Positions 1-64,000 of a DNA stretch of 64,000 bases are shown here, piece after piece. Position numbers and translations under genes: made by a program. Numbering within the stretch: the first letter of the stretch is position 1; the number at the start of each line of letters is the position of its first letter. Below the pieces are notes generated by a model, which ran no database searches, was not told the DNA's origin, and saw nothing but the letters and a program-made list of their open reading frames with translations. The DNA comes from Hydrogenophaga sp. GTDB taxonomy: Bacteria > Pseudomonadota > Gammaproteobacteria > Burkholderiales > Burkholderiaceae_C. The DNA is taken from positions 1-64,000 of the forward strand of contig NZ_JAHCKL010000022.1 of NCBI RefSeq assembly GCF_026125785.1. Reading direction: 5' to 3'.

Positions 1-282
1 TGCGGCTGGGCGGGGGGGCGGGGGGCCGCCATGCTTGGACCCCGGGTGCGCGGCCGCCAGGGCGGCCGCGGCCCGGGCCACGCAGGCCGCGCACAGGCAG
101 GCCTTGCCGCGGGCCTGCGCGGGCAACTGGTCCAGCAGGCCGGGGGGGAAGGTGGTGCTCACGCACCAGCAGGGCGGCTGCGCCTGGCCGGTGGCGCGTT
201 CGATCTCCATGGCGCAGCGGTTGTCCTGGCCGCAGAGCGGGCAGCGGGTGGGATCGATCTCGGGCAGGGGAGGCGCTGGCAT
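1..282 (-). CDS. cysteine-rich CWC family protein, 3' end outside window
   Basis: The minus-strand frame is open from an ATG at 282 to the window edge (94 codons, no stop). The translation begins MPAPPLPEID and carries cysteines in the pattern CPLC (14-17), C23, CWC (38-40) and CLCAAC (62-67). This is the hallmark of the short cysteine-rich CWC family (Pfam Cys_rich_CWC), a presumed zinc-binding protein of unknown role common in proteobacteria. The C-terminus is not seen. The visible tail after residue 70 is Ala/Pro-rich and low complexity. The gene lies downstream of the acyltransferase on the same strand with a 74-base gap, so it may be co-transcribed. Family assignment rests on the cysteine pattern; function is unknown. 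Confidence 0.72.
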   Translation of the reverse strand, partial: MPAPPLPEIDPTRCPLCGQDNRCAMEIERATGQAQPPCWCVSTTFPPGLLDQLPAQARGKACLCAACVARAAAALAAAHPGSKHGGPPPPRPAA

Positions 283-356
283 GGGGCTATGGTAGTTTCA
301 AAGCCGTTCCCGACCTTGATCTGCCTCAGCGTGGCGTGGATTTGTGCCCGCCCGGA

Positions 357-1454
357 TCAGGCCATGGCCGGCAGCGGGCCACGCGTGCGGCCCCATTGGC
401 TCAGGCGCAGCTCCACCGTGTGGTGAAACAGCGCGCCCGCCGCGTTGCAGGCCAGCCAGGCCAGCAGCACACCCAGCGTCTGGACCAGCGGGTCGGGGTT
501 GGCGTAGCGGGTGAACAGCGCGTTGACCACCAGCGCGACCGGAAAGTTGAGCAGGAACACCGAGTACGAGATGCGCCCCAGGTAGGCCACCACGCGGCTG
601 CGCGGCCAGGTGTGGAGCCAGCCCTGCAACTGGGCCAGGCCCAGCAGCATGCTCACCACCAGCGCCAGCGCGATGCGGGTGCGGAAGTCGATGGCCAGCG
701 CCAGCAGCGTGGCGGCCACCAGCGCGGCCATGACCCAGCGGCCGCTGGCGTGCCAGACCGCTTCGCTGCGCGTGCACCAGTGGGTCATCACGCCCAGGCC
801 GTAGGCGCCGAAGAAGTAGAGGGCCCAGCTGTCCCACTCGGGTTCGCGGTTGAAGTGGAACAGCGAGGCCACCACGAGCACGGCGGCCAGGAGCTTGACC
901 CAGGGCACCGGCAAGCGGTCCTGCGCCGGGCCGTGGCGGGCCAGCCAGAGCAGGCCCAGCAGCAGCGCGTAGAGCTGGAAGTCGATCGCCACATACCAGA
1001 CGCCGGCCGAGAGCGATTCCATGCCCAGCACGCTCTGCACCAGCAGGGCGTGAGCGATGAACTGGTCCAGGTGGGGCCTGTCCGGCAGCGAGTCGTGCGT
1101 CATGGCCCGGCGGGCCAGTTCCGTGCAGAGCATGGCCACCAGCAGCGCGGCGATGTAGGGCAGCGCCACGCGCACATAGCGCTGCCACAGCAGGCGCCGG
1201 GGTCGGCGCGGCAGCAGCACGCCGTCGGGCGCGAGGCTGCGCGCGGCCAGGAAGCCGGCCACCACCAGGAACACCTGCACGGCCATGCGCGCGTCCTGGC
1301 TGAACCAGGCCACGAGGTCGGGCGCGATGCGGTGCGTCCAGTCCGACATGGGACCGTAGAAGGCCAGGTGGTGCAGCACGATGAACTGCGAGCCCAGTGC
1401 CTTGAGCGCGTCGATGAAGAAGAGGCGGCCGCCCAGGCCGCTGGAGGCGTTCAC
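357..1454 (-). CDS. acyltransferase family 3 membrane protein
   Basis: This 365-residue integral membrane protein is almost entirely hydrophobic helices. The N-terminal FFIDALKALGSQFIVLHH (residues 12-29) matches the first helix of the acyltransferase-3 family (OafA/OpgC/NolL type), which moves acyl groups such as acetyl or succinyl onto surface sugars or glucans across the inner membrane. The start is a GTG whose last two bases overlap the stop of the upstream gene (GTGA, 1451-1454), so translation is probably coupled to the gamma-glutamyltransferase-like gene. The acceptor cannot be read from sequence; OpgC-like glucan modification is one possibility, O-antigen acetylation another. Length is normal for the family. 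Confidence 0.82.
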   Translation of the reverse strand: MNASSGLGGRLFFIDALKALGSQFIVLHHLAFYGPMSDWTHRIAPDLVAWFSQDARMAVQVFLVVAGFLAARSLAPDGVLLPRRPRRLLWQRYVRVALPYIAALLVAMLCTELARRAMTHDSLPDRPHLDQFIAHALLVQSVLGMESLSAGVWYVAIDFQLYALLLGLLWLARHGPAQDRLPVPWVKLLAAVLVVASLFHFNREPEWDSWALYFFGAYGLGVMTHWCTRSEAVWHASGRWVMAALVAATLLALAIDFRTRIALALVVSMLLGLAQLQGWLHTWPRSRVVAYLGRISYSVFLLNFPVALVVNALFTRYANPDPLVQTLGVLLAWLACNAAGALFHHTVELRLSQWGRTRGPLPAMA

Positions 1455-3040
1455 ACCCCCGCCGCGCAGCCGTCGCTGCGGGGATCGGCCGCGCCTTCGA
1501 TCAGGCCGTTGGCGTGGCGCACCAGCGCGCCCGCGTGGCCCATGGTGTCGCTGTAGGCCTCCGGCAGCACGTCCACCACGTGGCCGGCTTCGCGCAGCGC
1601 GGCTTGCAGTTCGGGGGCGAAGCGGTTTTCCAGCTTGAGCGAGGTGCTGCCTTCGCCCCAGGTGCGGCCGAGCAGCCAGCGCGGCGCGCTCACCGCCTGC
1701 TGCAGGCTCTGGCCGAAGCGCGCATAGCGGGTGAAGACGGCGGCCTGCGTCTGTGGCTGGCCTTCGCCGCCCATGGTGCCGAAAGGCATGGTGCGGCCGT
1801 CGTCGAACACCGCCAGCGAAGGGTTGAGCGTGTGGAACGGCCGGTGCAGCGGCGTGAGCGCATTGAGCGAGCGCGGGTCGAGCGAGAAGCTGGTGCCCCG
1901 GTTCTGCCAGCAGACACCGGTGTCGCGCAGCACCGTGCCCGAGCCGAACTCCCAGTACACGCTCTGGATGAAGCTGACCGCGCGGCCTCGCGCGTCGATG
2001 GCGCCCATCCAGATGGTGTCGCCGGGCGCGGCCGGGTCGGGCCAGGGTAAGGCTTTTCGCGGATCGATCTGCGCGGCCAGCGCGTCCAGCGCCGCCGGCT
2101 CCAGCAGGCTCTGCGGATCGGCCGGCAGGCGCTGCGGGTCGGTGACCACGCGCTCGCGCACGCGGAAGGCGCGCTTGGTGGCCTCCACCAGCCCGTGCAG
2201 GTGGGCGAAGCCTTCGCCCTCGGTCACGCCCAGGCGCTCGAACAGGCCCAGGATCATCAGCGCCGACAGGCCTTGCGAGGGCGGTGGCAGGTTGTAGACC
2301 GTGCTGTCGTTCAGCCGCACCGCCAGCGGCGTGACGATGCGCGCGCGGTACGCGGCGAGGTCGGTGGCGCGCAGCGGGCTGCCCAGTTGCTCCAGCTCGG
2401 CGGCCATGCGCGCGCCCAGTTCACCGCGGTAGAAATCGTCCAGCCCGCGTTCGCCCAGTTGCGCCAGCGTGCGGCCCAGCGCGGGCTGGAGCAGGATGTC
2501 GCCCACGGCGGGGGGCAGGCCACCCACGAGGTAGGTCTCGGCGAAGCCGGGCGCGTGGCGCAGGCCGTCGAGCTTTTCAAGGGTCAGGCGCGCCTGGCTT
2601 TCGGTGACGGCCACGCCATCGCGCGCATGGCGCACCGCGTCGGCCAGCAGGCGCGGCAAGGGCAGCGCGGTGCCGCCCCAGGTGGCGGCCACCTCCAGCG
2701 CGCGCGCCCAGCCGTCCACCGTGCCGGCCACGGTGAGCGCGGCGGTGGGCCCGCGCGCCGGGATCTCCGCCAGGCCGTTGTAGAAGGCCATGTCGGCCAG
2801 CGCGGCGGCCGGGCCGGCGGCGTCGATGGCCACCGGCAGTTGCCCGGGCTCGTGGATGAGCCAGAAGCCGTCGCCGCCGATGGCGTTCATGTGCGGATAG
2901 ACGACCGCGATGGCCGCGGCGGCGGCCACCATCGCCTCCACCGCATTGCCGCCGTCGCGCAGCACGTCGCGGCCGGCCTGGGCGGCCAGGTGGTGCGGCG
3001 CGACGAGCATGCCGCCGAGGGTCTTGGGGGTGTGGATCAT
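1451..3040 (-). CDS. gamma-glutamyltransferase-family protein (Ntn hydrolase)
   Basis: The 529-residue protein aligns in outline with gamma-glutamyltranspeptidases: an N-terminal DVLRDGGNAVEA segment, an NAIGGDGFW motif near residue 55, and the autoprocessing site GDTIWMGAID, where Thr342 would become the N-terminal nucleophile of the small subunit. The later MGGEGQPQTQAAV segment is also typical. No signal peptide is visible, unlike periplasmic Ggt of E. coli, so this is more like the cytosolic YwrD-type homologues that cleave gamma-glutamyl or related amides. A GTGA overlap couples it to the downstream acyltransferase. It lies 89 bases after malate synthase on the same strand with a strong hairpin between them. 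Substrate is not certain. Confidence 0.85.
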   Translation of the reverse strand: MIHTPKTLGGMLVAPHHLAAQAGRDVLRDGGNAVEAMVAAAAAIAVVYPHMNAIGGDGFWLIHEPGQLPVAIDAAGPAAALADMAFYNGLAEIPARGPTAALTVAGTVDGWARALEVAATWGGTALPLPRLLADAVRHARDGVAVTESQARLTLEKLDGLRHAPGFAETYLVGGLPPAVGDILLQPALGRTLAQLGERGLDDFYRGELGARMAAELEQLGSPLRATDLAAYRARIVTPLAVRLNDSTVYNLPPPSQGLSALMILGLFERLGVTEGEGFAHLHGLVEATKRAFRVRERVVTDPQRLPADPQSLLEPAALDALAAQIDPRKALPWPDPAAPGDTIWMGAIDARGRAVSFIQSVYWEFGSGTVLRDTGVCWQNRGTSFSLDPRSLNALTPLHRPFHTLNPSLAVFDDGRTMPFGTMGGEGQPQTQAAVFTRYARFGQSLQQAVSAPRWLLGRTWGEGSTSLKLENRFAPELQAALREAGHVVDVLPEAYSDTMGHAGALVRHANGLIEGAADPRSDGCAAGV

Positions 3041-3079
3041 CGGGGGTCCTGGGTACGGCGCGCTCCCCGGAGCACGCCA

Positions 3080-3117
3080 CCTTGCAGATCAGGGAGCGAT
3101 GCTCCCGATCCGCAAGG
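3080..3117 (-). terminator. long hairpin between malate synthase and ggt-like gene
   Basis: The arms 3080-3097 and 3101-3117 pair as six, four and six base pairs around a GAT loop, with one bulged A and one A/C mismatch. It sits just beyond the glcB stop codon and 40 bases before the ggt-like start on the minus strand. There is no clear T run, so it could be a weak terminator, an mRNA 3' end stabiliser, or an attenuating structure for the downstream gene. Confidence 0.55.
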
Positions 3118-3129
3118 ATAAATGACGGT

Positions 3130-5349
3130 TCAGCCCGCTGCCTTCACCTTCAGTCGCCAGGCGTGCAGCAGCGGCTCGGTGTAGCCGCTGGGCTGTTCCT
3201 TGCCCTTGAACACCAGGTCCAGCGCGGCCTGGTAGGCCATGCTGGTCTTCACGTTGCCGGCCATGGGCTTGTAGAGCTTGTCGCCGGCGTTCTGCTTGTC
3301 CACCTTGGCGGCCATGCGCTCGAAGGTCTCGCGCACCTGCTGTTCCGTGACGATGCCGTGGTGCAGCCAGTTGGCGATGTGCTGGCTGGAGATGCGCAGC
3401 GTGGCGCGGTCTTCCATCAGGCCGACGTCGTTGATGTCGGGCACCTTGGAGCAGCCCACGCCCTGGTCGACCCAGCGCACCACGTAGCCCAGGATGCCCT
3501 GGACGTTGTTGTCCAACTCCTGCTGCTTCTCGGCATCGGTCCAACTCGGGTTGCTGCTCACGGGGATGGTGAGCAGGCCGGTGAGCAGGTTGTCGCGCTC
3601 GGCGTCGGCGTCGGTCTTCTCCAGGCCCTTCTGCACCTCGCTCACCAGCACCTGGTGGTAGTGCAGCGCGTGCAGGGTGGCCCCGGTGGGGCTGGGCACC
3701 CAGGCGGTGTTGGCGCCGGCCTTGGGGTGGGCGATCTTCTGCTCCAGCATGGCCTTCATCAGGTCGGGCATGGCCCACATGCCCTTGCCGATCTGTGCCT
3801 TGCCGCGCAGGCCGCAGGACAGGCCCACCAGCACGTTGTTCTTCTCATAGGCCTGGATCCAGGCGCTGGTCTTCATGTCGCCCTTGCGCACCATGGGGCC
3901 GGCGAGCATGGCGGTGTGCATCTCGTCGCCGGTGCGGTCGAGGAAGCCGGTGTTGATGAAGGCCACGCGGCTGGCGGCGGCGGCAATGCAGGCCTTGAGG
4001 TTGATCGAGGTGCGGCGCTCTTCGTCCATGATGCCGAGCTTGACCGTGCTCTGCGGCAGGCCCAGCACTTTCTCGACGCGCTCGAACAGCTCGGCGGCAA
4101 AGGCCACCTCGCGCGGGCCGTGCATCTTGGGTTTGACGATGTAGACCGAGCCCTTGCGCGAGTTGCGGATGGCGGCCTTCTTGCCGCGCTGCAGGTCGTG
4201 CAGTGCGATCGCGGTAGTGACGACCGCGTCCATGATGCCCTCGGGGATCTCCTTGCCCTCGGCGCCCCAGAGGATGGCCGGGTTGGTCATGAGGTGGCCG
4301 ACGTTGCGCACGAACAGCAGCGAGCGGCCATGCAGGCGCACGGTCTTGCGGCCATCGGGCGTGGTGTATTCGCGGTCGCCGTTGAGGCCGCGCGTGAGCA
4401 CCTTGCCGCTCTTCTCGAACGACTCGGTGAGCGTGCCCTGCAGGATGCCCAGCCAGTTGCGGTAGGCCAGCAGCTTGTCTTCTGCATCCACGGCGGCCAC
4501 GGAGTCTTCCAGGTCCAGGATGGTGGAGAGCGCTGCCTCGATCACGAGGTCGCTCACGCCGGCCGCATCGGTCTTGCCGATCGGCGTGTCCGGGCGGATC
4601 TGGATCTCCAGATGCAGGCCGTTGTGGCGCAGCAGCACCGCGGTGGGCTTCTTCGCGTCACCCTGGTAGCCGACCAGCTGCGACTTGTCCACGAGCTTGC
4701 TGGTGCCACCGTCGGCCAGCGAGACCACCAGGTCGCCGTCCTTGTTGATCCTGTAGCCGGTGGAGCCGACGTGCGAGCCCTTCTTCAGCGGTGCGGTGCG
4801 GTCCAGAACGTAGCGCGCGTACTCGATGACCTTGGCGCCGCGCTTGGGGTTGTAGCCCCCCTTGGGGCCGACCTTGCCGCAGCCCTTGTCCTCGGCGATC
4901 ACGTCGGTGCCGTACAGCGCGTCGTACAGCGAGCCCCAGCGCGCGTTGGCCGCGTTGAGCGCGTAGCGTGCGTTCAGGATGGGCACCACCAGCTGCGGGC
5001 CGGCCTGCACCGCGAGTTCGTCGTCCACGTTCTTCGTGGTGGCCTTGGCGCCCTTGGGTGCGGGCACGAGGTAGCCGATGGTCTCCAGGAACTTGCGGTA
5101 GCCGGCCATGTCGCGGATCGGGCCCGGGTTGGCGCTGTGCCACTTGTCCAGTTCGGCCTGCAGGCGGTCGCGTTCGGCCAGCAGTGCCGCGTTCTTGGGC
5201 GCGAGGTCGGCCACGATGGCGTCAAAGCCCTTCCAGAACGCCGCTTCGTCCACGCCGGTGCCGGGCAGCACCTCGCGGTTGATGAACTGAAACAGTTCGG
5301 TGTCGACCTGCAAACCGTGGATCTGCGTGCGCTGTTGCTGCGTTGTCAT
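3130..5349 (-). CDS. glcB: malate synthase G
   Basis: The product condenses glyoxylate with acetyl-CoA to malate in the cytoplasm, the second step of the glyoxylate shunt and of glycolate use. The 739-residue length fits the monomeric G isoform (about 725 residues). Signature stretches include [10 protein letters not shown] near residues 439-448, with conserved acidic and arginine residues, [11 protein letters not shown], and the C-terminal [14 protein letters not shown] chose the ATG at 5349 ([13 protein letters not shown]), preceded by GGAG about eight bases upstream. An upstream in-frame ATG at 5391 would add 14 residues unlike the family. The 179-base upstream gap holds an inverted repeat that may be an operator. 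No isocitrate lyase gene is adjacent. Confidence 0.97.
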
Positions 5350-5436
5350 GGTGGGCTCCATCGAGGGGGAAAGGCGTGTGCGGAAAGGCAAAAACCGGAC
5401 CAGGAAGGGGTCGGCGCACCGCGCGCGCCGCGACCC

Positions 5437-5456
5437 ATGGAAGCACTGTATTCCAT
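5437..5456 (-). promoter_or_regulatory. inverted repeat upstream of glcB
   Basis: ATGGAA-N8-TTCCAT forms a perfect 6+6 dyad about 90 bases upstream of the malate synthase start. An AT-rich stretch with T6 lies just further upstream (5470-5495). The symmetry and position suit binding by a dimeric repressor or activator of the glyoxylate pathway. Which regulator binds is not known from the window. Confidence 0.4.
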
Positions 5457-5528
5457 ACTGGGGCCGCCATTAAATCCGTTTTTTGCGGTTTATCTGTGAC
5501 TTTGATGATGGTAATGACGCGTGCGATG

Positions 5529-6776
5529 TCATTCGCCGTAGGCCTGACGCTGATCGCGCAGGAAAGGGCGGTCGATCTGCAGGGCCAGCGAGGCGATGTC
5601 CGCGTCGCGCACACCCGCCTGTGCGAAGTGTGCCTGCCAGCCGGCCAGCACCTGACAGACACGCTGTACCTGCGCCACGGCATCCGGCCGCTTCAGGCCG
5701 AACAGGCTGCATTCGGAGAGCGCGTTGTCCAGCGTCGCGTCGGCCGCTGCCTTGCCCACGCGCATCTGCTGGTAGCCCAGCGCCTGACCGCTGGGCAGCA
5801 CGTCGAAGGCCGGCGAGAGCTCGTACGCCCCGCTGCTGTCCATCAGCAGCGCATGGTTCTTTTCATGGTCGTCGGTGTTGTCTATCAGGATGTTGAACAC
5901 CATGCGCCGGAACAACTCTTGCATCTGGGCCTTGTACCGGCCCCCGGCCGCCACCCCGCGCCGGCGCAGCCATTGGGCCAGTTCCGGATAGCCCGGCGCC
6001 TCGCCGGCGGCCCTGAGCGCCACGTTGGCCGACAGGACATGCCTGCGCAGGCCCGCCTCGCGGTCGAAGCGCCGTATGGCCACGGCATGGCCGCGCGGCA
6101 GTGGCACCGGCAGCGTGTGCGCCACGCGGATGTCCGCCTGCGCAGCCAGCGTCATCGCGGCATGCTCGACCAGCGACGTGTCGAATGGGTCGCCGGGCTC
6201 GTTGAACTTGATCACCCAGGGCGCGCCTTGCAGCGTCAGCAGAGTCTTGGGACGAGCCCCGCCCAGGGTGGCGCCGGGATGGAGCAGCCGCTGCTGTTCG
6301 GGCGGTACGGGTTCGCCGGCCAGAACGCGGTGGGCGAGCCGTTCCATCTCCGCGGCATCGGCCAGTTGTGGCAGGGGGCCGGTGTCGCGCGCCACGTACG
6401 CACTGGCGGATACCGACACGCCCAGCGCACCGAAGCGTTCGTCGCCAGCGTAGAAGAGGAAGTCCAGCACCGACAGCCGTGGCGGCTTGTCCAGCATGCG
6501 GATGACCCGCTCGCCCCAGCGGTCCGGCCGCGCGTCGTCCACCGCGCCGGCGGCGGACTCCCGCTCGCGGGGCAGGAACTCGCCGGCGATCAGCGGCAGG
6601 TCCTCGCTCAACGGGAAGCCGGACTCACGCCAGGCCTTGGCGTACGTCAGCGAGACGCCTTGCAGTACACGTGCCGTGCGCAATTCGCCGACCAGGCGTG
6701 GGGCCTCTGGATGGGCAAGCCACCAGAGGAACAACGATTCCCCGGGTTGGTATTGCCGGAGGTCGAACGCGATCAT
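5529..6776 (-). CDS. HipA-family kinase, toxin of a HipBA-type pair
   Basis: The 415-residue protein has the HipA layout: an N-terminal domain, then GGARPKTLL near residues 176-184, WVIKFNEPGD, a kinase catalytic loop NTDDHEKNH with Asp303 and Asn307, and a SPAFDVLPS motif playing the part of the DFG loop. Characterised HipA proteins are Ser/Thr kinases that phosphorylate glutamyl-tRNA synthetase or other targets and cause growth arrest; the target here is unknown. The ATG overlaps the stop of the upstream HTH gene (ATGA, 6773-6776), so the antitoxin is made first and coupled. All kinase motifs look intact, so the enzyme is probably active. It is followed after 179 bases by glcB on the same strand. 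Confidence 0.9.
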   Translation of the reverse strand: MIAFDLRQYQPGESLFLWWLAHPEAPRLVGELRTARVLQGVSLTYAKAWRESGFPLSEDLPLIAGEFLPRERESAAGAVDDARPDRWGERVIRMLDKPPRLSVLDFLFYAGDERFGALGVSVSASAYVARDTGPLPQLADAAEMERLAHRVLAGEPVPPEQQRLLHPGATLGGARPKTLLTLQGAPWVIKFNEPGDPFDTSLVEHAAMTLAAQADIRVAHTLPVPLPRGHAVAIRRFDREAGLRRHVLSANVALRAAGEAPGYPELAQWLRRRGVAAGGRYKAQMQELFRRMVFNILIDNTDDHEKNHALLMDSSGAYELSPAFDVLPSGQALGYQQMRVGKAAADATLDNALSECSLFGLKRPDAVAQVQRVCQVLAGWQAHFAQAGVRDADIASLALQIDRPFLRDQRQAYGE

Positions 6777-7156
6777 GCCGGTGCATCCCCTTCCTGGTCC
6801 GGATCCGCCAGAACGGCCGGGCCATACAGCGAGGGGCGCTGCCGTACCGAGCGTGCCCTGGCTGCGCGCACAGCGTCTTCCAGGGCGCCCAGGTCGTGTT
6901 CGGGTGCAGCCAGTGCGCCCAGCGCCTCGGAGCGGCCGACCAGCCACAGCGCCGTGGCATACACCCCCATGGAGACGCTTGGATCGCCCCGTTCCATCCG
7001 CATGAGCGTGGGCTCGGAGACGCCGATGCGTTGGGCCCAGTCCCTCAGAGGTTCGCGGCGGCGCTTGCGCGCGATGGCGAGGTGCTCGCCCAGTTGGTGC
7101 AGGTGCGCGCGCGCGGCGGGCGGGATGGCATCCAGAGCGGGCGATCGTTTTGACAT
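6773..7156 (-). CDS. HipB-like HTH antitoxin/autorepressor
   Basis: This 127-residue protein carries an XRE-type helix-turn-helix at about residues 35-60 (LRDWAQRIGVSEPTLMRMERGDPSVS) [segment], followed by a helical C-terminus. Together with the overlapping HipA gene downstream it makes a standard type II pair: HipB binds the kinase and represses the operon. It is somewhat longer than E. coli HipB (88 residues), with extra length at both ends. A 20-base AT-rich palindrome lies 29 bases upstream of the start and is the likely operator. Confidence 0.87.
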   Translation of the reverse strand: MSKRSPALDAIPPAARAHLHQLGEHLAIARKRRREPLRDWAQRIGVSEPTLMRMERGDPSVSMGVYATALWLVGRSEALGALAAPEHDLGALEDAVRAARARSVRQRPSLYGPAVLADPDQEGDAPA

Positions 7157-7184
7157 GACATAAATATTATCTTATTCATGAAAA

Positions 7185-7204
7185 AACAAACATATATATT
7201 TGTT
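7185..7204 (-). promoter_or_regulatory. AT-rich palindrome, candidate HipB operator
   Basis: AACAAACATATATATTTGTT is a palindrome with nine of ten base pairs matched. It sits 29 bases upstream of the antitoxin start in a strikingly AT-rich island (about 7157-7208) inside an otherwise GC-rich region. Position and symmetry suit autoregulation of the hipBA-type operon. It could also serve as the 3' end of the upstream AraC transcript. Confidence 0.55.
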
Positions 7205-7227
7205 ATTGGGTGGGCGGTCAGGTCGAC

Positions 7228-8175
7228 TCACCCCGCCTGGAAACGCCAGGCCATGTTCCGCTCGGCAGCGTCCTGCTGGCGGAAGGCGCGTGGCGACGCG
7301 CCCACGGTGCGCTTGAACACCTTGGAGAAGCTGAACGCGTCCTGGTAGCCCACGGTGGTGGCCACGGCTTCCAGCGGCTGGCTGGTCTCGCTCAGCAGTT
7401 TCATCGCGCGCTGCATGCGCAGCGTGCGCAGATGGTTCAGCGGGGTGTCGCCCATGGCTTGGCGGAAGCGCTCGGCCAGCGCGGTGCGGGAGAGGCCGGC
7501 GCGGCGGGCCAGTTCGTCCAGTGTCCAGGCGTGGGCGGGTTGGTCGTGCATCAGCGCCAGCACGCGGCCAACCTGGGGGTCGCGCACCGCCTGGCTCCAG
7601 CCCGCGCGCGCGTTCGCGCAGCGCGCCATCACCTCGCGCAACGCGTAGGTGAAGAGCAGGTCCAGCAGGCCCTGGGTGGCCATGTCCACGCCAGGCTGGC
7701 TGCCCCCGAGTTCGGCCTGCAGCAGGCCGCCCAGCAGCGCCAGCGGGCCCAGGCGCGGCAGTTCCGATGCGCGCAGCACCGACCAGGCGGGCATCTCGCT
7801 GAAGAACGGGTGCAGCGGTGTGTGCCAGAGCTGGTAGGCGCTGCTGAGCACCGTGCCGGTGTGGGCGGACGGATCGACCGGCGCCGGGTTGCGCACGCCG
7901 ATGCGCTCCACCGCCAGGCCCTGCAGGCTGGGCTGGACACTGAGCACGTGGTCGCAGCCCCGGGCCATGACGGCCACGTCCCCGTGTTCCAGCACCAGGG
8001 GCTCGGGCAGGCCGGGCGCATGCAGGTGCACCTGCCCGCGCAGCACCGCGTGCAGGCCGATGCTGCGCTCGCAGGGGAAGCGCAGCGCCTTGCCGGAGCC
8101 GAGTTCGCTGAGGTCGAGCAGGCGGCGCGAAAGGCCGGTGTCGCGCAGGGCGGCGCTGAGGAGATCGGTGTCCAT
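7228..8175 (-). CDS. AraC-family regulator with N-terminal cupin
   Basis: A 315-residue regulator. Residues 1-190 form an AraC-type cupin effector domain (LRGQVHLH, EHGDVAVMARG), of the kind found in regulators of oxidoreductase and stress genes. The C-terminal 100 residues hold two helix-turn-helices: LARRAGLSRTALAERFRQ and VATTVGYQDAFSFSKVFKR, with the usual GASPRAFR ending. I chose the ATG at 8175 (MDTDLLSAAL); the longer form to 8220 runs through the divergent operator. It is transcribed away from the quinone reductase gene qorB with a 113-base shared control region, so it most likely controls that gene. Confidence 0.9.
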   Translation of the reverse strand: MDTDLLSAALRDTGLSRRLLDLSELGSGKALRFPCERSIGLHAVLRGQVHLHAPGLPEPLVLEHGDVAVMARGCDHVLSVQPSLQGLAVERIGVRNPAPVDPSAHTGTVLSSAYQLWHTPLHPFFSEMPAWSVLRASELPRLGPLALLGGLLQAELGGSQPGVDMATQGLLDLLFTYALREVMARCANARAGWSQAVRDPQVGRVLALMHDQPAHAWTLDELARRAGLSRTALAERFRQAMGDTPLNHLRTLRMQRAMKLLSETSQPLEAVATTVGYQDAFSFSKVFKRTVGASPRAFRQQDAAERNMAWRFQAG

Positions 8176-8200
8176 GGTCTTGAAGTCCTGAACGGAAAGA

Positions 8201-8233
8201 CATGAAAAAAGTACTTTCATGCATTCTAGTACT
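8201..8233. promoter_or_regulatory. divergent control region between araC-type gene and qorB
   Basis: CATGAAA (8201-8207) and TTTCATG (8215-8221) form an inverted repeat with a 7-base spacer. Two copies of the palindrome AGTACT (8210-8215 and 8228-8233) are spaced 18 bases apart, overlapping it. The block lies midway between the two divergent starts and is AT-rich relative to its surroundings. It is a plausible binding site for the AraC-type regulator. Confidence 0.5.
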
Positions 8234-8288
8234 CGATTTGGCGGCCTACAGTGCGTTCATCGCAACTTCATCCCTCAGGAGCATCACC

Positions 8289-9149
<861 letters not shown>

Positions 9150-9161
9150 GCGCGGGCCGCG

Positions 9162-9404
9162 TCAGCGGCCGATCTGGGCCAGCGCCGCCTGCAGGCCGGA
9201 GAGGCCGCCGACGCGCTGGTCGTTGATGAAGATCTGGGGCATCTGCCGCACGGACGGCCCGCACTTCTCGTAGAAGGCCATGCGTTCGGCCTCGTCGTCG
9301 ATCCGGATTTCCTCGAAATCCATGGAGCGGGACTTGAGCAACATCTTGGCCGACTCGCATTGCGGGCAGGCGGATTTGGAGTAGACGACGATCTTGAGCT
9401 GCAT
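9162..9404 (-). CDS. glutaredoxin-like thioredoxin-fold protein
   Basis: An 80-residue single-domain protein with the redox motif CPQC at residues 14-17, the cis-proline region [10 protein letters not shown] and the glutathione-site [10 protein letters not shown]. It should act as a cytoplasmic dithiol glutaredoxin reducing disulfides with glutathione. The start at 9404 ([10 protein letters not shown]) fits the family; longer in-frame extensions have no family support. It converges on qorB with only 12 bases between stop codons. Confidence 0.88.
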
Positions 9405-9443
9405 GGCCGTGGAGTGTACGGGCCGCTCAGGCGGGCACCGCGC

Positions 9444-9701
9444 ATGCTGTGGTGGCAGACCCACTGCCGGGCGGGTCACACGCTGTTGCTGACCACCGCC
9501 AACAACAGTGTGATAGACGCACAGGGCCTGTCCTCGCGCCTGCTCGACGCCGCGTGGTTCTACAGCGACTCCATCAACGACCTGCCTCTGCTCAGCAGCG
9601 TGGGCCACCCCGTCGCGGTCAACCCGGACGCGCTGCTGCAGCGCCATGCCCTGGCCAACGGCTGGCGCGTGATCGACGTGCTGGGCGACGTGGCCGCCTG
9701 A
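9444..9701 (+). pseudogene. internally deleted HAD-family phosphatase relic (SerB-like)
   Basis: The frame encodes [11 protein letters not shown] followed within a few residues by [15 protein letters not shown] and [21 protein letters not shown]. In intact HAD-IB phosphatases the TLLLTTA motif (motif II) and the [12 protein letters not shown] motif (motif IV) are separated by roughly 80-90 residues holding the motif III lysine, and motif I (DxDGT) lies about 100 residues before. Here motif I, motif III and most of the cap are gone. The remnant therefore cannot be an active phosphatase and looks like the scar of two deletions. It sits between glutaredoxin and an IclR gene. Confidence 0.78.
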
Positions 9702-9705
9702 CCTC

Positions 9706-10455
9706 TCAGCCCACCCGGCCGCCGAGCTGCCTGGCCGCGGCCAGCACTTGGGCGACGTGCCGTTCGTGGTAGCGGTGCGCCGGCATGGTCAGCGTGAGCG
9801 ACGCGGCGATGGAGCCGTCGGCGTGAAAAACCGGGGCCGACACACCCGCGACCTCGGCCAGGCGGTCGCCCACGGCGGTCATGTAGCCCTCGGCACGGAT
9901 GCGCGCATACAGCCGGCGCTCGCTGGCCGTGGGAGCCCCCCGGCTGTCGTCGCCCGCGCCGAAGGCGCTGAGCACGCGCCCACCGGTGCCCTTGTGCAGG
10001 GGCAGCACATCGCCCGCGCGGATGTGGTCGCGCACCGGGTGTGGCGAGTCCACGCGGTACAGGCACAGCCGGCTTTGGTGCGGTGCTTTCCCCTGCCGCA
10101 CGTGGTAGGCCGCACTCTCGCCGGTGGCCGCCACGAGTTGGCGCAGCACCGGCATGACGATGCGGTCCAGCGAGAAGGAGGCCGCATAGATGCCGTGCAG
10201 CCGCGCGACCTCGCCGCCCAGCGCGTAGCGGCCGTCGTCCAGCCGCTGCAACAGCCGGGCGTGCTCCAGCGAAGCCAGCAGGCGCAGCGCGGTGCTCTTG
10301 TAGAGGCCGGTGCGCGCGGCCAGTTCGGCCAGCGGCAGAGCGTCGTCCTCCGCGCGAAAGGCGGCCAGCAGCGAGAGCGCGCGGTCCACGGCCGCGGCGC
10401 CGCCGCGGGCGGCATGGGTGTCGGCGATGGAAGGGGTCTGGGCTTTGCGGGGCAT
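9706..10455 (-). CDS. IclR-family transcriptional regulator
   Basis: A 249-residue IclR regulator: winged helix at about residues 22-80 (AVDRALSLLAAF, LAELAARTGLYKSTALRLLASLE) and a C-terminal effector domain (YHVRQGKAPHQSRLCLYRVDS, HKGTGGRVLSAF, VGDRLAEVAGVSAPVF). It is divergent from HMG-CoA lyase with four TTCTG/CAGAA half-sites in the 92-base gap, so it very likely controls the lyase/CoA-transferase operon. The inducer is unknown; a short acyl acid such as 3-hydroxy-3-methylglutarate would fit its targets. Confidence 0.92.
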   Translation of the reverse strand: MPRKAQTPSIADTHAARGGAAAVDRALSLLAAFRAEDDALPLAELAARTGLYKSTALRLLASLEHARLLQRLDDGRYALGGEVARLHGIYAASFSLDRIVMPVLRQLVAATGESAAYHVRQGKAPHQSRLCLYRVDSPHPVRDHIRAGDVLPLHKGTGGRVLSAFGAGDDSRGAPTASERRLYARIRAEGYMTAVGDRLAEVAGVSAPVFHADGSIAASLTLTMPAHRYHERHVAQVLAAARQLGGRVG

Positions 10456-10485
10456 GGAGGTTGACAGTGGCGGGAGGCTCTGCCA

Positions 10486-10523
10486 TTCTGGATTTCTACA
10501 GAATAACGTTCTGATGTACAGAA
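10486..10523. promoter_or_regulatory. four-half-site IclR operator
   Basis: Half-sites TTCTG (10486-10490), CAGAA (10499-10503), TTCTG (10509-10513) and CAGAA (10519-10523) alternate in orientation between the divergent IclR gene and the lyase gene. The last pair extends to GTTCTG-N5-CAGAAC. Two stacked dyads are what a tetrameric IclR protein typically occupies. Confidence 0.65.
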
Positions 10524-10547
10524 CGCAAGCCCGAAAGTTCCCTGACC

Positions 10548-11483
10548 ATGAATGCCCCGAAACCCGATGTGCTCGTCAGCGAGGTGGGCCCGCGCGACGG
10601 CCTGCAGTCGGTGAAGGCCACCATGCCGACGGCCGACAAGCTGCGCTGGATCGACGCACTGGTGGCCGCCGGCCTGCGCGAGATCGAGGTCGGCTCCTTC
10701 GTACCGGCGAAGCTGCTGCCGCAGATGGCCGATGTGGCCGAGGTCGTGGCCCACGCCCGGCGGCATGCGGGCTTGACGGTGATGGCGCTGGTGCCCAACC
10801 TGCGCGGGGCGCAGGCCGCCGTGGCGGCGGGCGCGCACAAGATCACGCTGCCGGTCTCGGTGAGCGAGGCCCATTCGCTGGCCAATGTGCGGCGCTCGCC
10901 AGCGCAGATGGTGGATGAGCTGCGCGAGGTGGTGGCGCTGCGCGCGGCGCAGGCGCCGGCCATGGCGGTCGAGGTCGGGCTCTCCACCGCCTTCGGCTGC
11001 ACACTGCAGGGGGTGGTCGAGGAAGACGCGGTGATCCGCCTGGCGGTGGCCTGCGCCGGCGCCGGGGTGGACGAGGTGGGCCTGTCCGACACCACCGGCA
11101 TGGCGAACCCGGCCCAGGTGCGCCGGCTGTTCACGCGGCTGCGCGCCGAACTCGGCGAACGCGCCGGTGCCGCGCACATGCACAACACGCGAGGGCTCGG
11201 CCTGGCCAACTGCCTGGCGGCCTACGACGTGGGTGTGCGCACCTTCGACGCCTCGCTCGGCGGCCTCGGTGGCTGCCCCTATGCGCCAGGCGCCTCGGGC
11301 AACGTCGTGACCGAAGACCTGGTGTTCATGTTCGAGGCCATGGGCGTGCGCACCGGCGTGGACATCGAGGCACTCATCGCGGCGCGCGCGCCGCTCCAGG
11401 CCGGCCTGCCCGGCGAGCCGGTGTACGGCATGACACCCGAAGCCGGCCTGCCCAAGGGCTGGCCGCTCGGTCAGACGGCCTGA
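10548..11483 (+). CDS. mvaB: hydroxymethylglutaryl-CoA lyase family protein
   Basis: A 311-residue TIM-barrel lyase of the HMGL-like/DRE-TIM family. It has EVGPRDGLQ at residues 11-19 with the catalytic Arg-Asp pair, DTTGMANP, AHMHNTRGLG with metal-binding histidines, and the active-site loop GGLGGCPYAPGASGNVVTED with its cysteine. It should cleave HMG-CoA, or a close analogue, to acetyl-CoA and a keto acid. The next gene is a family III CoA-transferase, so the pair could activate and cleave a free 3-hydroxy-3-methyl dicarboxylic acid. It is divergent from the IclR regulator. The absence of other leucine-degradation genes argues against a liu-type operon. Confidence 0.93.
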   Translation: MNAPKPDVLVSEVGPRDGLQSVKATMPTADKLRWIDALVAAGLREIEVGSFVPAKLLPQMADVAEVVAHARRHAGLTVMALVPNLRGAQAAVAAGAHKITLPVSVSEAHSLANVRRSPAQMVDELREVVALRAAQAPAMAVEVGLSTAFGCTLQGVVEEDAVIRLAVACAGAGVDEVGLSDTTGMANPAQVRRLFTRLRAELGERAGAAHMHNTRGLGLANCLAAYDVGVRTFDASLGGLGGCPYAPGASGNVVTEDLVFMFEAMGVRTGVDIEALIAARAPLQAGLPGEPVYGMTPEAGLPKGWPLGQTA

Positions 11484-11527
11484 CCCCGCCGCCCTTGCCG
11501 ACCCCTCCCGTTCCCACCAAACCGCGT

Positions 11528-11554
11528 CCGTTCGGGCTGAGCCTGTCGAAGCCC
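11528..11554. repeat. short dispersed extragenic repeat
   Basis: The 27 bases begin CCGTTCGGGCTGAGCCTGTC and continue GAAGCCC. From memory, this element occurs in many copies between genes in Comamonadaceae genomes. Only this copy is seen in the window. It lies between the lyase and CoA-transferase genes and just upstream of the latter's start. Confidence 0.5.
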
Positions 11555-11573
11555 TCACCCACCCTCCCGCACC

Positions 11574-12764
11574 ATGAAAAAGCTCCCCTACGAAGGCATC
11601 CGCGTTGTCGAATTCACCCACATGGTCATGGGCCCCACCTGCGGCATGGTCCTGGCCGACCTCGGGGCCGAGGTGATCAAGGTCGAGACGCCAGCGGGCG
11701 ACAACACGCGCCGCCTGCTGGGCTCGGGCGCCGGCTTCTACCCCCTGTTCAACCGCAACAAGAAGAGCGTGGTGCTGGACCTGCAGACACCCGAAGGCCG
11801 CGAAGCCGTGCGCAAACTCATTGCCACCGCCGACGTGGTGAGCGAGAACTTCAAACCCGGCACCATGAAGAAGCTGGGGCTGGACTGCGAAAGCCTGCGC
11901 GCGGACAACCCGCGCCTGATCTACGTCAGCCACAAGGGTTTCCTGCCCGGTCCCTACGACCACCGCACCGCGCTGGACGAGGTGGTGCAGATGATGGGCG
12001 GCCTGGCCTACATGACCGGCCGTCCCGGCGACCCGCTGCGTGCCGGCTCCTCCGTCAACGACATCATGGGCGGCCTGTTCGGCGCCATCGGCGTGATGGC
12101 GGCGCTGCGCGCGCGCGAACAGACCGGCGAGGGCTGCGAGGTGCAGAGTTCGCTGTTCGAGAACAACGTGTTCCTGGTCGCGCAGCACATGATGCAGTAC
12201 GCCGTCACCGGCAAGCCGGCCGCGCCCATGCCCGACCGCATCTCCTCTTGGGGCATCTACGACGTCTTCCAGGTGCAGGGCGGTGAACAGATCTTCCTGG
12301 CCGTGGTGAGCGATACCCAATGGGCGATCTTCTGCGAAGCCTTCGGCTACCAGGACCTGCAGGCCGATGCGCGGCTGCAGAGCAACAACGACCGCGTGCG
12401 CGCACGCGATTGGCTCATACCGCTGCTGCGCGAACGGCTGGCGCAGCAGAAGGCGGCCGACCTGGCCGAGCTGTTCGAACGGCACGGCCTGCCCTTCGCC
12501 CCCATCACGCGGCCCCACGAACTGCTGGACGACCCCCACCTGCTGGCCACCGGCGGCCTGGCGCCCATCACCCTGCCCGACGGCGAACGCGCCGGGCAGA
12601 CCGCGCAGACCGTGCTGCTGCCGCTGGCCCTGGACGGTGAACGTCTGGGCGTGCGGCGCAGTCCGCCCCGGCTCGGGGAGCACAGCGCGGAGTTGCTGGG
12701 AGCGCTGGGGTATGGGCCGCAGGAAGTGGCGCGCCTGAGCCGGACGGTGGTCAAGGGCGGATAG
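11574..12764 (+). CDS. family III CoA-transferase (CaiB/BaiF)
   Basis: A 396-residue protein with the family III architecture: GIRVVEFTHMVMGPTCGMVLADLGAEVIKVE [segment] at the N-terminus, ENFKPGTMKKLGL, and the catalytic aspartate in ALDEVVQMMGGLAYMTG at about residues 127-143. Such enzymes move CoA from a donor such as succinyl-CoA to a carboxylic acid through aspartyl-CoA thioester chemistry. It follows the HMG-CoA lyase gene by 90 bases on the same strand. A succinyl-CoA:hydroxymethylglutarate transferase role, as in the human SUGCT enzyme of the same family, is a reasonable inference; the substrate is unproven. Confidence 0.9.
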   Translation: MKKLPYEGIRVVEFTHMVMGPTCGMVLADLGAEVIKVETPAGDNTRRLLGSGAGFYPLFNRNKKSVVLDLQTPEGREAVRKLIATADVVSENFKPGTMKKLGLDCESLRADNPRLIYVSHKGFLPGPYDHRTALDEVVQMMGGLAYMTGRPGDPLRAGSSVNDIMGGLFGAIGVMAALRAREQTGEGCEVQSSLFENNVFLVAQHMMQYAVTGKPAAPMPDRISSWGIYDVFQVQGGEQIFLAVVSDTQWAIFCEAFGYQDLQADARLQSNNDRVRARDWLIPLLRERLAQQKAADLAELFERHGLPFAPITRPHELLDDPHLLATGGLAPITLPDGERAGQTAQTVLLPLALDGERLGVRRSPPRLGEHSAELLGALGYGPQEVARLSRTVVKGG

Positions 12765-12855
12765 GTGGGGAGAACACAGAAAAACCAACAAAAAGTCATC
12801 AATAAACCAAAAAACTCCATTGAGAGTTACATGAAACTGCCGTAATCTGCCCTGC

Positions 12856-13794
12856 GTGGACAAACTCAAGCAACTGGAAACTTTCGTGGCGGTGGCCACC
12901 CGCGGCAGCCTCACCGCCGCCGCCAAGGCCGAGGGCGTGGCCCCGGCCATCATCGGGCGCCGGCTCGATGCGCTCGAAGCCCGGCTGGGCGTCAAGCTCA
13001 TGGTGCGCACCACGCGGCGCATCACACTCACGCACGAAGGCAGCGCCTTCCTGGAAGATTGCCAACGCCTGCTGGTGGACATCGCCAATTCGGAAGCCAG
13101 TGTCAGCGCGGGGGGCGTGAAGGCCAGCGGGCACCTGCGCATCACCGCGCCGGCTGGCTTCGGGAGGCGGCATGTCGCGCCCCTGGTGCCGCGTTTCCAC
13201 GAACTGCATCCCGAGGTCACCATCTCGCTGAACCTGAGCGACCGCGTGGTGGACGTGGCCGGCGAGGCCTACGACTGCGCGGTGCGGGTGGGCGACCTGC
13301 CGGACTCCTCGCTGGTGAGCGTGCGCCTGGCCGACAACCGCCGCCTGTGCGTGGCCACGCCGCGCTACCTGCAGCAGCATGGCCGCCCGCAGACGCCGGC
13401 GGACCTCGCGCGCTTCGACTGCCTGGTGCTGTCCAGCGACGCCTCACAGACGCGTGGCTGGGCGTTTGCGATGCCCCCGGCCTCGCCCGGCGCCGAGGCC
13501 GAGATCGTGCACATGCGCCCTGGCGGCCCGCTGGATTGCACCGACGGGCAGGTGCTGCGCGAGTGGTGCCTGGCCGGCTACGGCATCGCCTGGCGCAGCA
13601 CCTGGGAGGTGGAGGCCGACATCGCCGCCGGCCGGCTGGAGAGCGTGCTCGACGGCTATGCCGCGCCCCCCAATGGGATCTACGCGCTGTTCCCGCAGCG
13701 CAAGCACCTCGCGCTGCGCGTGCGCCTGTGGATCGACTTCCTCAAGCACGAGTACGGACGCGAGGAGTTCTGGCGGTCCGCGGCGGCGCGCTGA
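12856..13794 (+). CDS. LysR-family transcriptional regulator
   Basis: A 312-residue LysR protein beginning at a GTG: MDKLKQLETFVAVATRGSLTAAAKAEGVAP [segment] forms the winged HTH, then a periplasmic-binding-like effector domain from about residue 90. It is followed 33 bases later by an NADPH-dependent FMN reductase on the same strand, which it probably regulates. The upstream gap (12765-12855) is AT-rich for this genome, with A-rich stretches around 12775-12815, and likely holds the promoter. Confidence 0.9.
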   Translation: MDKLKQLETFVAVATRGSLTAAAKAEGVAPAIIGRRLDALEARLGVKLMVRTTRRITLTHEGSAFLEDCQRLLVDIANSEASVSAGGVKASGHLRITAPAGFGRRHVAPLVPRFHELHPEVTISLNLSDRVVDVAGEAYDCAVRVGDLPDSSLVSVRLADNRRLCVATPRYLQQHGRPQTPADLARFDCLVLSSDASQTRGWAFAMPPASPGAEAEIVHMRPGGPLDCTDGQVLREWCLAGYGIAWRSTWEVEADIAAGRLESVLDGYAAPPNGIYALFPQRKHLALRVRLWIDFLKHEYGREEFWRSAAAR

Positions 13795-13827
13795 GTCCGG
13801 ACCTCTTCAACAGAAAGGATCTCGCCC

Positions 13828-14382
13828 ATGGTCAAGCTTCTCGGTATCTCCGGCAGCCTTCGCGCCGGTTCGTTCAACACCGCGCTGCTGCGCGCGGCCC
13901 AGCCCCTGGCGGGCGATGCGGCGCAACTGGACGCGGCCACGCTGCACGGCATTCCGCTCTACGACGGCGACCTGGAGCAGCGCGAGGGCACGCCGCAGGC
14001 CGTGCGTGCGCTCAAGGAGCGCATCCTGGCCAGCGACGGTCTGCTGCTTGTGAGCCCGGAGTACAACAACGGCATTCCCGGCGTGTTCAAGAACGCGGTG
14101 GACTGGCTCTCGCGGCCCACGCCGGGCCTGCCCGATGTGTTCCGCGACCGCCCGGTGGCGGTCATCGGGGCCTCGCCAGGCGGCTTTGGCACCATCATGG
14201 GCCAAGCCCATTGGCTGCAGGTGCTGCGCACGCTCGGCACCCGCCACTGGAGCGGCGGGCGCCTGATGGTCTCGCGGGCGCAGGCGGTCTTCGGCGAGGA
14301 CGGCCAGCTTCAGGACGACGCCGTGCGCCGCCAACTGGGCGAGTTCGTCCAGGGTTTCGCCGCCTTCGTGGCGCGCGGCTGA
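13828..14382 (+). CDS. NADPH-dependent FMN reductase family protein
   Basis: A 184-residue flavodoxin-like reductase: GISGSLRAGSFNTALLR near residues 6-22 binds the FMN phosphate, and SPEYNNGIPGVFKNAVDWLSRP near 75-96 is the family signature (ChrR/AzoR-like, PF03358). It should reduce quinones, chromate or azo dyes with NADPH in the cytoplasm. An AAAGGA ribosome site lies about ten bases before the ATG. It follows a LysR regulator on the same strand. Confidence 0.92.
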   Translation: MVKLLGISGSLRAGSFNTALLRAAQPLAGDAAQLDAATLHGIPLYDGDLEQREGTPQAVRALKERILASDGLLLVSPEYNNGIPGVFKNAVDWLSRPTPGLPDVFRDRPVAVIGASPGGFGTIMGQAHWLQVLRTLGTRHWSGGRLMVSRAQAVFGEDGQLQDDAVRRQLGEFVQGFAAFVARG

Positions 14383-14398
14383 ACGCCGCAGCGCCGGC

Positions 14399-14854
14399 TC
14401 AGTCCGGGATGTGCGGCTCGACCAGCGCCGCCAGTTGCGTGAGCGACTCCTGCCAGCCCAGGTAGCACATCTCCAGCGGGATCACCGCCGGAATGCCCGA
14501 TTGCTCGATGCTGAGCTCGGTGCCGCACGACACCGCGCGCAAGCGCACTTCCACCTGCAGCGTGCCCGGCAGGTTGGGGTCGTCGAAGCGGTCGGTGTAG
14601 CGGATGCGCTCGTTGGGCACCAGCTCCAGGTACTCGCCGCTGAACGAGTGGCCGTTGCCGGTGGTGAAGTTGTGGAACGACATGCGAAAGCTGCCGCCCA
14701 CGCGCGCCTCCAGGTGGTGCACGTCGCAGGTGAAGCCGTGCGGCGGCAGCCATTTGCTCATGGCGCGCGCTTCCAGGAAGGCGCGGTAGACCTTTTCAGG
14801 CGGCGTGCGAAGCACGCGGTGCAAGCGGACAGTGCGGTCGTCGGTCGAGGACAT
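14399..14854 (-). CDS. SRPBCC (AHSA1-type) START-fold protein
   Basis: A 151-residue protein of the AHA1/SRPBCC fold: RTPPEKVYRAFLEARAMSKWLPP at the N-terminus, FRMSFHNFTTGNGHSFSGEYLEL, and the terminal CYLGWQESLTQLAALVEPHIPD. Family members bind small hydrophobic ligands and are common as stand-alone proteins of unknown role. The ATG at 14854 has AAGGAGA about seven bases upstream; the longer frame to 15052 has no support. It converges on the FMN reductase gene. Confidence 0.9.
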   Translation of the reverse strand: MSSTDDRTVRLHRVLRTPPEKVYRAFLEARAMSKWLPPHGFTCDVHHLEARVGGSFRMSFHNFTTGNGHSFSGEYLELVPNERIRYTDRFDDPNLPGTLQVEVRLRAVSCGTELSIEQSGIPAVIPLEMCYLGWQESLTQLAALVEPHIPD

Positions 14855-14978
14855 GGGGGTCTCCTTTCGGTGCGGGCGGTTTCCCGGAACAGTATCGGGC
14901 GTATCCGGCGCTTGTTCACCGGTGCCCTTGCCAGCACGACGAAGCAGCCGGCCGCGTTTCGACAGCCGCCCGCCGGAT

Positions 14979-15743
14979 TCAGAGGCCCAGCAGTTCCCGC
15001 AGGCCTGGCGCGCGGGCCTCGCTGCGCAGGCTGACATTGCGCTCGAGCACACGCAGGTGTTCGTCCATCAGGCGGGCCGCGCCTTCGGCATCGCCTTTCT
15101 CGAGGCAGGTGACGATGGCCTCGTGTTCGTCGTGCTCGCAGCAGGCGTTGCCCGGCGGCTCGTAGAGGGCGACGATCAGCGAGCAGCGCGAGACCATCTC
15201 GACCAGGTAGCGCTGCAGTATGGGGTTGCGGCCCAGTTCGCCCAGCTTGAGGTGGAAGCTGCTGGCCAGGCGCGCCCAGGCGGGCTGGTCAAAGCGGTGC
15301 ATCGCGTCCTGCTCGGCCTTGAGCTGTGCGCGCAGGGATTGGAGGTCGGCGCTGGTGAGGTGCTGCGCCGCCAGCCGCACCAGCGCGGCTTCCAGGCCGC
15401 GCCGAGCCTCGAAGATCTGGCGCGTTTCCTCTGGCGTGGGCACCGCCACGATGGCGCCGCGGTTGGGGCGGAGCTGAACGATGTGGTCGTGCGCCAGCCG
15501 TTGCAGGGCCTGGCGTACCGTGGAACGGCTGGCGTCGAAGAGTTCGCACAGGGCGGCTTCGGGCAGCTTGGTGCCGGGCGCCAGGCGCTGGCCCATCACG
15601 CTGTCGAATACCGCCTGGTAGATCCGGTCTTCGGCGGTCTCGCCCCCGGTCGCGGCCGAGAGCGCGCCGCTGGGCAAGGGCACCTGGGCGGCATCGGAGA
15701 CAAGGGGCTTGCGCTCAGCGGGTTTCTTCGGGTTGCGTGGCAT
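14979..15743 (-). CDS. GntR-family (FCD) transcriptional regulator
   Basis: A 254-residue FadR-subfamily regulator. Residues 38-105 form the winged helix (LPEAALCELFDASRSTVRQAL) [segment] and the rest an all-helical FCD domain with metal/ligand histidines (SSFHLKLGELGRNPIL, EHDEHEAIV). It lies 24 bases downstream of the amidase on the same strand, at the end of a run NTF2-like, deacetylase, amidase, GntR. It is the likely regulator of that run and of the divergent ABC transporter. Confidence 0.9.
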   Translation of the reverse strand: MPRNPKKPAERKPLVSDAAQVPLPSGALSAATGGETAEDRIYQAVFDSVMGQRLAPGTKLPEAALCELFDASRSTVRQALQRLAHDHIVQLRPNRGAIVAVPTPEETRQIFEARRGLEAALVRLAAQHLTSADLQSLRAQLKAEQDAMHRFDQPAWARLASSFHLKLGELGRNPILQRYLVEMVSRCSLIVALYEPPGNACCEHDEHEAIVTCLEKGDAEGAARLMDEHLRVLERNVSLRSEARAPGLRELLGL

Positions 15744-15767
15744 GGTGGCGCAAGGGGGCGGGTGGCT

Positions 15768-16994
15768 TCACGGCCGCATAGCTTGCCACAGCCTGACCGC
15801 GAGGCCGATGAGCGCGCGGTCGCTGCCGGCCGGCCCGAGCAGCGAGACGCCCAGTGGCACGCCCTCGGGGCTCTGCAGTGGCAGGCTGACCTGCGGCAGG
15901 CCGGCCAGCCCGGCGATGCAGGTGATGCGCAGCGTGCGCAGGCGCACCGCATCCACGGCAGCGGGGTCCGCGTCGCGCAGCGGCGCCAGGCTGGCGGCGG
16001 AGGGCAGCACGGCCACGCCGTCGTCGCCCAGCCACTGGCGCACGCGTTCGCGGATGCCTTCGGCGCGCGCGCGCGCGGCCTGGGCGTCTTCGGCGCCCAC
16101 GGTGCTGGCGAAGCGCCAGCGCGCCGCGATCGGTGGCGCGAAGCCCGGGTCGTGCGTCGAGATCCATTCGCCGTGCGTCTGCCAGCCGTCGTGGGCGGAC
16201 GCGGTGACATAGGTCTGGCGCCACGCGTCCAGTCCTTCGGCCCCGGCGGCGGCCAGCGTTTGTACGGGCGCCTGCAGCAGCAGGGCCAGGGCGTCGCGCG
16301 CGGTGGACAGCGCCGGCTGGAACACGGCGTCGGCCTCGGCCCAGGCGTCGACCGGTTCGATCACGCGCCGGGGCGTCCATGCCGAAGGCGCCAGCAGCAC
16401 ATCGGCCACGCGCTCGAAGGTGCGCGCGTCGTGGGCCAGCCAGGTGGGGGTGTCGAACAGCGGGTGCAGCGGTACCAGGCCATCGGTGGGCAGCAGGCCG
16501 TGCGTGGTGCGCAGGCCCCAGAGCCCGCAGTAGCTCGCCGGCACGCGGGTGGAGCCGCCGGTGTCGGTGCCCAGAGCCACATCGACCAGCCTTGCCGCCA
16601 CGGCGGCGGCCGAGCCGCTGGAAGAGCCTCCGGTCACGCGGCCTGGCGCGGCGCTGTTCACCGGCGTGCCGTAGTGAAGGTTGTCGCCGTGGATGCTGTA
16701 GGCGAGCTCATCGGTGAGCACTTTGCCGGCCAGGGCCGCGCCGGCCTGCAGCAGCGCGTCCACCAGCGGGCTGCTGACGGCGGGCACGGGATGGCTGGCC
16801 AGCCAAGCGGGGTTGCCTGCACCCGTGGGGTGGCCCGCGACGTCGAACACGTCCTTGGCCGCGAAGCGCAGGCCGACCAGCGGGCCGGCCGCGCGCCCAG
16901 GCCGCAGGAAGCGGCCGTGTGGCACCCAGGCCCCCACGGTGTCGTTGATGTCCAGGGGCAGGTCGGTGAGCGCGGGGGAGGCGATGCGGTTCAT
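15768..16994 (-). CDS. amidase signature family enzyme
   Basis: A 408-residue amidase with the Ser-cisSer-Lys triad in place: Lys in FAAKDVFDVAG (near residue 48), cis-Ser in GGSSSGSAA and nucleophile Ser in GTDTGGSTRVPASYCGLWG (near 140-158). It hydrolyses a carbon-nitrogen amide bond of unknown substrate in the cytoplasm. The ATG overlaps the stop of the upstream deacetylase (ATGA, 16991-16994), so the two are coupled. Neighbours suggest a pathway in which a nitrogen compound imported by the divergent ABC transporter is opened by the deacetylase-like enzyme and then hydrolysed by this amidase. Confidence 0.92.
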   Translation of the reverse strand: MNRIASPALTDLPLDINDTVGAWVPHGRFLRPGRAAGPLVGLRFAAKDVFDVAGHPTGAGNPAWLASHPVPAVSSPLVDALLQAGAALAGKVLTDELAYSIHGDNLHYGTPVNSAAPGRVTGGSSSGSAAAVAARLVDVALGTDTGGSTRVPASYCGLWGLRTTHGLLPTDGLVPLHPLFDTPTWLAHDARTFERVADVLLAPSAWTPRRVIEPVDAWAEADAVFQPALSTARDALALLLQAPVQTLAAAGAEGLDAWRQTYVTASAHDGWQTHGEWISTHDPGFAPPIAARWRFASTVGAEDAQAARARAEGIRERVRQWLGDDGVAVLPSAASLAPLRDADPAAVDAVRLRTLRITCIAGLAGLPQVSLPLQSPEGVPLGVSLLGPAGSDRALIGLAVRLWQAMRP

Positions 16995-17905
16995 GGCAGG
17001 GGAGTGAGTTGTTCGGCGGCCTCGCAGATGGCGCCGGGGGTGGTGAACCAGATGCTGCCGGCGTCGCGGGCGCGGGCCAGGTGTTCCAGCGCGCGGCGCA
17101 GGTGGCGCAGGCGGTAGGGCTGTCCCACGATGTAGGGATGCAGGGCTACGCCCATGACCAGCGGTTGGCGTCGCGCCTGATCCAGCATTTCGTCGAAGTT
17201 GTCCACGATCAGCTGCGCGAAATCCTTGCCGTCCATCTGGCGGGCCACGATCATGGGGATGTCGTTGACTTCTTGCGGATAGGGCACGGACCACAGGCGT
17301 CGGCCGCTGCGCGTGCGCATGGCCACCGGCTGGTCGTCGTGGCACCAGTTGAGGGTGTAGCGGTAGCCCGCTTCGGCCAGCAGGTCGGGCGTGAGCGCGC
17401 TCTCCGAGATCCACGGCGAGAGCCAGCCCGTGGGCGCCGTGCCGCTGTGCTGGGCGATCTGGTCGCGGCACAGGGCCAGCAGCCGGGCTTCCTCGGCCTC
17501 GGCGAGCGTGCCCTGGCGTTCCGCGTTGGTGTGTCCGTGGCCGACCAGTTCGTCGCCGCGTGCCGCACAGGCCGCCACCAGTTCCGGGCAATGCGTGTAG
17601 AGGGCGGTGTTGAGCAGCGTGGCGCAAGGCAGGGCAAGCTGGTCGAACAGCTCCATGCAGCGCCAGGCGCCCACGCGGTTGCCGTATTCGCGCCAACTGT
17701 GGTTGAGCACGTCGGGCTGAGGCGATGCGGGGCCGATGCTGGCGCCCATGCCTTCGCCGAAGGCGAAGTGCTCCAGGTTGAAGCCGAGGTAGACGGCCAG
17801 CCGTGCGCCGTTGGGCCAGACGTGATCGGCCCGCCGCGTGATGGGCTGGTAGTCGAAGCGGCCGTGGTGTGGCAGGGCGCCGTCGTAGGTCAGCATGGGG
17901 CTCAT
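16991..17905 (-). CDS. polysaccharide deacetylase-fold hydrolase (PuuE/allantoinase-like)
   Basis: A 304-residue NodB-fold hydrolase without a signal peptide, hence cytosolic. It reads FDYQPITRR and NVxxNLEHF-like YLGFNLEHFAFGEG near the N-terminus, then HSWREYGNRVGAWRCMELFD, ELVGHGHTN, GWLSPWISES and MGVALHPYIVGQPYRL. This pattern is that of cytosolic PuuE-type amidohydrolases that open cyclic ureides or imides, rather than secreted peptidoglycan deacetylases. MSPM at 17905 or MLTY four codons in are both possible starts. It is coupled by ATGA overlap to the amidase and follows the NTF2-like gene by seven bases. The substrate is not known. Confidence 0.86.
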   Translation of the reverse strand: MSPMLTYDGALPHHGRFDYQPITRRADHVWPNGARLAVYLGFNLEHFAFGEGMGASIGPASPQPDVLNHSWREYGNRVGAWRCMELFDQLALPCATLLNTALYTHCPELVAACAARGDELVGHGHTNAERQGTLAEAEEARLLALCRDQIAQHSGTAPTGWLSPWISESALTPDLLAEAGYRYTLNWCHDDQPVAMRTRSGRRLWSVPYPQEVNDIPMIVARQMDGKDFAQLIVDNFDEMLDQARRQPLVMGVALHPYIVGQPYRLRHLRRALEHLARARDAGSIWFTTPGAICEAAEQLTPLP

Positions 17906-17912
17906 CGCGGCT

Positions 17913-18347
17913 TCAGTCCTGCGCCAGGCCGGCGCGCGAGAGCAGCCACTCGGCGCTGTCGTTCCACACGTCCATTTGCGTGATCAGGCCGTCGCGCACC
18001 ACATAGCGGTCCACGTACCGGTTGCCCTCGAAAGGCGTGCCGTCCGGCCAGGCGCCATGAAGCGTGCCCAGGCTATAGACCACGGTCTCCTGCGGCGAGC
18101 CGCCCGCCACGACCTCGGTGCGGTCGACGCGCTTCTTCACCCAGGCGTAGCGCCGGGCGTTGAAGGCCGCGCACTCGGCCGGGGCGCTCATGGCTCGCCC
18201 GCCGGTGAAGCGGATGCGCAGGTCCGGTGCGACGAAGCGCATTGCGCCCTTGGGGTCCGGAATCATCAGGATGCGCAGGTACTCGTCCACGATGCCGGCC
18301 GGGTCGGACGGCTCGACGGGAATGCACGGATCTGGCGTGTCGGTCAT
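17913..18347 (-). CDS. NTF2/SnoaL-like fold protein
   Basis: A 144-residue cone-shaped NTF2-like protein: IVDEYLRILMIPDPKGAMRFVAPDLRIRF [segment], YAWVKKRVDRTEVV, and FEGNRYVDRYVVRDGLITQMDVWNDS at the C-terminus. The fold serves small isomerases, decarboxylases and hydrolases, or just binds ligands. The ATG at 18347 has GGAGA about eight bases upstream. It is the first gene of the deacetylase-amidase-GntR run, so it probably acts on the same compound. Its lower-confidence role could be like AtzH, an NTF2-fold protein that works beside an amidase, though the sequence is not obviously close. Confidence 0.8.
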   Translation of the reverse strand: MTDTPDPCIPVEPSDPAGIVDEYLRILMIPDPKGAMRFVAPDLRIRFTGGRAMSAPAECAAFNARRYAWVKKRVDRTEVVAGGSPQETVVYSLGTLHGAWPDGTPFEGNRYVDRYVVRDGLITQMDVWNDSAEWLLSRAGLAQD

Positions 18348-18451
18348 CAAGGTTCTCCAGTGAGGCACCGCTTTGGAGCGTGGGTGCGTCCTGCACGGTG
18401 CATGGCTGTGATGTGAGCAAGTGGTGTGCCAGATGGTCTGCAAAACTTATC

Positions 18452-18490
18452 TATATATGTCGACAATTTTATTCTTTGTTTGTTGACGTT
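18452..18490. promoter_or_regulatory. AT-rich divergent control region of amidase block and ABC operon
   Basis: The 221-base gap between the divergent starts (18348-18568) carries an AT-rich island near 18440-18490 with the 8-base palindrome TGTCGACA at 18458-18465, and a TTGACG hexamer just after it. FCD-type GntR proteins bind short dyads of this kind, so it is a candidate site for the regulator encoded at 14979-15743. The rest of the gap shows nothing I can name. Confidence 0.45.
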
Positions 18491-18568
18491 GGCATGGTGC
18501 TTGCATCCCAGGTCGGGCATGGCGGCGCGTTGGCCAGCCATGTGTTCAACCCTTTCTGGAGATCCGCG

Positions 18569-19756
18569 ATGACCCTCACCGCCCACCCGTCCCGCCGCCG
18601 TCTGCTGGCCGTCAGTGCCGCGATCGCCTGCTCGCTCTGGGCCTTGCCCGCACAGGCAGCCGATCCGATCAAGATCGGTCTCATCACCGCGCTCTCGGGC
18701 CAGTCGGCGCTGGCGGGCGAGGCCATCACGCGCGGGCTTACCGTTGCCATCGACGAGATCAACGCCAAGGGCGGCCTGCTGGGTGGGCGCAAGCTGGAGT
18801 TGGTGCGCCGCGATGACGAGGCCAATCCGGCCAAGGGCGTGGTCGCGGCGCGCGAACTGATCTACCGCGAAAAGGTCGCCGTGATCTTTGGCGGCCTGGA
18901 CACGCCGGTTTCCATGGCCATCGTGCCGCTGATCAACCAGGAGAAGGTGCCGTTCATGGGGCCATGGGCCGCGGGAACGCCGATCACCAAGAACGGCGCC
19001 AATCCCAACTTCGCCTTCCGCGTTTCGGCGGTGGATGAAATCGTCAACGTCGGCATGCTCGACTACGCGCAGAAGAACTTCAAGTCCACCCGGCCCGGCA
19101 TGATCCTGGTGAACAACCCCTGGGGCGAGTCCAACGAGAAGGGCTTGCACGCTGCGCTGGCGGCCAAGGGCATGAAGGCGGTGGGCGTGGAGAAATTCGA
19201 GGGCAACGACGTGGACGTGGTGCCCCAGCTCACGCGTCTGAAGGCTGCCGGAGCGGACACGCTGTTCATGGTGGGCAACGTGGGCCCCTCGGCGCAGGTG
19301 GTCAAGTCGCTGGACCGCATGGGCTGGCAGGTGCCGATCGTTTCCCACTGGGGACCCGCCGGAGGCCGCTTCACCGAACTGGCCGGACCGAACGGAAAGA
19401 ACGTGCACTTCGTGCAGACCTACAGCTTCTTTGGCCCGCAGGGCCCCGTGGGCGAGAAGGTCATCGCGGCGCTCAAGGCGAAGTACCCGTCCATCAAGGG
19501 CCCGGACGACATCACGCCGGCGGTGGGCGTGGCCAATGCCTATGACGGCATGATGCTCGCCGCGCTCGCCATCGCGGCCGCCGGTTCCACCGAAGGCGAC
19601 GCGATCCGGCAGGGCTTCTACAAGATCGGCAGGTACGAGGGCCTGATCAAGACCTATGAGCAGCCGTTCAAGCCCGGTGTGCACGACGCGGTGACGTCGA
19701 GCGACTATGTCTGGGCGCAGTTCATCGACAACCGCATCCTGCCGGTGAAGAACTAG
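18569..19756 (+). CDS. LIV-type ABC transporter substrate-binding protein
   Basis: A 395-residue periplasmic binding protein with a signal peptide of about 31 residues (RRRLLAVSAAIACSLWALPAQA-AD) [segment]. The mature start DPIKIGLITALSGQSALAGEAI is typical of the branched-chain amino acid/amide/urea receptor family (PF13458). A TGGAG site precedes the ATG at 18569; the longer frame upstream crosses the promoter. It begins an operon of receptor, LivH permease and a LivM-LivG-LivF fusion, divergent from the amidase block. By context the ligand is more likely an amide or ureide than leucine. Confidence 0.93.
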   Translation: MTLTAHPSRRRLLAVSAAIACSLWALPAQAADPIKIGLITALSGQSALAGEAITRGLTVAIDEINAKGGLLGGRKLELVRRDDEANPAKGVVAARELIYREKVAVIFGGLDTPVSMAIVPLINQEKVPFMGPWAAGTPITKNGANPNFAFRVSAVDEIVNVGMLDYAQKNFKSTRPGMILVNNPWGESNEKGLHAALAAKGMKAVGVEKFEGNDVDVVPQLTRLKAAGADTLFMVGNVGPSAQVVKSLDRMGWQVPIVSHWGPAGGRFTELAGPNGKNVHFVQTYSFFGPQGPVGEKVIAALKAKYPSIKGPDDITPAVGVANAYDGMMLAALAIAAAGSTEGDAIRQGFYKIGRYEGLIKTYEQPFKPGVHDAVTSSDYVWAQFIDNRILPVKN

Positions 19757-19764
19757 GCCCCGGC

Positions 19765-20640
19765 ATGTTGTTGTCAGCGCTGATCAGCGGCCTGGGCCTG
19801 GGCAGCATGTACGGGTTGATGGCCCTGGGCTTCTACGTGACCTATGCCGTCTCGGGCACGGTCAACTTTGCCCAGGGCAGCTCGATGATGCTGGGCGCCG
19901 TGCTGACCTTCACCTTTGCCCAGACGCTGGGCTGGCCGCCGGGACTGGCCATCCTGCTCGCGCTGGCGTTGTGCGCGCTCTACGGCCTGGTGGTCGAGGC
20001 GGTGGCGGTGCGGCCGTTCGCGCGCCGGGGTTCGGACGCCTGGCTGATGGCCACGGTGGCCCTGGGCATCGTGCTGGACAACCTCGTGCTCTTCACCTTC
20101 GGCAAGGAGCCGCGCAGCCTGCCCTCGCCGCTGGCGCAGACGCCGCTGGACCTGGGCGGCATTGGCCTGGGGCTGTACCCGCTGCAACTGCTGATCCCGG
20201 TTGTGGGCCTCACGCTGGCCGGCCTGCTGCATATGCTGTCGCGGCGCACGCGCTGGGGCACGGGCATGCTCGCGGTGGTGCAAAACCCTTCGGCCGCGCG
20301 GCTCATGGGCATACCCATTCGCCGCGCCATCGCGCTGGCGTTCGCGCTTTCGGCGCTGTTTGCCGGCATCGCGGGCGTGCTGATCGCGCCGCTGTTCAAT
20401 GTCGCCTCGGACATGGGCACGCTGTTCGGCCTCAAGGCGTTCGCCGTCGCCATCCTGGGCGGCATCACCAGTGCCTGGGGCGTGATGCTCGCGGGCCTGC
20501 TGTTCGGCATGATCGAGGCGCTGGTCACCAGCACGCTGGGCTCGGGCTACACCCAGATCATCACCTTTGGCTTGGTCATCGTGGCGCTGGCTGCGCGCCC
20601 CAACGGCCTGTTCGGCCGCGCGGAGGTGAAGAAGGTATGA
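19765..20640 (+). CDS. LivH-type ABC transporter permease
   Basis: A 291-residue inner-membrane permease with about eight hydrophobic helices. It starts MLLSALISGLGLGSMYGLMALG and has VNFAQGSSMMLGAV and the later KAFAVAILGGITSAWGVMLAGLLFGMIEAL [segment] typical of LivH. It is eight bases after the receptor gene and overlaps the fusion gene by ATGA (20637-20640), so all three are one translationally linked operon. Confidence 0.94.
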   Translation: MLLSALISGLGLGSMYGLMALGFYVTYAVSGTVNFAQGSSMMLGAVLTFTFAQTLGWPPGLAILLALALCALYGLVVEAVAVRPFARRGSDAWLMATVALGIVLDNLVLFTFGKEPRSLPSPLAQTPLDLGGIGLGLYPLQLLIPVVGLTLAGLLHMLSRRTRWGTGMLAVVQNPSAARLMGIPIRRAIALAFALSALFAGIAGVLIAPLFNVASDMGTLFGLKAFAVAILGGITSAWGVMLAGLLFGMIEALVTSTLGSGYTQIITFGLVIVALAARPNGLFGRAEVKKV

Positions 20641-23174
20641 ACCACCCCGCTCAACCTTCCCGCCTCTGGCTGGGCCTGGGCACGCCGGGCCAGCTCGCCA
20701 CGCTGGCGCTGCTGTTCGGCACGGGCGCCGTGCTGGCGCTCACCGTCAACCCCTACCACGTCTTCGTGCTGGCCAACGTCGCGCTGCTGGCGCTGGTGGG
20801 CGTGGGGCTGAACCTGCTCATGGGCCTGAGCGGGCAGGTCTCGTTCGGCCACGTGGGTTTCTACGCCATAGGCGCCTATGCCGTGGCCATCCTCACCGGC
20901 AAGGCCGGGCTGGACTTCTGGCTGGCCTGGCCGCTGGCCGCGCTGATGGCCGGCGCCATGGGCGCGCTGCTGGCGGTGCCAGCGCTGCGCGTGAAGGGCC
21001 CTTACCTGGCCATGATCACCATTGCTTTCGGCTTCATCGTGGAGCACGCCATCGTGGAGATGCGTGACCTGACCGGAGGACAGAACGGCATCATGGGCAT
21101 CGCCGCGCCCGCGCTGGGGCCGCTGGCTCAGGGGGAACGTGCCGTCGCGCTGCTGGCGTTGGCGTGCGTGGCGCTGGTGCTGGCAGGCTTTGCCTGGCTC
21201 TCGCGCGGCACCTGGGGCGCGGCCATGCGCGCGGTGCGCGACAGCGAGACCGCGGCCGAGTCGATCGGCCTGAACCCGCTGGCCATCAAGGTCGTGGCGT
21301 TCGCGCTGTCGGCGGCCTGCGCCGGGCTCGCCGGCGGCCTGTTCGCGCCGTTGTCGGGCTTTGTCACGCCGCACACCTTTGGCTTCGTGCAGTCCATCCT
21401 CTTCGTGCTGGTCGTCATGCTGGGTGGCGCGGGTTCGGTGGCGGGCCCTCTGGTGGGCGCCCTCATCGTCGGTCTGCTGCCCGAACTGCTTTCCAGCCTG
21501 GAGGAGTACCGCCTGCTGTTCTTCGGCGGCCTGTTGCTGGTGGTGCTGTGGGCCGCGCCCGATGGCGTGGCCGGTTTCATGCGGCGCTGGCTGGAACGCC
21601 TGCGGGGCCCTGCGCAGGCCGCACCCGGGTTGGCCCAGGCACCGGAAGGCTTCAGCCTGCCAGTGCGCGCGCGGCAGGCACTCGCGGCGCAGGGCCTGAC
21701 CATGCAGTTCGGCGGCGTGCGCGCCGTCGATACCCTGAACCTGCAGGCGAACAGCGCCGCCGTCACCAGCCTGATCGGTCCCAATGGCGCGGGCAAATCC
21801 ACGGCGCTCAATGTGCTGAGCGGCTACTACAAGCCCACTGCGGGAGGCTTCACGCTGGGAGGCCATGTGTTGACCGGTCAGGCCGCGATGCGGCTGGCGC
21901 GGCGGGGCATCGCGCGCAGCTACCAGACCTCGCAGCTCTTCGGCAGCCTCAGCGTGGAGGACAACGTGACCCTGGCGCTGGGGCGCGGACGCCTGGGTCC
22001 GCTGTTCGGTCGCGCGAGGCTGGGTTCGGCCGACGCGCGGGCACGGGCGCGTGCGTTGCTGGCCTGGTGCGGGTATGGCGGTTCACCCGAAGTCCGCGCG
22101 GCCGATCTGCCGCACGTGGACCGGCGGCTGGTGGAGATCGCGCGCGCGCTCGCGCTCGATCCGGAGGTGTTGCTGCTCGACGAACCGGCCGCCGGCCTTT
22201 CGCGCGAGGACAAGGCGGCGCTGGCCGCGCTGCTGCGCCGCATCGCCGACGCCGGGCTGGGCGTGCTGCTGGTGGAGCACGACATGGCGCTGGTGATGGG
22301 GATTTCAGACCACGTGGTGGTGCTGGACGCAGGCCAGTGGCTGGCCGCGGGCAGTGCGGCCCAGGTGCAGGCCGATCCGGCGGTGCAGCAGGCTTACCTG
22401 GGCAGCGCGCTGGACCCTCAGGCCGTGCCGCAGCGCGCGGCAGCGGCGCAGGGCCTGGCCGCGCAGGAGATGCTGGGTGTGGGCGAACTGGTTACCGGCT
22501 ACGGCGCCGAGCCGGTGTTGCACGGCATTTCGCTGCAGGTGCGGCGCGGCGAGGCGGTGGCGCTGCTGGGCGCCAACGGCGCGGGCAAGTCCACGCTGAT
22601 GCGCGCGCTCAGCGGGCTGCACCGGCCGGTGGGCGGTGGGGGCATTCACCTGGAAGGCGAGGACCTGACACAGGCCGGCACCGAAACCATCGTCGCGCGC
22701 GGCATGGTGCTGGTGCCCGAAGGCCGGCAGGTGTTCCCCGAACTGAGCGTGCTGGACAACATCCGCCTGGGCGCATTCCTGCAGCCCGCTCAGCGCGAGG
22801 CCCGGGTGGAGGAGATGCTGCAGCGTTTTCCACGCCTGCGCGAACGCCTCCACCAGCGCGCTGGCCTGCTCTCCGGGGGCGAGCAGCAGATGCTGGCGAT
22901 CGCGCGCGCGCTCATGTCGCGCCCGCGCATCCTGCTGCTGGACGAGCCTTCGCTGGGCCTGGCCCCCAAGGTGATCGGCGACCTGTTTGCCGCGCTCGAC
23001 CGGCTGCGCGGCGAGGGCATGACGCTGCTGCTGGTGGACCAGATGGCGGGACTGGCGCTGGCGCTGGCCGACCGCGCCTACGTCATGGAGAGCGGGCGCA
23101 TCGTGGCACAGGGCACGTCCGCCGACATCGCCGCCGATCCGGCGCTGGCGCGGGCCTACCTGGGCGGGCACTGA
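20637..23174 (+). CDS. fused LivM permease + LivG ATPase + LivF ATPase
   Basis: One 845-residue frame holds three ABC parts. Residues 1-320 form a LivM-type permease (GVGLNLLMGLSGQVSFGHVGFYAIGAY) [segment]. Residues 340-595 form a LivG-type ATPase with Walker A GPNGAGKST at 381-389 and Walker B LLLDEPAAGL. Residues 610-845 form a LivF-type ATPase with Walker A GANGAGKST at 645-653, signature LSGGEQ at 745-750 and LLLDEPSLGLAP. The first ATPase reads LPHVDRRLVEIARAL at 491 where LSGGQ/LSYGEQ is expected, so its signature motif is altered while its Walker motifs are intact. The two nucleotide sites should thus be unequal. No stop or frameshift interrupts the joins, so the fusion is real. Imports the ligand of the adjacent receptor. 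Confidence 0.94.
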   Translation: MNHPAQPSRLWLGLGTPGQLATLALLFGTGAVLALTVNPYHVFVLANVALLALVGVGLNLLMGLSGQVSFGHVGFYAIGAYAVAILTGKAGLDFWLAWPLAALMAGAMGALLAVPALRVKGPYLAMITIAFGFIVEHAIVEMRDLTGGQNGIMGIAAPALGPLAQGERAVALLALACVALVLAGFAWLSRGTWGAAMRAVRDSETAAESIGLNPLAIKVVAFALSAACAGLAGGLFAPLSGFVTPHTFGFVQSILFVLVVMLGGAGSVAGPLVGALIVGLLPELLSSLEEYRLLFFGGLLLVVLWAAPDGVAGFMRRWLERLRGPAQAAPGLAQAPEGFSLPVRARQALAAQGLTMQFGGVRAVDTLNLQANSAAVTSLIGPNGAGKSTALNVLSGYYKPTAGGFTLGGHVLTGQAAMRLARRGIARSYQTSQLFGSLSVEDNVTLALGRGRLGPLFGRARLGSADARARARALLAWCGYGGSPEVRAADLPHVDRRLVEIARALALDPEVLLLDEPAAGLSREDKAALAALLRRIADAGLGVLLVEHDMALVMGISDHVVVLDAGQWLAAGSAAQVQADPAVQQAYLGSALDPQAVPQRAAAAQGLAAQEMLGVGELVTGYGAEPVLHGISLQVRRGEAVALLGANGAGKSTLMRALSGLHRPVGGGGIHLEGEDLTQAGTETIVARGMVLVPEGRQVFPELSVLDNIRLGAFLQPAQREARVEEMLQRFPRLRERLHQRAGLLSGGEQQMLAIARALMSRPRILLLDEPSLGLAPKVIGDLFAALDRLRGEGMTLLLVDQMAGLALALADRAYVMESGRIVAQGTSADIAADPALARAYLGGH

Positions 23175-23188
23175 GCCTGCTCAGTGCC
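23167..23188. terminator. bidirectional terminator hairpin shared by livMGF and lysE
   Basis: GGCACTGAG (23167-23175) pairs perfectly with CTCAGTGCC (23180-23188) around a CCTG loop. The hairpin contains the stop codons of both converging genes (TGA at 23172 and, on the minus strand, 23183-23181). No T run follows on either side. Confidence 0.6.
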
Positions 23189-23831
23189 GGGGCGCGCGCG
23201 GGCCGGAGAAGGCCGCCAGCAGGCCCAGCCCGATGAAGGCGCCGCCCGTGAGGTAGCGCCCCGCACGGCGCAGGCCGGTGGCACGCCGCAGCGCAGGGGC
23301 CACCCAGCCGGCCGTGAGCGCGTAGGCGGTGTCGCTGACGGCGGCGACCAGCACGAAGATCGCGCCCAGCGCCACGCTCTGTGCCGCGTGCGAGGCCTGG
23401 GGCGTCATGAACTGCGGCAGAAACGCGGCGAAGAACAAGGTGGTCTTGGGGTTGAGCAGCGCGACCACGAAACCATCCCGGAACACCCGGCGCAGCGGCA
23501 GCGGCACCGGCGTTGCGTCTCCGGGCGACGCGGCGGGGGCGCGGATCGCCTGCACGCCCAGATAGACCAGGTAGGCCGCACCCGTGTACTTCACGACCGT
23601 GAAGGCCAGCGAGGACAGCGCGAACAGCGCCGCCAGCCCCAGCGCGGCGCCCAGGGCATTGCCGAAGTTGCCCAGCGCCACGCCGAAGACGGAAGCCAGT
23701 CCGTTGCGCCGGCCCTGCGAGAGGCTGCGCGCCAGGATGTAGAAGACCGCCGGGCCAGGCGTGACCGCCAGCGCCAGGCTGGCGAGCAGGAAGGCGCTGA
23801 GCAGCGGCCAGGGCGGGAGGATGTCGGTCAT
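23181..23831 (-). CDS. LysE/RhtB-family amino acid exporter
   Basis: A 216-residue inner-membrane protein with six hydrophobic helices and the family marks LALAVTPGPAVFYILARSLSQGRRNGL near the N-terminus [segment] and FVVALLNPKTTLFFAAFLPQF in the middle [segment]. Such proteins export amino acids or derivatives. The ATG at 23831 (MTDILPPW) fits; the longer frame is unsupported. It converges on the ABC operon. Confidence 0.9.
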   Translation of the reverse strand: MTDILPPWPLLSAFLLASLALAVTPGPAVFYILARSLSQGRRNGLASVFGVALGNFGNALGAALGLAALFALSSLAFTVVKYTGAAYLVYLGVQAIRAPAASPGDATPVPLPLRRVFRDGFVVALLNPKTTLFFAAFLPQFMTPQASHAAQSVALGAIFVLVAAVSDTAYALTAGWVAPALRRATGLRRAGRYLTGGAFIGLGLLAAFSGPRAPRH

Positions 23832-23874
23832 GGCGGACTCCAGGGTGGGGGTCCACCAATGTACCGCTGCGCGT

Positions 23875-24222
23875 TCAGCGTGGGCGGACCTGGCGGTCGT
23901 GTTTCTGCCGCGCGATGCGCACGCTGGCGCGGTCCTGCGCATGCTCCATGCGCACCGCCTCGCGGGCGGAGACGTGGCCGTCGTTGGACAGGGCGCGCAA
24001 CTCCATGCGCTCGATGTGGTTCTGCTGGCGCGTCAGCCGCGCGGCTTCGGGGCGCGTGAGCTGGCCGGATGCAACGCCCTGTTCGATGCGCTGTTCCTGG
24101 CGGTCCTGCCGGTTGTCCACCCGCTGCTCCAGCGGGCCTTCGGCATGCGCCAGGGAAGCGGCGCCCAGCGCGAGGGCCAGCACCAGGCCGGAGCGGGAGA
24201 AGGGAAGCAAGGTCGAATTCAT
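23875..24222 (-). CDS. small secreted helical protein with internal duplication
   Basis: A 115-residue protein with a clear signal peptide (MNSTLLPFSRSGLVLALALG to AHA-EG, about 27 residues). The mature part is charged, Gln/Arg/His-rich and helical. Two units look alike: GVASGQLTRPEAARLTRQQ at about residues 50-68 and NDGHVSAREAVRMEHAQ at about 80-96, each with G-x-(L/V)-(T/S)-x2-EA-x-R. The pattern is reminiscent of periplasmic metal- or misfolding-binding helical proteins. It is divergent from the repeat protein/sigma factor operon, which may regulate it. I do not recognise a named family. Confidence 0.72.
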   Translation of the reverse strand: MNSTLLPFSRSGLVLALALGAASLAHAEGPLEQRVDNRQDRQEQRIEQGVASGQLTRPEAARLTRQQNHIERMELRALSNDGHVSAREAVRMEHAQDRASVRIARQKHDRQVRPR

Positions 24223-24415
24223 GAGAACTCCAATGGGTTGAGGTGGCAGGGAACACGCCGTGCGTGTACCGTTTGAACCTGTCGGCCGCGTACGGCTTAC
24301 GCGGGTTCGGCCCAAGCCGCAGTGGCGTGCGGGGTCTTGTGGGCCGGCGCGTAAGAAGCCGGCGTTTCGCGGGTTCAACGGGACAAGCCTTCCTGGTTTT
24401 CTTTTCTGCAACGCC

Positions 24416-24886
24416 ATGACCACCCGATCACCGCCCGTTACGCGCCGGATGCCTCTCGTGCTGGCCGCATGCGCGGTCCTTCTGCTCAGCCTGGGGGCGG
24501 GCAACGCCCAGGCGTCGCCAGACGTGCCCGACCCGCAGGACTGGGCGGGGCTGTCCCCCGGGCAGCAGGCCGAGCGCCGCGCCGCCATCCGGCGGCAACT
24601 GCAGGCGGCGACACCCGCCGAGCGACAGGCCTTCCGGCAGACGCTGCGCGAGCGGGTGGAACGGCTCACGCCGGCCGAGCGCGAATCCCTCATCGCCACC
24701 ACCCGCGAACGCTGGGACGCCCTGACCCCCGCGCAGCGCGAGGCCCTGGCCAACGAACGGCGCGAGCGCATCCAGGCCATGACGCCGCAGGAGCGCCGCC
24801 AACTGCTGCAGCAGCGCCGCGACATGCTGCAGAAACTCAGCCCCGAGGAACGCGCCGCGCTGCGCGAGAAACTGCCCTTGCGATGA
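24416..24886 (+). CDS. periplasmic protein of six 19-residue helical repeats (DUF3106-like)
   Basis: A 156-residue protein. After an N-terminal membrane segment or signal peptide (residues 12-33, ending NAQA), residues 47-156 consist of five exact 19-residue repeats and a partial sixth, starting SPGQQ (47), TPAER (66), TPAER (85), TPAQR (104), TPQER (123) and SPEER (142). The motif LTPxxR resembles the LTxxQ motif of Spy/CpxP/CnrX-type periplasmic sensors. The stop overlaps the start of a sigma factor gene (ATGA), so it probably senses envelope state or metal for that factor. DUF3106 is my best family guess. Confidence 0.8.
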   Translation: MTTRSPPVTRRMPLVLAACAVLLLSLGAGNAQASPDVPDPQDWAGLSPGQQAERRAAIRRQLQAATPAERQAFRQTLRERVERLTPAERESLIATTRERWDALTPAQREALANERRERIQAMTPQERRQLLQQRRDMLQKLSPEERAALREKLPLR

Positions 24887-25608
24887 CCCTCTCCCTGCCA
24901 CTGCTGCCGGGCGCCGCCGCCCCTCACCCGCGTTCCGCGCGGTTCATCACCATGACCAGCATGGCCGCCGCGCTGGGCCGGCGTGCGCGGCGCGCGCTGG
25001 GCATCGGGCCCGAGAACGGCTGGACCTTGTGGCACCAGGCTGGCGGAGGCGACCCCGTCGCGGCGCGTGAGCTGGTGGCCCAGCTCACCCCGGCGGCGCT
25101 GGCGCTGGCCAGGCAGATGCTGGGCCGGCCCGAAGACGCCGAGGATGTGGTGCAGGAGTCGTTCCTGCGCCTGTGGAGCGCGCAGCCCGACGACACGCGC
25201 GGGGCGCAGCTCGCCACCTACTTCCACACCATCGTGCTCAACCGCTGCCGCTCGCACCTGGTGCGCCGGCGCGAGCTCAGCCTGGATCCGGTCGAACTCG
25301 CCGAGCTGCGCGAGCACCAGCAAATGGCCTCGCAGGAAGGCCTGGCGACGCCGGTCGACGGGGCCATGGTGCGGGCGGCGTTGCACCTGCTGCCAGCACG
25401 CCAGCGCATGGCCCTGGCGCTGTGGGCGTATGCCGACGCAGAGGCCGCCGAGATCGGCCAGGCCCTGGGCATCGATGCCAACGCCGCGCACCAGTTGCTG
25501 TTCCGCGCCCGGCGCGGCCTGCGCGCCGTGCTGCAGGCGCAGGCCGATCTGCCCGAAGGCGCCCACGCCCGCAGCGCGCCGGGCGCAGGAGATGCCCATG
25601 AACGCTGA
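24883..25608 (+). CDS. ECF-type RNA polymerase sigma factor
   Basis: The 241-residue product has sigma region 2 (QMLGRPEDAEDVVQESFLRLWS, with the DAEDVVQE core) [segment] at about residues 83-105, and region 4 (LHLLPARQRMALALWAYADAEAAEIGQALGI, then NAAHQLLFRARRGLRAVL) [segments] at about 165-220. This is group 4 (ECF) architecture. The ATG at 24883 overlaps the preceding stop; a second in-frame ATG at 24952 would remove a Pro/Ala-rich leader and is possible. It is followed by an 11-base overlapping gene for a single-TM protein, the usual place for an anti-sigma factor. Confidence 0.88.
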   Translation: MTLSLPLLPGAAAPHPRSARFITMTSMAAALGRRARRALGIGPENGWTLWHQAGGGDPVAARELVAQLTPAALALARQMLGRPEDAEDVVQESFLRLWSAQPDDTRGAQLATYFHTIVLNRCRSHLVRRRELSLDPVELAELREHQQMASQEGLATPVDGAMVRAALHLLPARQRMALALWAYADAEAAEIGQALGIDANAAHQLLFRARRGLRAVLQAQADLPEGAHARSAPGAGDAHER

Positions 25609-25969
25609 CCACCGCCACTCTGCGGCCCGCGATCCCCTGGCCGAGGCCGACCTGCGCAGCCTGCTGCGCGAGAGCCTGCACGAGCCACGCGGCAGCGAGA
25701 GCGGACCTTTGCAGGAACGGGTGATGGCGCAGTGGCACCAGCGCCACGCGCGCAACGGCGCCACCGCCGTGGCCGACCTGGCGCTGGCGGGCGGAGGCGC
25801 AGGCCACCGCCCGCACCACGGACTGCGCCCGCCGCTCTGGCTGGGTCTGGCGGGCGTGCTGCTCGCCTTGGCCCTGGCGCTGACCTGGTCGGTGAACCGA
25901 CCCGATCCCGCCCTGGAAGAGCTGATGCAGCCCGACGTGCTGTCGCAGATCGGGCTCGGAGAAATCTGA
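25598..25969 (+). CDS. single-TM protein, candidate anti-sigma factor
   Basis: A 123-residue protein with a cytosolic charged N-terminal half (residues 1-78), one hydrophobic helix (WLGLAGVLLALALALTWSV, about 81-99) and a short C-terminal tail outside. An AGGAG site (25587-25591) six bases before the ATG at 25598 selects that start over the ATG at 25592. It overlaps the sigma factor gene by 11 bases. The layout matches membrane anti-sigma factors, but no HxxxCxxC zinc motif is present, so the assignment is by context. I do not recognise the family. Confidence 0.65.
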   Translation: MNADHRHSAARDPLAEADLRSLLRESLHEPRGSESGPLQERVMAQWHQRHARNGATAVADLALAGGGAGHRPHHGLRPPLWLGLAGVLLALALALTWSVNRPDPALEELMQPDVLSQIGLGEI

Positions 25970-25981
25970 CCCCGGCCCCGA

Positions 25982-25999
25982 AGCGCCCGAGGGGGCGCT
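25982..25999 (+). terminator. GC-rich hairpin after the sigma operon
   Basis: AGCGCCC (25982-25988) and GGGCGCT (25993-25999) pair perfectly around GAGG, 13 bases past the stop. No T run follows. The rest of the gap to 26196 is described under the AT-rich control region. Confidence 0.5.
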
Positions 26000-26124
26000 C
26001 CTCCCGCGCCTGAGTGCGCCCTCCCCCTGCCATCCCGCGCCATGCCGCGCGCCCGTCACATGACGCGTGCGTGGGCGTATACGCCTGTTGGCGGCCCGAT
26101 GGCATAGGGAAAACTCTAGTATTT

Positions 26125-26188
26125 AGCGAATAATAAATCGTCTCAAATATCGAGAAATTCAATTCAAAGCGAATAAAGAGAATTTCGC
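26125..26188 (+). promoter_or_regulatory. AT-rich control region of the amino-acid-type ABC/aroQ-like operon
   Basis: The 90 bases before the first permease gene are strongly AT-rich. AGCGAATAA occurs twice as a direct repeat (26125-26133 and 26168-26176), 43 bases or about four helical turns apart. The second copy also forms GCGAA-N10-TTCGC (26169-26173, 26184-26188). This suggests co-operative binding by the IclR regulator encoded at 31225-32031 in the same operon. Confidence 0.5.
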
Positions 26189-26195
26189 ATCCAAC

Positions 26196-26864
26196 ATGGA
26201 TTACGTGTTTGACTTCGGCGTGGTGGCCGAGCACAGCCAGGAGCTGCTGCTGGGTTGCCTCAAGACATTGCAGCTCAGTGGGCTGTCCATCGTGCTGGCC
26301 CTGCTGCTCTCGCTGCTGCTGTCGCTGGGCCTGCGCTCGCGCTTCACCGCGCTGCACTGGCTGATCGTGGCCTTCATCGAGGTGGTGCGCAACACGCCCT
26401 TCCTGGTGCAGATCTTCGTGCTCTTCTTCGGCTTGCCGGTGCTGGGGATTCGCATGTCGCCCACGGTGGCGGCCGTGGTGGCCCTCACGCTCAACGGCGC
26501 CGCCTATGTCACGGAGATCATCCGCGGCGGCCTGGAGTCGATCGCCAAAGGGCAGTCGGAGGCGGGCCTGGCGCTGGGCCTGCGGCCGCTGCAGGTGTTC
26601 CGCTTCGTGATCCTCAAGCCGGCGCTGCGCGCGATCTACCCCTCGCTGGTGAGCCAGTTCATCTTCCTGATGCTGACCTCCAGCATCGTGTCCTCCATCA
26701 GCGCCGACGAGCTGACGCACGTGGCCGCCGTGCTGGAAGGGCGGACCTTCCGCAGTTTCGAAATCTATTTCGTGGTGGCGGGGCTGTACCTGCTCCTGTC
26801 CGCGCTGCTGTCGGCCGTGTTCGCGCTGATCCACCGGCTCTTCCTGTCCTACCCCACGCGCTGA
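26196..26864 (+). CDS. polar amino-acid-type ABC transporter permease
   Basis: A 222-residue HisMQ/GlnP-type permease: FIEVVRNTPFLVQIFVLFFGLPVL near residues 60-83 [segment] and the EAA loop IAKGQSEAGLALGLRPLQVFRFVILKPALR near 114-143 [segment]. It is the first gene of a nine-gene unit. A second permease follows after ten bases, so the pair forms a heterodimeric channel. Confidence 0.93.
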   Translation: MDYVFDFGVVAEHSQELLLGCLKTLQLSGLSIVLALLLSLLLSLGLRSRFTALHWLIVAFIEVVRNTPFLVQIFVLFFGLPVLGIRMSPTVAAVVALTLNGAAYVTEIIRGGLESIAKGQSEAGLALGLRPLQVFRFVILKPALRAIYPSLVSQFIFLMLTSSIVSSISADELTHVAAVLEGRTFRSFEIYFVVAGLYLLLSALLSAVFALIHRLFLSYPTR

Positions 26865-26874
26865 GCCGATCCCC

Positions 26875-27531
26875 ATGAACCATTTCGGACTTCCCGAGGC
26901 ACTGCTGCTGGCCAAAGGCCTGCAATGGACGGTGCTGCTCACGCTCACCGGTTTCATCGGCGGTGCGATCGGCGGCGTCGTGGTGGCGCTGTGCCGTGTC
27001 TCGCCACTGGCCGCGCTGCGCGTGTTCACCGCCGGCTTCATCGAGGTGTTCCGTGGCACGCCTCTGCTGCTGCAACTCTTCGTCGTTTTCTATGGTCTCG
27101 CGGTGCTGGGTTTCTCGCTCAGCGCGTGGTCTTCGGTGGCGATCTGCATGACGCTCAATGCCAGTGCATTCCTGGGCGAGATCTGGCGCGGATCCATCCA
27201 GGCGCTGCCGGCCGGCCAGAGCGAGGCGGCGCGCGCCCTGGGCCTGCGCTACCTGCCGCGCATGCGCTACGTGGTGATGCCCCAGGCGCTGAAGATTTCG
27301 CTGCCGGCCACCGTCGGCTTCCTGGTGCAACTGCTCAAGGGGACATCGCTGGCCAGCATCGTCGGCTTCGCCGAACTGATGCGCAGCGGCGCCATCGTCT
27401 CCAACGCCACGTTCAATCCGCTGTTCGTCTACAGCATCGTGGCGGCGCTGTACTTCATTTTGTGCTGGCCGCTGTCGCTCTACGGGCGGCACATGGAAAA
27501 GCGGCTGGCTGGTGCCCAACGCACGGGCTGA
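26875..27531 (+). CDS. polar amino-acid-type ABC transporter permease
   Basis: A 218-residue paralogue of the preceding permease: FIEVFRGTPLLLQLFVVFYGLAVL near 55-78 [segment] and EAA loop LPAGQSEAARALGLRYLPRMRYVVMPQALK near 110-139 [segment]. Both permeases have intact EAA loops, so both contact the ATPase encoded at 28412. Confidence 0.93.
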   Translation: MNHFGLPEALLLAKGLQWTVLLTLTGFIGGAIGGVVVALCRVSPLAALRVFTAGFIEVFRGTPLLLQLFVVFYGLAVLGFSLSAWSSVAICMTLNASAFLGEIWRGSIQALPAGQSEAARALGLRYLPRMRYVVMPQALKISLPATVGFLVQLLKGTSLASIVGFAELMRSGAIVSNATFNPLFVYSIVAALYFILCWPLSLYGRHMEKRLAGAQRTG

Positions 27532-27569
27532 ACCCGGTCCGGTCCGGACCATAACGAGGAGACACTTCC

Positions 27570-28397
27570 ATGGCATTTCTCAACCGTCGCACCCTGGTTC
27601 GCGCTCTGGCGCTCACCCTGGCGACCGCCGGCCTGGTCGGCGCAGCGCAGGCACAGTCGATCGACGACATCAAGAAGCGCGGCGTGCTGCGCGTGGGCAT
27701 CCTGGCGGACCTGCCGCCATGGGGCTTTGTCGGGCGTGACGGCAAGGCCGCCGGCTACGACGCCGACGTCGCCAACCTGCTCGGCAAGAAGCTGGGCGTG
27801 CCGGTGGAGTTCAGCGGCACCACCTCCGCTGCGCGCACCGCGCTGCTGATGACCGGCAAGGTCGACGTGCTGATCGCCACCGTGGGCATGTACCCCGACC
27901 GCGCCAAGGTGGTCCAGTTCTCCAAGCCCTACGGCACCCTGGGCATCACCGTGATCGGCAAGAAGTCCCTGCCGGTGAAGAGCATGGAGGACCTGGCCAA
28001 CTACCGTGTGGGTGTGTCGCGCTCGTCCATCATGGACAACGCCATCACCGCCGGCGCGCCCAAGAGCGCCACCATCCAGCGCTTCGACGACGAGGCCACG
28101 TCCATCCAGGCGCTGGTGTCCGGGCAGGTGGACCTCATCGGTGGCAATACCACCTACTTCCAGAACATCAACAAGGCGGTGCCCAACCACAGCTTCGAGC
28201 ACAAGTTCTTCATCACCCGCCAGTACATGGGCGTGGCGATGCGGCCCGGCCAGAAGCAGCTCAACGAGTACGTCAATGCCTTCGTCGACGAGATCAAGGC
28301 CAACGGCGAACTCAACGCGATCTACCGCAAGACCATCGGCGAAGACATGCCCGAGCTGCCGGAGAAGATCGACGGCGTTCCTTTCACCGTGCAGTAA
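27570..28397 (+). CDS. ABC transporter substrate-binding protein (SBP family 3)
   Basis: A 275-residue periplasmic receptor. Signal peptide of about 28 residues ([19 protein letters not shown]). The mature domain shows [22 protein letters not shown] and [20 protein letters not shown], the standard family 3 opening [segments]. Members bind polar amino acids and related acids. The ligand is not predictable from sequence; the catabolic neighbours suggest a cyclic or aromatic-derived acid. An AACGAGGAGA ribosome site precedes the ATG. Confidence 0.93.
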
Positions 28398-28411
28398 GCG
28401 GAGCCCGCAGC

Positions 28412-29226
<815 letters not shown>

Positions 29227-29227
<1 letters not shown>

Positions 29228-29673
29228 TGAACCGCCACGTCTACGTCCTCAACGGACCCAACCTCAACCTGCTCGGCGAGCGCGAGCCCCACATCTACGG
29301 CACCGAGACGCTGGACGCGATCTGCTCGCGCGTGCAGGCGCGTGCCGACCAGCTCGGCCTGACGATCGACTTCCGCCAGTCGAACCACGAGGGTGTGCTG
29401 ATCGACGCGGTCCACGAAGCCCGCAAGAAGGCCGCCGGCATCATCATCAACCCCGCCGGCCTGAGCTTCTATGCGGTCTCTTTGCTCAATGCCCTGGAGG
29501 CCTTCGACGGCGTGAAGATCGAGGTGCACCTGACCAACCGCGCCAAGCGCGAGGCGCATTACCACCACAGCCTGGTGTCTCTCACGGCCAATGGCATCGT
29601 CGAGGGCCTGGGCGGCGACGGCTACGTGCTCGCGGTCGAGGCCATGGCCATGAAGCTCGCGGCCAAGGCCTGA
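29227..29673 (+). CDS. type II 3-dehydroquinase-family protein with altered substrate pocket
   Basis: A 148-residue flavodoxin-like protein with family numbering preserved exactly. The catalytic residues known from mycobacterial and streptomycete enzymes are kept: Asn12, Arg19, Tyr24, Glu99, His101, Arg108 (LNGPNLNLLGEREPHIYG, VHLTNRAKRE). Asn75 is kept too. The substrate-binding His81, Asp88 and Arg112 are Phe81, Asn88 and Tyr112 here. So the chemistry may be retained (syn-type dehydration through an enolate) but on a substrate lacking the dehydroquinate carboxylate or hydroxyl pattern. It sits in a transport/OYE/NIPSNAP/cupin operon, not with shikimate genes. It may be annotated aroQ automatically, which would be misleading. 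Confidence 0.85.
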
Positions 29674-29676
29674 ACG

Positions 29677-30816
29677 ATGCCCGCTTTGTTCGATCCCGCG
29701 CAGGTGGGGGCTCTGCAGCTGGGCAGCCGCCTGGTGATGGCACCGATGACGCGCAACCGCGCGCCCGGTGCGCTGCCCACCGCCGACATGGCCACCTACT
29801 ACGGCCAGCGCGCCGGTGCGCGGGAAGGGGCTGCGCTGATCGTGAGCGAAGCGGTGGCCATCAGCCCGACCGCGCAGGGCTATTCGGACGTGCCGGGCCT
29901 CTGGTCGGACGCACAGGTGGCGGCCTGGCGGCCGGTGGTCCGGGCCGTGCATGCGCGCGGCGGACGCATCGTGGCGCAGCTTTGGCACGTGGGCCGTATC
30001 TCGCACACGCGTCTGCAGCCGCAGGGGCAGGCCCCGGTGGCGCCTTCGGCTATCACGGCCCAGGCGCGCACCTACCTGGTGGATGAGAACGGGCACGGCG
30101 GCTTCGTGGACACCTCGGCGCCGCGCGCGCTGAGCGAACCGGAGATCCTGGCCATCGTGCAGGACTACGCCCACGCGGCGGCCCGTGCGCGCGAGGCCGG
30201 TTTCGACGGCGTCGAGGTGCACGCGGCCAACGGCTACCTGATTGACCAGTTCCTGCGCAGCGGTGCCAACCACCGCACCGATGCCTGGGGTGGACCGGTG
30301 GCCAACCGGGTGCGTTTTCTCGCGTCGGTCACGCGTGCGGTGGTCGACCGCATCGATGCCGACCGCGTGGGCGTGCGCCTGTCGCCGGTCTCGCCCACCA
30401 ACGACGCGCACGACGACCGGCCGCAGACGCTGTTCGAGGCGGCGGTGCATGTGCTGGCGCCGCTGGGCCTGGCCTATGTGCACGTGGTCGAAGGCCAGGG
30501 CCGCGGCGCACGCGACCACCAGCAAGGTGAGAAGGACTTCGACTACCTGGCCCTGCGGGAGGCGTACCGGGCCGCGGGCGGCCGCGGCGCCTGGATGCTC
30601 AACAACGGCTACGACTTCGCCCTGGCGCAGGAGGCTGTGGCCCTGGGCCGGGCGGACCTGATCGCCGTTGGCCGACCCTTCATCGCCAACCCCGACCTCG
30701 CGCACCGCTGGCGGGCGGGCCTGCCGCTGGCCCAGGCCGACCCTTCCCAGTACTACGGCGGCGGCGCCGCCGGCTACACCGATTTCCCCCGCGCGCTGCC
30801 GTGCGCAGCGGGCTGA
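29677..30816 (+). CDS. Old Yellow Enzyme-family alkene reductase
   Basis: A 379-residue FMN-dependent TIM barrel: LVMAPMTRNRA at the N-terminus, QLWHVGRISH, EVHAANGYLIDQFLRSGANHRTDAWGG with the substrate-binding His182/Asn185 and proton-donor region Tyr187 [segment], and NNGYDFALAQEA plus GRADLIAVGRPFIANPDL for FMN phosphate. NemA/XenB-like enzymes reduce activated C=C bonds with NADPH. Three bases separate it from the dehydroquinase-like gene. A dehydration that creates an enone followed by reduction of that enone would make chemical sense for this pair. Confidence 0.94.
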   Translation: MPALFDPAQVGALQLGSRLVMAPMTRNRAPGALPTADMATYYGQRAGAREGAALIVSEAVAISPTAQGYSDVPGLWSDAQVAAWRPVVRAVHARGGRIVAQLWHVGRISHTRLQPQGQAPVAPSAITAQARTYLVDENGHGGFVDTSAPRALSEPEILAIVQDYAHAAARAREAGFDGVEVHAANGYLIDQFLRSGANHRTDAWGGPVANRVRFLASVTRAVVDRIDADRVGVRLSPVSPTNDAHDDRPQTLFEAAVHVLAPLGLAYVHVVEGQGRGARDHQQGEKDFDYLALREAYRAAGGRGAWMLNNGYDFALAQEAVALGRADLIAVGRPFIANPDLAHRWRAGLPLAQADPSQYYGGGAAGYTDFPRALPCAAG

Positions 30817-30846
30817 CCACCGTCCACCCGAATCCGAGAACACGCC

Positions 30847-31191
30847 ATGATCGTCGAGGAACGCATCTACACTCTTCACACCGAGGTCCAGCTCAAGGAC
30901 TACCTGCACATCTACGAGACCGAAGGCCTGGTCGTGCAGAAGCCCATCCTGGGTGGCTTCCTGGGGTACTTCCACACCGACATCGGCACCTTGAACCAGC
31001 TCGTGCACCTGTGGGCCTACCAGGACCTGGAGGACCGCCGCGTCCGGCGCGAGCGCCTGCATGAAAACGAACAGTGGCTGGGCTGCCTGCGCAAGATCCG
31101 GCCCATGATCAAGACCATGGAGAACCGCATCATGTACCCCACCTCGTTCTCGCCCCTGCGCACCATGCCGCTGGCCCTGCTGCAGGACTGA
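30847..31191 (+). CDS. NIPSNAP family protein
   Basis: A 114-residue dimeric alpha-beta barrel protein: EERIYTLHTEVQLKDYLHIYETEG at the N-terminus [segment], GGFLGYFHTDIGTLNQLVHLWAYQDLEDRRVRRERL in the middle [segment], where the HLWAYQDLEDR stretch is the family hallmark. Bacterial NIPSNAP proteins often sit in catabolic operons but have no settled biochemical role. Confidence 0.88.
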   Translation: MIVEERIYTLHTEVQLKDYLHIYETEGLVVQKPILGGFLGYFHTDIGTLNQLVHLWAYQDLEDRRVRRERLHENEQWLGCLRKIRPMIKTMENRIMYPTSFSPLRTMPLALLQD

Positions 31192-31224
31192 GGGCCGGCC
31201 CACACCACAAGGGAGACGCAAGGA

Positions 31225-32031
31225 ATGAGCAGCTTCGACAAGGCCCTGGGCATCTTCGACCTGTTCCGCGAAGGCAGCATCAGCGTGCATGTGGAAGACG
31301 TGGTGCAGTTGCTGGAGAGCTCGCGCGCCACGGCCTACCGCTACCTCGGCTCGCTCTGCGATGCCGGGCTGCTGTCTCCGACCTCGCGCGGCACCTACGT
31401 GCTGGGGCCCCGCGTGATCGAGCTCGACCGCCTCATGCGCATCAGCGACCCGCTGCTGACCGTCGGGCGCCAGGTGATGCAGGAGACCAGTGCGCGGCTG
31501 GGGCTGAACATGCTGTTGTCCAGCTACTACCGCGACAGCATCATGTGCGTGGACATCGCCTGGCCCGACCCCGCCATTCCGCCAAACTATGAGCGCGGCC
31601 GCCCGATGTCGCTGTTCCGTGGCGCCATGGCCAAGGTCATCCTGGCGCATCTCTCGCCCTACCAGTTGCGCAACGTGGCGCTGCACCATGCCGACGCGAT
31701 CCGCGAGGCGGGCCTGGGCGCCGACTGGCCTTCGTTCCGCGCCGAGATGTCCGCGCTGGCGCGCGAGGGCAGTTGCATCACCAACGCCGAGCTCATGCAG
31801 GGCTCGCTGGGTGTTTCCGCGCCGGTCTTCGACCCGGATCGCAAGATCCTGGGCAGCATCACCTTCGCCATTCCCGAGGCGCGTTTCGCCACCTTCGACC
31901 CGGCTTATCTGAGGGCGCAGATCGTCGAGGCTGCCCAGCGCATCACCGACCTCATCGCCGAAGAGGCCGGCATGCCATTTCCGCCGCCGCCGGACGAACC
32001 GGTCCCGGCCTCATCCGCATCCACCGTCTGA
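31225..32031 (+). CDS. IclR-family transcriptional regulator
   Basis: A 268-residue IclR protein with a shortened or divergent HTH (DVVQLLESSRATAYRYLGSLCDAGLL, about residues 25-50) [segment] and a full effector domain (LSSYYRDSIMCVDIAW, RGRPMSLFRGAMAKVILAHL, SCITNAELMQGSLGVSAPVF). It lies within the operon rather than divergent from it, between the NIPSNAP and cupin genes, so it probably autoregulates the whole unit through the AT-rich region near 26125. A GGGAG site precedes the start. Confidence 0.9.
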   Translation: MSSFDKALGIFDLFREGSISVHVEDVVQLLESSRATAYRYLGSLCDAGLLSPTSRGTYVLGPRVIELDRLMRISDPLLTVGRQVMQETSARLGLNMLLSSYYRDSIMCVDIAWPDPAIPPNYERGRPMSLFRGAMAKVILAHLSPYQLRNVALHHADAIREAGLGADWPSFRAEMSALAREGSCITNAELMQGSLGVSAPVFDPDRKILGSITFAIPEARFATFDPAYLRAQIVEAAQRITDLIAEEAGMPFPPPPDEPVPASSASTV

Positions 32032-32046
32032 CAGGAGACCCTTGCC

Positions 32047-32451
32047 ATGCTGACCGCCACCACCCCTTTCCTCGCCCACCAGGACCGGCTCGGTCCGCTG
32101 GACTCGCGCATCGTCGACGTCGAGTCGCTGCCCTGGCGCGCCACACCCACGCCCGGCGTGGACATCAAGGTGCTGGTGCAGGACGAGCGCACCGGCATGC
32201 TCACCGCCATGTTCCGCTGGGCACCGGGCAGCGTGCTGGGCCTGCACGAGCACATCGAGATCGAGCAGAGCTTCGTGCTCGAAGGTGAGTTCGAGGACGA
32301 CGATGGTGTCTACACCAAGGGCAACTTCGCCTGGCGCCCGCCGGGCCACCGCCACGTCGCGCGCTCGCCCAAGGGCGCCACGGTGCTGTGCTTCTTCCTC
32401 AAGCCGAACAAGTTCCTCGAAGGGCCGCTGGCGGGCACGGAACTCAAGTAG
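32047..32451 (+). CDS. cupin-domain protein (ChrR-like cupin)
   Basis: A 134-residue single cupin: WAPGSVLGLHEHIEIEQSFVLEGEFEDDDG holds the first motif with His/His/Glu metal ligands [segment], and GNFAWRPPGHRHVARSPKG holds the second with the fourth His. The fold fits small metal-dependent dioxygenases, such as dihydroxyacetophenone dioxygenase-like enzymes, and isomerases. It is the last gene of the ABC/aroQ-like operon and may cleave or isomerise an intermediate. It converges on argO nine bases later. Confidence 0.86.
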   Translation: MLTATTPFLAHQDRLGPLDSRIVDVESLPWRATPTPGVDIKVLVQDERTGMLTAMFRWAPGSVLGLHEHIEIEQSFVLEGEFEDDDGVYTKGNFAWRPPGHRHVARSPKGATVLCFFLKPNKFLEGPLAGTELK

Positions 32452-32460
32452 GACGCCGCC

Positions 32461-33102
32461 TCAGAACAGGCTGACCAGCAGCCACAGGGCGGTGCCCCAC
32501 ATCATCAGGGCCACCAGACCATCGAGCGCGCGCCACACCCGCAGCGAGTTCAGGCGGCGGCCGAGCCAGAAGGCCGCCGTGCCCAGGGCCACGAACCAGA
32601 CCAGTGAACCGGTGGCCGCGCCCAGGCCAAAGACCTTGCTGCCCTGGCCATAGGCCAGCGAGGCGGAGCCGATCAGCACCGCGGTGTCCAGCCAGGCGTG
32701 CGGGTTCAGCCAGGAAAACGCCAGCGCCGAGAGCACCGCCTGGCGGCGCGAGACCGGGGCTGCGGCCACGGCGGGGGCAGGGTCGCCGCCGTCCAGCGAG
32801 GCCGGTGCCACCGGGCGCAGGAAGCGCTGGAAAGCCTGCCAGCCATACACGGCGAGGAACAGCATGCCCGCGCCGACCAGCGCGCCGTGCAGCTTGTCCG
32901 ACAGGCCGCCCAACTGCGCCAGGCCCAGCACCCCCAGGCCGATCAGCACCACGTCGGCCAGCGCGCAGGTCAGCACGGTCAGCCACAGGTGCTGGCGCAT
33001 CAGGCCCACGCGCAACACATGGGCGTTCTGCGGGCCGATCGCCATGATCAGCGACATGCTCAGCACCATGCCGGCGGTGAAGGTGGGGAAAGCGAGGGCC
33101 AT
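32461..33102 (-). CDS. argO: arginine/lysine exporter ArgO (LysE)
   Basis: A 213-residue membrane protein with six helices: MSLIMAIGPQNAHVLRVGLMRQHLWLTV near the N-terminus [segment] and SALAFSWLNPHAWLDTAVLIGS [segment] are ArgO/LysE marks. It exports basic amino acids to relieve excess. It is divergent from argP, the classic arrangement in which ArgP activates argO when arginine or canavanine is high. Confidence 0.92.
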   Translation of the reverse strand: MALAFPTFTAGMVLSMSLIMAIGPQNAHVLRVGLMRQHLWLTVLTCALADVVLIGLGVLGLAQLGGLSDKLHGALVGAGMLFLAVYGWQAFQRFLRPVAPASLDGGDPAPAVAAAPVSRRQAVLSALAFSWLNPHAWLDTAVLIGSASLAYGQGSKVFGLGAATGSLVWFVALGTAAFWLGRRLNSLRVWRALDGLVALMMWGTALWLLVSLF

Positions 33103-33167
33103 GACGAACTCCGGGATACCTGTCAGTGGGAAACGAATGCCCGCAGTGTGCCTCGGTCGGCGCCATA

Positions 33168-33188
33168 TTTAAAGCAAGTTAACTTAAA
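33168..33188. promoter_or_regulatory. candidate ArgP-binding LysR box
   Basis: TTTAA-N11-TTAAA forms a dyad with the T-N11-A spacing typical of LysR-type boxes, in the 117-base AT-rich gap between argO and argP. It is 31 bases upstream of argP and 65 bases upstream of argO. Confidence 0.55.
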
Positions 33189-33219
33189 CTCCATTTGGTT
33201 CAAAAATTCTTGAGTCAAC

Positions 33220-34137
33220 ATGCTGGATGCCCGCCAACTCGAAGCCCTGGCCGCCGTGGTCGAACACGGCGGGTTCGGTCCTGCCGCGCGGGCCCTGTCG
33301 CTGACCCTGGCGGCGGTGTCGCTGCGCATCAAGTCGCTCGAAGACGCGCTGGGCCAGCGCCTGCTGGTGCGCGGCCGGCAGGTGCGCGCCACGCCAGCGG
33401 GCCAGGCGCTGCTGGGCCACGTCAAGCAGGTGCGCCTGATGGAGGCCGACCTGCTGGCCGGCCTGCAGGGCGGTGCCGCGTCCCGGGACGCGGCGCGCTG
33501 GCAGAGCCTCTCGGTGGCCATCAACGCCGACTCGGTGGCGAGCTGGTTTCTGCCCGGGGTGGCGGGCCTGCTGCAGCGCCACCGGCTGCTGCTGGAGATC
33601 GTGATCGACGACCAGGACCACACGCACGACGCCCTCAAGAGTGGCGACGTGATCGGCTGCGTGACCACCCTGGGCACGGCCATGCGCGGCTGCGTGGCCG
33701 AGCCGCTGGGGGTGATGCGCTACCTCTGCGTGGCGGCGCCCGCCGTGGCCCGGCGCTGCCGCACCGCGCGCGGCGCCGTGTCACCACACCGCCTGCTGGC
33801 CCAGCCGGCGGTGATCTTCAACCGCAAGGACGCGTTGCAGGACGCTTTCCTGGAGCAGCACTTCGGTCTGCGCCAGCCCCACTACCCGCGCCATTTCGCT
33901 CCCGCGGTGGAAGCCTTCGAGACCGCCATACAACGGGGCCTGGGTTGGGGCATGGTGCCGGAACAGAATCTGGCGCACCGCCCCGGCCTGGAGGAACTGC
34001 TGCCCGGCGCGGCGGTGGACGTGGTGCTGTACTGGCAGCACTGGGCGCACGAATCGGTGTCCGCCCAGCGCCTCACCGCGGCGGTGAAGGCGGCCGCGCG
34101 GGAGCACCTGCGGCCCATGGCACCAGCCCCCGCCTAA
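33220..34137 (+). CDS. argP: LysR-family regulator ArgP (LysG)
   Basis: A 305-residue LysR protein with the ArgP-type N-terminus MLDARQLEALAAVVEHGGFGPAARALSLTLAAVSLRIKSLEDALGQ [segment] and effector-domain stretches INADSVASWFLPGV and RYLCVAAPAVARR. It is divergent from argO, supporting the name. It should activate argO in response to arginine or lysine balance. Confidence 0.92.
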   Translation: MLDARQLEALAAVVEHGGFGPAARALSLTLAAVSLRIKSLEDALGQRLLVRGRQVRATPAGQALLGHVKQVRLMEADLLAGLQGGAASRDAARWQSLSVAINADSVASWFLPGVAGLLQRHRLLLEIVIDDQDHTHDALKSGDVIGCVTTLGTAMRGCVAEPLGVMRYLCVAAPAVARRCRTARGAVSPHRLLAQPAVIFNRKDALQDAFLEQHFGLRQPHYPRHFAPAVEAFETAIQRGLGWGMVPEQNLAHRPGLEELLPGAAVDVVLYWQHWAHESVSAQRLTAAVKAAAREHLRPMAPAPA

Positions 34138-34149
34138 AATCCGCTCCCT

Positions 34150-35823
34150 ATGCTCAAGATCAAACAGGAACTGCTCGACGGCCTGGCCGCCGAGCTGGAA
34201 GCGCTGTCTCCCGGCGCCGGCGCCAAGGCCGCGTTCGAGTCACCCAAGGTGGCGGCCCATGGCGATTTCGCCAGCACCGCGGCCATGCAACTGGCCAAGC
34301 CGCTCAAGCTCAATCCGCGCCAGCTCGGTGAAAACCTGCGCAGCGCGCTGCTGGCCCGGCCTGCCTACCAGCGCTGGGTCGGCGCCATCGAACTGGCTGG
34401 CCCGGGGTTCCTCAACATCCGCCTCAAGCCCGAGGCCAAGCAGCAGATCGTGCGCGAGGTGCTGTCCGCCGGCACCGGCTTCGGTCTTCAGCCTGCCAAC
34501 GGCCAGCGCCTGATGGTGGAGTTCGTCTCGGCCAACCCCACCGGCCCGCTGCATGTGGGCCACGGCCGCCAGGCGGCGCTGGGCGACGCGATCTGCAACC
34601 TCTACGCGACCCAGGGCTGGGACGTGCACCGCGAGTTCTACTACAACGACGCGGGCGTGCAGATCGGCACTTTGGCCAACTCCACCCAACTGCGCGCCAA
34701 GGGGCTCAAGCCGACCGACCCCGGCTGGCCCGAGGCGGCCTACAACGGCGAATACATCCAGGACATCGCCAACGATTTCCTGGCGAAGAAAACCGTCCGG
34801 GCCGACGACCGCACCTTCACCGCCAGCGGCGACGTGGAGGACCTCGACGGCATCCGCCAGTTCGCGGTGGCCTACCTGCGCCACGAACAGGACCTGGACC
34901 TGCAGGCCTTCGCGGTGAAGTTCGACCACTACTACCTCGAGTCCAGCCTGTACACCAGCGGGCGGGTGGAGGCGACGGTGAAGCGCCTGATCGATGCCGG
35001 CAAGACCTACGAGCAGGACGGCGCGCTGTGGCTGAAGTCCACCGAGTACGGCGACGACAAGGACCGCGTGATGCGCAAGTCCGACGGCAGCTACACCTAC
35101 TTCGTGCCCGACGTGGCCTACCACATCGCCAAGTGGGAGCGCGGCTTTGGCAAGGTCATCAACATCCAGGGGACCGACCACCACGGCACCATCGCCCGCG
35201 TGCGTGCCGGCCTGCAGGCCGCAGGCGTGGGCATTCCCCAGGGCTATCCCGACTACGTGCTGCACACCATGGTGCGGGTGGTGCGCGGCGGGCAGGAGGT
35301 GAAGATCAGCAAGCGCGCCGGCAGCTACGTCACCCTGCGCGATCTGATCGAATGGACCAGCAAGGACGCCGTGCGCTTCTTTCTGCTCAGCCGCAAGCCC
35401 GATACCGAATACACCTTCGACGTCGACCTCGCGGTACAGAAGAACAACGACAACCCGGTCTACTACGTGCAGTACGCCCATGCGCGCATCTGTTCCGTGC
35501 TGTCTTCCTGGGGCGGTGACCCGGCCGCGCTGCAGCAGGCCGACCTGTCCGCGCTGGACAGCGAGCCGGCCCAGGCGCTGATGCTGCTGCTGGCCAGGTA
35601 CCCCGCCATGCTGGCCGACGCCGCGCGCGACTTCGCGCCGCACGACGTGACCTTCTACCTGCGCGAACTCGCGGCCAGCTACCACAGCTACTACGATGCC
35701 GAGCGCATCCTGGTCGATGACGAGGCCGTGAAGATGGCGCGGCTGGCGTTGGTCGCCGCCACGGCCCAGGTGTTGCACAATGGCCTGGCGGTGCTGGGTG
35801 TGAGCGCACCGCAGAAGATGTGA
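34150..35823 (+). CDS. argS: arginyl-tRNA synthetase
   Basis: A 557-residue class I synthetase charging tRNA-Arg. The ArgRS N-terminal Add-1 domain occupies about residues 1-110. The HIGH motif reads HVGH in [13 protein letters not shown] (near 131-143), and the KMSKS-like loop reads [12 protein letters not shown]. The C-terminal anticodon domain (residues 430-557) includes [13 protein letters not shown] and ends with LGVSAPQKM. It begins 12 bases after argP; TAAAAT at 34135-34140 overlapping the argP stop is a possible -10 element. One base overlap (TGATG) couples it to the SPOR gene. Confidence 0.98.
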
Positions 35824-36530
35824 TGGTGAAACCTGCAATGAAGAAGCAATCCTCCTCCCGCTCGCGCAGCACGTTCGGTGGCACGCTCACCGGCTTTGTC
35901 ATCGGCTTGCTGGTCGGCCTGGGTGCGGCACTGGCGGTGGCGGTCTACGTGACCCGCGTGCCCATCCCGTTCGTGGACCGGGGCCTCTCGCGCAGCCCGG
36001 ACCTCGATGCCATGGAGGCCGAGAAGAACAAGGGCTGGAATCCCAACAGCGCCCTCAACCGCAACTCGTCCCAGGCACCCGGTGCCACTGCTGCCCCCGG
36101 CGCCGCCGCGCCAGCGGCGGGCGGCTCGGGCGCCATCTCGGTGCCGCCGGCCGACGGCAAGCCCTTGCCCGCCCCGGGTGCGGCCCAGTCAGGGGCCGCC
36201 GATCCGCTGGGCGACCTGGTGCAGTCGCGCCTGGGCCAGCCGGCGGCCACCGCCCCGGCACCCGCGACCGCCGCGGCCGCGCCCGGTGCAGACCCCTTCA
36301 GCTACTTCGTGCAGGCCGGCGCCTTCCGCACCCCCGAAGACGCCGAGACCCAGCGTGCCAAGCTGGCCATGCTGGGCATCGATGCCGCCGTGACCGAACG
36401 TGAGCAGTCCGGGCGCACCGTGTACCGTGTGCGCGTGGGCCCCTTTGCCCAGAAGCCGCTGGCCGACCTGACGCTGGAGCAGCTCCAGGTCAACGGCATC
36501 GAGGCGGCGCTGGTGCGGGTGCAGAAGTAG
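35823..36530 (+). CDS. SPOR-domain cell-division-type membrane protein
   Basis: A 235-residue bitopic protein: a short cytosolic start, one TM helix (FVIGLLVGLGAALAVAVYV, about 22-41), a long Pro/Ala-rich periplasmic linker (90-150) and a C-terminal SPOR domain (SYFVQAGAFRTPEDAETQRAKLAMLG to LEQLQVNGIEAALVRVQK) [segments] that binds denuded peptidoglycan at the septum. It lies between argS and dsbA, its conserved place in Burkholderiales, and is FtsN-like in layout. A GTG at 35820 just before the ATG is an alternative start. Confidence 0.88.
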   Translation: MVKPAMKKQSSSRSRSTFGGTLTGFVIGLLVGLGAALAVAVYVTRVPIPFVDRGLSRSPDLDAMEAEKNKGWNPNSALNRNSSQAPGATAAPGAAAPAAGGSGAISVPPADGKPLPAPGAAQSGAADPLGDLVQSRLGQPAATAPAPATAAAAPGADPFSYFVQAGAFRTPEDAETQRAKLAMLGIDAAVTEREQSGRTVYRVRVGPFAQKPLADLTLEQLQVNGIEAALVRVQK

Positions 36531-36724
36531 GCACCCCCCTGCGCCGCTGCGCGGCTTCCCCCCTCTCTGGCGCGCCTTCGGCGCTGGGAGGGGGGACGAT
36601 GCCTTGGGCCGGCGGAGCCGGACCCTTGGCATCTCTGGGTGGGGTGCGCCTCGCTTCGCTCGCTTGCTGGGAACTTTGCGGGTCACTTGCGGCCCAAGGG
36701 GCTTCGATTCAGGAGTTTGGATTC
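36531..36724. repeat. Comamonadaceae-type GC-rich extragenic repeat
   Basis: This 194-base gap is filled by nested inverted GC-rich units: GCGCCGCTGCGCGGC (36541-36555), GGCGCGCCTTCGGCGCTGG (about 36569-36587), CCCCCCTCTC pairing with GGGAGGGGGG (about 36560-36597), and GGCCGGCGGAGCCGG (about 36607-36621). The text continues GCGCCTCGCTTCGCTCGCTT. It has the look of a dispersed non-coding repeat common between genes in this family. No gene fits here. It could act as a transcript 3' structure for argS-SPOR. Confidence 0.6.
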
Positions 36725-37357
36725 ATGCAACGTCGCGTCTTTTCCCGTTCTCTGTTGGCTGGTCTGGGGGGGCTTTCGCTGGCTTCGCCGGTGTTGGCGC
36801 AGCGTGTGGCGCCCAAGGAGGGCAGTGATTTCGTGCGCTTGCCGCGCCAGGTGCCGGTGCAGACCGGGGCGGGCCAGGTGGAGGTGCATGAGTTCTTTGC
36901 CTACACCTGCATCCACTGCCACAACTTCGAGCCGATCTTCGACACCTGGATCAAGAAGCAGCCGGCGCATGTGGTGGTGAAGCGCACGCCGGTGGCGTTC
37001 AGTCCGGCCTTCGTGCCCATGCAGCGGCTGTACTACTCGCTGGAGGCCATGAATCTGGTGGACAAGCTGCACGGCAAGGTCTTCCTGGCCATTCACGACG
37101 AGCGCCAGCCGCTGACCACGGCCAACGCCATCGTGGACTGGGTGGCGGGCCAGGGCGTGGACCGCGCGCGTTTCACCGAGGTGTTCAACAGCCGCCCCAC
37201 GGGCGAGAAGGCCGCGCGCGCGGCGGAACTGCAAGACCTGTACGGCGTGGAGGGCACGCCTGCGCTGGGGATTGCCGGCCGTTACTACGTCAATGGCCAA
37301 GGGCCTCGCACGCTGGTGGTGGCGGACGCGTTGATTGCCGAGGCGCGCAAGGCCTGA
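36725..37357 (+). CDS. dsbA: thiol:disulfide interchange protein DsbA
   Basis: A 210-residue periplasmic oxidase with a signal peptide of about 26 residues (RSLLAGLGGLSLASPVLAQ). The active site is Cys62-Ile-His-Cys65 (EFFAYTCIHCHNFEP) rather than the E. coli CPHC; CxHC with a non-proline second residue occurs in betaproteobacterial DsbA. A cis-proline loop is in VEGTPALGIAGRYYV. It forms disulfides in exported proteins and is reoxidised by DsbB. The order argS-SPOR-dsbA is conserved. The start is the ATG at 36725 after AGGAG. Confidence 0.94.
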   Translation: MQRRVFSRSLLAGLGGLSLASPVLAQRVAPKEGSDFVRLPRQVPVQTGAGQVEVHEFFAYTCIHCHNFEPIFDTWIKKQPAHVVVKRTPVAFSPAFVPMQRLYYSLEAMNLVDKLHGKVFLAIHDERQPLTTANAIVDWVAGQGVDRARFTEVFNSRPTGEKAARAAELQDLYGVEGTPALGIAGRYYVNGQGPRTLVVADALIAEARKA

Positions 37358-37461
37358 CGCTGAGCCCAGGGGCTCGGCCCGCGAATGACCAACAAGGTCA
37401 CGGTTTGCGCGTTCCGGTGGACAAAACCGGTGCGAAAGGATGGGGCAAGGGCTTGCGCCGC

Positions 37462-37467
37462 TACAAT
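37462..37467 (+). promoter_or_regulatory. -10 element upstream of lptA
   Basis: TACAAT at 37462-37467 lies 29 bases before the chosen lptA start. A transcript from here would begin downstream of the two earlier in-frame ATGs (37385, 37466), which supports the start at 37496. No good -35 hexamer is visible. Confidence 0.45.
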
Positions 37468-37495
37468 GCATGCAAGTTTCGTGCCCTCATACGCC

Positions 37496-38131
37496 ATGCT
37501 CTTGCCCTACCTTTCGCCGCGCACACGCTCCTGGGTCGCCTGCCTCGCCGTCAGCCTGTGCTGGAGTGTGCCGGCCCTGGCCGAGAAAGCCGACCGCAAC
37601 CAGCCGCTCAACGCCGAGGCCGACTCGCTGCGGTACGACGACGTGCGCCAGACCAGCGTGTTCACGGGCAACGTCATCATCACGAAAGGCACCATCCTGA
37701 TCCGCGGTGACCAGGTCGAGGTGCGCCAGGACCCGCAGGGCAACCAGTTCGGCATCGTCAACGGCAAGCCGGCTTTCTTCCGCCAGAAGCGCGAGGGCCT
37801 GGACGAGTTCATCGAGGGCACCGGCCAGCGCATCGAATACGACAGCAAGGCCGATACGGTGCGCTTCATCGGCAACGCCATCATGCGTCGCTTCAAGGGC
37901 ACCCAGCTCAGCGACGAAACCAGCGGCAGCGTGATCGTCTACAACAACAGCACCGAGGTCTACACGGTCGATGGTGGCAGCGCCAACAAGAGCGCAGCCA
38001 ATCCGGGTGGCCGTGTGCGCGCCATGCTCACGCCCACGCCCAAGGAAGGCGCGCCGGCCGTCGCGCCAGTCCCGGCAGCGCCGCCCGCCAGCCTGCGACC
38101 CGCGCCGCAGATTGAAGAGGGTCGCCAGTGA
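37496..38131 (+). CDS. lptA: LPS transport periplasmic protein LptA
   Basis: A 211-residue periplasmic protein with a signal peptide (WVACLAVSLCWSVPALA) and an OstA-like beta-jellyroll: NQPLNAEADSLRYDDVRQTSVFTGNVIITKG [segment], GTILIRGDQVEV, GTGQRIEYDSKADTVRFIGNAIM. It bridges lipopolysaccharide from LptC to LptD. The C-terminus (about 175-211) is a Pro/Ala-rich tail. It is coupled to lptB by a GTGA overlap. lptC, often just upstream, is not next to it here; dsbA is. Confidence 0.93.
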   Translation: MLLPYLSPRTRSWVACLAVSLCWSVPALAEKADRNQPLNAEADSLRYDDVRQTSVFTGNVIITKGTILIRGDQVEVRQDPQGNQFGIVNGKPAFFRQKREGLDEFIEGTGQRIEYDSKADTVRFIGNAIMRRFKGTQLSDETSGSVIVYNNSTEVYTVDGGSANKSAANPGGRVRAMLTPTPKEGAPAVAPVPAAPPASLRPAPQIEEGRQ

Positions 38132-38928
38132 CGGCGACGCCCCCCGCCCCGGTGACCCGCTCCAAGGGCCACCCTCCCAGTGCCGCCGCCCGCCGTCTGG
38201 AAGCGCGCGGCCTGCAGAAGTCCTACGGCAGCCGCAAGGTGGTCAAGGATGTCTCGCTGGCGGTGTTCGAAGGCGAGGTCGTCGGCCTGCTGGGCCCCAA
38301 TGGTGCTGGCAAGACCACCTCGTTCTACATGCTGGTCGGCCTGCTGCGGTCGGACGCGGGGCAGATCCTGCTCGACGGCCGGTCCATCGAGCGCCTGCCG
38401 ATCCACCGCCGTGCCCGCCTGGGCTTGGGCTACCTGCCGCAGGAGGCCTCGATCTTCCGCAAGCTCACCGTGGCCGAGAACGTGCGCGCCGTGCTGGAAC
38501 TGCAGGAGGATGAGAAAGGCCGCCCCCTGACCGGCGAGGCGATCGCGAAACGGCTCGACGGCCTGTTGCAGGACCTGCACGTGGAGCACCTGCGCGACTC
38601 GCCGGCGCCCGCGCTGTCCGGTGGCGAGCGCCGCCGCGTCGAGATCGCCCGCGCGCTGGCCACCAACCCGCGTTTCATCCTGCTCGACGAGCCCTTTGCC
38701 GGCATCGACCCGATCGCGGTGATCGAGATCCAGCGCATCATCAGTTTCCTCAAGTCGCGCGGCATCGGCGTGCTCATCACCGACCACAGCGTGCGCGAGA
38801 CACTGGGCATCTGCGACCGGGCCTACATCATCAACGACGGGCACGTGCTCACCAGCGGCACGCCGTCCGACATCGTCGAGAACGCCGACGTGCGCCGGGT
38901 CTACCTGGGCGAACACTTCCGCATGTAG
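38128..38928 (+). CDS. lptB: LPS export ABC transporter ATP-binding protein LptB
   Basis: A 266-residue ATPase starting at a GTG that overlaps the lptA stop. Walker A GPNGAGKTT near residues 55-63, Q-loop LPQEASIFRKLTV, signature LSGGERRRVEIARAL, Walker B FILLDEPFAGIDP, H-loop ITDHSVRETL: all LptB marks. It has an N-terminal extension of about 20 residues compared with E. coli. It powers LPS extraction with LptFG. It is followed 14 bases later by rpoN, the usual gene order. Confidence 0.97.
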   Translation: MTATPPAPVTRSKGHPPSAAARRLEARGLQKSYGSRKVVKDVSLAVFEGEVVGLLGPNGAGKTTSFYMLVGLLRSDAGQILLDGRSIERLPIHRRARLGLGYLPQEASIFRKLTVAENVRAVLELQEDEKGRPLTGEAIAKRLDGLLQDLHVEHLRDSPAPALSGGERRRVEIARALATNPRFILLDEPFAGIDPIAVIEIQRIISFLKSRGIGVLITDHSVRETLGICDRAYIINDGHVLTSGTPSDIVENADVRRVYLGEHFRM

Positions 38929-38942
38929 GACGGGTTCGCGTG

Positions 38943-40544
38943 ATGAAACAGGGCCTTTCCCTTCGTGTTTCCCAGCACCTGGCGCTGACGCCGCAGTTGC
39001 AGCAGTCCATTCGCCTGCTGCAACTCTCCACGTTGGAGATGGCGCAAGAGGTCGAGCAGATGCTCGACGAGAACCCCTTCCTGGAGCGTGCCGAGGAACC
39101 GGCCGAACGCGAGGCCTTCGGTCTGGAGCAGGCCGACGCGCCGGTGAGCGCGGGAGAGCAGATCGCCGAAGTGTCTCAAGCCGCGTCGCCGGCCGATGCC
39201 CCGGCCACATCGGCCGAAACCGCCGAAGGCGATGGCCTGGAGAGCCGTCTCGACGGTGCCGAGCCGATGGAAGAGAGCTGGGAGGGCGATGGCAGCGTCG
39301 ACGTCGCACCCGACGACAGTGAATGGGGCGGCGAAGCGCCGGCGCGCAACAGCGGTTCGGGCGATGGCGAGGAGACGGCCAGCGCGGCCGACCTGGCGCG
39401 CTCGCCGGTGAGCCTGCAGGACCATCTGCATGAGCAGGCGCGTTGCCTGCGCCTGTCCCAGGAAGACCAGGCCGCGCTGTACTTCCTGATCGAGTCGCTC
39501 GACGACGACGGCTACCTGGAGGACAGCCTGTCCGAACTGGCCGCCGCCTGGCTGAGGCTCTCGGGTGCGGGTGGCGATCCTGCCGAGGTGGCCGAGACGC
39601 TCGAAGCGATGGAGCAGCGCCTGGGCGTGGCGCTGCAGCTGCTGCAGCACATGGAGCCCGCTGGCGTGGGCGCGCGCGACCTCGGCGAATGCCTGCGCCT
39701 GCAGATCATGGAGCTGCGCAACACGGCCGAAGCACGCGCCGCCCTGGCCATCTGCAACCAGCCACTGGAGCTGATGGCCAAGCGCGACATCAAGCGCCTG
39801 TGCAGCCTCTGCGGCATCGACGATGAACTGGCTCGCGCCGCGCTCTCGCTGATTGCCCGGCTCGAGCCCAAGCCCGGACGGCGCTTCGTCGACGTGGAGC
39901 GCAACGTGGTCGTGCCCGACGTCATCGTCACGCGCGCCGGCCGGGGCTTCAAAGTCACGCTCAACCCCGATGTCATGCCGCGTCTGCGCGTGCACGACGT
40001 CTATGCCAACGCCATGCGCCAGAACCGGGGCGGGCGCGATGGCGGCGGCGAGTCCGGCCACGCGGCCATGCAGCAACGCCTGCAGGAGGCGCGCTGGTTC
40101 ATCAAGAACATCCAGCAGCGCTTCGACACCATCCTGCGCGTCTCCAGCGCCATCGTGGAGCGCCAGCGCAATTTCTTCATGCACGGCGAGCTCGCCATGC
40201 GCCCACTGGTGCTGCGCGAGATCGCCGACGAGCTGGGCCTGCATGAATCCACCATCAGCCGCGTGACCACCGCCAAGTACATGGCCACGCCCTTCGGCAC
40301 CTACGAGCTCAAGTACTTCTTCGGCTCCTCGCTCGGAACCGAGACCGGTGGCAATGCCTCCAGCACCGCCGTGCGCGCCCTGCTCAAGCAGTTCATCTCG
40401 GCCGAGGAACCGGCCAAGCCGCTGTCGGACAACCAGCTCTCGGACCTGTTGCGCGAGCAAGGCATCGAGTGCGCGCGCCGCACCGTGGCCAAGTACCGCG
40501 AAGCCCTGCGCATTGCGCCGGCCAACCTGCGCAAATCGCTCTAG
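38943..40544 (+). CDS. rpoN: RNA polymerase sigma-54 factor
   Basis: A 533-residue sigma-54. Region I is the Gln/Leu-rich LRVSQHLALTPQLQQSIRLLQLSTLEM [segment] at about residues 6-32; region II is acidic (about 60-150); the core-binding and HTH regions follow, and the RpoN box ARRTVAKYRE is at 511-520. It directs enhancer-dependent transcription (nitrogen, flagella and others). ATG 38943 or GTG 38940 can start it. The hpf/ptsN genes that usually follow rpoN are absent; an RNA methyltransferase follows instead. Confidence 0.97.
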   Translation: MKQGLSLRVSQHLALTPQLQQSIRLLQLSTLEMAQEVEQMLDENPFLERAEEPAEREAFGLEQADAPVSAGEQIAEVSQAASPADAPATSAETAEGDGLESRLDGAEPMEESWEGDGSVDVAPDDSEWGGEAPARNSGSGDGEETASAADLARSPVSLQDHLHEQARCLRLSQEDQAALYFLIESLDDDGYLEDSLSELAAAWLRLSGAGGDPAEVAETLEAMEQRLGVALQLLQHMEPAGVGARDLGECLRLQIMELRNTAEARAALAICNQPLELMAKRDIKRLCSLCGIDDELARAALSLIARLEPKPGRRFVDVERNVVVPDVIVTRAGRGFKVTLNPDVMPRLRVHDVYANAMRQNRGGRDGGGESGHAAMQQRLQEARWFIKNIQQRFDTILRVSSAIVERQRNFFMHGELAMRPLVLREIADELGLHESTISRVTTAKYMATPFGTYELKYFFGSSLGTETGGNASSTAVRALLKQFISAEEPAKPLSDNQLSDLLREQGIECARRTVAKYREALRIAPANLRKSL

Positions 40545-40560
40545 AGGTTGGGCGTGCAGC

Positions 40561-40587
40561 GTTGGGCGTTGAGCGGGAACGCCCAAC
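40561..40587 (+). terminator. hairpin downstream of rpoN formed by inverted repeat copies
   Basis: GTTGGGCGTT (40561-40570) and AACGCCCAAC (40578-40587) pair perfectly around a seven-base loop, 16 bases past the rpoN stop. A further inverted GTTGGGCGT copy lies at 40548-40556. The right arm is the first copy of a tandem repeat, so alternative pairings with later copies are possible. Confidence 0.55.
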
Positions 40588-40633
40588 GCCCAACGCCCAA
40601 CGCCCAACGCCCAACGCCCAACGCCCAACGCCC
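40578..40633 (+). repeat. eight perfect AACGCCC heptanucleotide repeats abutting a start codon
   Basis: Exactly eight identical 7-base units fill 40578-40633 and the ATG of the methyltransferase gene follows with no base between. The repeat replaces any Shine-Dalgarno sequence. Unit number would change the spacing and pairing of the leader in steps of seven, so it could be a variable-expression locus. Confidence 0.95.
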
Positions 40634-41938
40634 ATGAACCAGCTCCATCTCTTTCTCCCTTGCGCCGCTGGCGTGGAGGACAGCCTGGCCGCCGAGGTGC
40701 GCCGCATCACCGGCGAGGCTCCTGCGTTCAAGGCGCGCGGAGGGGTGGGCGTGACCGCTTCCTGGCGCGACGCCTTGCGCCTCAATCTGCACAGCCGGCT
40801 GGCCCAGCGCGTGCTGGTTCAGCTCTGGCATGGCGGCTACCGCAACGAGCAGGACCTCTACCAGGCGGCGGGCGAGGTGGCCTGGGAGATCTGGTTCACG
40901 CCGGCGCAGACCATCAAGGTCGAGATCACCGCCCAGCACAGCCCGCTGACCAGCCTGAACTTCGCCGCGCTCAAGATCAAGGACGCGGTCTGCGACCGCT
41001 TCCGCGACCGGCGCGGCGAGCGCCCCAGTGTCAACACCACCTGGCCCGACGTGCGGATCCACGCGCACCTGACCACCGACACCTTGAGCCTGTACATCGA
41101 TACGTCCGGAGAGCCGCTGTTCAAGCGCGGCTGGCGCGAGGACAAGGGCGATGCGCCACTCAAGGAAACCCTGGCGGCGGCCATGATCGCGGCCACCGGA
41201 TGGGACGCCTGCGCGGACCAGCCGCTCGAAGACGTGGTGCCGCTCTACGACCCCTGCTGCGGCAGCGGCACGGTGGTGATCGAAGCGGCACAGATCGCGC
41301 TGCGCATCGCGCCCGGCCTGCAACGCCGCTTTGCGTTCGAGAAACTGCTGCCGTTCCAGCCGCATGTGTGGCAGGCCATCCGGGCCGACGCGCAGGCGCA
41401 GCAGCGCGAATGGCCTACCGGCCATGCTCCCATCGTGTTCGGCAGCGACGTGTCGTTCCGCATGGTCGACTTCGCCCAGCGCAATGCCGAGCGCGCCGGC
41501 GTGGCGCAGGCCGTGGAGCTGCGCGGGGGCGACGCGCTGCAGCGCATGCCACCGGCGCAGAGGCCCGGCGTGCTGCTGCTCAATCCGCCGTACGGCGAGC
41601 GCATCGCCGCGGCCGGTGTGGCTGGCGAGAACGCCAGCGCCCGCGCGCAGCGGCGCGCGCCACGCACTTTCCAGGTCGGGCCGGGCCAGGGGCGCGAGAG
41701 CGCCCAGATGGCCGATGGCAGCGACGGCAGCGACTTCTTCAGCCGCCTGGCCACGCACTGGAAAAACCACTACGCCGGCTGGAGCGCGTGGCTGCTCACG
41801 CCCGACCTCAAACTGCCGGGCAAGATGCGCTTCAAGGAGTCGCGCCGCGTGCCGCTCTGGAACGGCCCCATCGAATGCCGCCTGTTCCGCTTCGACCTGA
41901 CCGCACGCAAGCCGCGCACCGAGGGCGCCGAGGGCTGA
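40634..41938 (+). CDS. THUMP-domain class I RNA methyltransferase (RlmL/Trm14-like)
   Basis: A 434-residue protein. Residues 1-165 form the ferredoxin-like plus THUMP RNA-binding module (LFLPCAAGVEDSLAAEVRRI). The methyltransferase domain has the SAM loop DPCCGSGTVVIEAAQIA near 209-225 and the catalytic LLNPPYGERI, an NPPY site for base N-methylation. It matches the N-terminal half of E. coli RlmKL (23S rRNA m2G2445); the RlmK half is absent. An insertion of about 40 residues rich in Ala/Arg/Gly/Ser follows NPPYGERI. The start is fixed by the repeat and by the MNQLHLFLPC opening. Confidence 0.92.
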   Translation: MNQLHLFLPCAAGVEDSLAAEVRRITGEAPAFKARGGVGVTASWRDALRLNLHSRLAQRVLVQLWHGGYRNEQDLYQAAGEVAWEIWFTPAQTIKVEITAQHSPLTSLNFAALKIKDAVCDRFRDRRGERPSVNTTWPDVRIHAHLTTDTLSLYIDTSGEPLFKRGWREDKGDAPLKETLAAAMIAATGWDACADQPLEDVVPLYDPCCGSGTVVIEAAQIALRIAPGLQRRFAFEKLLPFQPHVWQAIRADAQAQQREWPTGHAPIVFGSDVSFRMVDFAQRNAERAGVAQAVELRGGDALQRMPPAQRPGVLLLNPPYGERIAAAGVAGENASARAQRRAPRTFQVGPGQGRESAQMADGSDGSDFFSRLATHWKNHYAGWSAWLLTPDLKLPGKMRFKESRRVPLWNGPIECRLFRFDLTARKPRTEGAEG

Positions 41939-41940
41939 GC

Positions 41941-42366
41941 ATGGACGCGGTCGTGATCGACACCAACATCGCGCTCGACCTGTTTGTCTTCCACGACCCT
42001 GCCGCCGAGCCGCTGCGCGAGGCCCTGGCCGGCACCGACCACCCCGCCTGGCTGGCCACAGCCGCCATGCGCGAGGAACTCGCCCGCGTGCTGGCCTATC
42101 CCCAGATCGCGCGCAGGCTGGCCGACCCCGCCCGGGACGCGGAGGCCGTGCTGGCGGCCTTCGACCGCCACGCCCGCGTGGTGCCCGACGCGCCCAAGGC
42201 CGTCTTTACCTGCAAGGACGCGGACGACCAGAAGTTCATCGACCTCGCCGCGGCCCACGGCGCCACCCTGGTGAGCAAGGATGCCGCGGTGCTGTGCATG
42301 GCGCGGCGCCTGGCCCGCCTGGGTGTGCACGTCTGCCGGACATGGTGCCCCGCCGGCGCGCGTTGA
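41941..42366 (+). CDS. PIN-domain putative RNase (COG1569 type)
   Basis: A 141-residue PIN fold: VVIDTNIALDLFVF at residues 4-17 with the first acidic residue, TAAMREELARVLAYPQIARR with the glutamate, and CKDADDQKFIDLAAAHGATLVSKDAAVL [segment] with the later aspartates. Proteins of this group are annotated as PIN toxins, but no antitoxin gene flanks it: the upstream neighbour is the methyltransferase two bases away and the downstream one is DUF488. An RNA-processing role linked to the methyltransferase is an alternative. Confidence 0.88.
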   Translation: MDAVVIDTNIALDLFVFHDPAAEPLREALAGTDHPAWLATAAMREELARVLAYPQIARRLADPARDAEAVLAAFDRHARVVPDAPKAVFTCKDADDQKFIDLAAAHGATLVSKDAAVLCMARRLARLGVHVCRTWCPAGAR

Positions 42367-42425
42367 GCAGCTCCTCCCAAGCCGGCGGTAGCATGTCGGC
42401 GTGGATGCCAATGAGGAGAGCGGAC

Positions 42426-42815
42426 ATGGCCATACGGGTGGTGCGGCTGGGCAGCGAAAGGGCTTCGGGCGAAGGCCTGCGCATCGGTACCGTGCGCAGG
42501 CCGCCGCGCGGCGTGCCCAAGGCCGAATTCGCCTCGGGCAACTGGTACGACGTCTGGTACCCCAACCTCGCTCCCAGCGTGGAGACCATGAAGCTTGGCC
42601 AGGCCGCGGACACCCCCGCGCAATGGGTCGCCTTCACGCGCCGCTACCGCGCCGAAATGGCCACGCCCGAGAACAGCCGCAGCATCGAACTGCTGGCGCG
42701 GCTGTCGCACCAGACCGATTTTTCGGTGGGGTACTACTGCGAACACGAAGCGCATTGCCACCGCTCGGTTCTGCGGGAACTGCTGCTGGAGCAGGGCGCG
42801 CAGGTGGAGAAGTGA
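42426..42815 (+). CDS. DUF488 family protein
   Basis: A 129-residue protein with the DUF488 features GTVRRPPRGVP, NWYDVWYPNLAPS and the late GYYCEHEAHCHRSVLRELLLEQGA [segment] holding a Cys-x5-Cys-His pattern. The ATG at 42426 (MAIRVVRLG) has AGGAGAG about ten bases upstream; the earlier in-frame ATG at 42393 is less likely. Function unknown. Confidence 0.87.
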   Translation: MAIRVVRLGSERASGEGLRIGTVRRPPRGVPKAEFASGNWYDVWYPNLAPSVETMKLGQAADTPAQWVAFTRRYRAEMATPENSRSIELLARLSHQTDFSVGYYCEHEAHCHRSVLRELLLEQGAQVEK

Positions 42816-42846
42816 TCCCGGCGGCCAGCAGCCTGCCGGGCATCAC
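42812..42846. terminator. bidirectional terminator hairpin between DUF488 and FMN-GltS genes
   Basis: GTGATCCCGGC (42812-42822) pairs with GCCGGG-C-ATCAC (42835-42846) with a single bulged C, enclosing 12 loop bases. The arms include the stop codons of both converging genes. No T run follows on the plus strand. Confidence 0.6.
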
Positions 42847-44462
42847 CCCAACGAAAACCGCTCCGCGCTGGCCAGATCCCAATAGGTGGTGAACACCGCG
42901 TGCTGGGCGCCCAGGTCGGTCAACAGGGCGCCGGGTGGGGTGGACGGCAGCAGGTTGGCGAGCAGGCGGACTTCGTTCTCGCTCACGCGGCGCACCAGGT
43001 GGTGCGCCGTGATTTCGCGCGGATGGTTCAGGCCGGCCGCCTGCACCAGTTCTTTCAGGGCCTTGAGGGTGTTCTGGTGGAAGTGGTAGACGCGCTCCGC
43101 CTTGTCCGGCACCACCAGGGCCTGCTGGCGCACCGGGTCTTGCGTGGTCACGCCGGTAGGGCAGTGGCCGGTATGGCAGCTTTGCGCCTGGATGCAGCCC
43201 AGCGCGAACATGAAGCCGCGCGCGCTGTTGCACCAGTCGGCGCCGATGGCCATGGCGCGGGCGATGTCGAAGGCGCTGACGATCTTGCCTGCGCAGCCGA
43301 TCCGGATGCGCTCGCGCAGGTTGACGCCGACCAGGGTGTTGTGCACCAGGCGCAGGCCCTCCTGCAGCGGCGCGCCCACGTGGTCGGTGAACTCCAGCGG
43401 CGCCGCGCCGGTGCCGCCCTCGGCGCCATCGACAACGATGAAGTCGGGCGTGATGCCGGTCTGCAGCATGGCCTTGACGATGGCGAACCATTCCCAGGGG
43501 TGGCCGATGCAGAGCTTGAATCCCACGGGCTTGCCTTCGGAGAGTTCGCGCAGCCGGGCAATGAACTGCATCAGTTCCAGCGGCGTGGAGAAGGCGCTGT
43601 GCGCGGATGGCGACAGGCAGTCCACGCCCACCGGCACACCGCGCGCGGCGGCGATCTCTGGCGTGACCTTGGGGCCCAGCAGGATGCCGCCGACACCCGG
43701 CTTGGCGCCTTGGCTGAGCTTGATCTCGATCATCTTGACCTGAGGATCCAGGGCGTTGGCGCGGAAGCGGTCGGGCGAGAAGCGGCCCTGCTCGTCGCGG
43801 CAGCCAAAGTAGCCGGAGGCCACTTCCCAGATCAGGTCGCCGCCGTGCAGGCGGTGGTAGGCCGAGATCGAGCCCTCGCCGGTGTCGTGCGCGAAGCCGC
43901 CCCGGCGTGCGCCGGCGTTGAGCGCGAGGATGGCATTGGCCGACAGGGAGCCGAAGCTCATGGCCGAGATGTTGAAGACGCTGGCCTCGTAGGGCTGGGT
44001 GCATTCGGCACCGCCGATGGCGACGCGGAAGTTGTGCGATGCCAGGTGGCTGGGGTGCAGCGAGTGGTTGAGCCACTCGTAGCCGTCGGCACCGGGGTCG
44101 AGCTGGGTCCCGAAAGGGCGCTTGTCGGTCTCGCCTTTGGCGCGCGCGTAGACCAGGCTGCGCTGGCTGCGCGAGAAGGGCGCGGCCTCGTTGTCTCCTT
44201 CCAGGAAATACTGGCGGATCTCGGGGCGGATCAGCTCCAGCATGAAACGCAGGTTGCCGATCACCGGGTAGTTGCGGCGCACCGAGCTTCGGGTCTGCCG
44301 CAGGTCCCACAGGCCGACCGCCGCGAGGGCGCCGAAGACCAGGAACGCCCAGCCGCCGACGCCGAAGCCCACCAGCGCGAACAGGCTGAGCAGGGCGCCC
44401 AGCACGCAGAGTGCGAAGACCGTGTAGCGCACGGGGTAGAGGGCATTGAGGCGATCAAGCAT
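42843..44462 (-). CDS. FMN-binding glutamate synthase family protein
   Basis: A 539-residue membrane-anchored protein: two hydrophobic helices at about residues 10-50 ([28 protein letters not shown]) [segment], then a TIM barrel like the FMN/Fe-S domain of glutamate synthase ([43 protein letters not shown], and [24 protein letters not shown] with a cluster-type cysteine pattern) [segments]. The glutaminase domain is missing. The true substrate of this stand-alone family is not known. I chose ATG 44462, preceded by GAAAGG; the ATG at 44492 adds ten residues but lacks a ribosome site. Confidence 0.92.
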
Positions 44463-44527
44463 GGGGGCCTTTCTTGTTGTGGGCGCGGTCATACACTCGG
44501 GGCATCATAAAACCCTGTTGTTTCACG

Positions 44528-45331
44528 ATGACCACGCCCCCGGAACCCGCCAGCGACGCCCTGGAACCCACCGATTACGACACGCTCGACGACATCCTGG
44601 ACGACCTGCGCACGCGCGACGACGAGGTGCCGCAATGGGAGTTCTGCGAAGGCGCCCTGGCCGCTCTGCTGTGCACGCGCCGCCCGGTGGCGCCCGAGGA
44701 GTGGCTGCCTGTGCTGCTGGGCACGGGGCCCCTGCCCACCGCGCCGCAGGCGGAAGGCACCCACTTTGCCAACACCGCGCAGTACCAGCGGTTCATGTCC
44801 CTGTGGACGCGCCGCAGCGACGAGGTGGCGGCGGCCCTGGCCGCGCCGGTGGAGACGCTGGAAGACGAGCGCAGCTACCACCCGGAGCTGATGGACGTGC
44901 GTGGCGCGGTGGCCGTGCTGCCCGAGGCCGAGCGCGCCGACTTCCAGGACCAGGAACTGCCCGCGTACGCCCAGGTGTGGGCCCTGGGCTTCATGTTCGT
45001 GGTGGAAAACTGGTCCGACGACTGGGCCACGCCGCGCGACAAGGACACGGCGGCCTGGATCGACGAGGCGCTGGACCGCATCGTGGCGCTGACCGACGAC
45101 GACGCCGAGCCGCCCACGGTGAACATGCACGCCGAGGAAGGGCCGCCCAGTGTGAGCGACGACCGCCTCAATGCGGTGGGCGCGGCGATCTGGTCGGTGT
45201 ACGACCTGCACCAGATCTGGCAAAGCCTGGGCCCGCGCGTGGAGCCGGTGCGCAAGGCCGAAGAGCCCGGTCGCAACGACCCGTGCCCTTGCGGCAGCGG
45301 CAAGAAATACAAGAAGTGCCACGGCGCCTGA
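44528..45331 (+). CDS. UPF0149/YecA-type protein with C-terminal SEC-C motif
   Basis: A 267-residue protein. Residues 15-195 are of the YecA/UPF0149 kind ([25 protein letters not shown]) and the last 22 residues form the zinc-binding SEC-C motif [18 protein letters not shown], as at the C-terminus of SecA. It may bind ribosomes or nascent chains through that motif. The ATG at 44528 begins MTTPPEPA. The gene is divergent from the FMN-glutamate synthase gene. Confidence 0.9.
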
Positions 45332-45356
45332 GGAGCAGCCCCAGGGCCATCGCGCT

Positions 45357-46031
45357 TCAGGCGGTCGTCAGGTCGAACGGTCCGCCTTTGTCCAGCGCGC
45401 GCTGGTAGGCGGGGCGTTCATGGATGCGGCGCAGCCAGTCGCGCAGCCGGGGCCGGTCCTCGCCGAGCAGGCCGCGTGCGGCGGCCGCCTCGATGGGAAA
45501 GCTCAACTGCACGTCCGCCGCGCTGAAGGAGCGGCCCGCGAACCATGGACCGTGCTCCTCCAGTTCGGCCTCCAGGTAGTCGAGATGGCGCTTGAGGTTG
45601 GGCGTGACCAGCAGGTGCCGGACCTTGGCGGCGATGCCCTTGGCCACCGGCCGCACGATCAGCGGACTCTTGCGTTCGATCTGGTCGAACACCAGCGCCA
45701 GCAGCAGAGGCGTGGCCAGCGAGCCTTCCGCGTAGTGCAGCCAATAGCGGTAGCGCAGAAAGCTGGGCGTGCCTCGTTCGGGTGCGAAGTGGCCTTCGCC
45801 GTACTTCTCCACCAGGTACTCGAGGATCGCGCCCGATTCGGCCAGCGTGGCCTTGCCGTCGGTGACCACCGGTGACTTGCCCAGCGGGTGCACCTTCTGC
45901 AGCGAAGCGGGTGCCAGCATGGTCTTTGGGTCGCGCTCGTAGCGCTCGATCTGGTAGGGAACGCCGAGTTCTTCGAGCATCCAGAGCACGCGCTGCGAAC
46001 GCGAGTTGTTGAGGTGGTGAACGGTGAGCAT
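45357..46031 (-). CDS. glutathione S-transferase
   Basis: A 224-residue GST: thioredoxin-fold N-terminus (LTVHHLNNSRSQRVLWMLEELGVPY) [segment], glutathione loop PLGKSPVVTDGKATLAESGAILEYL [segment] and an all-helical C-terminal domain (GPWFAGRSFSAADVQLSFPIEAA) [segment]. The catalytic Ser or Tyr is probably Ser10 or Ser12 of NNSRS. It may detoxify electrophiles. The start is ATG 46031. Confidence 0.93.
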   Translation of the reverse strand: MLTVHHLNNSRSQRVLWMLEELGVPYQIERYERDPKTMLAPASLQKVHPLGKSPVVTDGKATLAESGAILEYLVEKYGEGHFAPERGTPSFLRYRYWLHYAEGSLATPLLLALVFDQIERKSPLIVRPVAKGIAAKVRHLLVTPNLKRHLDYLEAELEEHGPWFAGRSFSAADVQLSFPIEAAAARGLLGEDRPRLRDWLRRIHERPAYQRALDKGGPFDLTTA

Positions 46032-46209
46032 CGTTGTTTTTCGTTGAAGGATGGAGGGCGGTTCTGGCCCGCGCTCACGGCGATTTGGCAGGCGTTGAGC
46101 TGGTGTTTGATCCAGCGCAATTGTGTAGGAGCAACACCGTTTCCACAATGCGCTTCATGGCATCTGCGCTGGATGCCCATCCTTTCGTTCACCGTCCAGG
46201 GAGCTTGCC

Positions 46210-47373
46210 ATGCAACGCCGTGTTTTCATTCGCCTGTTGGGCGGGGGCGTGGTGGCCGCCACCACGGTCACCACGCTCGCGGCGTGCAGCAGTGCCCTGC
46301 CGCCCGAGGCCATCGCCGCATGGCAGAAGCCCGGCGACGCCGAGACCGACCCACGCCGCTGGATCCTGTCGTACGCGATCCTGGCGCCGCATTCGCACAA
46401 CATGCAGGCGTGGCTGGTGGACCTGAGCGTGCCGGACGAGATCACGCTGTTCATCGACCGCAGTCGGCTGCTGCCGGAAACCGATCCGTTCTCGCGCCAG
46501 ATGATGATGAGCCAGGGCACCTTTCTGGAGCTGCTGGACCTGGCGGCGAAACAGAAGGGCCTGAGCGCGAAGATCGCGCTGTTTCCGCAGGGCATTTTTC
46601 CCCCGGACACGGTGGACGCGCGGCCCACGGCGCGCATCCGGCTGGTGGCCGACGCCACGGTGAAGCCCGATCCCTTGTTCGAGCAGATCCTGCGCCGCCG
46701 CACCAACCGCGAGGCGTACGAGGTGCGCGAGCCCGATGCGACCGCCTTGCAAGCCATTGCCGCCAGTGTGCAGCCGCAGGCGTTTCGCACAGGGTTCGTG
46801 GGTGGTTCGCAGGTCGAGGCGCTGCAACAGCACCGCCGCATCGCGAAGGAGGCCTGGCGCATCGAACTGGTGACGCCGCGCACGGTGCTGGAGTCGTTCA
46901 GGGTGCTGCGCGTGGGACCGAAGGAAATCGCGGCGCACCGCGATGGCCTGACGCTGAACAGTCCGATGGTGCGTGCGCTCGATGCGGTGGGCCTGTTCGA
47001 TCGCAATGTGGCGCCCGGTCCCGACGACTTCGCGACCACCAGCCAGATCAGGGACTTCAACGCGAAGATCGACAGCACGCCGGCCTTCTTCTGGCTGGTG
47101 ACCGAGGGCAACGACCGCGTGACGCAGATCAACGCGGGCCGAGCCTATGCGCGTGCGCAACTGGCGGCCACGGCTGCGGGCCTGTCGATGCAGCCCGTTT
47201 CGCAGGCGTTGCAGGAATACCCGGAGCAGGCGGTGCCCTACACGGAGATTCACCAGTTGGTGGATGCGCCTGCGCCGCGTTTCACGGTGCAGATGTGGGC
47301 TCGGCTGGGGTATGGGCCCGTGATCGAGCCCTCACCCCGCCGGGGGGTGGCTGCTCATGTATGGAAGTCTTGA
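46210..47373 (+). CDS. nitroreductase-like (Acg-type) Tat-exported lipoprotein
   Basis: A 387-residue protein with a twin-arginine leader (MQRRVFIRLLGGG) ending in a lipobox LAAC (Cys28 or so). The mature part holds two nitroreductase-like halves (SYAILAPHSHNMQAWLVDL, RRRTNREAYEVREPDATAL), a layout of the Acg family seen in Mycobacterium and many proteobacteria. Acg-type proteins bind but may sequester FMN. The Tat signal fits export of a folded cofactor protein. The upstream 178-base gap holds nothing I can name. Confidence 0.85.
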   Translation: MQRRVFIRLLGGGVVAATTVTTLAACSSALPPEAIAAWQKPGDAETDPRRWILSYAILAPHSHNMQAWLVDLSVPDEITLFIDRSRLLPETDPFSRQMMMSQGTFLELLDLAAKQKGLSAKIALFPQGIFPPDTVDARPTARIRLVADATVKPDPLFEQILRRRTNREAYEVREPDATALQAIAASVQPQAFRTGFVGGSQVEALQQHRRIAKEAWRIELVTPRTVLESFRVLRVGPKEIAAHRDGLTLNSPMVRALDAVGLFDRNVAPGPDDFATTSQIRDFNAKIDSTPAFFWLVTEGNDRVTQINAGRAYARAQLAATAAGLSMQPVSQALQEYPEQAVPYTEIHQLVDAPAPRFTVQMWARLGYGPVIEPSPRRGVAAHVWKS

Positions 47374-47411
47374 GCCTTGGAAGGCTTCGTGCCTGGCTCT
47401 CGCGCCAGGCC

Positions 47412-48563
47412 CTAGACGGACAAAAGAAAAGCGGCCTCGGCCAACGAAACCCCGTTCACCCGAAGCTCCACCACATGACGCCCCGGATACAGCGTCCGGG
47501 TGGTCACAGGCTTGAGGCTGTGCCGTTTGGAGAGCAGGCGCTCCTCGCCCGGCGCCAATGAAAGCCGCCAGCCCTTGAAGACTTTGGGCGAAGAACCGCC
47601 GTTGGCGCGCACGTGGTGCACCGCGTAGTCCACCTCCAGCAGCTGCGGTTGGCGTGCCGTGGAGCGCAGCACCACGTTCAGTCCGATTTCGCCACCCACC
47701 GCGGCCCGTGCCGCCGACAGCTTCAACGCAGCCTCTCCCTTCAGGCCCCTCGCCAGGCCCCACGCCGCCAGCGTCGGCGCATGCCCCTGTTTGATGAGCC
47801 CCCGGCTCGCGTGGCGCAGCAGCGCGCTGCGCTCGGCAGGCGCATCGATCAGGTGCTCGCGCACCCACGCGGCCACCAGATCGGGGTGGTCCTTGGCGAT
47901 GTCGTTGAGGTGGTTGGCCACGCTGCGGCGCACGTAGCTGCTGGGGTCGTCCTGCAGGGCCCGCAGCAGGGGCAGCGTGGGAGCGGGGTCGGCCACGAAG
48001 GCCTGCAGGCGCAGGCCCCAGGGCAGTCGCGGGCGGCTGCCTTCGGTGACCAGCCGGCGCACGTGCGCACTCGGGTCTTGCACCCAGGTGGACAGCGTGT
48101 CCAGGGCCAGGGTCGGATGGCGCTGGATGATGGGCCGGATGGCGAATTCGGCCGTGAACCGCTGCGTGATGGCATGCAGGCAGGCCAGCCCGCGGCGCGC
48201 GGCCGCTTCGTCGCGCACTCCCCGGCGGGCCACGTACTCGCCCAGGGCCCACAGGGCCCAGCCGGCCACGCCGCGCCCGGCCTGGTCCTGGCCCAGTTGC
48301 ACCGGTTCTCCCTTGTCGTCGAAGCCCAGCGGCGGCGCCAGGCAGGCCTCCAGCGTGTCGCAGGCGGTGTCGAACGAGGCGGGCAGCGTGGCCTCCAGCG
48401 CGTCGGCCAGTTGCATGGCGCGCGCCTTGAACTCCAGGGTGTCCAGGCCGTCGACCGCCAGGGCTTCGAAGCGGGCCTGGTCGAAGCGCGGCCAGGCCCG
48501 CCGCAGGTGGAGGCCGGTTCGCGCCACGGTGTCGCGGTTGATGAGGTTCTTGAACGGCTCCAT
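47412..48563 (-). CDS. HEAT-repeat DNA alkylation repair-like protein (AlkC/AlkD type)
   Basis: A 383-residue protein with repeated helical pairs (PTLALDTLSTWVQDPSAHVRRLVTEGSRPRLPWG, LQDDPSSYVRRSVANHLNDIAKDHPDLVAAWV, ASRGLIKQGHAPTLAAWG) [segments] typical of ALR-fold glycosylases that excise alkylated bases. The C-terminal 85 residues form a beta-rich domain (VEVDYAVHHV-like, KRHSLKPVTTRTLYPGRHVVEL) [segment] that is seen in AlkC-type proteins. Its ATG overlaps the pncC stop by one base. Glycosylase activity is inferred. Confidence 0.85.
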   Translation of the reverse strand: MEPFKNLINRDTVARTGLHLRRAWPRFDQARFEALAVDGLDTLEFKARAMQLADALEATLPASFDTACDTLEACLAPPLGFDDKGEPVQLGQDQAGRGVAGWALWALGEYVARRGVRDEAAARRGLACLHAITQRFTAEFAIRPIIQRHPTLALDTLSTWVQDPSAHVRRLVTEGSRPRLPWGLRLQAFVADPAPTLPLLRALQDDPSSYVRRSVANHLNDIAKDHPDLVAAWVREHLIDAPAERSALLRHASRGLIKQGHAPTLAAWGLARGLKGEAALKLSAARAAVGGEIGLNVVLRSTARQPQLLEVDYAVHHVRANGGSSPKVFKGWRLSLAPGEERLLSKRHSLKPVTTRTLYPGRHVVELRVNGVSLAEAAFLLSV

Positions 48564-49069
48564 CAGGCGTCTGGCCTCGTGGCGGGCAGCCGCTGCAGAA
48601 GCCCGGCCAGGGCATGGCGCACGGTGGCCTGGCGCACCGCAGTGCGGTCGCCGTCGAAGCGCTGGTGGCCGGTGCTCACGCCCTCTGGCGTGGCCCAGCC
48701 GAACCAGACCGTGCCCACCGGTTTCTCGGCACTGCCGCCCGTGGGGCCGGCCACACCGGTCACGGCCACCGCCAGCTGGGCGGGCGAATGCGCCAGCGCG
48801 CCAGCGGCCATGGCCCGTGCCACCGGCTCGCTGACCGCCCCGTGGGTGTTGATCAAGGCCATCGGCACGCCCAGCAGTTCGTGCTTGGCGGCGTTGGAGT
48901 AGGTGACGAAGCCGCGCTCGAACCATTCGCTCGAACCCGAGACCTCGGTGCAGGCGCCCGCGATCAGGCCACCGGTGCAGCTCTCGGCCGTGGCCATCAT
49001 CAGGCCGCGCGCCTTGAGTTCGCGCGCGAGCGCATCGACCAGGCCGGGGATGTGTCCGCTGGCGTCCAT
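48563..49069 (-). CDS. pncC: nicotinamide-nucleotide amidohydrolase PncC (CinA C-terminal)
   Basis: A 168-residue CinA C-terminal domain: TAESCTGGLIAGACTEVSGSSEWFERGFVTYSNAAKHELLGV [segment] and VTGVAGPTGGSAEKPVGTVWFG [segment]. It deamidates NMN to nicotinic acid mononucleotide in pyridine nucleotide recycling. TGATG overlaps join it to pgpA upstream and the alkylation gene downstream. I chose ATG 49069. Confidence 0.95.
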   Translation of the reverse strand: MDASGHIPGLVDALARELKARGLMMATAESCTGGLIAGACTEVSGSSEWFERGFVTYSNAAKHELLGVPMALINTHGAVSEPVARAMAAGALAHSPAQLAVAVTGVAGPTGGSAEKPVGTVWFGWATPEGVSTGHQRFDGDRTAVRQATVRHALAGLLQRLPATRPDA

Positions 49070-49593
49070 CAGTACCTCCAGAGCGCCACGACCAGCAGCG
49101 TGCAGAACGCGGCCGCGAAGTCGTCGAGCAGGATGCCGAAGCCGCCCCTCGGGCCGAAGCCCTTGAAGGTCTGGTCCGCCCAGGCCATGGGCCCGACCTT
49201 GACCGCATCGAACAGGCGGAACAGCGCAAAGGCGATGAACTGCCCCCAGAAGCCGCTGGGGGCGATGAGCCACAGCACCAGCCAGAAGGCCACCACCTCG
49301 TCCCAGACGATGTGGCCCGAGTCGGCGACCCGCATGTGCTGCGCCGTCACCGTGCAGGCCCACCAGCCCACCAGCGTGGCGGCCAGTATCAGCAGGCCCC
49401 AGTCGCTTGCCGAGAGCAGCGGGTCGAGCAGCAGGAAGGCGACCCAGGCCCACAGCGTGCCGGCGGTGCCGGGCGCGAAACGGCTCAGGCCCGCGCCGCC
49501 GCCCAGGGCGATGAAGTGCGCGGGATGCGCGAGCAAAAAGCGCCAGGTCGGGCGGGCCAGCGGCGGGGCCGCGGTGTTGGTGGGGTCGGGCAT
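49069..49593 (-). CDS. pgpA: phosphatidylglycerophosphatase A
   Basis: A 174-residue inner-membrane phosphatase: GGAGLSRFAPGTAGTLWAW near 32-50, DSGHIVWDEVVAFWLVLW with catalytic acidic residues, and RLFDAVKVGPMAWADQTFKGFGPRGGFGILLDDFAA [segment] near the C-terminus. It dephosphorylates phosphatidylglycerophosphate. pgpA normally follows thiL; here a catabolic islet (49650-52838) lies between them. Confidence 0.96.
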   Translation of the reverse strand: MPDPTNTAAPPLARPTWRFLLAHPAHFIALGGGAGLSRFAPGTAGTLWAWVAFLLLDPLLSASDWGLLILAATLVGWWACTVTAQHMRVADSGHIVWDEVVAFWLVLWLIAPSGFWGQFIAFALFRLFDAVKVGPMAWADQTFKGFGPRGGFGILLDDFAAAFCTLLVVALWRY

Positions 49594-49649
49594 GCGGGGA
49601 TTATCGTGCCGCGTTCGCGGTCACATGTGCCCTGCACAAAGACCTCGCG

Positions 49650-50054
49650 TCACGAGTGAGAGCGTATCAACCTGTCGTTGTCGGCATCCTCGCCAAGCAC
49701 CTCCTGCGCGCAGCGGAATGCCTGGGCGCCCGCAGGCAGTCCTGCGTACATCACCGTTTGCAGGAACACTTCCCGTATTTCATCGTGGGTCACGCCGTTG
49801 CGGACCGCACCGAGCAGATGCAACTTGAGTTCATGCGGCCGGTCTTGAGCGCTCAGAATGGCCAGCGTGATCAGGCTGCGCATTTTCAGGGGCAGGCCAG
49901 GCCGCCCCCAGATGCCGTCCCAGAGATTCTCGACCACATAGTCCTGCCAGTCTTCCCGCCAGGGCTCGGTGGTGCTGACCATGTGGTCCACGAGTGCATC
50001 GCCGAAGACCTGGCGACGCAGGGTCATGCCGCGCTCGTACTTCTCCGATTTCAT
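49650..50054 (-). CDS. carboxymuconolactone decarboxylase family protein (copy 2)
   Basis: A 134-residue all-helical CMD protein: RPGLPLKMRSLITLAILSAQDRPHELKLHLLGAVRNGVTHDEIREVFLQTVMYAGLPAGAQAF [segment] is the PcaC core. It has no CxxC, so it is a decarboxylase/lactonase-type rather than an AhpD peroxidase-type member. Its start overlaps the stop of a paralogue (ATGA, 50051-50054). The two copies differ mainly in their ends. Confidence 0.92.
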   Translation of the reverse strand: MKSEKYERGMTLRRQVFGDALVDHMVSTTEPWREDWQDYVVENLWDGIWGRPGLPLKMRSLITLAILSAQDRPHELKLHLLGAVRNGVTHDEIREVFLQTVMYAGLPAGAQAFRCAQEVLGEDADNDRLIRSHS

Positions 50055-50458
50055 GAAGAACCCCGTTGTGGTGAGGACTGGGTGGCGTCGATGTCTGCAA
50101 ACACCTCCCGGGCACAGCGGAACGCCTCCACGGCGGCGGGGGTACCGCAGTACATTGCCGTTTGCAGGAACACCTCCGCGATTTCCTCGCGCGTAATGCC
50201 GTTGTTCAGCGCGCCGCGCAAGTGGATCTTCAGCTCGTGCGGGCGGACCAGGGCGGACAGCATGGCCAGATTGAGAAAGCTCCGGGTCTTCAGACTCAGG
50301 CCAGGGCGTGACCAGATGCCGCCCCAGCAGTTTTCTGCCACGTATTTCTGCAATTCCTGTGAAAACGCGTCGCGGGGAGCGCTCACGCTGTCCACGTACG
50401 CGTCGCCAAGCACCTTGCGGCGGATGGCCTGGCCTTTTGCAAAAGCATCGCTGTTCAT
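50051..50458 (-). CDS. carboxymuconolactone decarboxylase family protein (copy 1)
   Basis: A 135-residue paralogue of the next gene: RPGLSLKTRSFLNLAMLSALVRPHELKIHLRGALNNGITREEIAEVFLQTAMYCGTPAAVEAF [segment]. The tandem arrangement and ATGA coupling suggest equal production and perhaps a mixed oligomer, or two related steps. ATG 50458 (MNSDAFAKG) follows AGGAG. In PcaC this fold decarboxylates gamma-carboxymuconolactone in protocatechuate breakdown; no other pca genes are nearby, so the substrate differs or is supplied from elsewhere. Confidence 0.92.
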   Translation of the reverse strand: MNSDAFAKGQAIRRKVLGDAYVDSVSAPRDAFSQELQKYVAENCWGGIWSRPGLSLKTRSFLNLAMLSALVRPHELKIHLRGALNNGITREEIAEVFLQTAMYCGTPAAVEAFRCAREVFADIDATQSSPQRGSS

Positions 50459-50486
50459 GGTGAAAGGTTCTCCTGGATGTTGGGGG

Positions 50487-51470
50487 TCATTCGATGGTGG
50501 CGCCGGAGGCCTGCACGGCTTTCTTCCATTTGGCCGCTTCCGTGGCCACGAACTGTCCGGTCTTGTCGATGGATTCACCACCCACATCCACGCCGGCGCT
50601 TTCTATCGTCTTGCGAATTTCCGGTTCGTTGAGTACCCTCATGACGGTAGCGCTCATGGCATCGAGCACGGGTTTGGGTGTGCCCGAAGGTGCGGCGAGC
50701 GCGTACCAGCCGGTCGATGCATAGCCGGGCAGGCCGGACTCGGCGAGGGTGGGAATGCCGGGTAGGAATCGGCTGGGTTGCTGAGTGCCGGTGGCCAAGA
50801 CGCGAAGCGTGCCGCCGCGGATGTCGCCCATAAAGGTGCCCATGTCGTTGATGGCCATCTGCACCTGACCACCAAGCAGGTCACGGCGGGCCGGCGCCGC
50901 GCCGTTGTACGGCACATGCACGATGTCCACGCCCGCCATCATCTTGAACAGCTCGAGCGAGAGGTGGCTGGTGGATCCGTTGCCACCAGACGAAGCGTTG
51001 AGCTTGCCCGGCTGGCTTTTGGCCAACGCCACCAACTCGGCCACCGAACGCGCCGGCACACTGGGATGCACCACCAGCACCATGGGTGTCTGGCCTATGA
51101 CGGTGATCGGCGTGAGATCCTTCTCCGGCGAATACGGCATCGACTTGTACATGAACTGGTTGATCGCGAAATTGCCTGGTGCCGATACCAGCAACGTGTG
51201 TCCGTCGGGCGGGGACTTGGCGACCAGGGCACTGCCCAGGTTGCCCCCGGCCCCTGGCTTGTTCTCCACGATGACCGTCTTGCCGGTGGCGTCGGCGATG
51301 CCTTTACCCAGAATCCGGGCAAGGTTGTCGGTGATGCCACCGGCATTGAAAGGCACGACGATCCTGACCGGTTGCGTCGGCCATGCCTGGGCCTGCGCCT
51401 GCGCGGCGGCAAAAGGAAGCATGCCCAAGGCAAGCGAGAGGGTATGGCGGATCCAATGGAAGCGGTTCAT
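50487..51470 (-). CDS. Bug-family tripartite tricarboxylate transporter receptor
   Basis: A 327-residue extracytoplasmic binding protein with a signal peptide (SLALGMLPFAAAQAQAQA). The family marks are AWPTQPVRIVVPFNAGGITDNLARIL [segment], IVENKPGAGGNLG and PPDGHTLLVSAPG. Bug proteins are expanded in Comamonadaceae and Bordetella and bind carboxylates for TctAB-type or other permeases. No permease gene is adjacent. It lies between the SDR and CMD genes in one operon. Confidence 0.95.
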   Translation of the reverse strand: MNRFHWIRHTLSLALGMLPFAAAQAQAQAWPTQPVRIVVPFNAGGITDNLARILGKGIADATGKTVIVENKPGAGGNLGSALVAKSPPDGHTLLVSAPGNFAINQFMYKSMPYSPEKDLTPITVIGQTPMVLVVHPSVPARSVAELVALAKSQPGKLNASSGGNGSTSHLSLELFKMMAGVDIVHVPYNGAAPARRDLLGGQVQMAINDMGTFMGDIRGGTLRVLATGTQQPSRFLPGIPTLAESGLPGYASTGWYALAAPSGTPKPVLDAMSATVMRVLNEPEIRKTIESAGVDVGGESIDKTGQFVATEAAKWKKAVQASGATIE

Positions 51471-51531
51471 GGTGTCTCCTATGTCTTTGTCTTTGTGCGG
51501 CTCGGTGTGCGGGCCTGGTGGGGCGGCGATT

Positions 51532-52281
51532 TCAGCTCAGGCGTCCGCCGGTGGCGTACAGCAGGTCTCCGGTGATGAAGCCGGACGTGGCCGAGGCATA
51601 GAACAGCATGCCGTTGACGATGTCCGACGGTTCCGCGCTCCGCTTGACGAGCTGGCGTTCCTGGGCGCGTTGGTTCAATCCTTCGTAGACCGCCTGCGCC
51701 AGCACCCGCTCGGTACGCACGATGCCGGGCGCGATGGTGTTCACCGTGATCTCATGCGGACCGAGCTCGACAGCCAGGGCGCGGCTGAGCCCGAGGACCC
51801 CGGCCTTGGCCGCGCAGTAATTCACCTTTTGCGCTTCGCCCTGATGGGTACGCGAGGAGATGTTGATGATCCGGCCATAGCGCTGGCGGATCATGGTGGG
51901 TGCGACTGCGCGGGCGCAGTAGAACGGGCCGGTCAGGTTGCCGTTGATCACGCGGTCCCATTGCTCGTCGGTCATGTCGACCAGGGGTGCGTCGTCGCCG
52001 AAGCCAGCGTTGTTGATGAGGATGTGGACGGTGCCCCAGGCCGATAGCACCTGCTGTACGGAGGCTTCCACGTCAGCACGGATACCCACCGAGCCGGACA
52101 ACGCCATCGCCTGGCCGCCCGCTGCGCGTACCTTCTCGGTGACCTCCTGTGCCTTGTCCAGATCCTTGTCCCACACGGCCACCTTGCACCCCTCTGCGGC
52201 AAAGGTCAGCGCTGCCTGCGCGCCTATGCCCCGGCCAGCCCCCGTGATGACCGCCACCTGATCCTTGATGCCCAAATCCAT
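51532..52281 (-). CDS. SDR-family oxidoreductase
   Basis: A 249-residue classical short-chain dehydrogenase: ITGAGRGIG at about residues 12-20, NNAG in ILINNAGFG, and the Ser-Tyr-Lys triad in INISSRTHQGEAQKVNYCAAKAG with Tyr and Lys four apart [segment]. It ends with SGFITGDLLYATGG. It should oxidise or reduce a hydroxy/keto intermediate with NAD(P). I chose ATG 52281. It follows the marR-type gene by eight bases. Confidence 0.93.
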   Translation of the reverse strand: MDLGIKDQVAVITGAGRGIGAQAALTFAAEGCKVAVWDKDLDKAQEVTEKVRAAGGQAMALSGSVGIRADVEASVQQVLSAWGTVHILINNAGFGDDAPLVDMTDEQWDRVINGNLTGPFYCARAVAPTMIRQRYGRIINISSRTHQGEAQKVNYCAAKAGVLGLSRALAVELGPHEITVNTIAPGIVRTERVLAQAVYEGLNQRAQERQLVKRSAEPSDIVNGMLFYASATSGFITGDLLYATGGRLS

Positions 52282-52289
52282 TTCGTCTC

Positions 52290-52838
52290 CTAGGTTGATG
52301 ATTCGATGTCCCGCCGAAGGGGTCTCGATTTCCTCTCCTGGCGCCGTGCTTCGGCGCTCCATGCATGTGCCTCCGGCGCGTCCAGCAGCGTGTCCAGCGA
52401 GGCCTCTATCTGTTCGACCATGCGCTTGAGCGCCTGCACGTCCTGCTCCGAGAAGCCCTGGAACATGGCCTGGTGTGCCCGTGCGCTGACGTTGCCGATC
52501 TCCTCGCACAGAGCGTGTCCGGCTGTGGTCATGCGGATGTCATAGGCGCGCTTGTCGGTATGGTTGACGCGGCGCTCGATCAGGCCTTGCTTTTCCAGAC
52601 TATTGAGCAGCGCCACCAGTGACGCGCCCTCAATGCCCAGCGTGATGGCCAGATCCTTCTGCCGGATGCCATTGCCTAGCTGTTTGATGTGGGTGAGTGG
52701 CCGCCAGGTTGCTTCCGTGAGCCCGTACAGACGCAACTCCCTGTCCATGGCGCGCCGCAGGCGCCGGGAGATAAGCGATATGCGATAGCCGAAGTCGCGC
52801 TGGAATCGATCCTGAATCAGAGTTGGCATGTGCAGCAT
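52290..52838 (-). CDS. MarR-family transcriptional regulator
   Basis: A 182-residue winged-helix protein: LTHIKQLGNGIRQKDLAITLGIEGASLVALLNSLEKQGLIERRVNHTDKRAYDIRMT [segment] forms the HTH and wing. A near-perfect 21-base palindrome lies eight bases before its start. It should repress the operon it heads (SDR, Bug, CMD, CMD) and respond to an aromatic acid or CoA ester. Confidence 0.92.
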   Translation of the reverse strand: MLHMPTLIQDRFQRDFGYRISLISRRLRRAMDRELRLYGLTEATWRPLTHIKQLGNGIRQKDLAITLGIEGASLVALLNSLEKQGLIERRVNHTDKRAYDIRMTTAGHALCEEIGNVSARAHQAMFQGFSEQDVQALKRMVEQIEASLDTLLDAPEAHAWSAEARRQERKSRPLRRDIESST

Positions 52839-52845
52839 GTCGAAA

Positions 52846-52866
52846 ATAGTTAGGATACTTAGCTAT
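52846..52866 (-). promoter_or_regulatory. palindromic MarR-type operator
   Basis: ATAGTTAGGATACTTAGCTA plus a final T forms a dyad with seven of ten pairs matched. It lies immediately upstream of the marR-type start in an AT-rich gap (52839-52900). A dimeric MarR protein bound here would block initiation of its own operon. Confidence 0.6.
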
Positions 52867-52970
52867 CTATTTGGCTTGCACAGTATTAACCCTTAAATGG
52901 TTTGTCCAATCAGCGTGCACGGCAGGCCTGCCGCCGCGCCTTTCGATGAGCGGGGGGGGACGGCTCGACC

Positions 52971-53933
52971 TCAGGCGAAGTGGTCGAAGCCTTGCGGTGT
53001 GAACGGCACTTCGCGCCGTGCCGCGTCCAGCAGCTTCAGGCCGGCGCTGGCGGTGATGCGGCCGATGCGCGTCACGGAAGTGCCGCTGGCCGCGGCCGCG
53101 GCCAGCACGGCTGGGTGCGCCTCGGGTGCGGCGGTGAACAGCAGTTCGTAGTCGTCGCCGCCCGCCAGCAGGCATGCGAGCCGCTGGGCCTCAGGCAGGG
53201 CTTGCAGCGCGGGCGCCACCGGCAGGTCTTCCAGCAGGATCTCCGCGCCCACGCCGCTGGCACGCAGGATATGGTCGAGGTCACCGACCAGGCCGTCGCT
53301 CACGTCGATGGCCGCATGCACGCCCGCCGTGGCGGCCAGGGCCTGGCCAAGCGCGTTGCGCGGCGTGGGCCGCTCCAGCCGGGCGCGCAGCGCTGCGTCC
53401 AGTCGGCCCGGCCAGTCGCCGCCGCGCAGGAGCTCCAGTGCCAGCCGGGCTTCGCCGGTGCGGCCACTGAGGTAGAGGCCATCGTCGGCGCGCGCCGCGC
53501 CGCGCCGCAGCGCGCGCCCGGGCAGGACTTCGCCGAAGACGGTGATGCAGAGGTTCAGCGGTCCACGCGTCGTATCGCCGCCCACCAGCGGGCAGGCGCT
53601 GGCGTCGGCCAGCGCGAACAGGCCGCGCGCGAGGGCGGCCAGCCAGGCCTCGTCCGCCTGCGGCAGCGCGATCGCGAGCGTGAAGCCCAGGGGGCGCGCC
53701 CCCATGGCGGCCAGGTCGCTCAGGTTGACCGCCAGCGCCTTGTGGCCCAGGGCCTCGGGGTCCACGTCGGGGAAGAAATGCCGGCCCTCCACCAGCATGT
53801 CGCTGGAGATGGCGAGCTGGTGCCCGGGGCTGGGCTGCAGCAGGGCGCAGTCGTCGCCCACGCCCAGCACCACCGCGCTGCCCACCGGCGGCGGGCGCTG
53901 GAAATACCGCCGGATCAGTTCGAACTCACCCAT
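52971..53933 (-). CDS. thiL: thiamine-monophosphate kinase
   Basis: A 320-residue PurM-like kinase: GEFELIRRYF at the start, GVGDDCALL near 25-33, SSDMLVEGRHFFPD, AVNLSDLAAMGARP, GGDTTRGP and DVSDGLVGDLDHIL. It phosphorylates thiamine monophosphate to thiamine pyrophosphate. Its start overlaps the end of the upstream membrane protein by eight bases. pgpA, its usual next gene, is 3.4 kb further on. Confidence 0.97.
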   Translation of the reverse strand: MGEFELIRRYFQRPPPVGSAVVLGVGDDCALLQPSPGHQLAISSDMLVEGRHFFPDVDPEALGHKALAVNLSDLAAMGARPLGFTLAIALPQADEAWLAALARGLFALADASACPLVGGDTTRGPLNLCITVFGEVLPGRALRRGAARADDGLYLSGRTGEARLALELLRGGDWPGRLDAALRARLERPTPRNALGQALAATAGVHAAIDVSDGLVGDLDHILRASGVGAEILLEDLPVAPALQALPEAQRLACLLAGGDDYELLFTAAPEAHPAVLAAAAASGTSVTRIGRITASAGLKLLDAARREVPFTPQGFDHFA

Positions 53934-55965
53934 GCCCGGTGGGGCCGGTATCGGGCGGCGCTGGCGTGTCCTCTTCCGGGGCGGCGGGCTTTTTCGGCGG
54001 GAACAGGAAGCTCAGCGGTGCGGCGCGTATGCGCCGGCGAATGGCCGCGCGGATGAGCTGGCGGTTGATCTCGCTGATGTTCTGCGCCCGCAACGCCAGC
54101 CGGAACGCGAGGTAGAAGCTCACGCCCAGGTTGATCGGCCCGATGGCCAGCACACCGGCAACCGCCCACCAGAGTGCGGGCTCGCGCAGCACCTCCCAGC
54201 CCAGCGCCATGGCCGCGGCCGTCACCTGGCCCGCCGACAGCGTGACGTGCCGCACGTCCAGCGGCAGGCCGAAGAAGACCGCGAAGGCGGGCACCAGGCC
54301 GAGCATGAAGCCCAGCGAGATGTTGGCCGCCAGGCCCGAGATGTTGCGCCGCAGGAAGTCGGCCCAGCGTGCGGCGCGCACATGGCCCAGCAGCGCTGTG
54401 AAACGCGGGTTGTGCTTCACCGCCGAGTCCAGGTTGTGGAAGACGTACCAGTTCTCCACCCAGCCGGCGACGATGCTGGAGGCAAACAGCAGCACCCCGG
54501 TGAACGCGGCGAACAGCATGGTGGGGCCGAGCAGGTGGATGTCGCGCAGCACATGCCGGGCCTTCTCCGGGCTGATCATGGCCTCGCCCCGGGCCAGCAG
54601 CAGACCGGCGCTGATGAGCACCACCACCGGGATCACCAGGCCGATGTTGCCGACGATGGACGCGATCTGCGAACGGAACAGGTTGGCGACCTCGTCGACG
54701 AACCGCCGCACCGCGCCGGGCTGCCGGATGTCGCGCAGCTTGGCCACCATGGCCGGCGCGGTCACGGCGGGCTGCTTGGTGGCCACCGTCATGTGCAGCA
54801 GCATGATGACCACGAAGGAGGTGGCGTAGTTCAGACCATTGGCGAAGCCGCCCCAGAAGGCGGTAAGGCCCAGGCCGGCGAGCAGGAACTTCACCCAGGT
54901 GGTCAGGCCGATGATGGCGCCGCCACCCGCCGCCTTGCGCAGCATGGCGCGGTACTCGTCGGCGTCGCGGGTGATGTAGTGTTCGCCGCTCTCGGCGCTG
55001 CGCTCGGCCACCTTGGCGGCGGTGAGATGGGAACTGCTGGCGATCAGCGCGCGGATGCTGCGCCGGTCCAGGCCCACTTGCGCCAGATCGGCCAGCAGCG
55101 CTGCGGCCGCACGCTCGCGCTGTTCCGACTGCAGGCAGTCCAGCAGCTCCTTGACGCGCACGATGCGTTCGCGCAACTGGCGCAGCCGGAACACGATGCC
55201 CACCGAGACGCCATGTTCCTCCAGGTGCGAGTAGACGGTGTAGGCCGCCTGGCGGCAGGCATCCAGCCGCTCGCGCAAGGTCTCGGCGGCAGCCATGGAC
55301 TGGGGGCTGCGCGCGCCGTGTGCATCCACCGCGCGCCGCAGCGCCTCGAAGTCCGACGGCAACTGGTGAAAGGAGCGCTGCGCCTGCGCCTCGGCGGACA
55401 TGCGGATGCGGATCTCGGAGGCGAAGCCGGTGGCACTGATCTGGCTCACGCAGAAGATCAGCGCGTCCATCAAGGCCTTGTCCCAGAAGGCATCGACCCG
55501 CGGCGGTCCGTTGGCGGCCGGCGCCTCGTCGTCGGTCAGCGTGGCCCGCAGGCGCTTGAGGGTGTCGCTGTCCAGGGCCTTGAGCCAGCGCACGTCAAAC
55601 CGCGTGGGCAGCAGCAGGTCGAACAGCTCGGCCATGTCGGTGGTCTCGGGCGTGCCCGGCAGCACTTTCTTGCGCAGGCGGTTGCCCAGCTCGCTGAGAA
55701 AGGCGGTGCGTGGCGCGAAGCCGTGGTCGGCCAGCAGGGGGGTGATGTCCACCGTGCCGATGAACACGCTCCACCAGCGGCGCCAGCGGGTGCGCCCCAC
55801 CGCGCTGGCCTGGACCGCATCGGTGAAGGCGCGCACGCGCTGCACCGCGGCCTGTACATCCTTGCCATCGCCGCGCACCCAGCGCAAGGCATCCATGAGC
55901 CAGAGATGGCGGTGCGCCAGCGGCGCATCGGGATTCAGGCTGGCCAGCAGGGTGGCGGCTTCCAT
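53926..55965 (-). CDS. membrane protein of the SpecificRecomb (Gcr) family
   Basis: A 679-residue protein. The first 370 residues are soluble and helical; the rest has about seven hydrophobic helices (VKFLLAGLGLTAFWGGFANGLNYATSFVVIMLLHMTVA, GLVIPVVVLISAGLLLA, TMLFAAFTGVLLFASSIVAG) [segments]. It belongs to the family labelled site-specific recombinase in databases from the Neisseria gcr gene, but the membrane topology makes DNA recombination unlikely and no recombinase catalytic motif is visible. It is coupled to thiL by overlap. The ATG at 55965 (MEAATLLASL) is the best start; a longer frame exists to 56085. Confidence 0.86.
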   Translation of the reverse strand: MEAATLLASLNPDAPLAHRHLWLMDALRWVRGDGKDVQAAVQRVRAFTDAVQASAVGRTRWRRWWSVFIGTVDITPLLADHGFAPRTAFLSELGNRLRKKVLPGTPETTDMAELFDLLLPTRFDVRWLKALDSDTLKRLRATLTDDEAPAANGPPRVDAFWDKALMDALIFCVSQISATGFASEIRIRMSAEAQAQRSFHQLPSDFEALRRAVDAHGARSPQSMAAAETLRERLDACRQAAYTVYSHLEEHGVSVGIVFRLRQLRERIVRVKELLDCLQSEQRERAAAALLADLAQVGLDRRSIRALIASSSHLTAAKVAERSAESGEHYITRDADEYRAMLRKAAGGGAIIGLTTWVKFLLAGLGLTAFWGGFANGLNYATSFVVIMLLHMTVATKQPAVTAPAMVAKLRDIRQPGAVRRFVDEVANLFRSQIASIVGNIGLVIPVVVLISAGLLLARGEAMISPEKARHVLRDIHLLGPTMLFAAFTGVLLFASSIVAGWVENWYVFHNLDSAVKHNPRFTALLGHVRAARWADFLRRNISGLAANISLGFMLGLVPAFAVFFGLPLDVRHVTLSAGQVTAAAMALGWEVLREPALWWAVAGVLAIGPINLGVSFYLAFRLALRAQNISEINRQLIRAAIRRRIRAAPLSFLFPPKKPAAPEEDTPAPPDTGPTGHG

Positions 55966-56002
55966 GCGGTGGGCTCCGGCAGAGGGAGGGCTCGGTGGGA
56001 TG

Positions 56003-56398
56003 TCAGTGCAGCACGCGCGACGGCGCGTCGCCCATGCCCGGGGCGCGCAGGGCGAACTCGGGCACGCCGGTCTCGAAGCGTTCACCGTCTTCCGCCACGC
56101 AGAAGAAGCTCCCGCGCATGCTGCCCGTGGGGGTTGCCAGGCGGGTGCCGCTGGTGTACTGGAAGGACTCGCCCGGACGCAGCAGTGGCTGGTGGCCCAC
56201 CACGCCCAGCCCCTTGACTTCCTCGGTGTGGCCGCGTGCGTCGTCGATGATCCAGTGCCTCGAAATCAGCTGTGCCGTCACGTCGCCCGCGTTGGTGATG
56301 GTGATGGTGTACGCGAAGGCGTAAACGTCCTCATCGGGCGAGGACTGCTCGCTCAGGTACTGGGGCTCGACCTCGCAGGTGAACAGGTATCGCGGCAT
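56003..56398 (-). CDS. apaG: ApaG (Co2+/Mg2+ efflux-associated) protein
   Basis: A 131-residue FN3-like beta-sandwich: [29 protein letters not shown] [segment], [25 protein letters not shown] [segment] and [16 protein letters not shown], close to E. coli ApaG (125 residues). The role is uncertain; cobalt and magnesium resistance is reported for the family. It is divergent from rpe. Confidence 0.96.
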
Positions 56399-56492
56399 GG
56401 CGGCATGTTACCTTGCCGCCGTGTCGCCGCGTGGGCCCTGCGAGAATGGGGGGCATTTCTCCGTCTCCTACCCCACGCCGCTCCAGTCCACC

Positions 56493-57167
56493 ATGTCCTA
56501 CCGCATCGCTCCTTCCATCCTGTCCGCCGACTTTGCCCGCCTGGGGGAGGAGGTGCGCCATGTCGCTGCCGCGGGCGCCGACTGGATCCATTTCGACGTG
56601 ATGGACAACCACTATGTGCCCAACCTGACCTTCGGACCGATGGTCTGCCAGGCCCTCAAGCCGCATGCGAAGAAACCCGACGGCACGCCGGTCCCCATCG
56701 ACGTGCACCTGATGGTCCAGCCGGTGGACGCACTGGCCGCCGCCTTTGCCGACGCCGGCGCCGACCTCATCAGCTTTCATCCCGACGCCAGCGCGCACGC
56801 CCACCGCAGCGTGCAGGCGATCAAGGCGCGTGGCTGCAAGGCCGGACTCACGTTCAATCCGGCGGCGCCGCTGGACGTGCTGGATTGGCTGATCGACGAG
56901 ATCGACCTCATCCTCATCATGAGCGTGAACCCGGGTTTCGGCGGCCAGAGCTTCATCGACTCCGCGCTGCGCAAGATCGAGCACGCGCGCCGCCGCATCG
57001 AGGCCAGCGGCCGTGACATCCGCCTGGAGGTGGACGGCGGCATCAAGCCCGAGAACATCCGCCGCGTGGCCGATGCCGGCGCCGACACCTTCGTGGCCGG
57101 CAGCGCGATCTTCGGCAAACCGGATTACAAGGCGGTGATCGACCAGATGCGCGCGGCGCTGGCCTGA
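56493..57167 (+). CDS. rpe: ribulose-phosphate 3-epimerase
   Basis: A 224-residue TIM barrel: [34 protein letters not shown] with metal and catalytic residues, [22 protein letters not shown] and [11 protein letters not shown]. It interconverts ribulose- and xylulose-5-phosphate in the pentose phosphate and Calvin cycles. The start is ATG 56493. It is usually close to gph and trpE in Burkholderiales; here a TonB receptor and small membrane protein intervene. Confidence 0.97.
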
Positions 57168-57190
57168 GCCGCCAGCGCCGCGTCCACGGG

Positions 57191-59269
57191 TCAGAACTTC
57201 ATCCGCGCACCGACGTAGAGCGAGCGCGGCTCCCCGGGCGTGAGGATGGCGGCATTGGCCGCCGCCACGTCGCGCACGCTGAAAAGGGCCACGTGGTTCT
57301 TGTTGGCCAGGTTGCGCGCTTCCGCGAACACTTCCCAGTCCTTGCCGGTCCAGCCTGCGCGCAGGCCCCACAGGGTGTAGCCGTTCACTTTGTAGGTGTT
57401 GCTGAAGTCGGCCCAGCGGCTGCCGACGATGTCGATCGTCGGTCCGGCGAAGAAGCCGCTGGCGTGGCGGTACAGCACCTCGCCGCGCAGCGCCACCTTG
57501 GGAGCGGCGGGCAGCACGTTGTTGCCGTAGGTGCCGTCGTTGCGGAAGCGGAAGTGGTTGACGGTGAGGTTGACCATCGGCTCGATGCGGTGTTCGCGCG
57601 ATTCGCCAAACGCGAAGCTGCCCCCGACCAGGGCTTCAAGGCCCGCGTGCACCGTGCCGTCGACGTTGATCGACAGGCTGGTGCCGGGCGCGGTGGGGTC
57701 GTCGCGGGAGAGGATCTCGCTGCGCAGCCGGGTGTGGTACAGCGCCACGTCCCAGCGCCAATGGTTGCGCTGGCCCAGGTCCTGCGTGCCTCGGGTGCCG
57801 ATCTCGAACACCGTGCCGCGCATCGCGTCCAGCAGGGTACCGCGCGGGCCACCGGGCGTCTCGTCCTCCAGTTCGTACAGCGTGGGTGCCTCGTAGATGC
57901 GGCTGACGTTGGCGAAGAGCTGCGTGGTGGGCGTGAGCTGGCGGATGACGCCGGCGCGCGGGTTGACGCTGTGGTAGTCGCCCTTGAGGTTGGCGCTGCT
58001 GACCTCCCGGCTGGTGGTCAGCGCCTGCGCGCCGTAGACGGCGGTCCAGTTCGGTGCGAACTGCCAACGGTCCATCACGAACAGCTCCAGGCTGTCGGCG
58101 CGGTTGTTCACCGCGGTCGACAGCGTCTGCGCGCCACCGGGCACATAGCTGTAGTTGCCGCCCTTGACGGTGGTGCTGGCCCAGTTCAGGCCCAGCAGCA
58201 GGTCGTGCGCACCCATGCGGCGCTGGTAGCGCACCGTGCTGCCCAGCGTGCGCTGCTGCGTGTCGATCAGCAGGGAAAAGAAAGGGGGTGCATAGACGAT
58301 GGGGTGGTAGAGCTGCTGGTCTTCGTAGGACAGGCCCACGGTCAGCTTGCTGTCGGCGTCGATGTCCCACACCGTCTTGTTGGCCAGGCGCCAGGTTTCC
58401 ACGTTGTAGCGGTAGTTGCCCGCCACCGCAGCTGCTTCGGCCTGCCTCGGGTCGTCCAGCCATTGCTGGCGCGTCAGCACGCCTGGCAGTTGCTGCTGGT
58501 TGTCCACGTAGGTGGCGTAGAAGCGGGTCTGCACGGCGTTGGAGAGCTGCAAGCCGCCGTTGGCGTACAGGCCGGTGCGCTGCTGCTTGTGGTGCAGGCG
58601 GTAGCCATCGGCCTGGCGTGTCTCGGCGGAGATCAGGCCGTCGAGGTTGCCGGAGCTGCCGCCCACCGTCACCCGGCTTTGCCACTGGCCGTGGCTGCCG
58701 GCGTTGAGCAGCAGCTCATTCGGCGCGCCGTCGCGCGCCGTGGGCGTGACGAAATCGATCGCGCCGCCGAGCGTGCTGGCCCCATAGGTCAGCGCGTTCG
58801 CGCCGCGCGCCACCACCGCATGGCTGGCGGACAGGGGGTCTACCTGGCGGTTGTGGTTGTTGCCATCGGCAGCCGTCACCGGCAGCCCGTCCTGCAGCAG
58901 CTTGATGCCGTTGCCGTCGTAGTTGGTGGCGTCCAGGTTGGAGCCTCGGCTGGAGAGGAAGGAGGAGTCGCCGGTCGAGCCGCTGGCGGCCCACAGGCCC
59001 GGCACGTAGCGCAGCATGTCGCCCAGGCTGGTGACGTTGCGCTGGCGCAGGCTTTCGCCGTCGACCAGCGACACGCCGCCCGGCGTCAGGGCCTGCTCGG
59101 TTTCCAGTTCCTGGCGGGCCTGGTCGGTGACGCGGCTGGTCTCGATGACGACGGTAGGCAGCTGTGGCGCTGCCTCCATGGGTGGCGGGGGAGGCGGTGT
59201 CTGCGCGAGGGCGCAGGGTGCGAGCACGGCGGCGCAGAGCGCGACGCGCGAAGAATGTTTCGGTTTCAT
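57191..59269 (-). CDS. TonB-dependent outer membrane receptor (FecA-like)
   Basis: A 692-residue receptor: signal peptide of about 22 residues (RVALCAAVLAPCALAQ), a Pro-rich linker, a TonB box-like TVVIETS, a plug domain (SLGDMLRYVPGLW, LLQDGLPVTAADG, YGASTLGGAIDFVTP) and a beta barrel ending in Phe (GARMKF). It imports a siderophore, metal complex or other ligand. It belongs to the FecA-like group without an N-terminal signalling domain. It lies 102 bases from a small membrane protein gene upstream on the same strand and converges on rpe. Confidence 0.93.
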   Translation of the reverse strand: MKPKHSSRVALCAAVLAPCALAQTPPPPPPMEAAPQLPTVVIETSRVTDQARQELETEQALTPGGVSLVDGESLRQRNVTSLGDMLRYVPGLWAASGSTGDSSFLSSRGSNLDATNYDGNGIKLLQDGLPVTAADGNNHNRQVDPLSASHAVVARGANALTYGASTLGGAIDFVTPTARDGAPNELLLNAGSHGQWQSRVTVGGSSGNLDGLISAETRQADGYRLHHKQQRTGLYANGGLQLSNAVQTRFYATYVDNQQQLPGVLTRQQWLDDPRQAEAAAVAGNYRYNVETWRLANKTVWDIDADSKLTVGLSYEDQQLYHPIVYAPPFFSLLIDTQQRTLGSTVRYQRRMGAHDLLLGLNWASTTVKGGNYSYVPGGAQTLSTAVNNRADSLELFVMDRWQFAPNWTAVYGAQALTTSREVSSANLKGDYHSVNPRAGVIRQLTPTTQLFANVSRIYEAPTLYELEDETPGGPRGTLLDAMRGTVFEIGTRGTQDLGQRNHWRWDVALYHTRLRSEILSRDDPTAPGTSLSINVDGTVHAGLEALVGGSFAFGESREHRIEPMVNLTVNHFRFRNDGTYGNNVLPAAPKVALRGEVLYRHASGFFAGPTIDIVGSRWADFSNTYKVNGYTLWGLRAGWTGKDWEVFAEARNLANKNHVALFSVRDVAAANAAILTPGEPRSLYVGARMKF

Positions 59270-59371
59270 GATGTGGCTGTCCAGGGTCGGGCCAGGCTGC
59301 CAAGGCAGCGCCGGGCCGGGTGAGGGCATCGACCGCAGCTCGAACGACGAGCGCGGCGGAAGAGGGGGTGG

Positions 59372-59785
59372 TCAGGACCTGGAGGTGGGCGGGCCGTGCG
59401 AGGGCGGTCGCAGAGCCTCTCGTGGCAGCACGGTGGCGGGCCGTCCGGCCGGCACCTGGTGCTCGCGGGCGTCCGGCAGCCAGGTGGCCATGGCGGGCGC
59501 GGGCGGCAGCGCCGGTGCGTGGACCACCGCGCACAGCTTGGCGCAGGCGGCCAGGTGCTCGGCATGGGCCCCGTCCAGCTTCAGCGCCTCGCGGATCTCC
59601 GCCGGCAGCGCGGCGGCGGCCTCACGGGCGCTCGAAGGGTCGCCGCACCATGCGGACATCGCCCCGCGGTCCGAGGCGATCGCCATCGCCGCGTGCGCCA
59701 CCGGCATGCACAGTTGCATGAGCACGGCCCACAGGACCAGTGTCCAGGCCAGGCGCAGGCGCAACAGAGAAGGGCGGCGGGGCAT
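59372..59785 (-). CDS. small membrane/secreted protein, DUF2946-like
   Basis: A 137-residue protein with one N-terminal hydrophobic segment (AWTLVLWAVLMQLCMPVAHAA, about residues 13-33) and few cysteines (AWCGDPSS, LAACAKLCAVV). The size, N-terminal helix and position before a TonB receptor recall the DUF2946 proteins that accompany metal receptors. The family call is tentative. The ATG at 59785 is chosen from the longer frame. Confidence 0.6.
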   Translation of the reverse strand: MPRRPSLLRLRLAWTLVLWAVLMQLCMPVAHAAMAIASDRGAMSAWCGDPSSAREAAAALPAEIREALKLDGAHAEHLAACAKLCAVVHAPALPPAPAMATWLPDAREHQVPAGRPATVLPREALRPPSHGPPTSRS

Positions 59786-59876
59786 GGGGGCGCATTGTAG
59801 TGAGCGGACCTGGGCGGACGTCCACGACAATTCATGGTTGCGGTTTTTGCTGTCTCCTGTCATGACTGTTTTCCCC

Positions 59877-60539
59877 ATGTCTTTGCCGAGCGCCGTCATC
59901 GTCGACCTGGACGGCACCATGGTCGACACCCTGGGCGACTTCGACGTGGCGCTCAACCGCATGCTGTCGGAGCTGGGCCGGCCCGCGGTGGCTCGGGCCG
60001 ACATTGAGCGCATGGTCGGCAAGGGCTCGGCGCACCTCATCCTTTCTGCGCTGCGGCATGGCGGGCTCGATGAGCGAGGGGCGGCCGCGTTGCAGGCCGA
60101 GGCCTGGCGGCGCTACCAAGCCCATTACCTGGCCATCAACGGCGCGCACAGCACGGTTTACCCCGGTGTGGTCGAGGGCCTGTCCGTCCTGCGCGGGCGC
60201 GGCCTGCCGCTGGCCTGCCTGACCAACAAACCGCTCGCGTTCGCGCGCCCGCTGCTGCGGGCCAAGGGCCTGGATGGCTTCTTCGCGCACATTTTCGGCG
60301 GCGACAGTTTCGAACGCGCCAAGCCCGACCCGCTGCCGCTGCTCAAGACCTGCGAGGCCCTGGGCACACCGCCCTCACGGACCCTGATGGTGGGAGACTC
60401 GCAGAACGATGGCCTGGCTGCCCGGGCCGCCGGTTGCCCGGTGGTGCTGGTGACCTACGGCTACAACCATGGCGAGCCGATAGACCAGGCGCCGCACGAC
60501 CGGCTGATCGACTCGCTGGCCGACCTGCTGTCAGCGTGA
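59877..60539 (+). CDS. gph: phosphoglycolate phosphatase (HAD)
   Basis: A 220-residue HAD hydrolase: DLDGTMVDTLGDFDVAL at about residues 9-25 with the nucleophile Asp, CLTNKPLAFARPLL for motif II, KPDPLPLL with the lysine, and MVGDSQNDGLAARAAG for motif IV. It removes 2-phosphoglycolate. ATG 59877 or an in-frame ATG at 59862 can start it. It overlaps the converging chalcone-isomerase-like gene by nine bases. Downstream trpE is the usual neighbour. Confidence 0.94.
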   Translation: MSLPSAVIVDLDGTMVDTLGDFDVALNRMLSELGRPAVARADIERMVGKGSAHLILSALRHGGLDERGAAALQAEAWRRYQAHYLAINGAHSTVYPGVVEGLSVLRGRGLPLACLTNKPLAFARPLLRAKGLDGFFAHIFGGDSFERAKPDPLPLLKTCEALGTPPSRTLMVGDSQNDGLAARAAGCPVVLVTYGYNHGEPIDQAPHDRLIDSLADLLSA

Positions 60540-61145
60540 GGGCTTGCCCAGCAGGGCTTCCTTGAGCATCCAGTCCGCGGGCCTGGGTCCCAGCCAGATG
60601 CGCATGAGGGCGTCGAAAAACTCGGGTTCCTTGAAGGGCTCGCCTTCCACCTTGCCCTTGACCGTGATCACGGTTCCCGTGCTCGGGATCCAGTCGACCA
60701 GGAAGTTCTCGCCAGCGAGCAACTTCTTGTGGTTGCTGAAGATCTGGCTCATGCGCAGCACCCCGGGGATGAGCTTGGAGAAGGCCGTCCGGTCCATGTT
60801 GTCTTCCATGCCACGCGAAAACAGCTTGCCCAGTTCGGCGGAATCGATGTCGCGCAGCATGGTGATGGTCATGCGCTTGGGGCCCGGGGAGGCCAGCACG
60901 GCCTCGGGCGTGTCGGCCTTCTGCGCGAGGTAGAGACCCGCGGTGTAGACCTTGAACACCGCCTTGTAGCGGATGCCCGCGCCATTGAGCAGCAGCGGTT
61001 TGTCGGCCAGGGTGATGCGATCTTCCAGCCGGACGCCGCCCACGTCCAGCGCGGCGGCGCCGGCCTGCGCGGGCAGCCACAACGTCAGGCCCAGCAGCAT
61101 GGCGGCGAGGCTGGGTTTCAGTGGGATGGGACGGGTCTGTTTCAT
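60531..61145 (-). CDS. chalcone isomerase-like periplasmic protein
   Basis: A 204-residue protein with a signal peptide (AAMLLGLTLWLPAQAGAAA). The mature part reads VGGVRLEDRITLADKPLLLNGAGIRYKAVFKVYTAGLYL [segment], KRMTITMLRDIDSAELGKLF, and SNHKKLLAGENFLVDWIPSTGTVI [segment]: the bacterial chalcone-isomerase-like fold (PF16036). Role unknown; probably ligand-binding. It lies between gph and the trp operon on the opposite strand, with the trp control region upstream of it. Confidence 0.9.
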   Translation of the reverse strand: MKQTRPIPLKPSLAAMLLGLTLWLPAQAGAAALDVGGVRLEDRITLADKPLLLNGAGIRYKAVFKVYTAGLYLAQKADTPEAVLASPGPKRMTITMLRDIDSAELGKLFSRGMEDNMDRTAFSKLIPGVLRMSQIFSNHKKLLAGENFLVDWIPSTGTVITVKGKVEGEPFKEPEFFDALMRIWLGPRPADWMLKEALLGKPSR

Positions 61146-61243
61146 GGCGGGAGGGGGGTCTGGCAGGCGGAGCCCAGGGTGCGCGAGCGGAGGGCTTGCA
61201 GGCGGATTGTGCGCAGATTGGGCCGTGGCCGTGACGCCTTTGC

Positions 61244-61249
61244 TACACT
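61244..61249 (+). promoter_or_regulatory. -10 element of the trp operon
   Basis: TACACT preceded by TGC (an extended -10 look) lies nine bases before the ATG of the leader ORF. TTGGGC at 61218-61223 could be a poorly spaced -35 (20 bases). The spacing implies a leaderless or near-leaderless small ORF. Confidence 0.45.
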
Positions 61250-61257
61250 GCACCACC

Positions 61258-61341
61258 ATGTTCAACCCATGCACGATCCTCTCAGGTGGTCTGCCGAGCC
61301 GCAATGGCCGGGGAGCCTGGCCCTGGCGCAAGCCAGCGTAA
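61258..61341 (+). other. trpL: probable trp leader peptide ORF (Trp-Pro-Trp)
   Basis: A 27-codon ORF, MFNPCTILSGG to GAWPWRKPA, ends at TAA 61339-61341. Two Trp codons (61318-61320 and 61324-61326) lie near its end in a GC-rich stretch. The second sits in a hairpin CTGGC-GCAA-GCCAG (61323-61336). It precedes trpE by 169 bases, so it looks like an attenuation leader. The remaining leader (61342-61510) has GC-rich inverted segments but no run of T, so a classic terminator is not visible. A stalling ribosome could act instead through Rho or mRNA stability. Confidence 0.55.
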
Positions 61342-61510
61342 ACGTGCACTCCTCCCCCCCGGGGCGGGCTTCGCGCAGCAGGGCTACACCCTTCGCGAAC
61401 GTTCACCCCACACCCGAGACCGGCGGCCTCGCTGACCGGATGGCATGGACCCCAGCGCTCCCCGACCCTCCACCTGAACGGGACCGGCAGCGCCGACGGA
61501 AAGAACGAAC

Positions 61511-63010
61511 ATGATCACCGAACTGGAATTCAAAAGCCTGACCCAGCAGGGCTACAACCGCATTCCGCTGATGACGGAAGCCTTCGCGGACCTGGAAACC
61601 CCTCTCTCGCTCTACCTCAAGCTGGCCCATGGCCGGGGCGACGGCAAATACAGCTTTCTGCTGGAGTCCGTGGTGGGCGGCGAGCGTTTCGGCCGCTACA
61701 GCTTCATCGGGCTGCCCGCGCGCACGCTGCTGCGCTCCAGCGGTTTCGGCGCGGAGGCCCGGACCGAGGTGGTGCGCGATGGCGTGGTGGTGGAAACCGC
61801 GGTGGGCGATCCGCTGGACTTCATCGCCTTGTACCAGCAACGCTTCAAGGTGGCGCTGCGCCCAGGCCTGCCGCGTTTCTGTGGTGGACTGGCCGGGTAC
61901 TTCGGCTACGACGCGGTGCGCTACATCGAAAAGAAGCTGGAATCCACCTGCCCGCCGGACACCCTGGGCTGCCCGGACATCCTGCTGCTGCAATGCGAAG
62001 AGCTGGCGGTGATCGACAACCTGTCGGGCAAGCTGTACTTGATCGTGTACGCGGACCCTGCGCAACCCGAGGCGTACGCGAATGCCAAGAAGCGTTTGCG
62101 CGAACTCCGCGAGGCGCTGAAGTATTCGGTGAGTGCGCCGATGGTCAAGCCCACGCAGAGCTACCCGGCTGAGCGGGATTTCGCCAAGGCGGACTACCTG
62201 GCCGCCGTGGACCGCGCCAAGGAGCTGATCGCCGCTGGCGATTTCATGCAAGTGCAGGTGGGCCAGCGCATCAAGAAGCGCTACACCGAGTCCCCGCTGT
62301 CGCTCTACCGCGCGCTGCGCTCGCTCAACCCTTCGCCCTACATGTACTACTACCACTTCGGTGACTTCCATGTGGTGGGGGCATCGCCGGAGATCCTGGT
62401 GCGGCAGGAGCAGACGCCCGAAGGGCAGAAAATCACCATCCGTCCGCTGGCCGGCACGCGGCCGCGCGGCGCCACGCCCGAGAAGGACAAGGCCACCGAG
62501 CTGGAGCTGGTGAACGACCCCAAGGAGCGGGCCGAACATGTGATGCTGATCGACCTGGCGCGCAACGACATCGGCCGCATCGCGAAGACCGGCACCGTCA
62601 AGGTGACCGAGGCCTTCGCGGTGGAACGCTACAGCCACGTGATGCACATCGTGAGCAACGTGGAGGGCATGCTCAATGAAGGCATGACCAGCATGGACGT
62701 GCTCAAGGCGACCTTCCCGGCTGGCACGCTCACCGGTGCCCCCAAGGTGCATGCCATGGAACTGATCGACCAGCTCGAACCGACCAAGCGCGGCATCTAC
62801 GGAGGCGCCTGTGGTTACCTCAGCTACGCTGGCGACATGGATGTGGCGATCGCCATCCGCACCGGCATCGTCAAGGACCAGACGCTCTACGTGCAGGCTG
62901 CGGCGGGTGTGGTCGCTGACTCGGTGCCGGAGATGGAATGGAGAGAGACCGAACACAAGGCGCGCGCGCTGCTGCGCGCGGCCGAACTGGTGGAGGAGGG
63001 GCTGGAATGA
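61511..63010 (+). CDS. trpE: anthranilate synthase component I
   Basis: A 499-residue enzyme making anthranilate from chorismate with TrpG. The feedback-site motif LLES is present in [20 protein letters not shown] (residues 39-58), and the catalytic domain shows [21 protein letters not shown] [segment], [22 protein letters not shown] and [11 protein letters not shown]. The start is ATG 61511. The gene is coupled to trpG by ATGA (63007-63010). The leader upstream probably makes it respond to tryptophan supply. Confidence 0.98.
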
Positions 63011-63609
63011 GCGCGAACAAGGCGATCCGTGTCCTGATGGTGGACAACTACGACTCCTTCACCTTCAACATCGTGCAGTACCTGGGCGAGCTCGGGGCGA
63101 AGGTCGAGGTGGTGCGCAACGACGAGATCACGGTGGACGAGATACAGGCGCGGCTGGATGCCGGGGCGCTCGACCGCCTGGTCATCTCGCCCGGCCCGTG
63201 CTCGCCGGCGGAGGCGGGCATTTCTGTGCCAGCCATCCAGCATTTCGCGGGCAAGCTGCCCATCCTCGGCGTGTGCCTGGGACACCAGAGCATCGGCGCG
63301 GCCTTCGGCGGCCGCATCGTGCGTGCGCAGGAGCTCATGCACGGCAAGACCAGCGTCATCACCACCACGCAGCAAGGGGTGTTTGCCGATCTGCCCCGGT
63401 CGTTCACCGTCAACCGCTACCACTCCCTGGCTATCGAACGCGCGAGCTGCCCGGACTGTCTGGAGGTCACGGCCTGGACCGACGATGGCGAGATCATGGG
63501 CGTGAAGCACCGAACGCTGGCGATCGAAGGTGTGCAGTTCCACCCCGAGAGCATCCTGACCGAGCACGGCCACGCGATGCTCGGAAACTTCCTGGAGCAG
63601 AAGCCATGA
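63007..63609 (+). CDS. trpG: anthranilate synthase component II (glutamine amidotransferase)
   Basis: A 200-residue class I amidotransferase: [19 protein letters not shown] at the start, [21 protein letters not shown] with the catalytic Cys near residue 85, and [14 protein letters not shown] with His and Glu. It supplies ammonia to TrpE and may also serve folate synthesis. Overlaps of four bases tie it to trpE before and a threonine aldolase after. Confidence 0.97.
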
Positions 63610-64000
63610 GCACCACCGTGGACCTGAGAAGCGACACCGTCACGCAGCCCACGCGCGCCATGCGCGAGGCCATGATGGCGGCGCCCTTGGGCGACGACGT
63701 GTTCGGCGACGACCCGTCGGTGCAGGCGCTGCAGGAGCGCATCGCCGCCATCACCGGCAAGGAGGCGGCGCTCTTCATGGCCAGCGGCACGCAGAGCAAC
63801 CTCTGCGCCATGCTCGCGCACTGCGGGCGGGGTGACGAGTACATCGTCGGCCAGAACGCGCACACCTACCGCTACGAAGGCGGCGGCGCGGCGGTGCTGG
63901 GCAGCATCCAGCCGCAGCCCCTGGCGCAGAACGCGGTGGGGCAGATGCAGTTGGCCGACATCGAGGCGGCCATCAAGCCGGACGACCCGCATTTCGCGCG
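63606..64000 (+). CDS. ltaE: low-specificity L-threonine aldolase, 3' end outside window
   Basis: The frame is open from ATG 63606 to the window edge (131 codons). The translation begins [20 protein letters not shown] and holds [22 protein letters not shown] [segment] and [20 protein letters not shown] [segment], the N-terminal signature of PLP-dependent threonine aldolases (threonine or allo-threonine to glycine and acetaldehyde). The PLP lysine lies beyond the end. The ATGA overlap with trpG places it inside the trp operon, where trpD would normally follow. Confidence 0.93.

Follow-up and report, generated by a model that had tools for sequence, protein, structure and literature searches.

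The closest described relatives of the protein considered here are the type II dehydroquinases (AroQ; Pfam PF01220), such as the enzymes of C. glutamicum (8idr/8idu) and S. coelicolor (1d0i), with which it shares the fold and the residues N12, R19, Y24, N75, E99, H101 and R108. As described in excerpts of PMC6011038, the carboxylate of the substrate is bound by N75 and residues 102/103, the C5 hydroxyl by His81 and Arg112, and the C4 hydroxyl by Asp88 from the adjacent subunit, which also deprotonates Tyr24 and is essential for activity. PMC10772564 differs from this source on whether D88 is catalytic: six catalytic residues are given there without D88, which is counted as a substrate ligand. 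According to the same paper, the H81A and R112A changes each leave the C. glutamicum enzyme without detectable activity, the enzyme tolerates S103T or I102L as a single change, position 105 is close to the 5-hydroxyl of the substrate, and the variable positions named from 750 sequences do not include H81, D88 or R112. Further background comes from a kinetic survey that lists 35 type II enzymes (PMC4314829) and from the M. tuberculosis enzyme, which was engineered to carry D88N and crystallised with an inhibitor according to the title of entry 4v0s.

Two other known systems are relevant. Quinate/shikimate catabolic clusters contain shikimate dehydrogenase (SDH), QuiC and pca genes, and relatives of our protein sit in clusters that look like them. 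In addition, a transporter-linked branch of AroQ homologues carries Phe81, Tyr112 and Lys91; an example is WP_012555313.1 of Rhizobium leguminosarum WSM2304, annotated as type II 3-dehydroquinate dehydratase. Models label the proteins of this broad branch as dehydroquinate dehydratase; both C5-hydroxyl ligands, essential in a characterised enzyme, are missing from them, and their genes usually stand beside uptake transporters. If type II dehydroquinases manage without these ligands, the structure-function rules for a drug target would change; alternatively, quinate-like compounds may be broken down by a route that has so far gone unrecognised.

The window, a stretch of 64,000 nucleotides from Hydrogenophaga sp., encodes a protein that we tentatively read, at slightly less than an even chance, as a diverged member of this probably catabolic branch, likely to dehydrate a dehydroquinate analogue altered at C4/C5. 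The stronger story is that of the branch itself, with its transporter-linked “AroQ” proteins devoid of C5 ligands; in the window copy, Asp88 has in addition been lost naturally, together with a set of local changes.

The AroQ-like protein and its operon

The operon occupies positions 26196-32451 of the window, all on the forward strand. It begins with two polar-amino-acid-type ABC permeases (26196..26864 and 26875..27531; Pfam BPD_transp_1), a periplasmic solute-binding protein (27570..28397; Pfam SBP_bac_3) and an ABC transporter ATPase (28412..29227). The stop codon of the ATPase gene shares one base with the start of the AroQ-like gene (29227..29673), and three bases after the latter starts the gene of an Old-yellow-enzyme-type flavin ene-reductase (OYE; 29677..30816). 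A NIPSNAP protein (30847..31191; Pfam), an IclR-family regulator (31225..32031; NCBIfam and Pfam) and a ChrR-like cupin (32047..32451; Pfam Cupin_7) follow. The gene order agrees with the original prediction, which placed the AroQ-like gene outside a shikimate operon, with transporter, OYE and cupin genes. Profile searches and neighbour comparison found no SDH, Gfo or QuiC genes in the operon, which also differs from quinate/shikimate catabolic clusters in having no pca genes. Upstream, a long open frame (20637-23174, 845 aa) apparently encodes a branched-chain ABC permease with two tandem ATPase domains, as judged by eye from its translation.

The AroQ-like reading frame is open and clean, with a product of 148 aa. 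It matches DHquinase_II (PF01220) with 162.3 bits (cut-off 23.3) and passes three of the five NCBIfam AroQ models, NF003806 (181 vs 171), NF003807 and NF003805, but falls below the cut-offs of NF003804 and of the aroQ equivalog TIGR01088 (144.8 vs 169.85). Its predicted structure (pLDDT 94.7) gives Foldseek query TM-scores of 0.92-0.95 for the ten best rows, which are solved dehydroquinases. Alignment with the S. coelicolor enzyme contains single-residue gaps; that with the C. glutamicum enzyme 8idr is free of gaps over residues 5-141, so type II numbering is sound, as had been proposed together with the homology.

The alignment confirms that N12, R19, Y24, N75, E99, H101 and R108 are kept and that residues 81, 88 and 112 are Phe, Asn and Tyr. 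Hence, unlike the characterised enzymes (8idr/8idu, 1d0i), the window AroQ has no His81, Asp88 or Arg112, and it has an arginine at position 105, near the 5-hydroxyl. Leu102 and Thr103 occupy the carboxylate site. Positions 81, 88 and 112 had been predicted to hold the carboxylate and the hydroxyls of the substrate. By the PMC6011038 excerpts this is right for the hydroxyls, 81 and 112 facing C5 and 88 from the neighbouring subunit facing C4, and wrong for the carboxylate, which is left to N75 and residues 102/103. The same source overturns the description of the catalytic residues as intact, because D88N removes the base reported to be essential for Tyr24. Judging by its residues, then, the protein still has the carboxylate site and the machinery for elimination, but the C5 ligands are gone, as is the base named by PMC6011038. 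The joint loss of His81 and Arg112 matters because either alanine change alone abolishes detectable activity in the C. glutamicum enzyme. As foreseen, annotation as AroQ hides all this, the model name being type II 3-dehydroquinate dehydratase.

A transporter-linked branch carrying Phe81, Tyr112 and Lys91

A GTDB search returned at least 588 confirmed relatives, of which the best 80 loci were read for residues. Among these 80, the 81/88/112 combination is HDR in 57, FDY in 15, FDH in four, SDR in two and TDR in two; D88 is thus present in 80/80, and F81 with Y/H112 in 19/80. We then considered an alignment of 88 rows, picked to cover variants and rich in F81 (it took 22 of the 61 non-F81 loci of the GTDB set). 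In this enriched set, F81 with Y/H112 is common to 46 rows, the window included. The 45 other F81 rows all have D88, K91 and H106, with Y112 in 40 and H112 in five, and every one of the 42 non-F81 rows combines D88 with R112. Since F81, Y/H112 and K91 vary together in the 88 rows, we take F81/Y112/K91 as a branch signature. Phe81 and Tyr112 are the branch marks that the window AroQ carries; among the matches listed, its identity to the branch is 48-65%. A reading of F/N/Y as one event and a unique triad therefore does not hold: F81/Y112 is branch-wide and, of the three residues, only Asn88 was seen in the window alone.

F81 rows come mostly from Alpha- and Betaproteobacteria, one named row being a Pseudomonas (L091). 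Seven further close relatives, read by eye, comprise six with F81/D88/Y112 and one with H81/D88/R112. The F81 relative from WSM2304 scores 168.8 with TIGR01088, slightly under the 169.85 cut-off, and an R112-type copy in locus L134 passes with 188.4. A search of the open-licence literature found no study of the F81/Y112 branch; the branch has no name and the search wording was not specific to it. Other variants were seen on the way. In L018 and L022 (matches 1501-1914 and 1501-1920), AroQ homologues have Tyr81, and Asp replaces the catalytic Arg19 by alignment. An AroQ branch in the family of the window organism (L020, L023, L025-L027 and L029-L032), with a LHGPNLNLFGRREP-type start, combines Gln81 with K91 on a long tree branch.

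A tree was built from the 88 rows and 135 columns, with columns 81, 88, 91 and 112 left out, by a quick method that gave many open forks and long-branch warnings. With the signature columns left out in this way, the window groups with 16 other F81 rows, and this group of 17 (SH-aLRT 86, not starred) holds the ABC-linked rows. Closest to the window, at 62-65% identity, are G162, from the same family, and a Rhodoferax MAG. F81 does not form one clade in the free tree, where the label needs four changes; a single clade of all 46 F81 rows is nevertheless not rejected (p-AU 0.597), and its likelihood is 4.0 higher than that of the free tree.

Neighbourhoods were compared at 44 F81 loci by tblastn (E 1e-6) within 9 kb; several loci end at contig ends, L059 and L191 lie on one contig, and L035 and L054 belong to one genome. 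An uptake transporter adjoins 36 of the 44, an ABC transporter of the window's kind in 15 and a TRAP transporter in 21, and the remaining eight show neither type. In L091 and L114, Pfam finds a sugar/MFS-type transporter gene nearby. Thirteen F81 relatives have both permeases (50-67% identical to the first one of the window and 59-64% to the second) and the solute-binding protein (45-61%). Other neighbours are SDH-like (23 loci), QuiC-like (16), Gfo/Idh (14) and pca-like (7) genes, and a second AroQ (2). In the annotated examples Rhizobium leguminosarum WSM2304 and Rhizobium sp. WSM4643, a single stretch combines AroQ and transporter genes with QuiC-like, Gfo, SDH and pca genes. Such SDH-like, QuiC-like and pca neighbours point to catabolism of the quinate/shikimate type. 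The scored SDH- and QuiC-like proteins are below the NCBIfam equivalog cut-offs, so this assignment stays a presumptive one, and a parallel route for a related compound would fit equally well.

These neighbours also bear on a less probable reading, to which we give roughly half the weight of an even chance. The window AroQ would then be an ordinary catabolic dehydroquinate dehydratase, with F81/Y112 serving quinate breakdown, that supplies an SDH/QuiC-like cluster elsewhere in the genome. Besides the counts of SDH-, QuiC- and pca-like neighbours, the genome itself lends it some weight. On contig C12, QuiC-like genes accompany an SDH-like gene that shares 66% identity with its Rhizobium counterpart, and PF01220 has no match on that contig. 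In the whole assembly, which is about 94% complete, only two PF01220 matches were found, in the window and on contig C45, and no type I dehydroquinase. However, the inactive H81A and R112A variants of the C. glutamicum enzyme and the essential role reported for D88 by PMC6011038 argue against an ordinary enzyme, as does an operon devoid of SDH, Gfo and QuiC genes. In two of the 44 loci, moreover, from Bosea thiooxidans and Rhizobium anhuiense (L070:6331 and 10745; L134:9001 and 13726), an F81/Y112 and an R112-type AroQ are both present in one QuiC/SDH-like cluster, which suggests different jobs for the two.

The copy on C45 is a canonical AroQ with H81/D88/R112, adjoining a shikimate-dehydrogenase homologue. 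A second, canonical aroQ had been looked for following the original prediction, and its presence would leave the window AroQ free to change.

The genome has five SDH-like matches spanning most of the query. The C12 cluster (L164; C12:110000-129900) holds two SDH-like genes and split QuiC-like genes and no AroQ; inspection by eye also suggests transporter genes of the tripartite-tricarboxylate type and a pair of IclR-like regulators there.

Changes peculiar to the window

Asparagine at position 88 is found in the window alone, the 87 other aligned rows having Asp88. Glu91 and Arg105 are also confined to the window among the 88 rows, and Ala106 is shared with 10 non-F81 rows and with no other F81 row. 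Relative to the branch, the window AroQ therefore differs by D88N, K91E, I/V105R and H106A. Across the 45 F81 rows other than the window, 36 columns are conserved at 97% or more; the window departs from three of these (D88, K91, H106) and keeps 33, and no other row departs from more than one. To the extent that the cited papers locate them, the changed residues 88, 91, 105 and 106 are at or near the C4/C5 side of the pocket: 88 and 105 are located by the papers, 91 and 106 by closeness in sequence or helix, residues 88 and 91 sharing one helix (84-92) in the predicted structure. The aligned residues look more like local remodelling than general decay, although this concerns three columns in a single sequence.

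Relatives with N88 were sought, and none was seen among the loci read. These were 80 from GTDB (the best 80 of at least 588 confirmed relatives), 30 from the family and the own genome (32 if two copies of the window gene are counted; of the 200 genomes searched, 188 had a match), nine from the genus, five from plasmids and seven late additions. At E 1e-48, a search for relatives in 399 genomes of the order returned the own genome only. Within Hydrogenophaga, 21 of 66 other genomes have an AroQ match (E 1e-36), and the nine of these 21 matches that were read all show F81/D88/Y112; the two genus loci whose surroundings were compared (L191 and L192) have TRAP genes nearby. By these samples, the window copy differs from the usual one of its genus.

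Might Asn88 be a sequencing or assembly error in a normal F81/D88/Y112 enzyme? It comes from one contig of one assembly, and no second N88 sequence turned up among the relatives read. We nevertheless regard an error as very improbable, given the clean reading frame, the nearby Glu91 and Arg105 seen in the window only and an Ala106 that no other F81 row has. Improbable too, to a lesser degree, is a dehydroquinase with little or no catalytic activity, acting as a ligand binder or left as a remnant after rewiring of the operon. Asparagine where 87/87 other rows have Asp would suit such a protein, and so would the M. tuberculosis D88N mutant crystallised with an inhibitor, as the title of 4v0s has it. 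Conservation argues the other way, with 33 of 36 constant F81 columns kept together with N12, R19, Y24, N75, E99, H101 and R108, and the gene still shares one base with the ATPase gene. Likewise, AroQ is 62-65% identical to its two nearest relatives, and the transporter subunits encoded at those loci are conserved to a similar extent (59-74%), so there is no sign of faster decay. As a natural D88N version, the window AroQ offers a direct test of whether Asp88 is indispensable.

Possible substrate and neighbouring genes

Under the preferred reading, of a diverged catabolic enzyme acting on a dehydroquinate analogue, the ABC transporter would most likely import a quinate-like hydroaromatic acid, which an enzyme encoded outside the operon would oxidise to the 3-keto form. 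The window AroQ has the residues Tyr24/Arg19 and His101/Glu99, with which it could remove the C1 hydroxyl by the enolate route. The whole branch has exchanged the C5-hydroxyl ligands His81/Arg112 for Phe81 and Tyr/His112, and in the line of the window the C4/C5 side is altered again by the changes described above. In this line, Gfo/shikimate-dehydrogenase/QuiC-type genes, found at branch loci, are absent, and OYE, NIPSNAP, IclR and cupin genes stand in their place, whereas the transporter is of the type seen in an ABC-linked subgroup of the branch. The C4/C5-side changes and the replaced neighbours together suggest a pocket that has shifted away from dehydroquinate. The compound dehydrated would then probably be an analogue of dehydroquinate with changes at C4/C5, and OYE may act on the resulting enone. 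A retained dehydratase chemistry with a changed substrate had been predicted. The changed hydroxyl side of the pocket is borne out by the alignment, the change of substrate stays presumptive, and the idea of an unchanged base is not sustained. Several points count against the preferred reading. Some relatives have dehydrogenase, QuiC-like and pca genes in a cluster whose only AroQ found is of the F81 type, and there one would expect plain dehydroquinate as substrate. D88N may simply disable the enzyme. The scores of SDH- and QuiC-like neighbours under the equivalog cut-offs make even the pathway of the branch presumptive, 8/44 F81 loci show neither transporter type, and the tree, with its 135 columns for 88 rows and many open forks, does not by itself unite the F81 rows.

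Among solved chains, the nearest to the window OYE is GTN reductase, followed by morphinone reductase. Reduction, or aromatisation, by OYE of an enone, the kind of product made by a dehydroquinase, would be chemically sensible. There is also a bolder version of the pathway, which we consider doubtful. The active-site acid would have moved by one helical turn (Asp88 to Glu91), Arg105 would replace the lost Arg112, and AroQ and OYE would act as a pair, by dehydration and ene-reduction (or aromatisation), on an imported analogue of dehydroquinate with changes at C4/C5, amounting to ring deoxygenation. No description of such a route by an AroQ/OYE pair was found in the literature searched.

The expectation that proteins with the triad would cluster with OYE/NIPSNAP neighbours was not confirmed. 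In the 9 kb around the 44 F81 loci, tblastn found no NIPSNAP and no cupin, and a single weak OYE match (28%). Among solved chains, the window NIPSNAP matches only those without a stated function, and the window cupin only the ChrR anti-sigma cupin. No NIPSNAP above 50% identity was found outside the own genome in 399 genomes of the family (E 1e-28). AroQ was absent by tblastn from five plasmid stretches around NIPSNAP or cupin relatives, and three further Azospirillum stretches have no AroQ annotation.

Some of these plasmid surroundings are worth describing. The nearest plasmid NIPSNAP (72% identical), on plasmid p3 of Azospirillum argentinense (L147, L176), lies beside Gfo and flavin oxidoreductase genes, this Gfo sharing 47% identity with its counterpart in the Rhizobium cluster. 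About 12 kb downstream are 3-hydroxybenzoate and gentisate genes; the Hydrogenophaga genome itself has a gentisate-dioxygenase-like match, below cut-off. Taken together, the plasmid NIPSNAP and cupin surroundings hint at hydroaromatic acid breakdown. The nearest plasmid cupin (60% identical), on pmega_1 of Rhodococcus ruber (L148:9001-10537), stands immediately before a gene of the OYE type, which shares 34% identity with the window OYE, in a stretch with no AroQ match.
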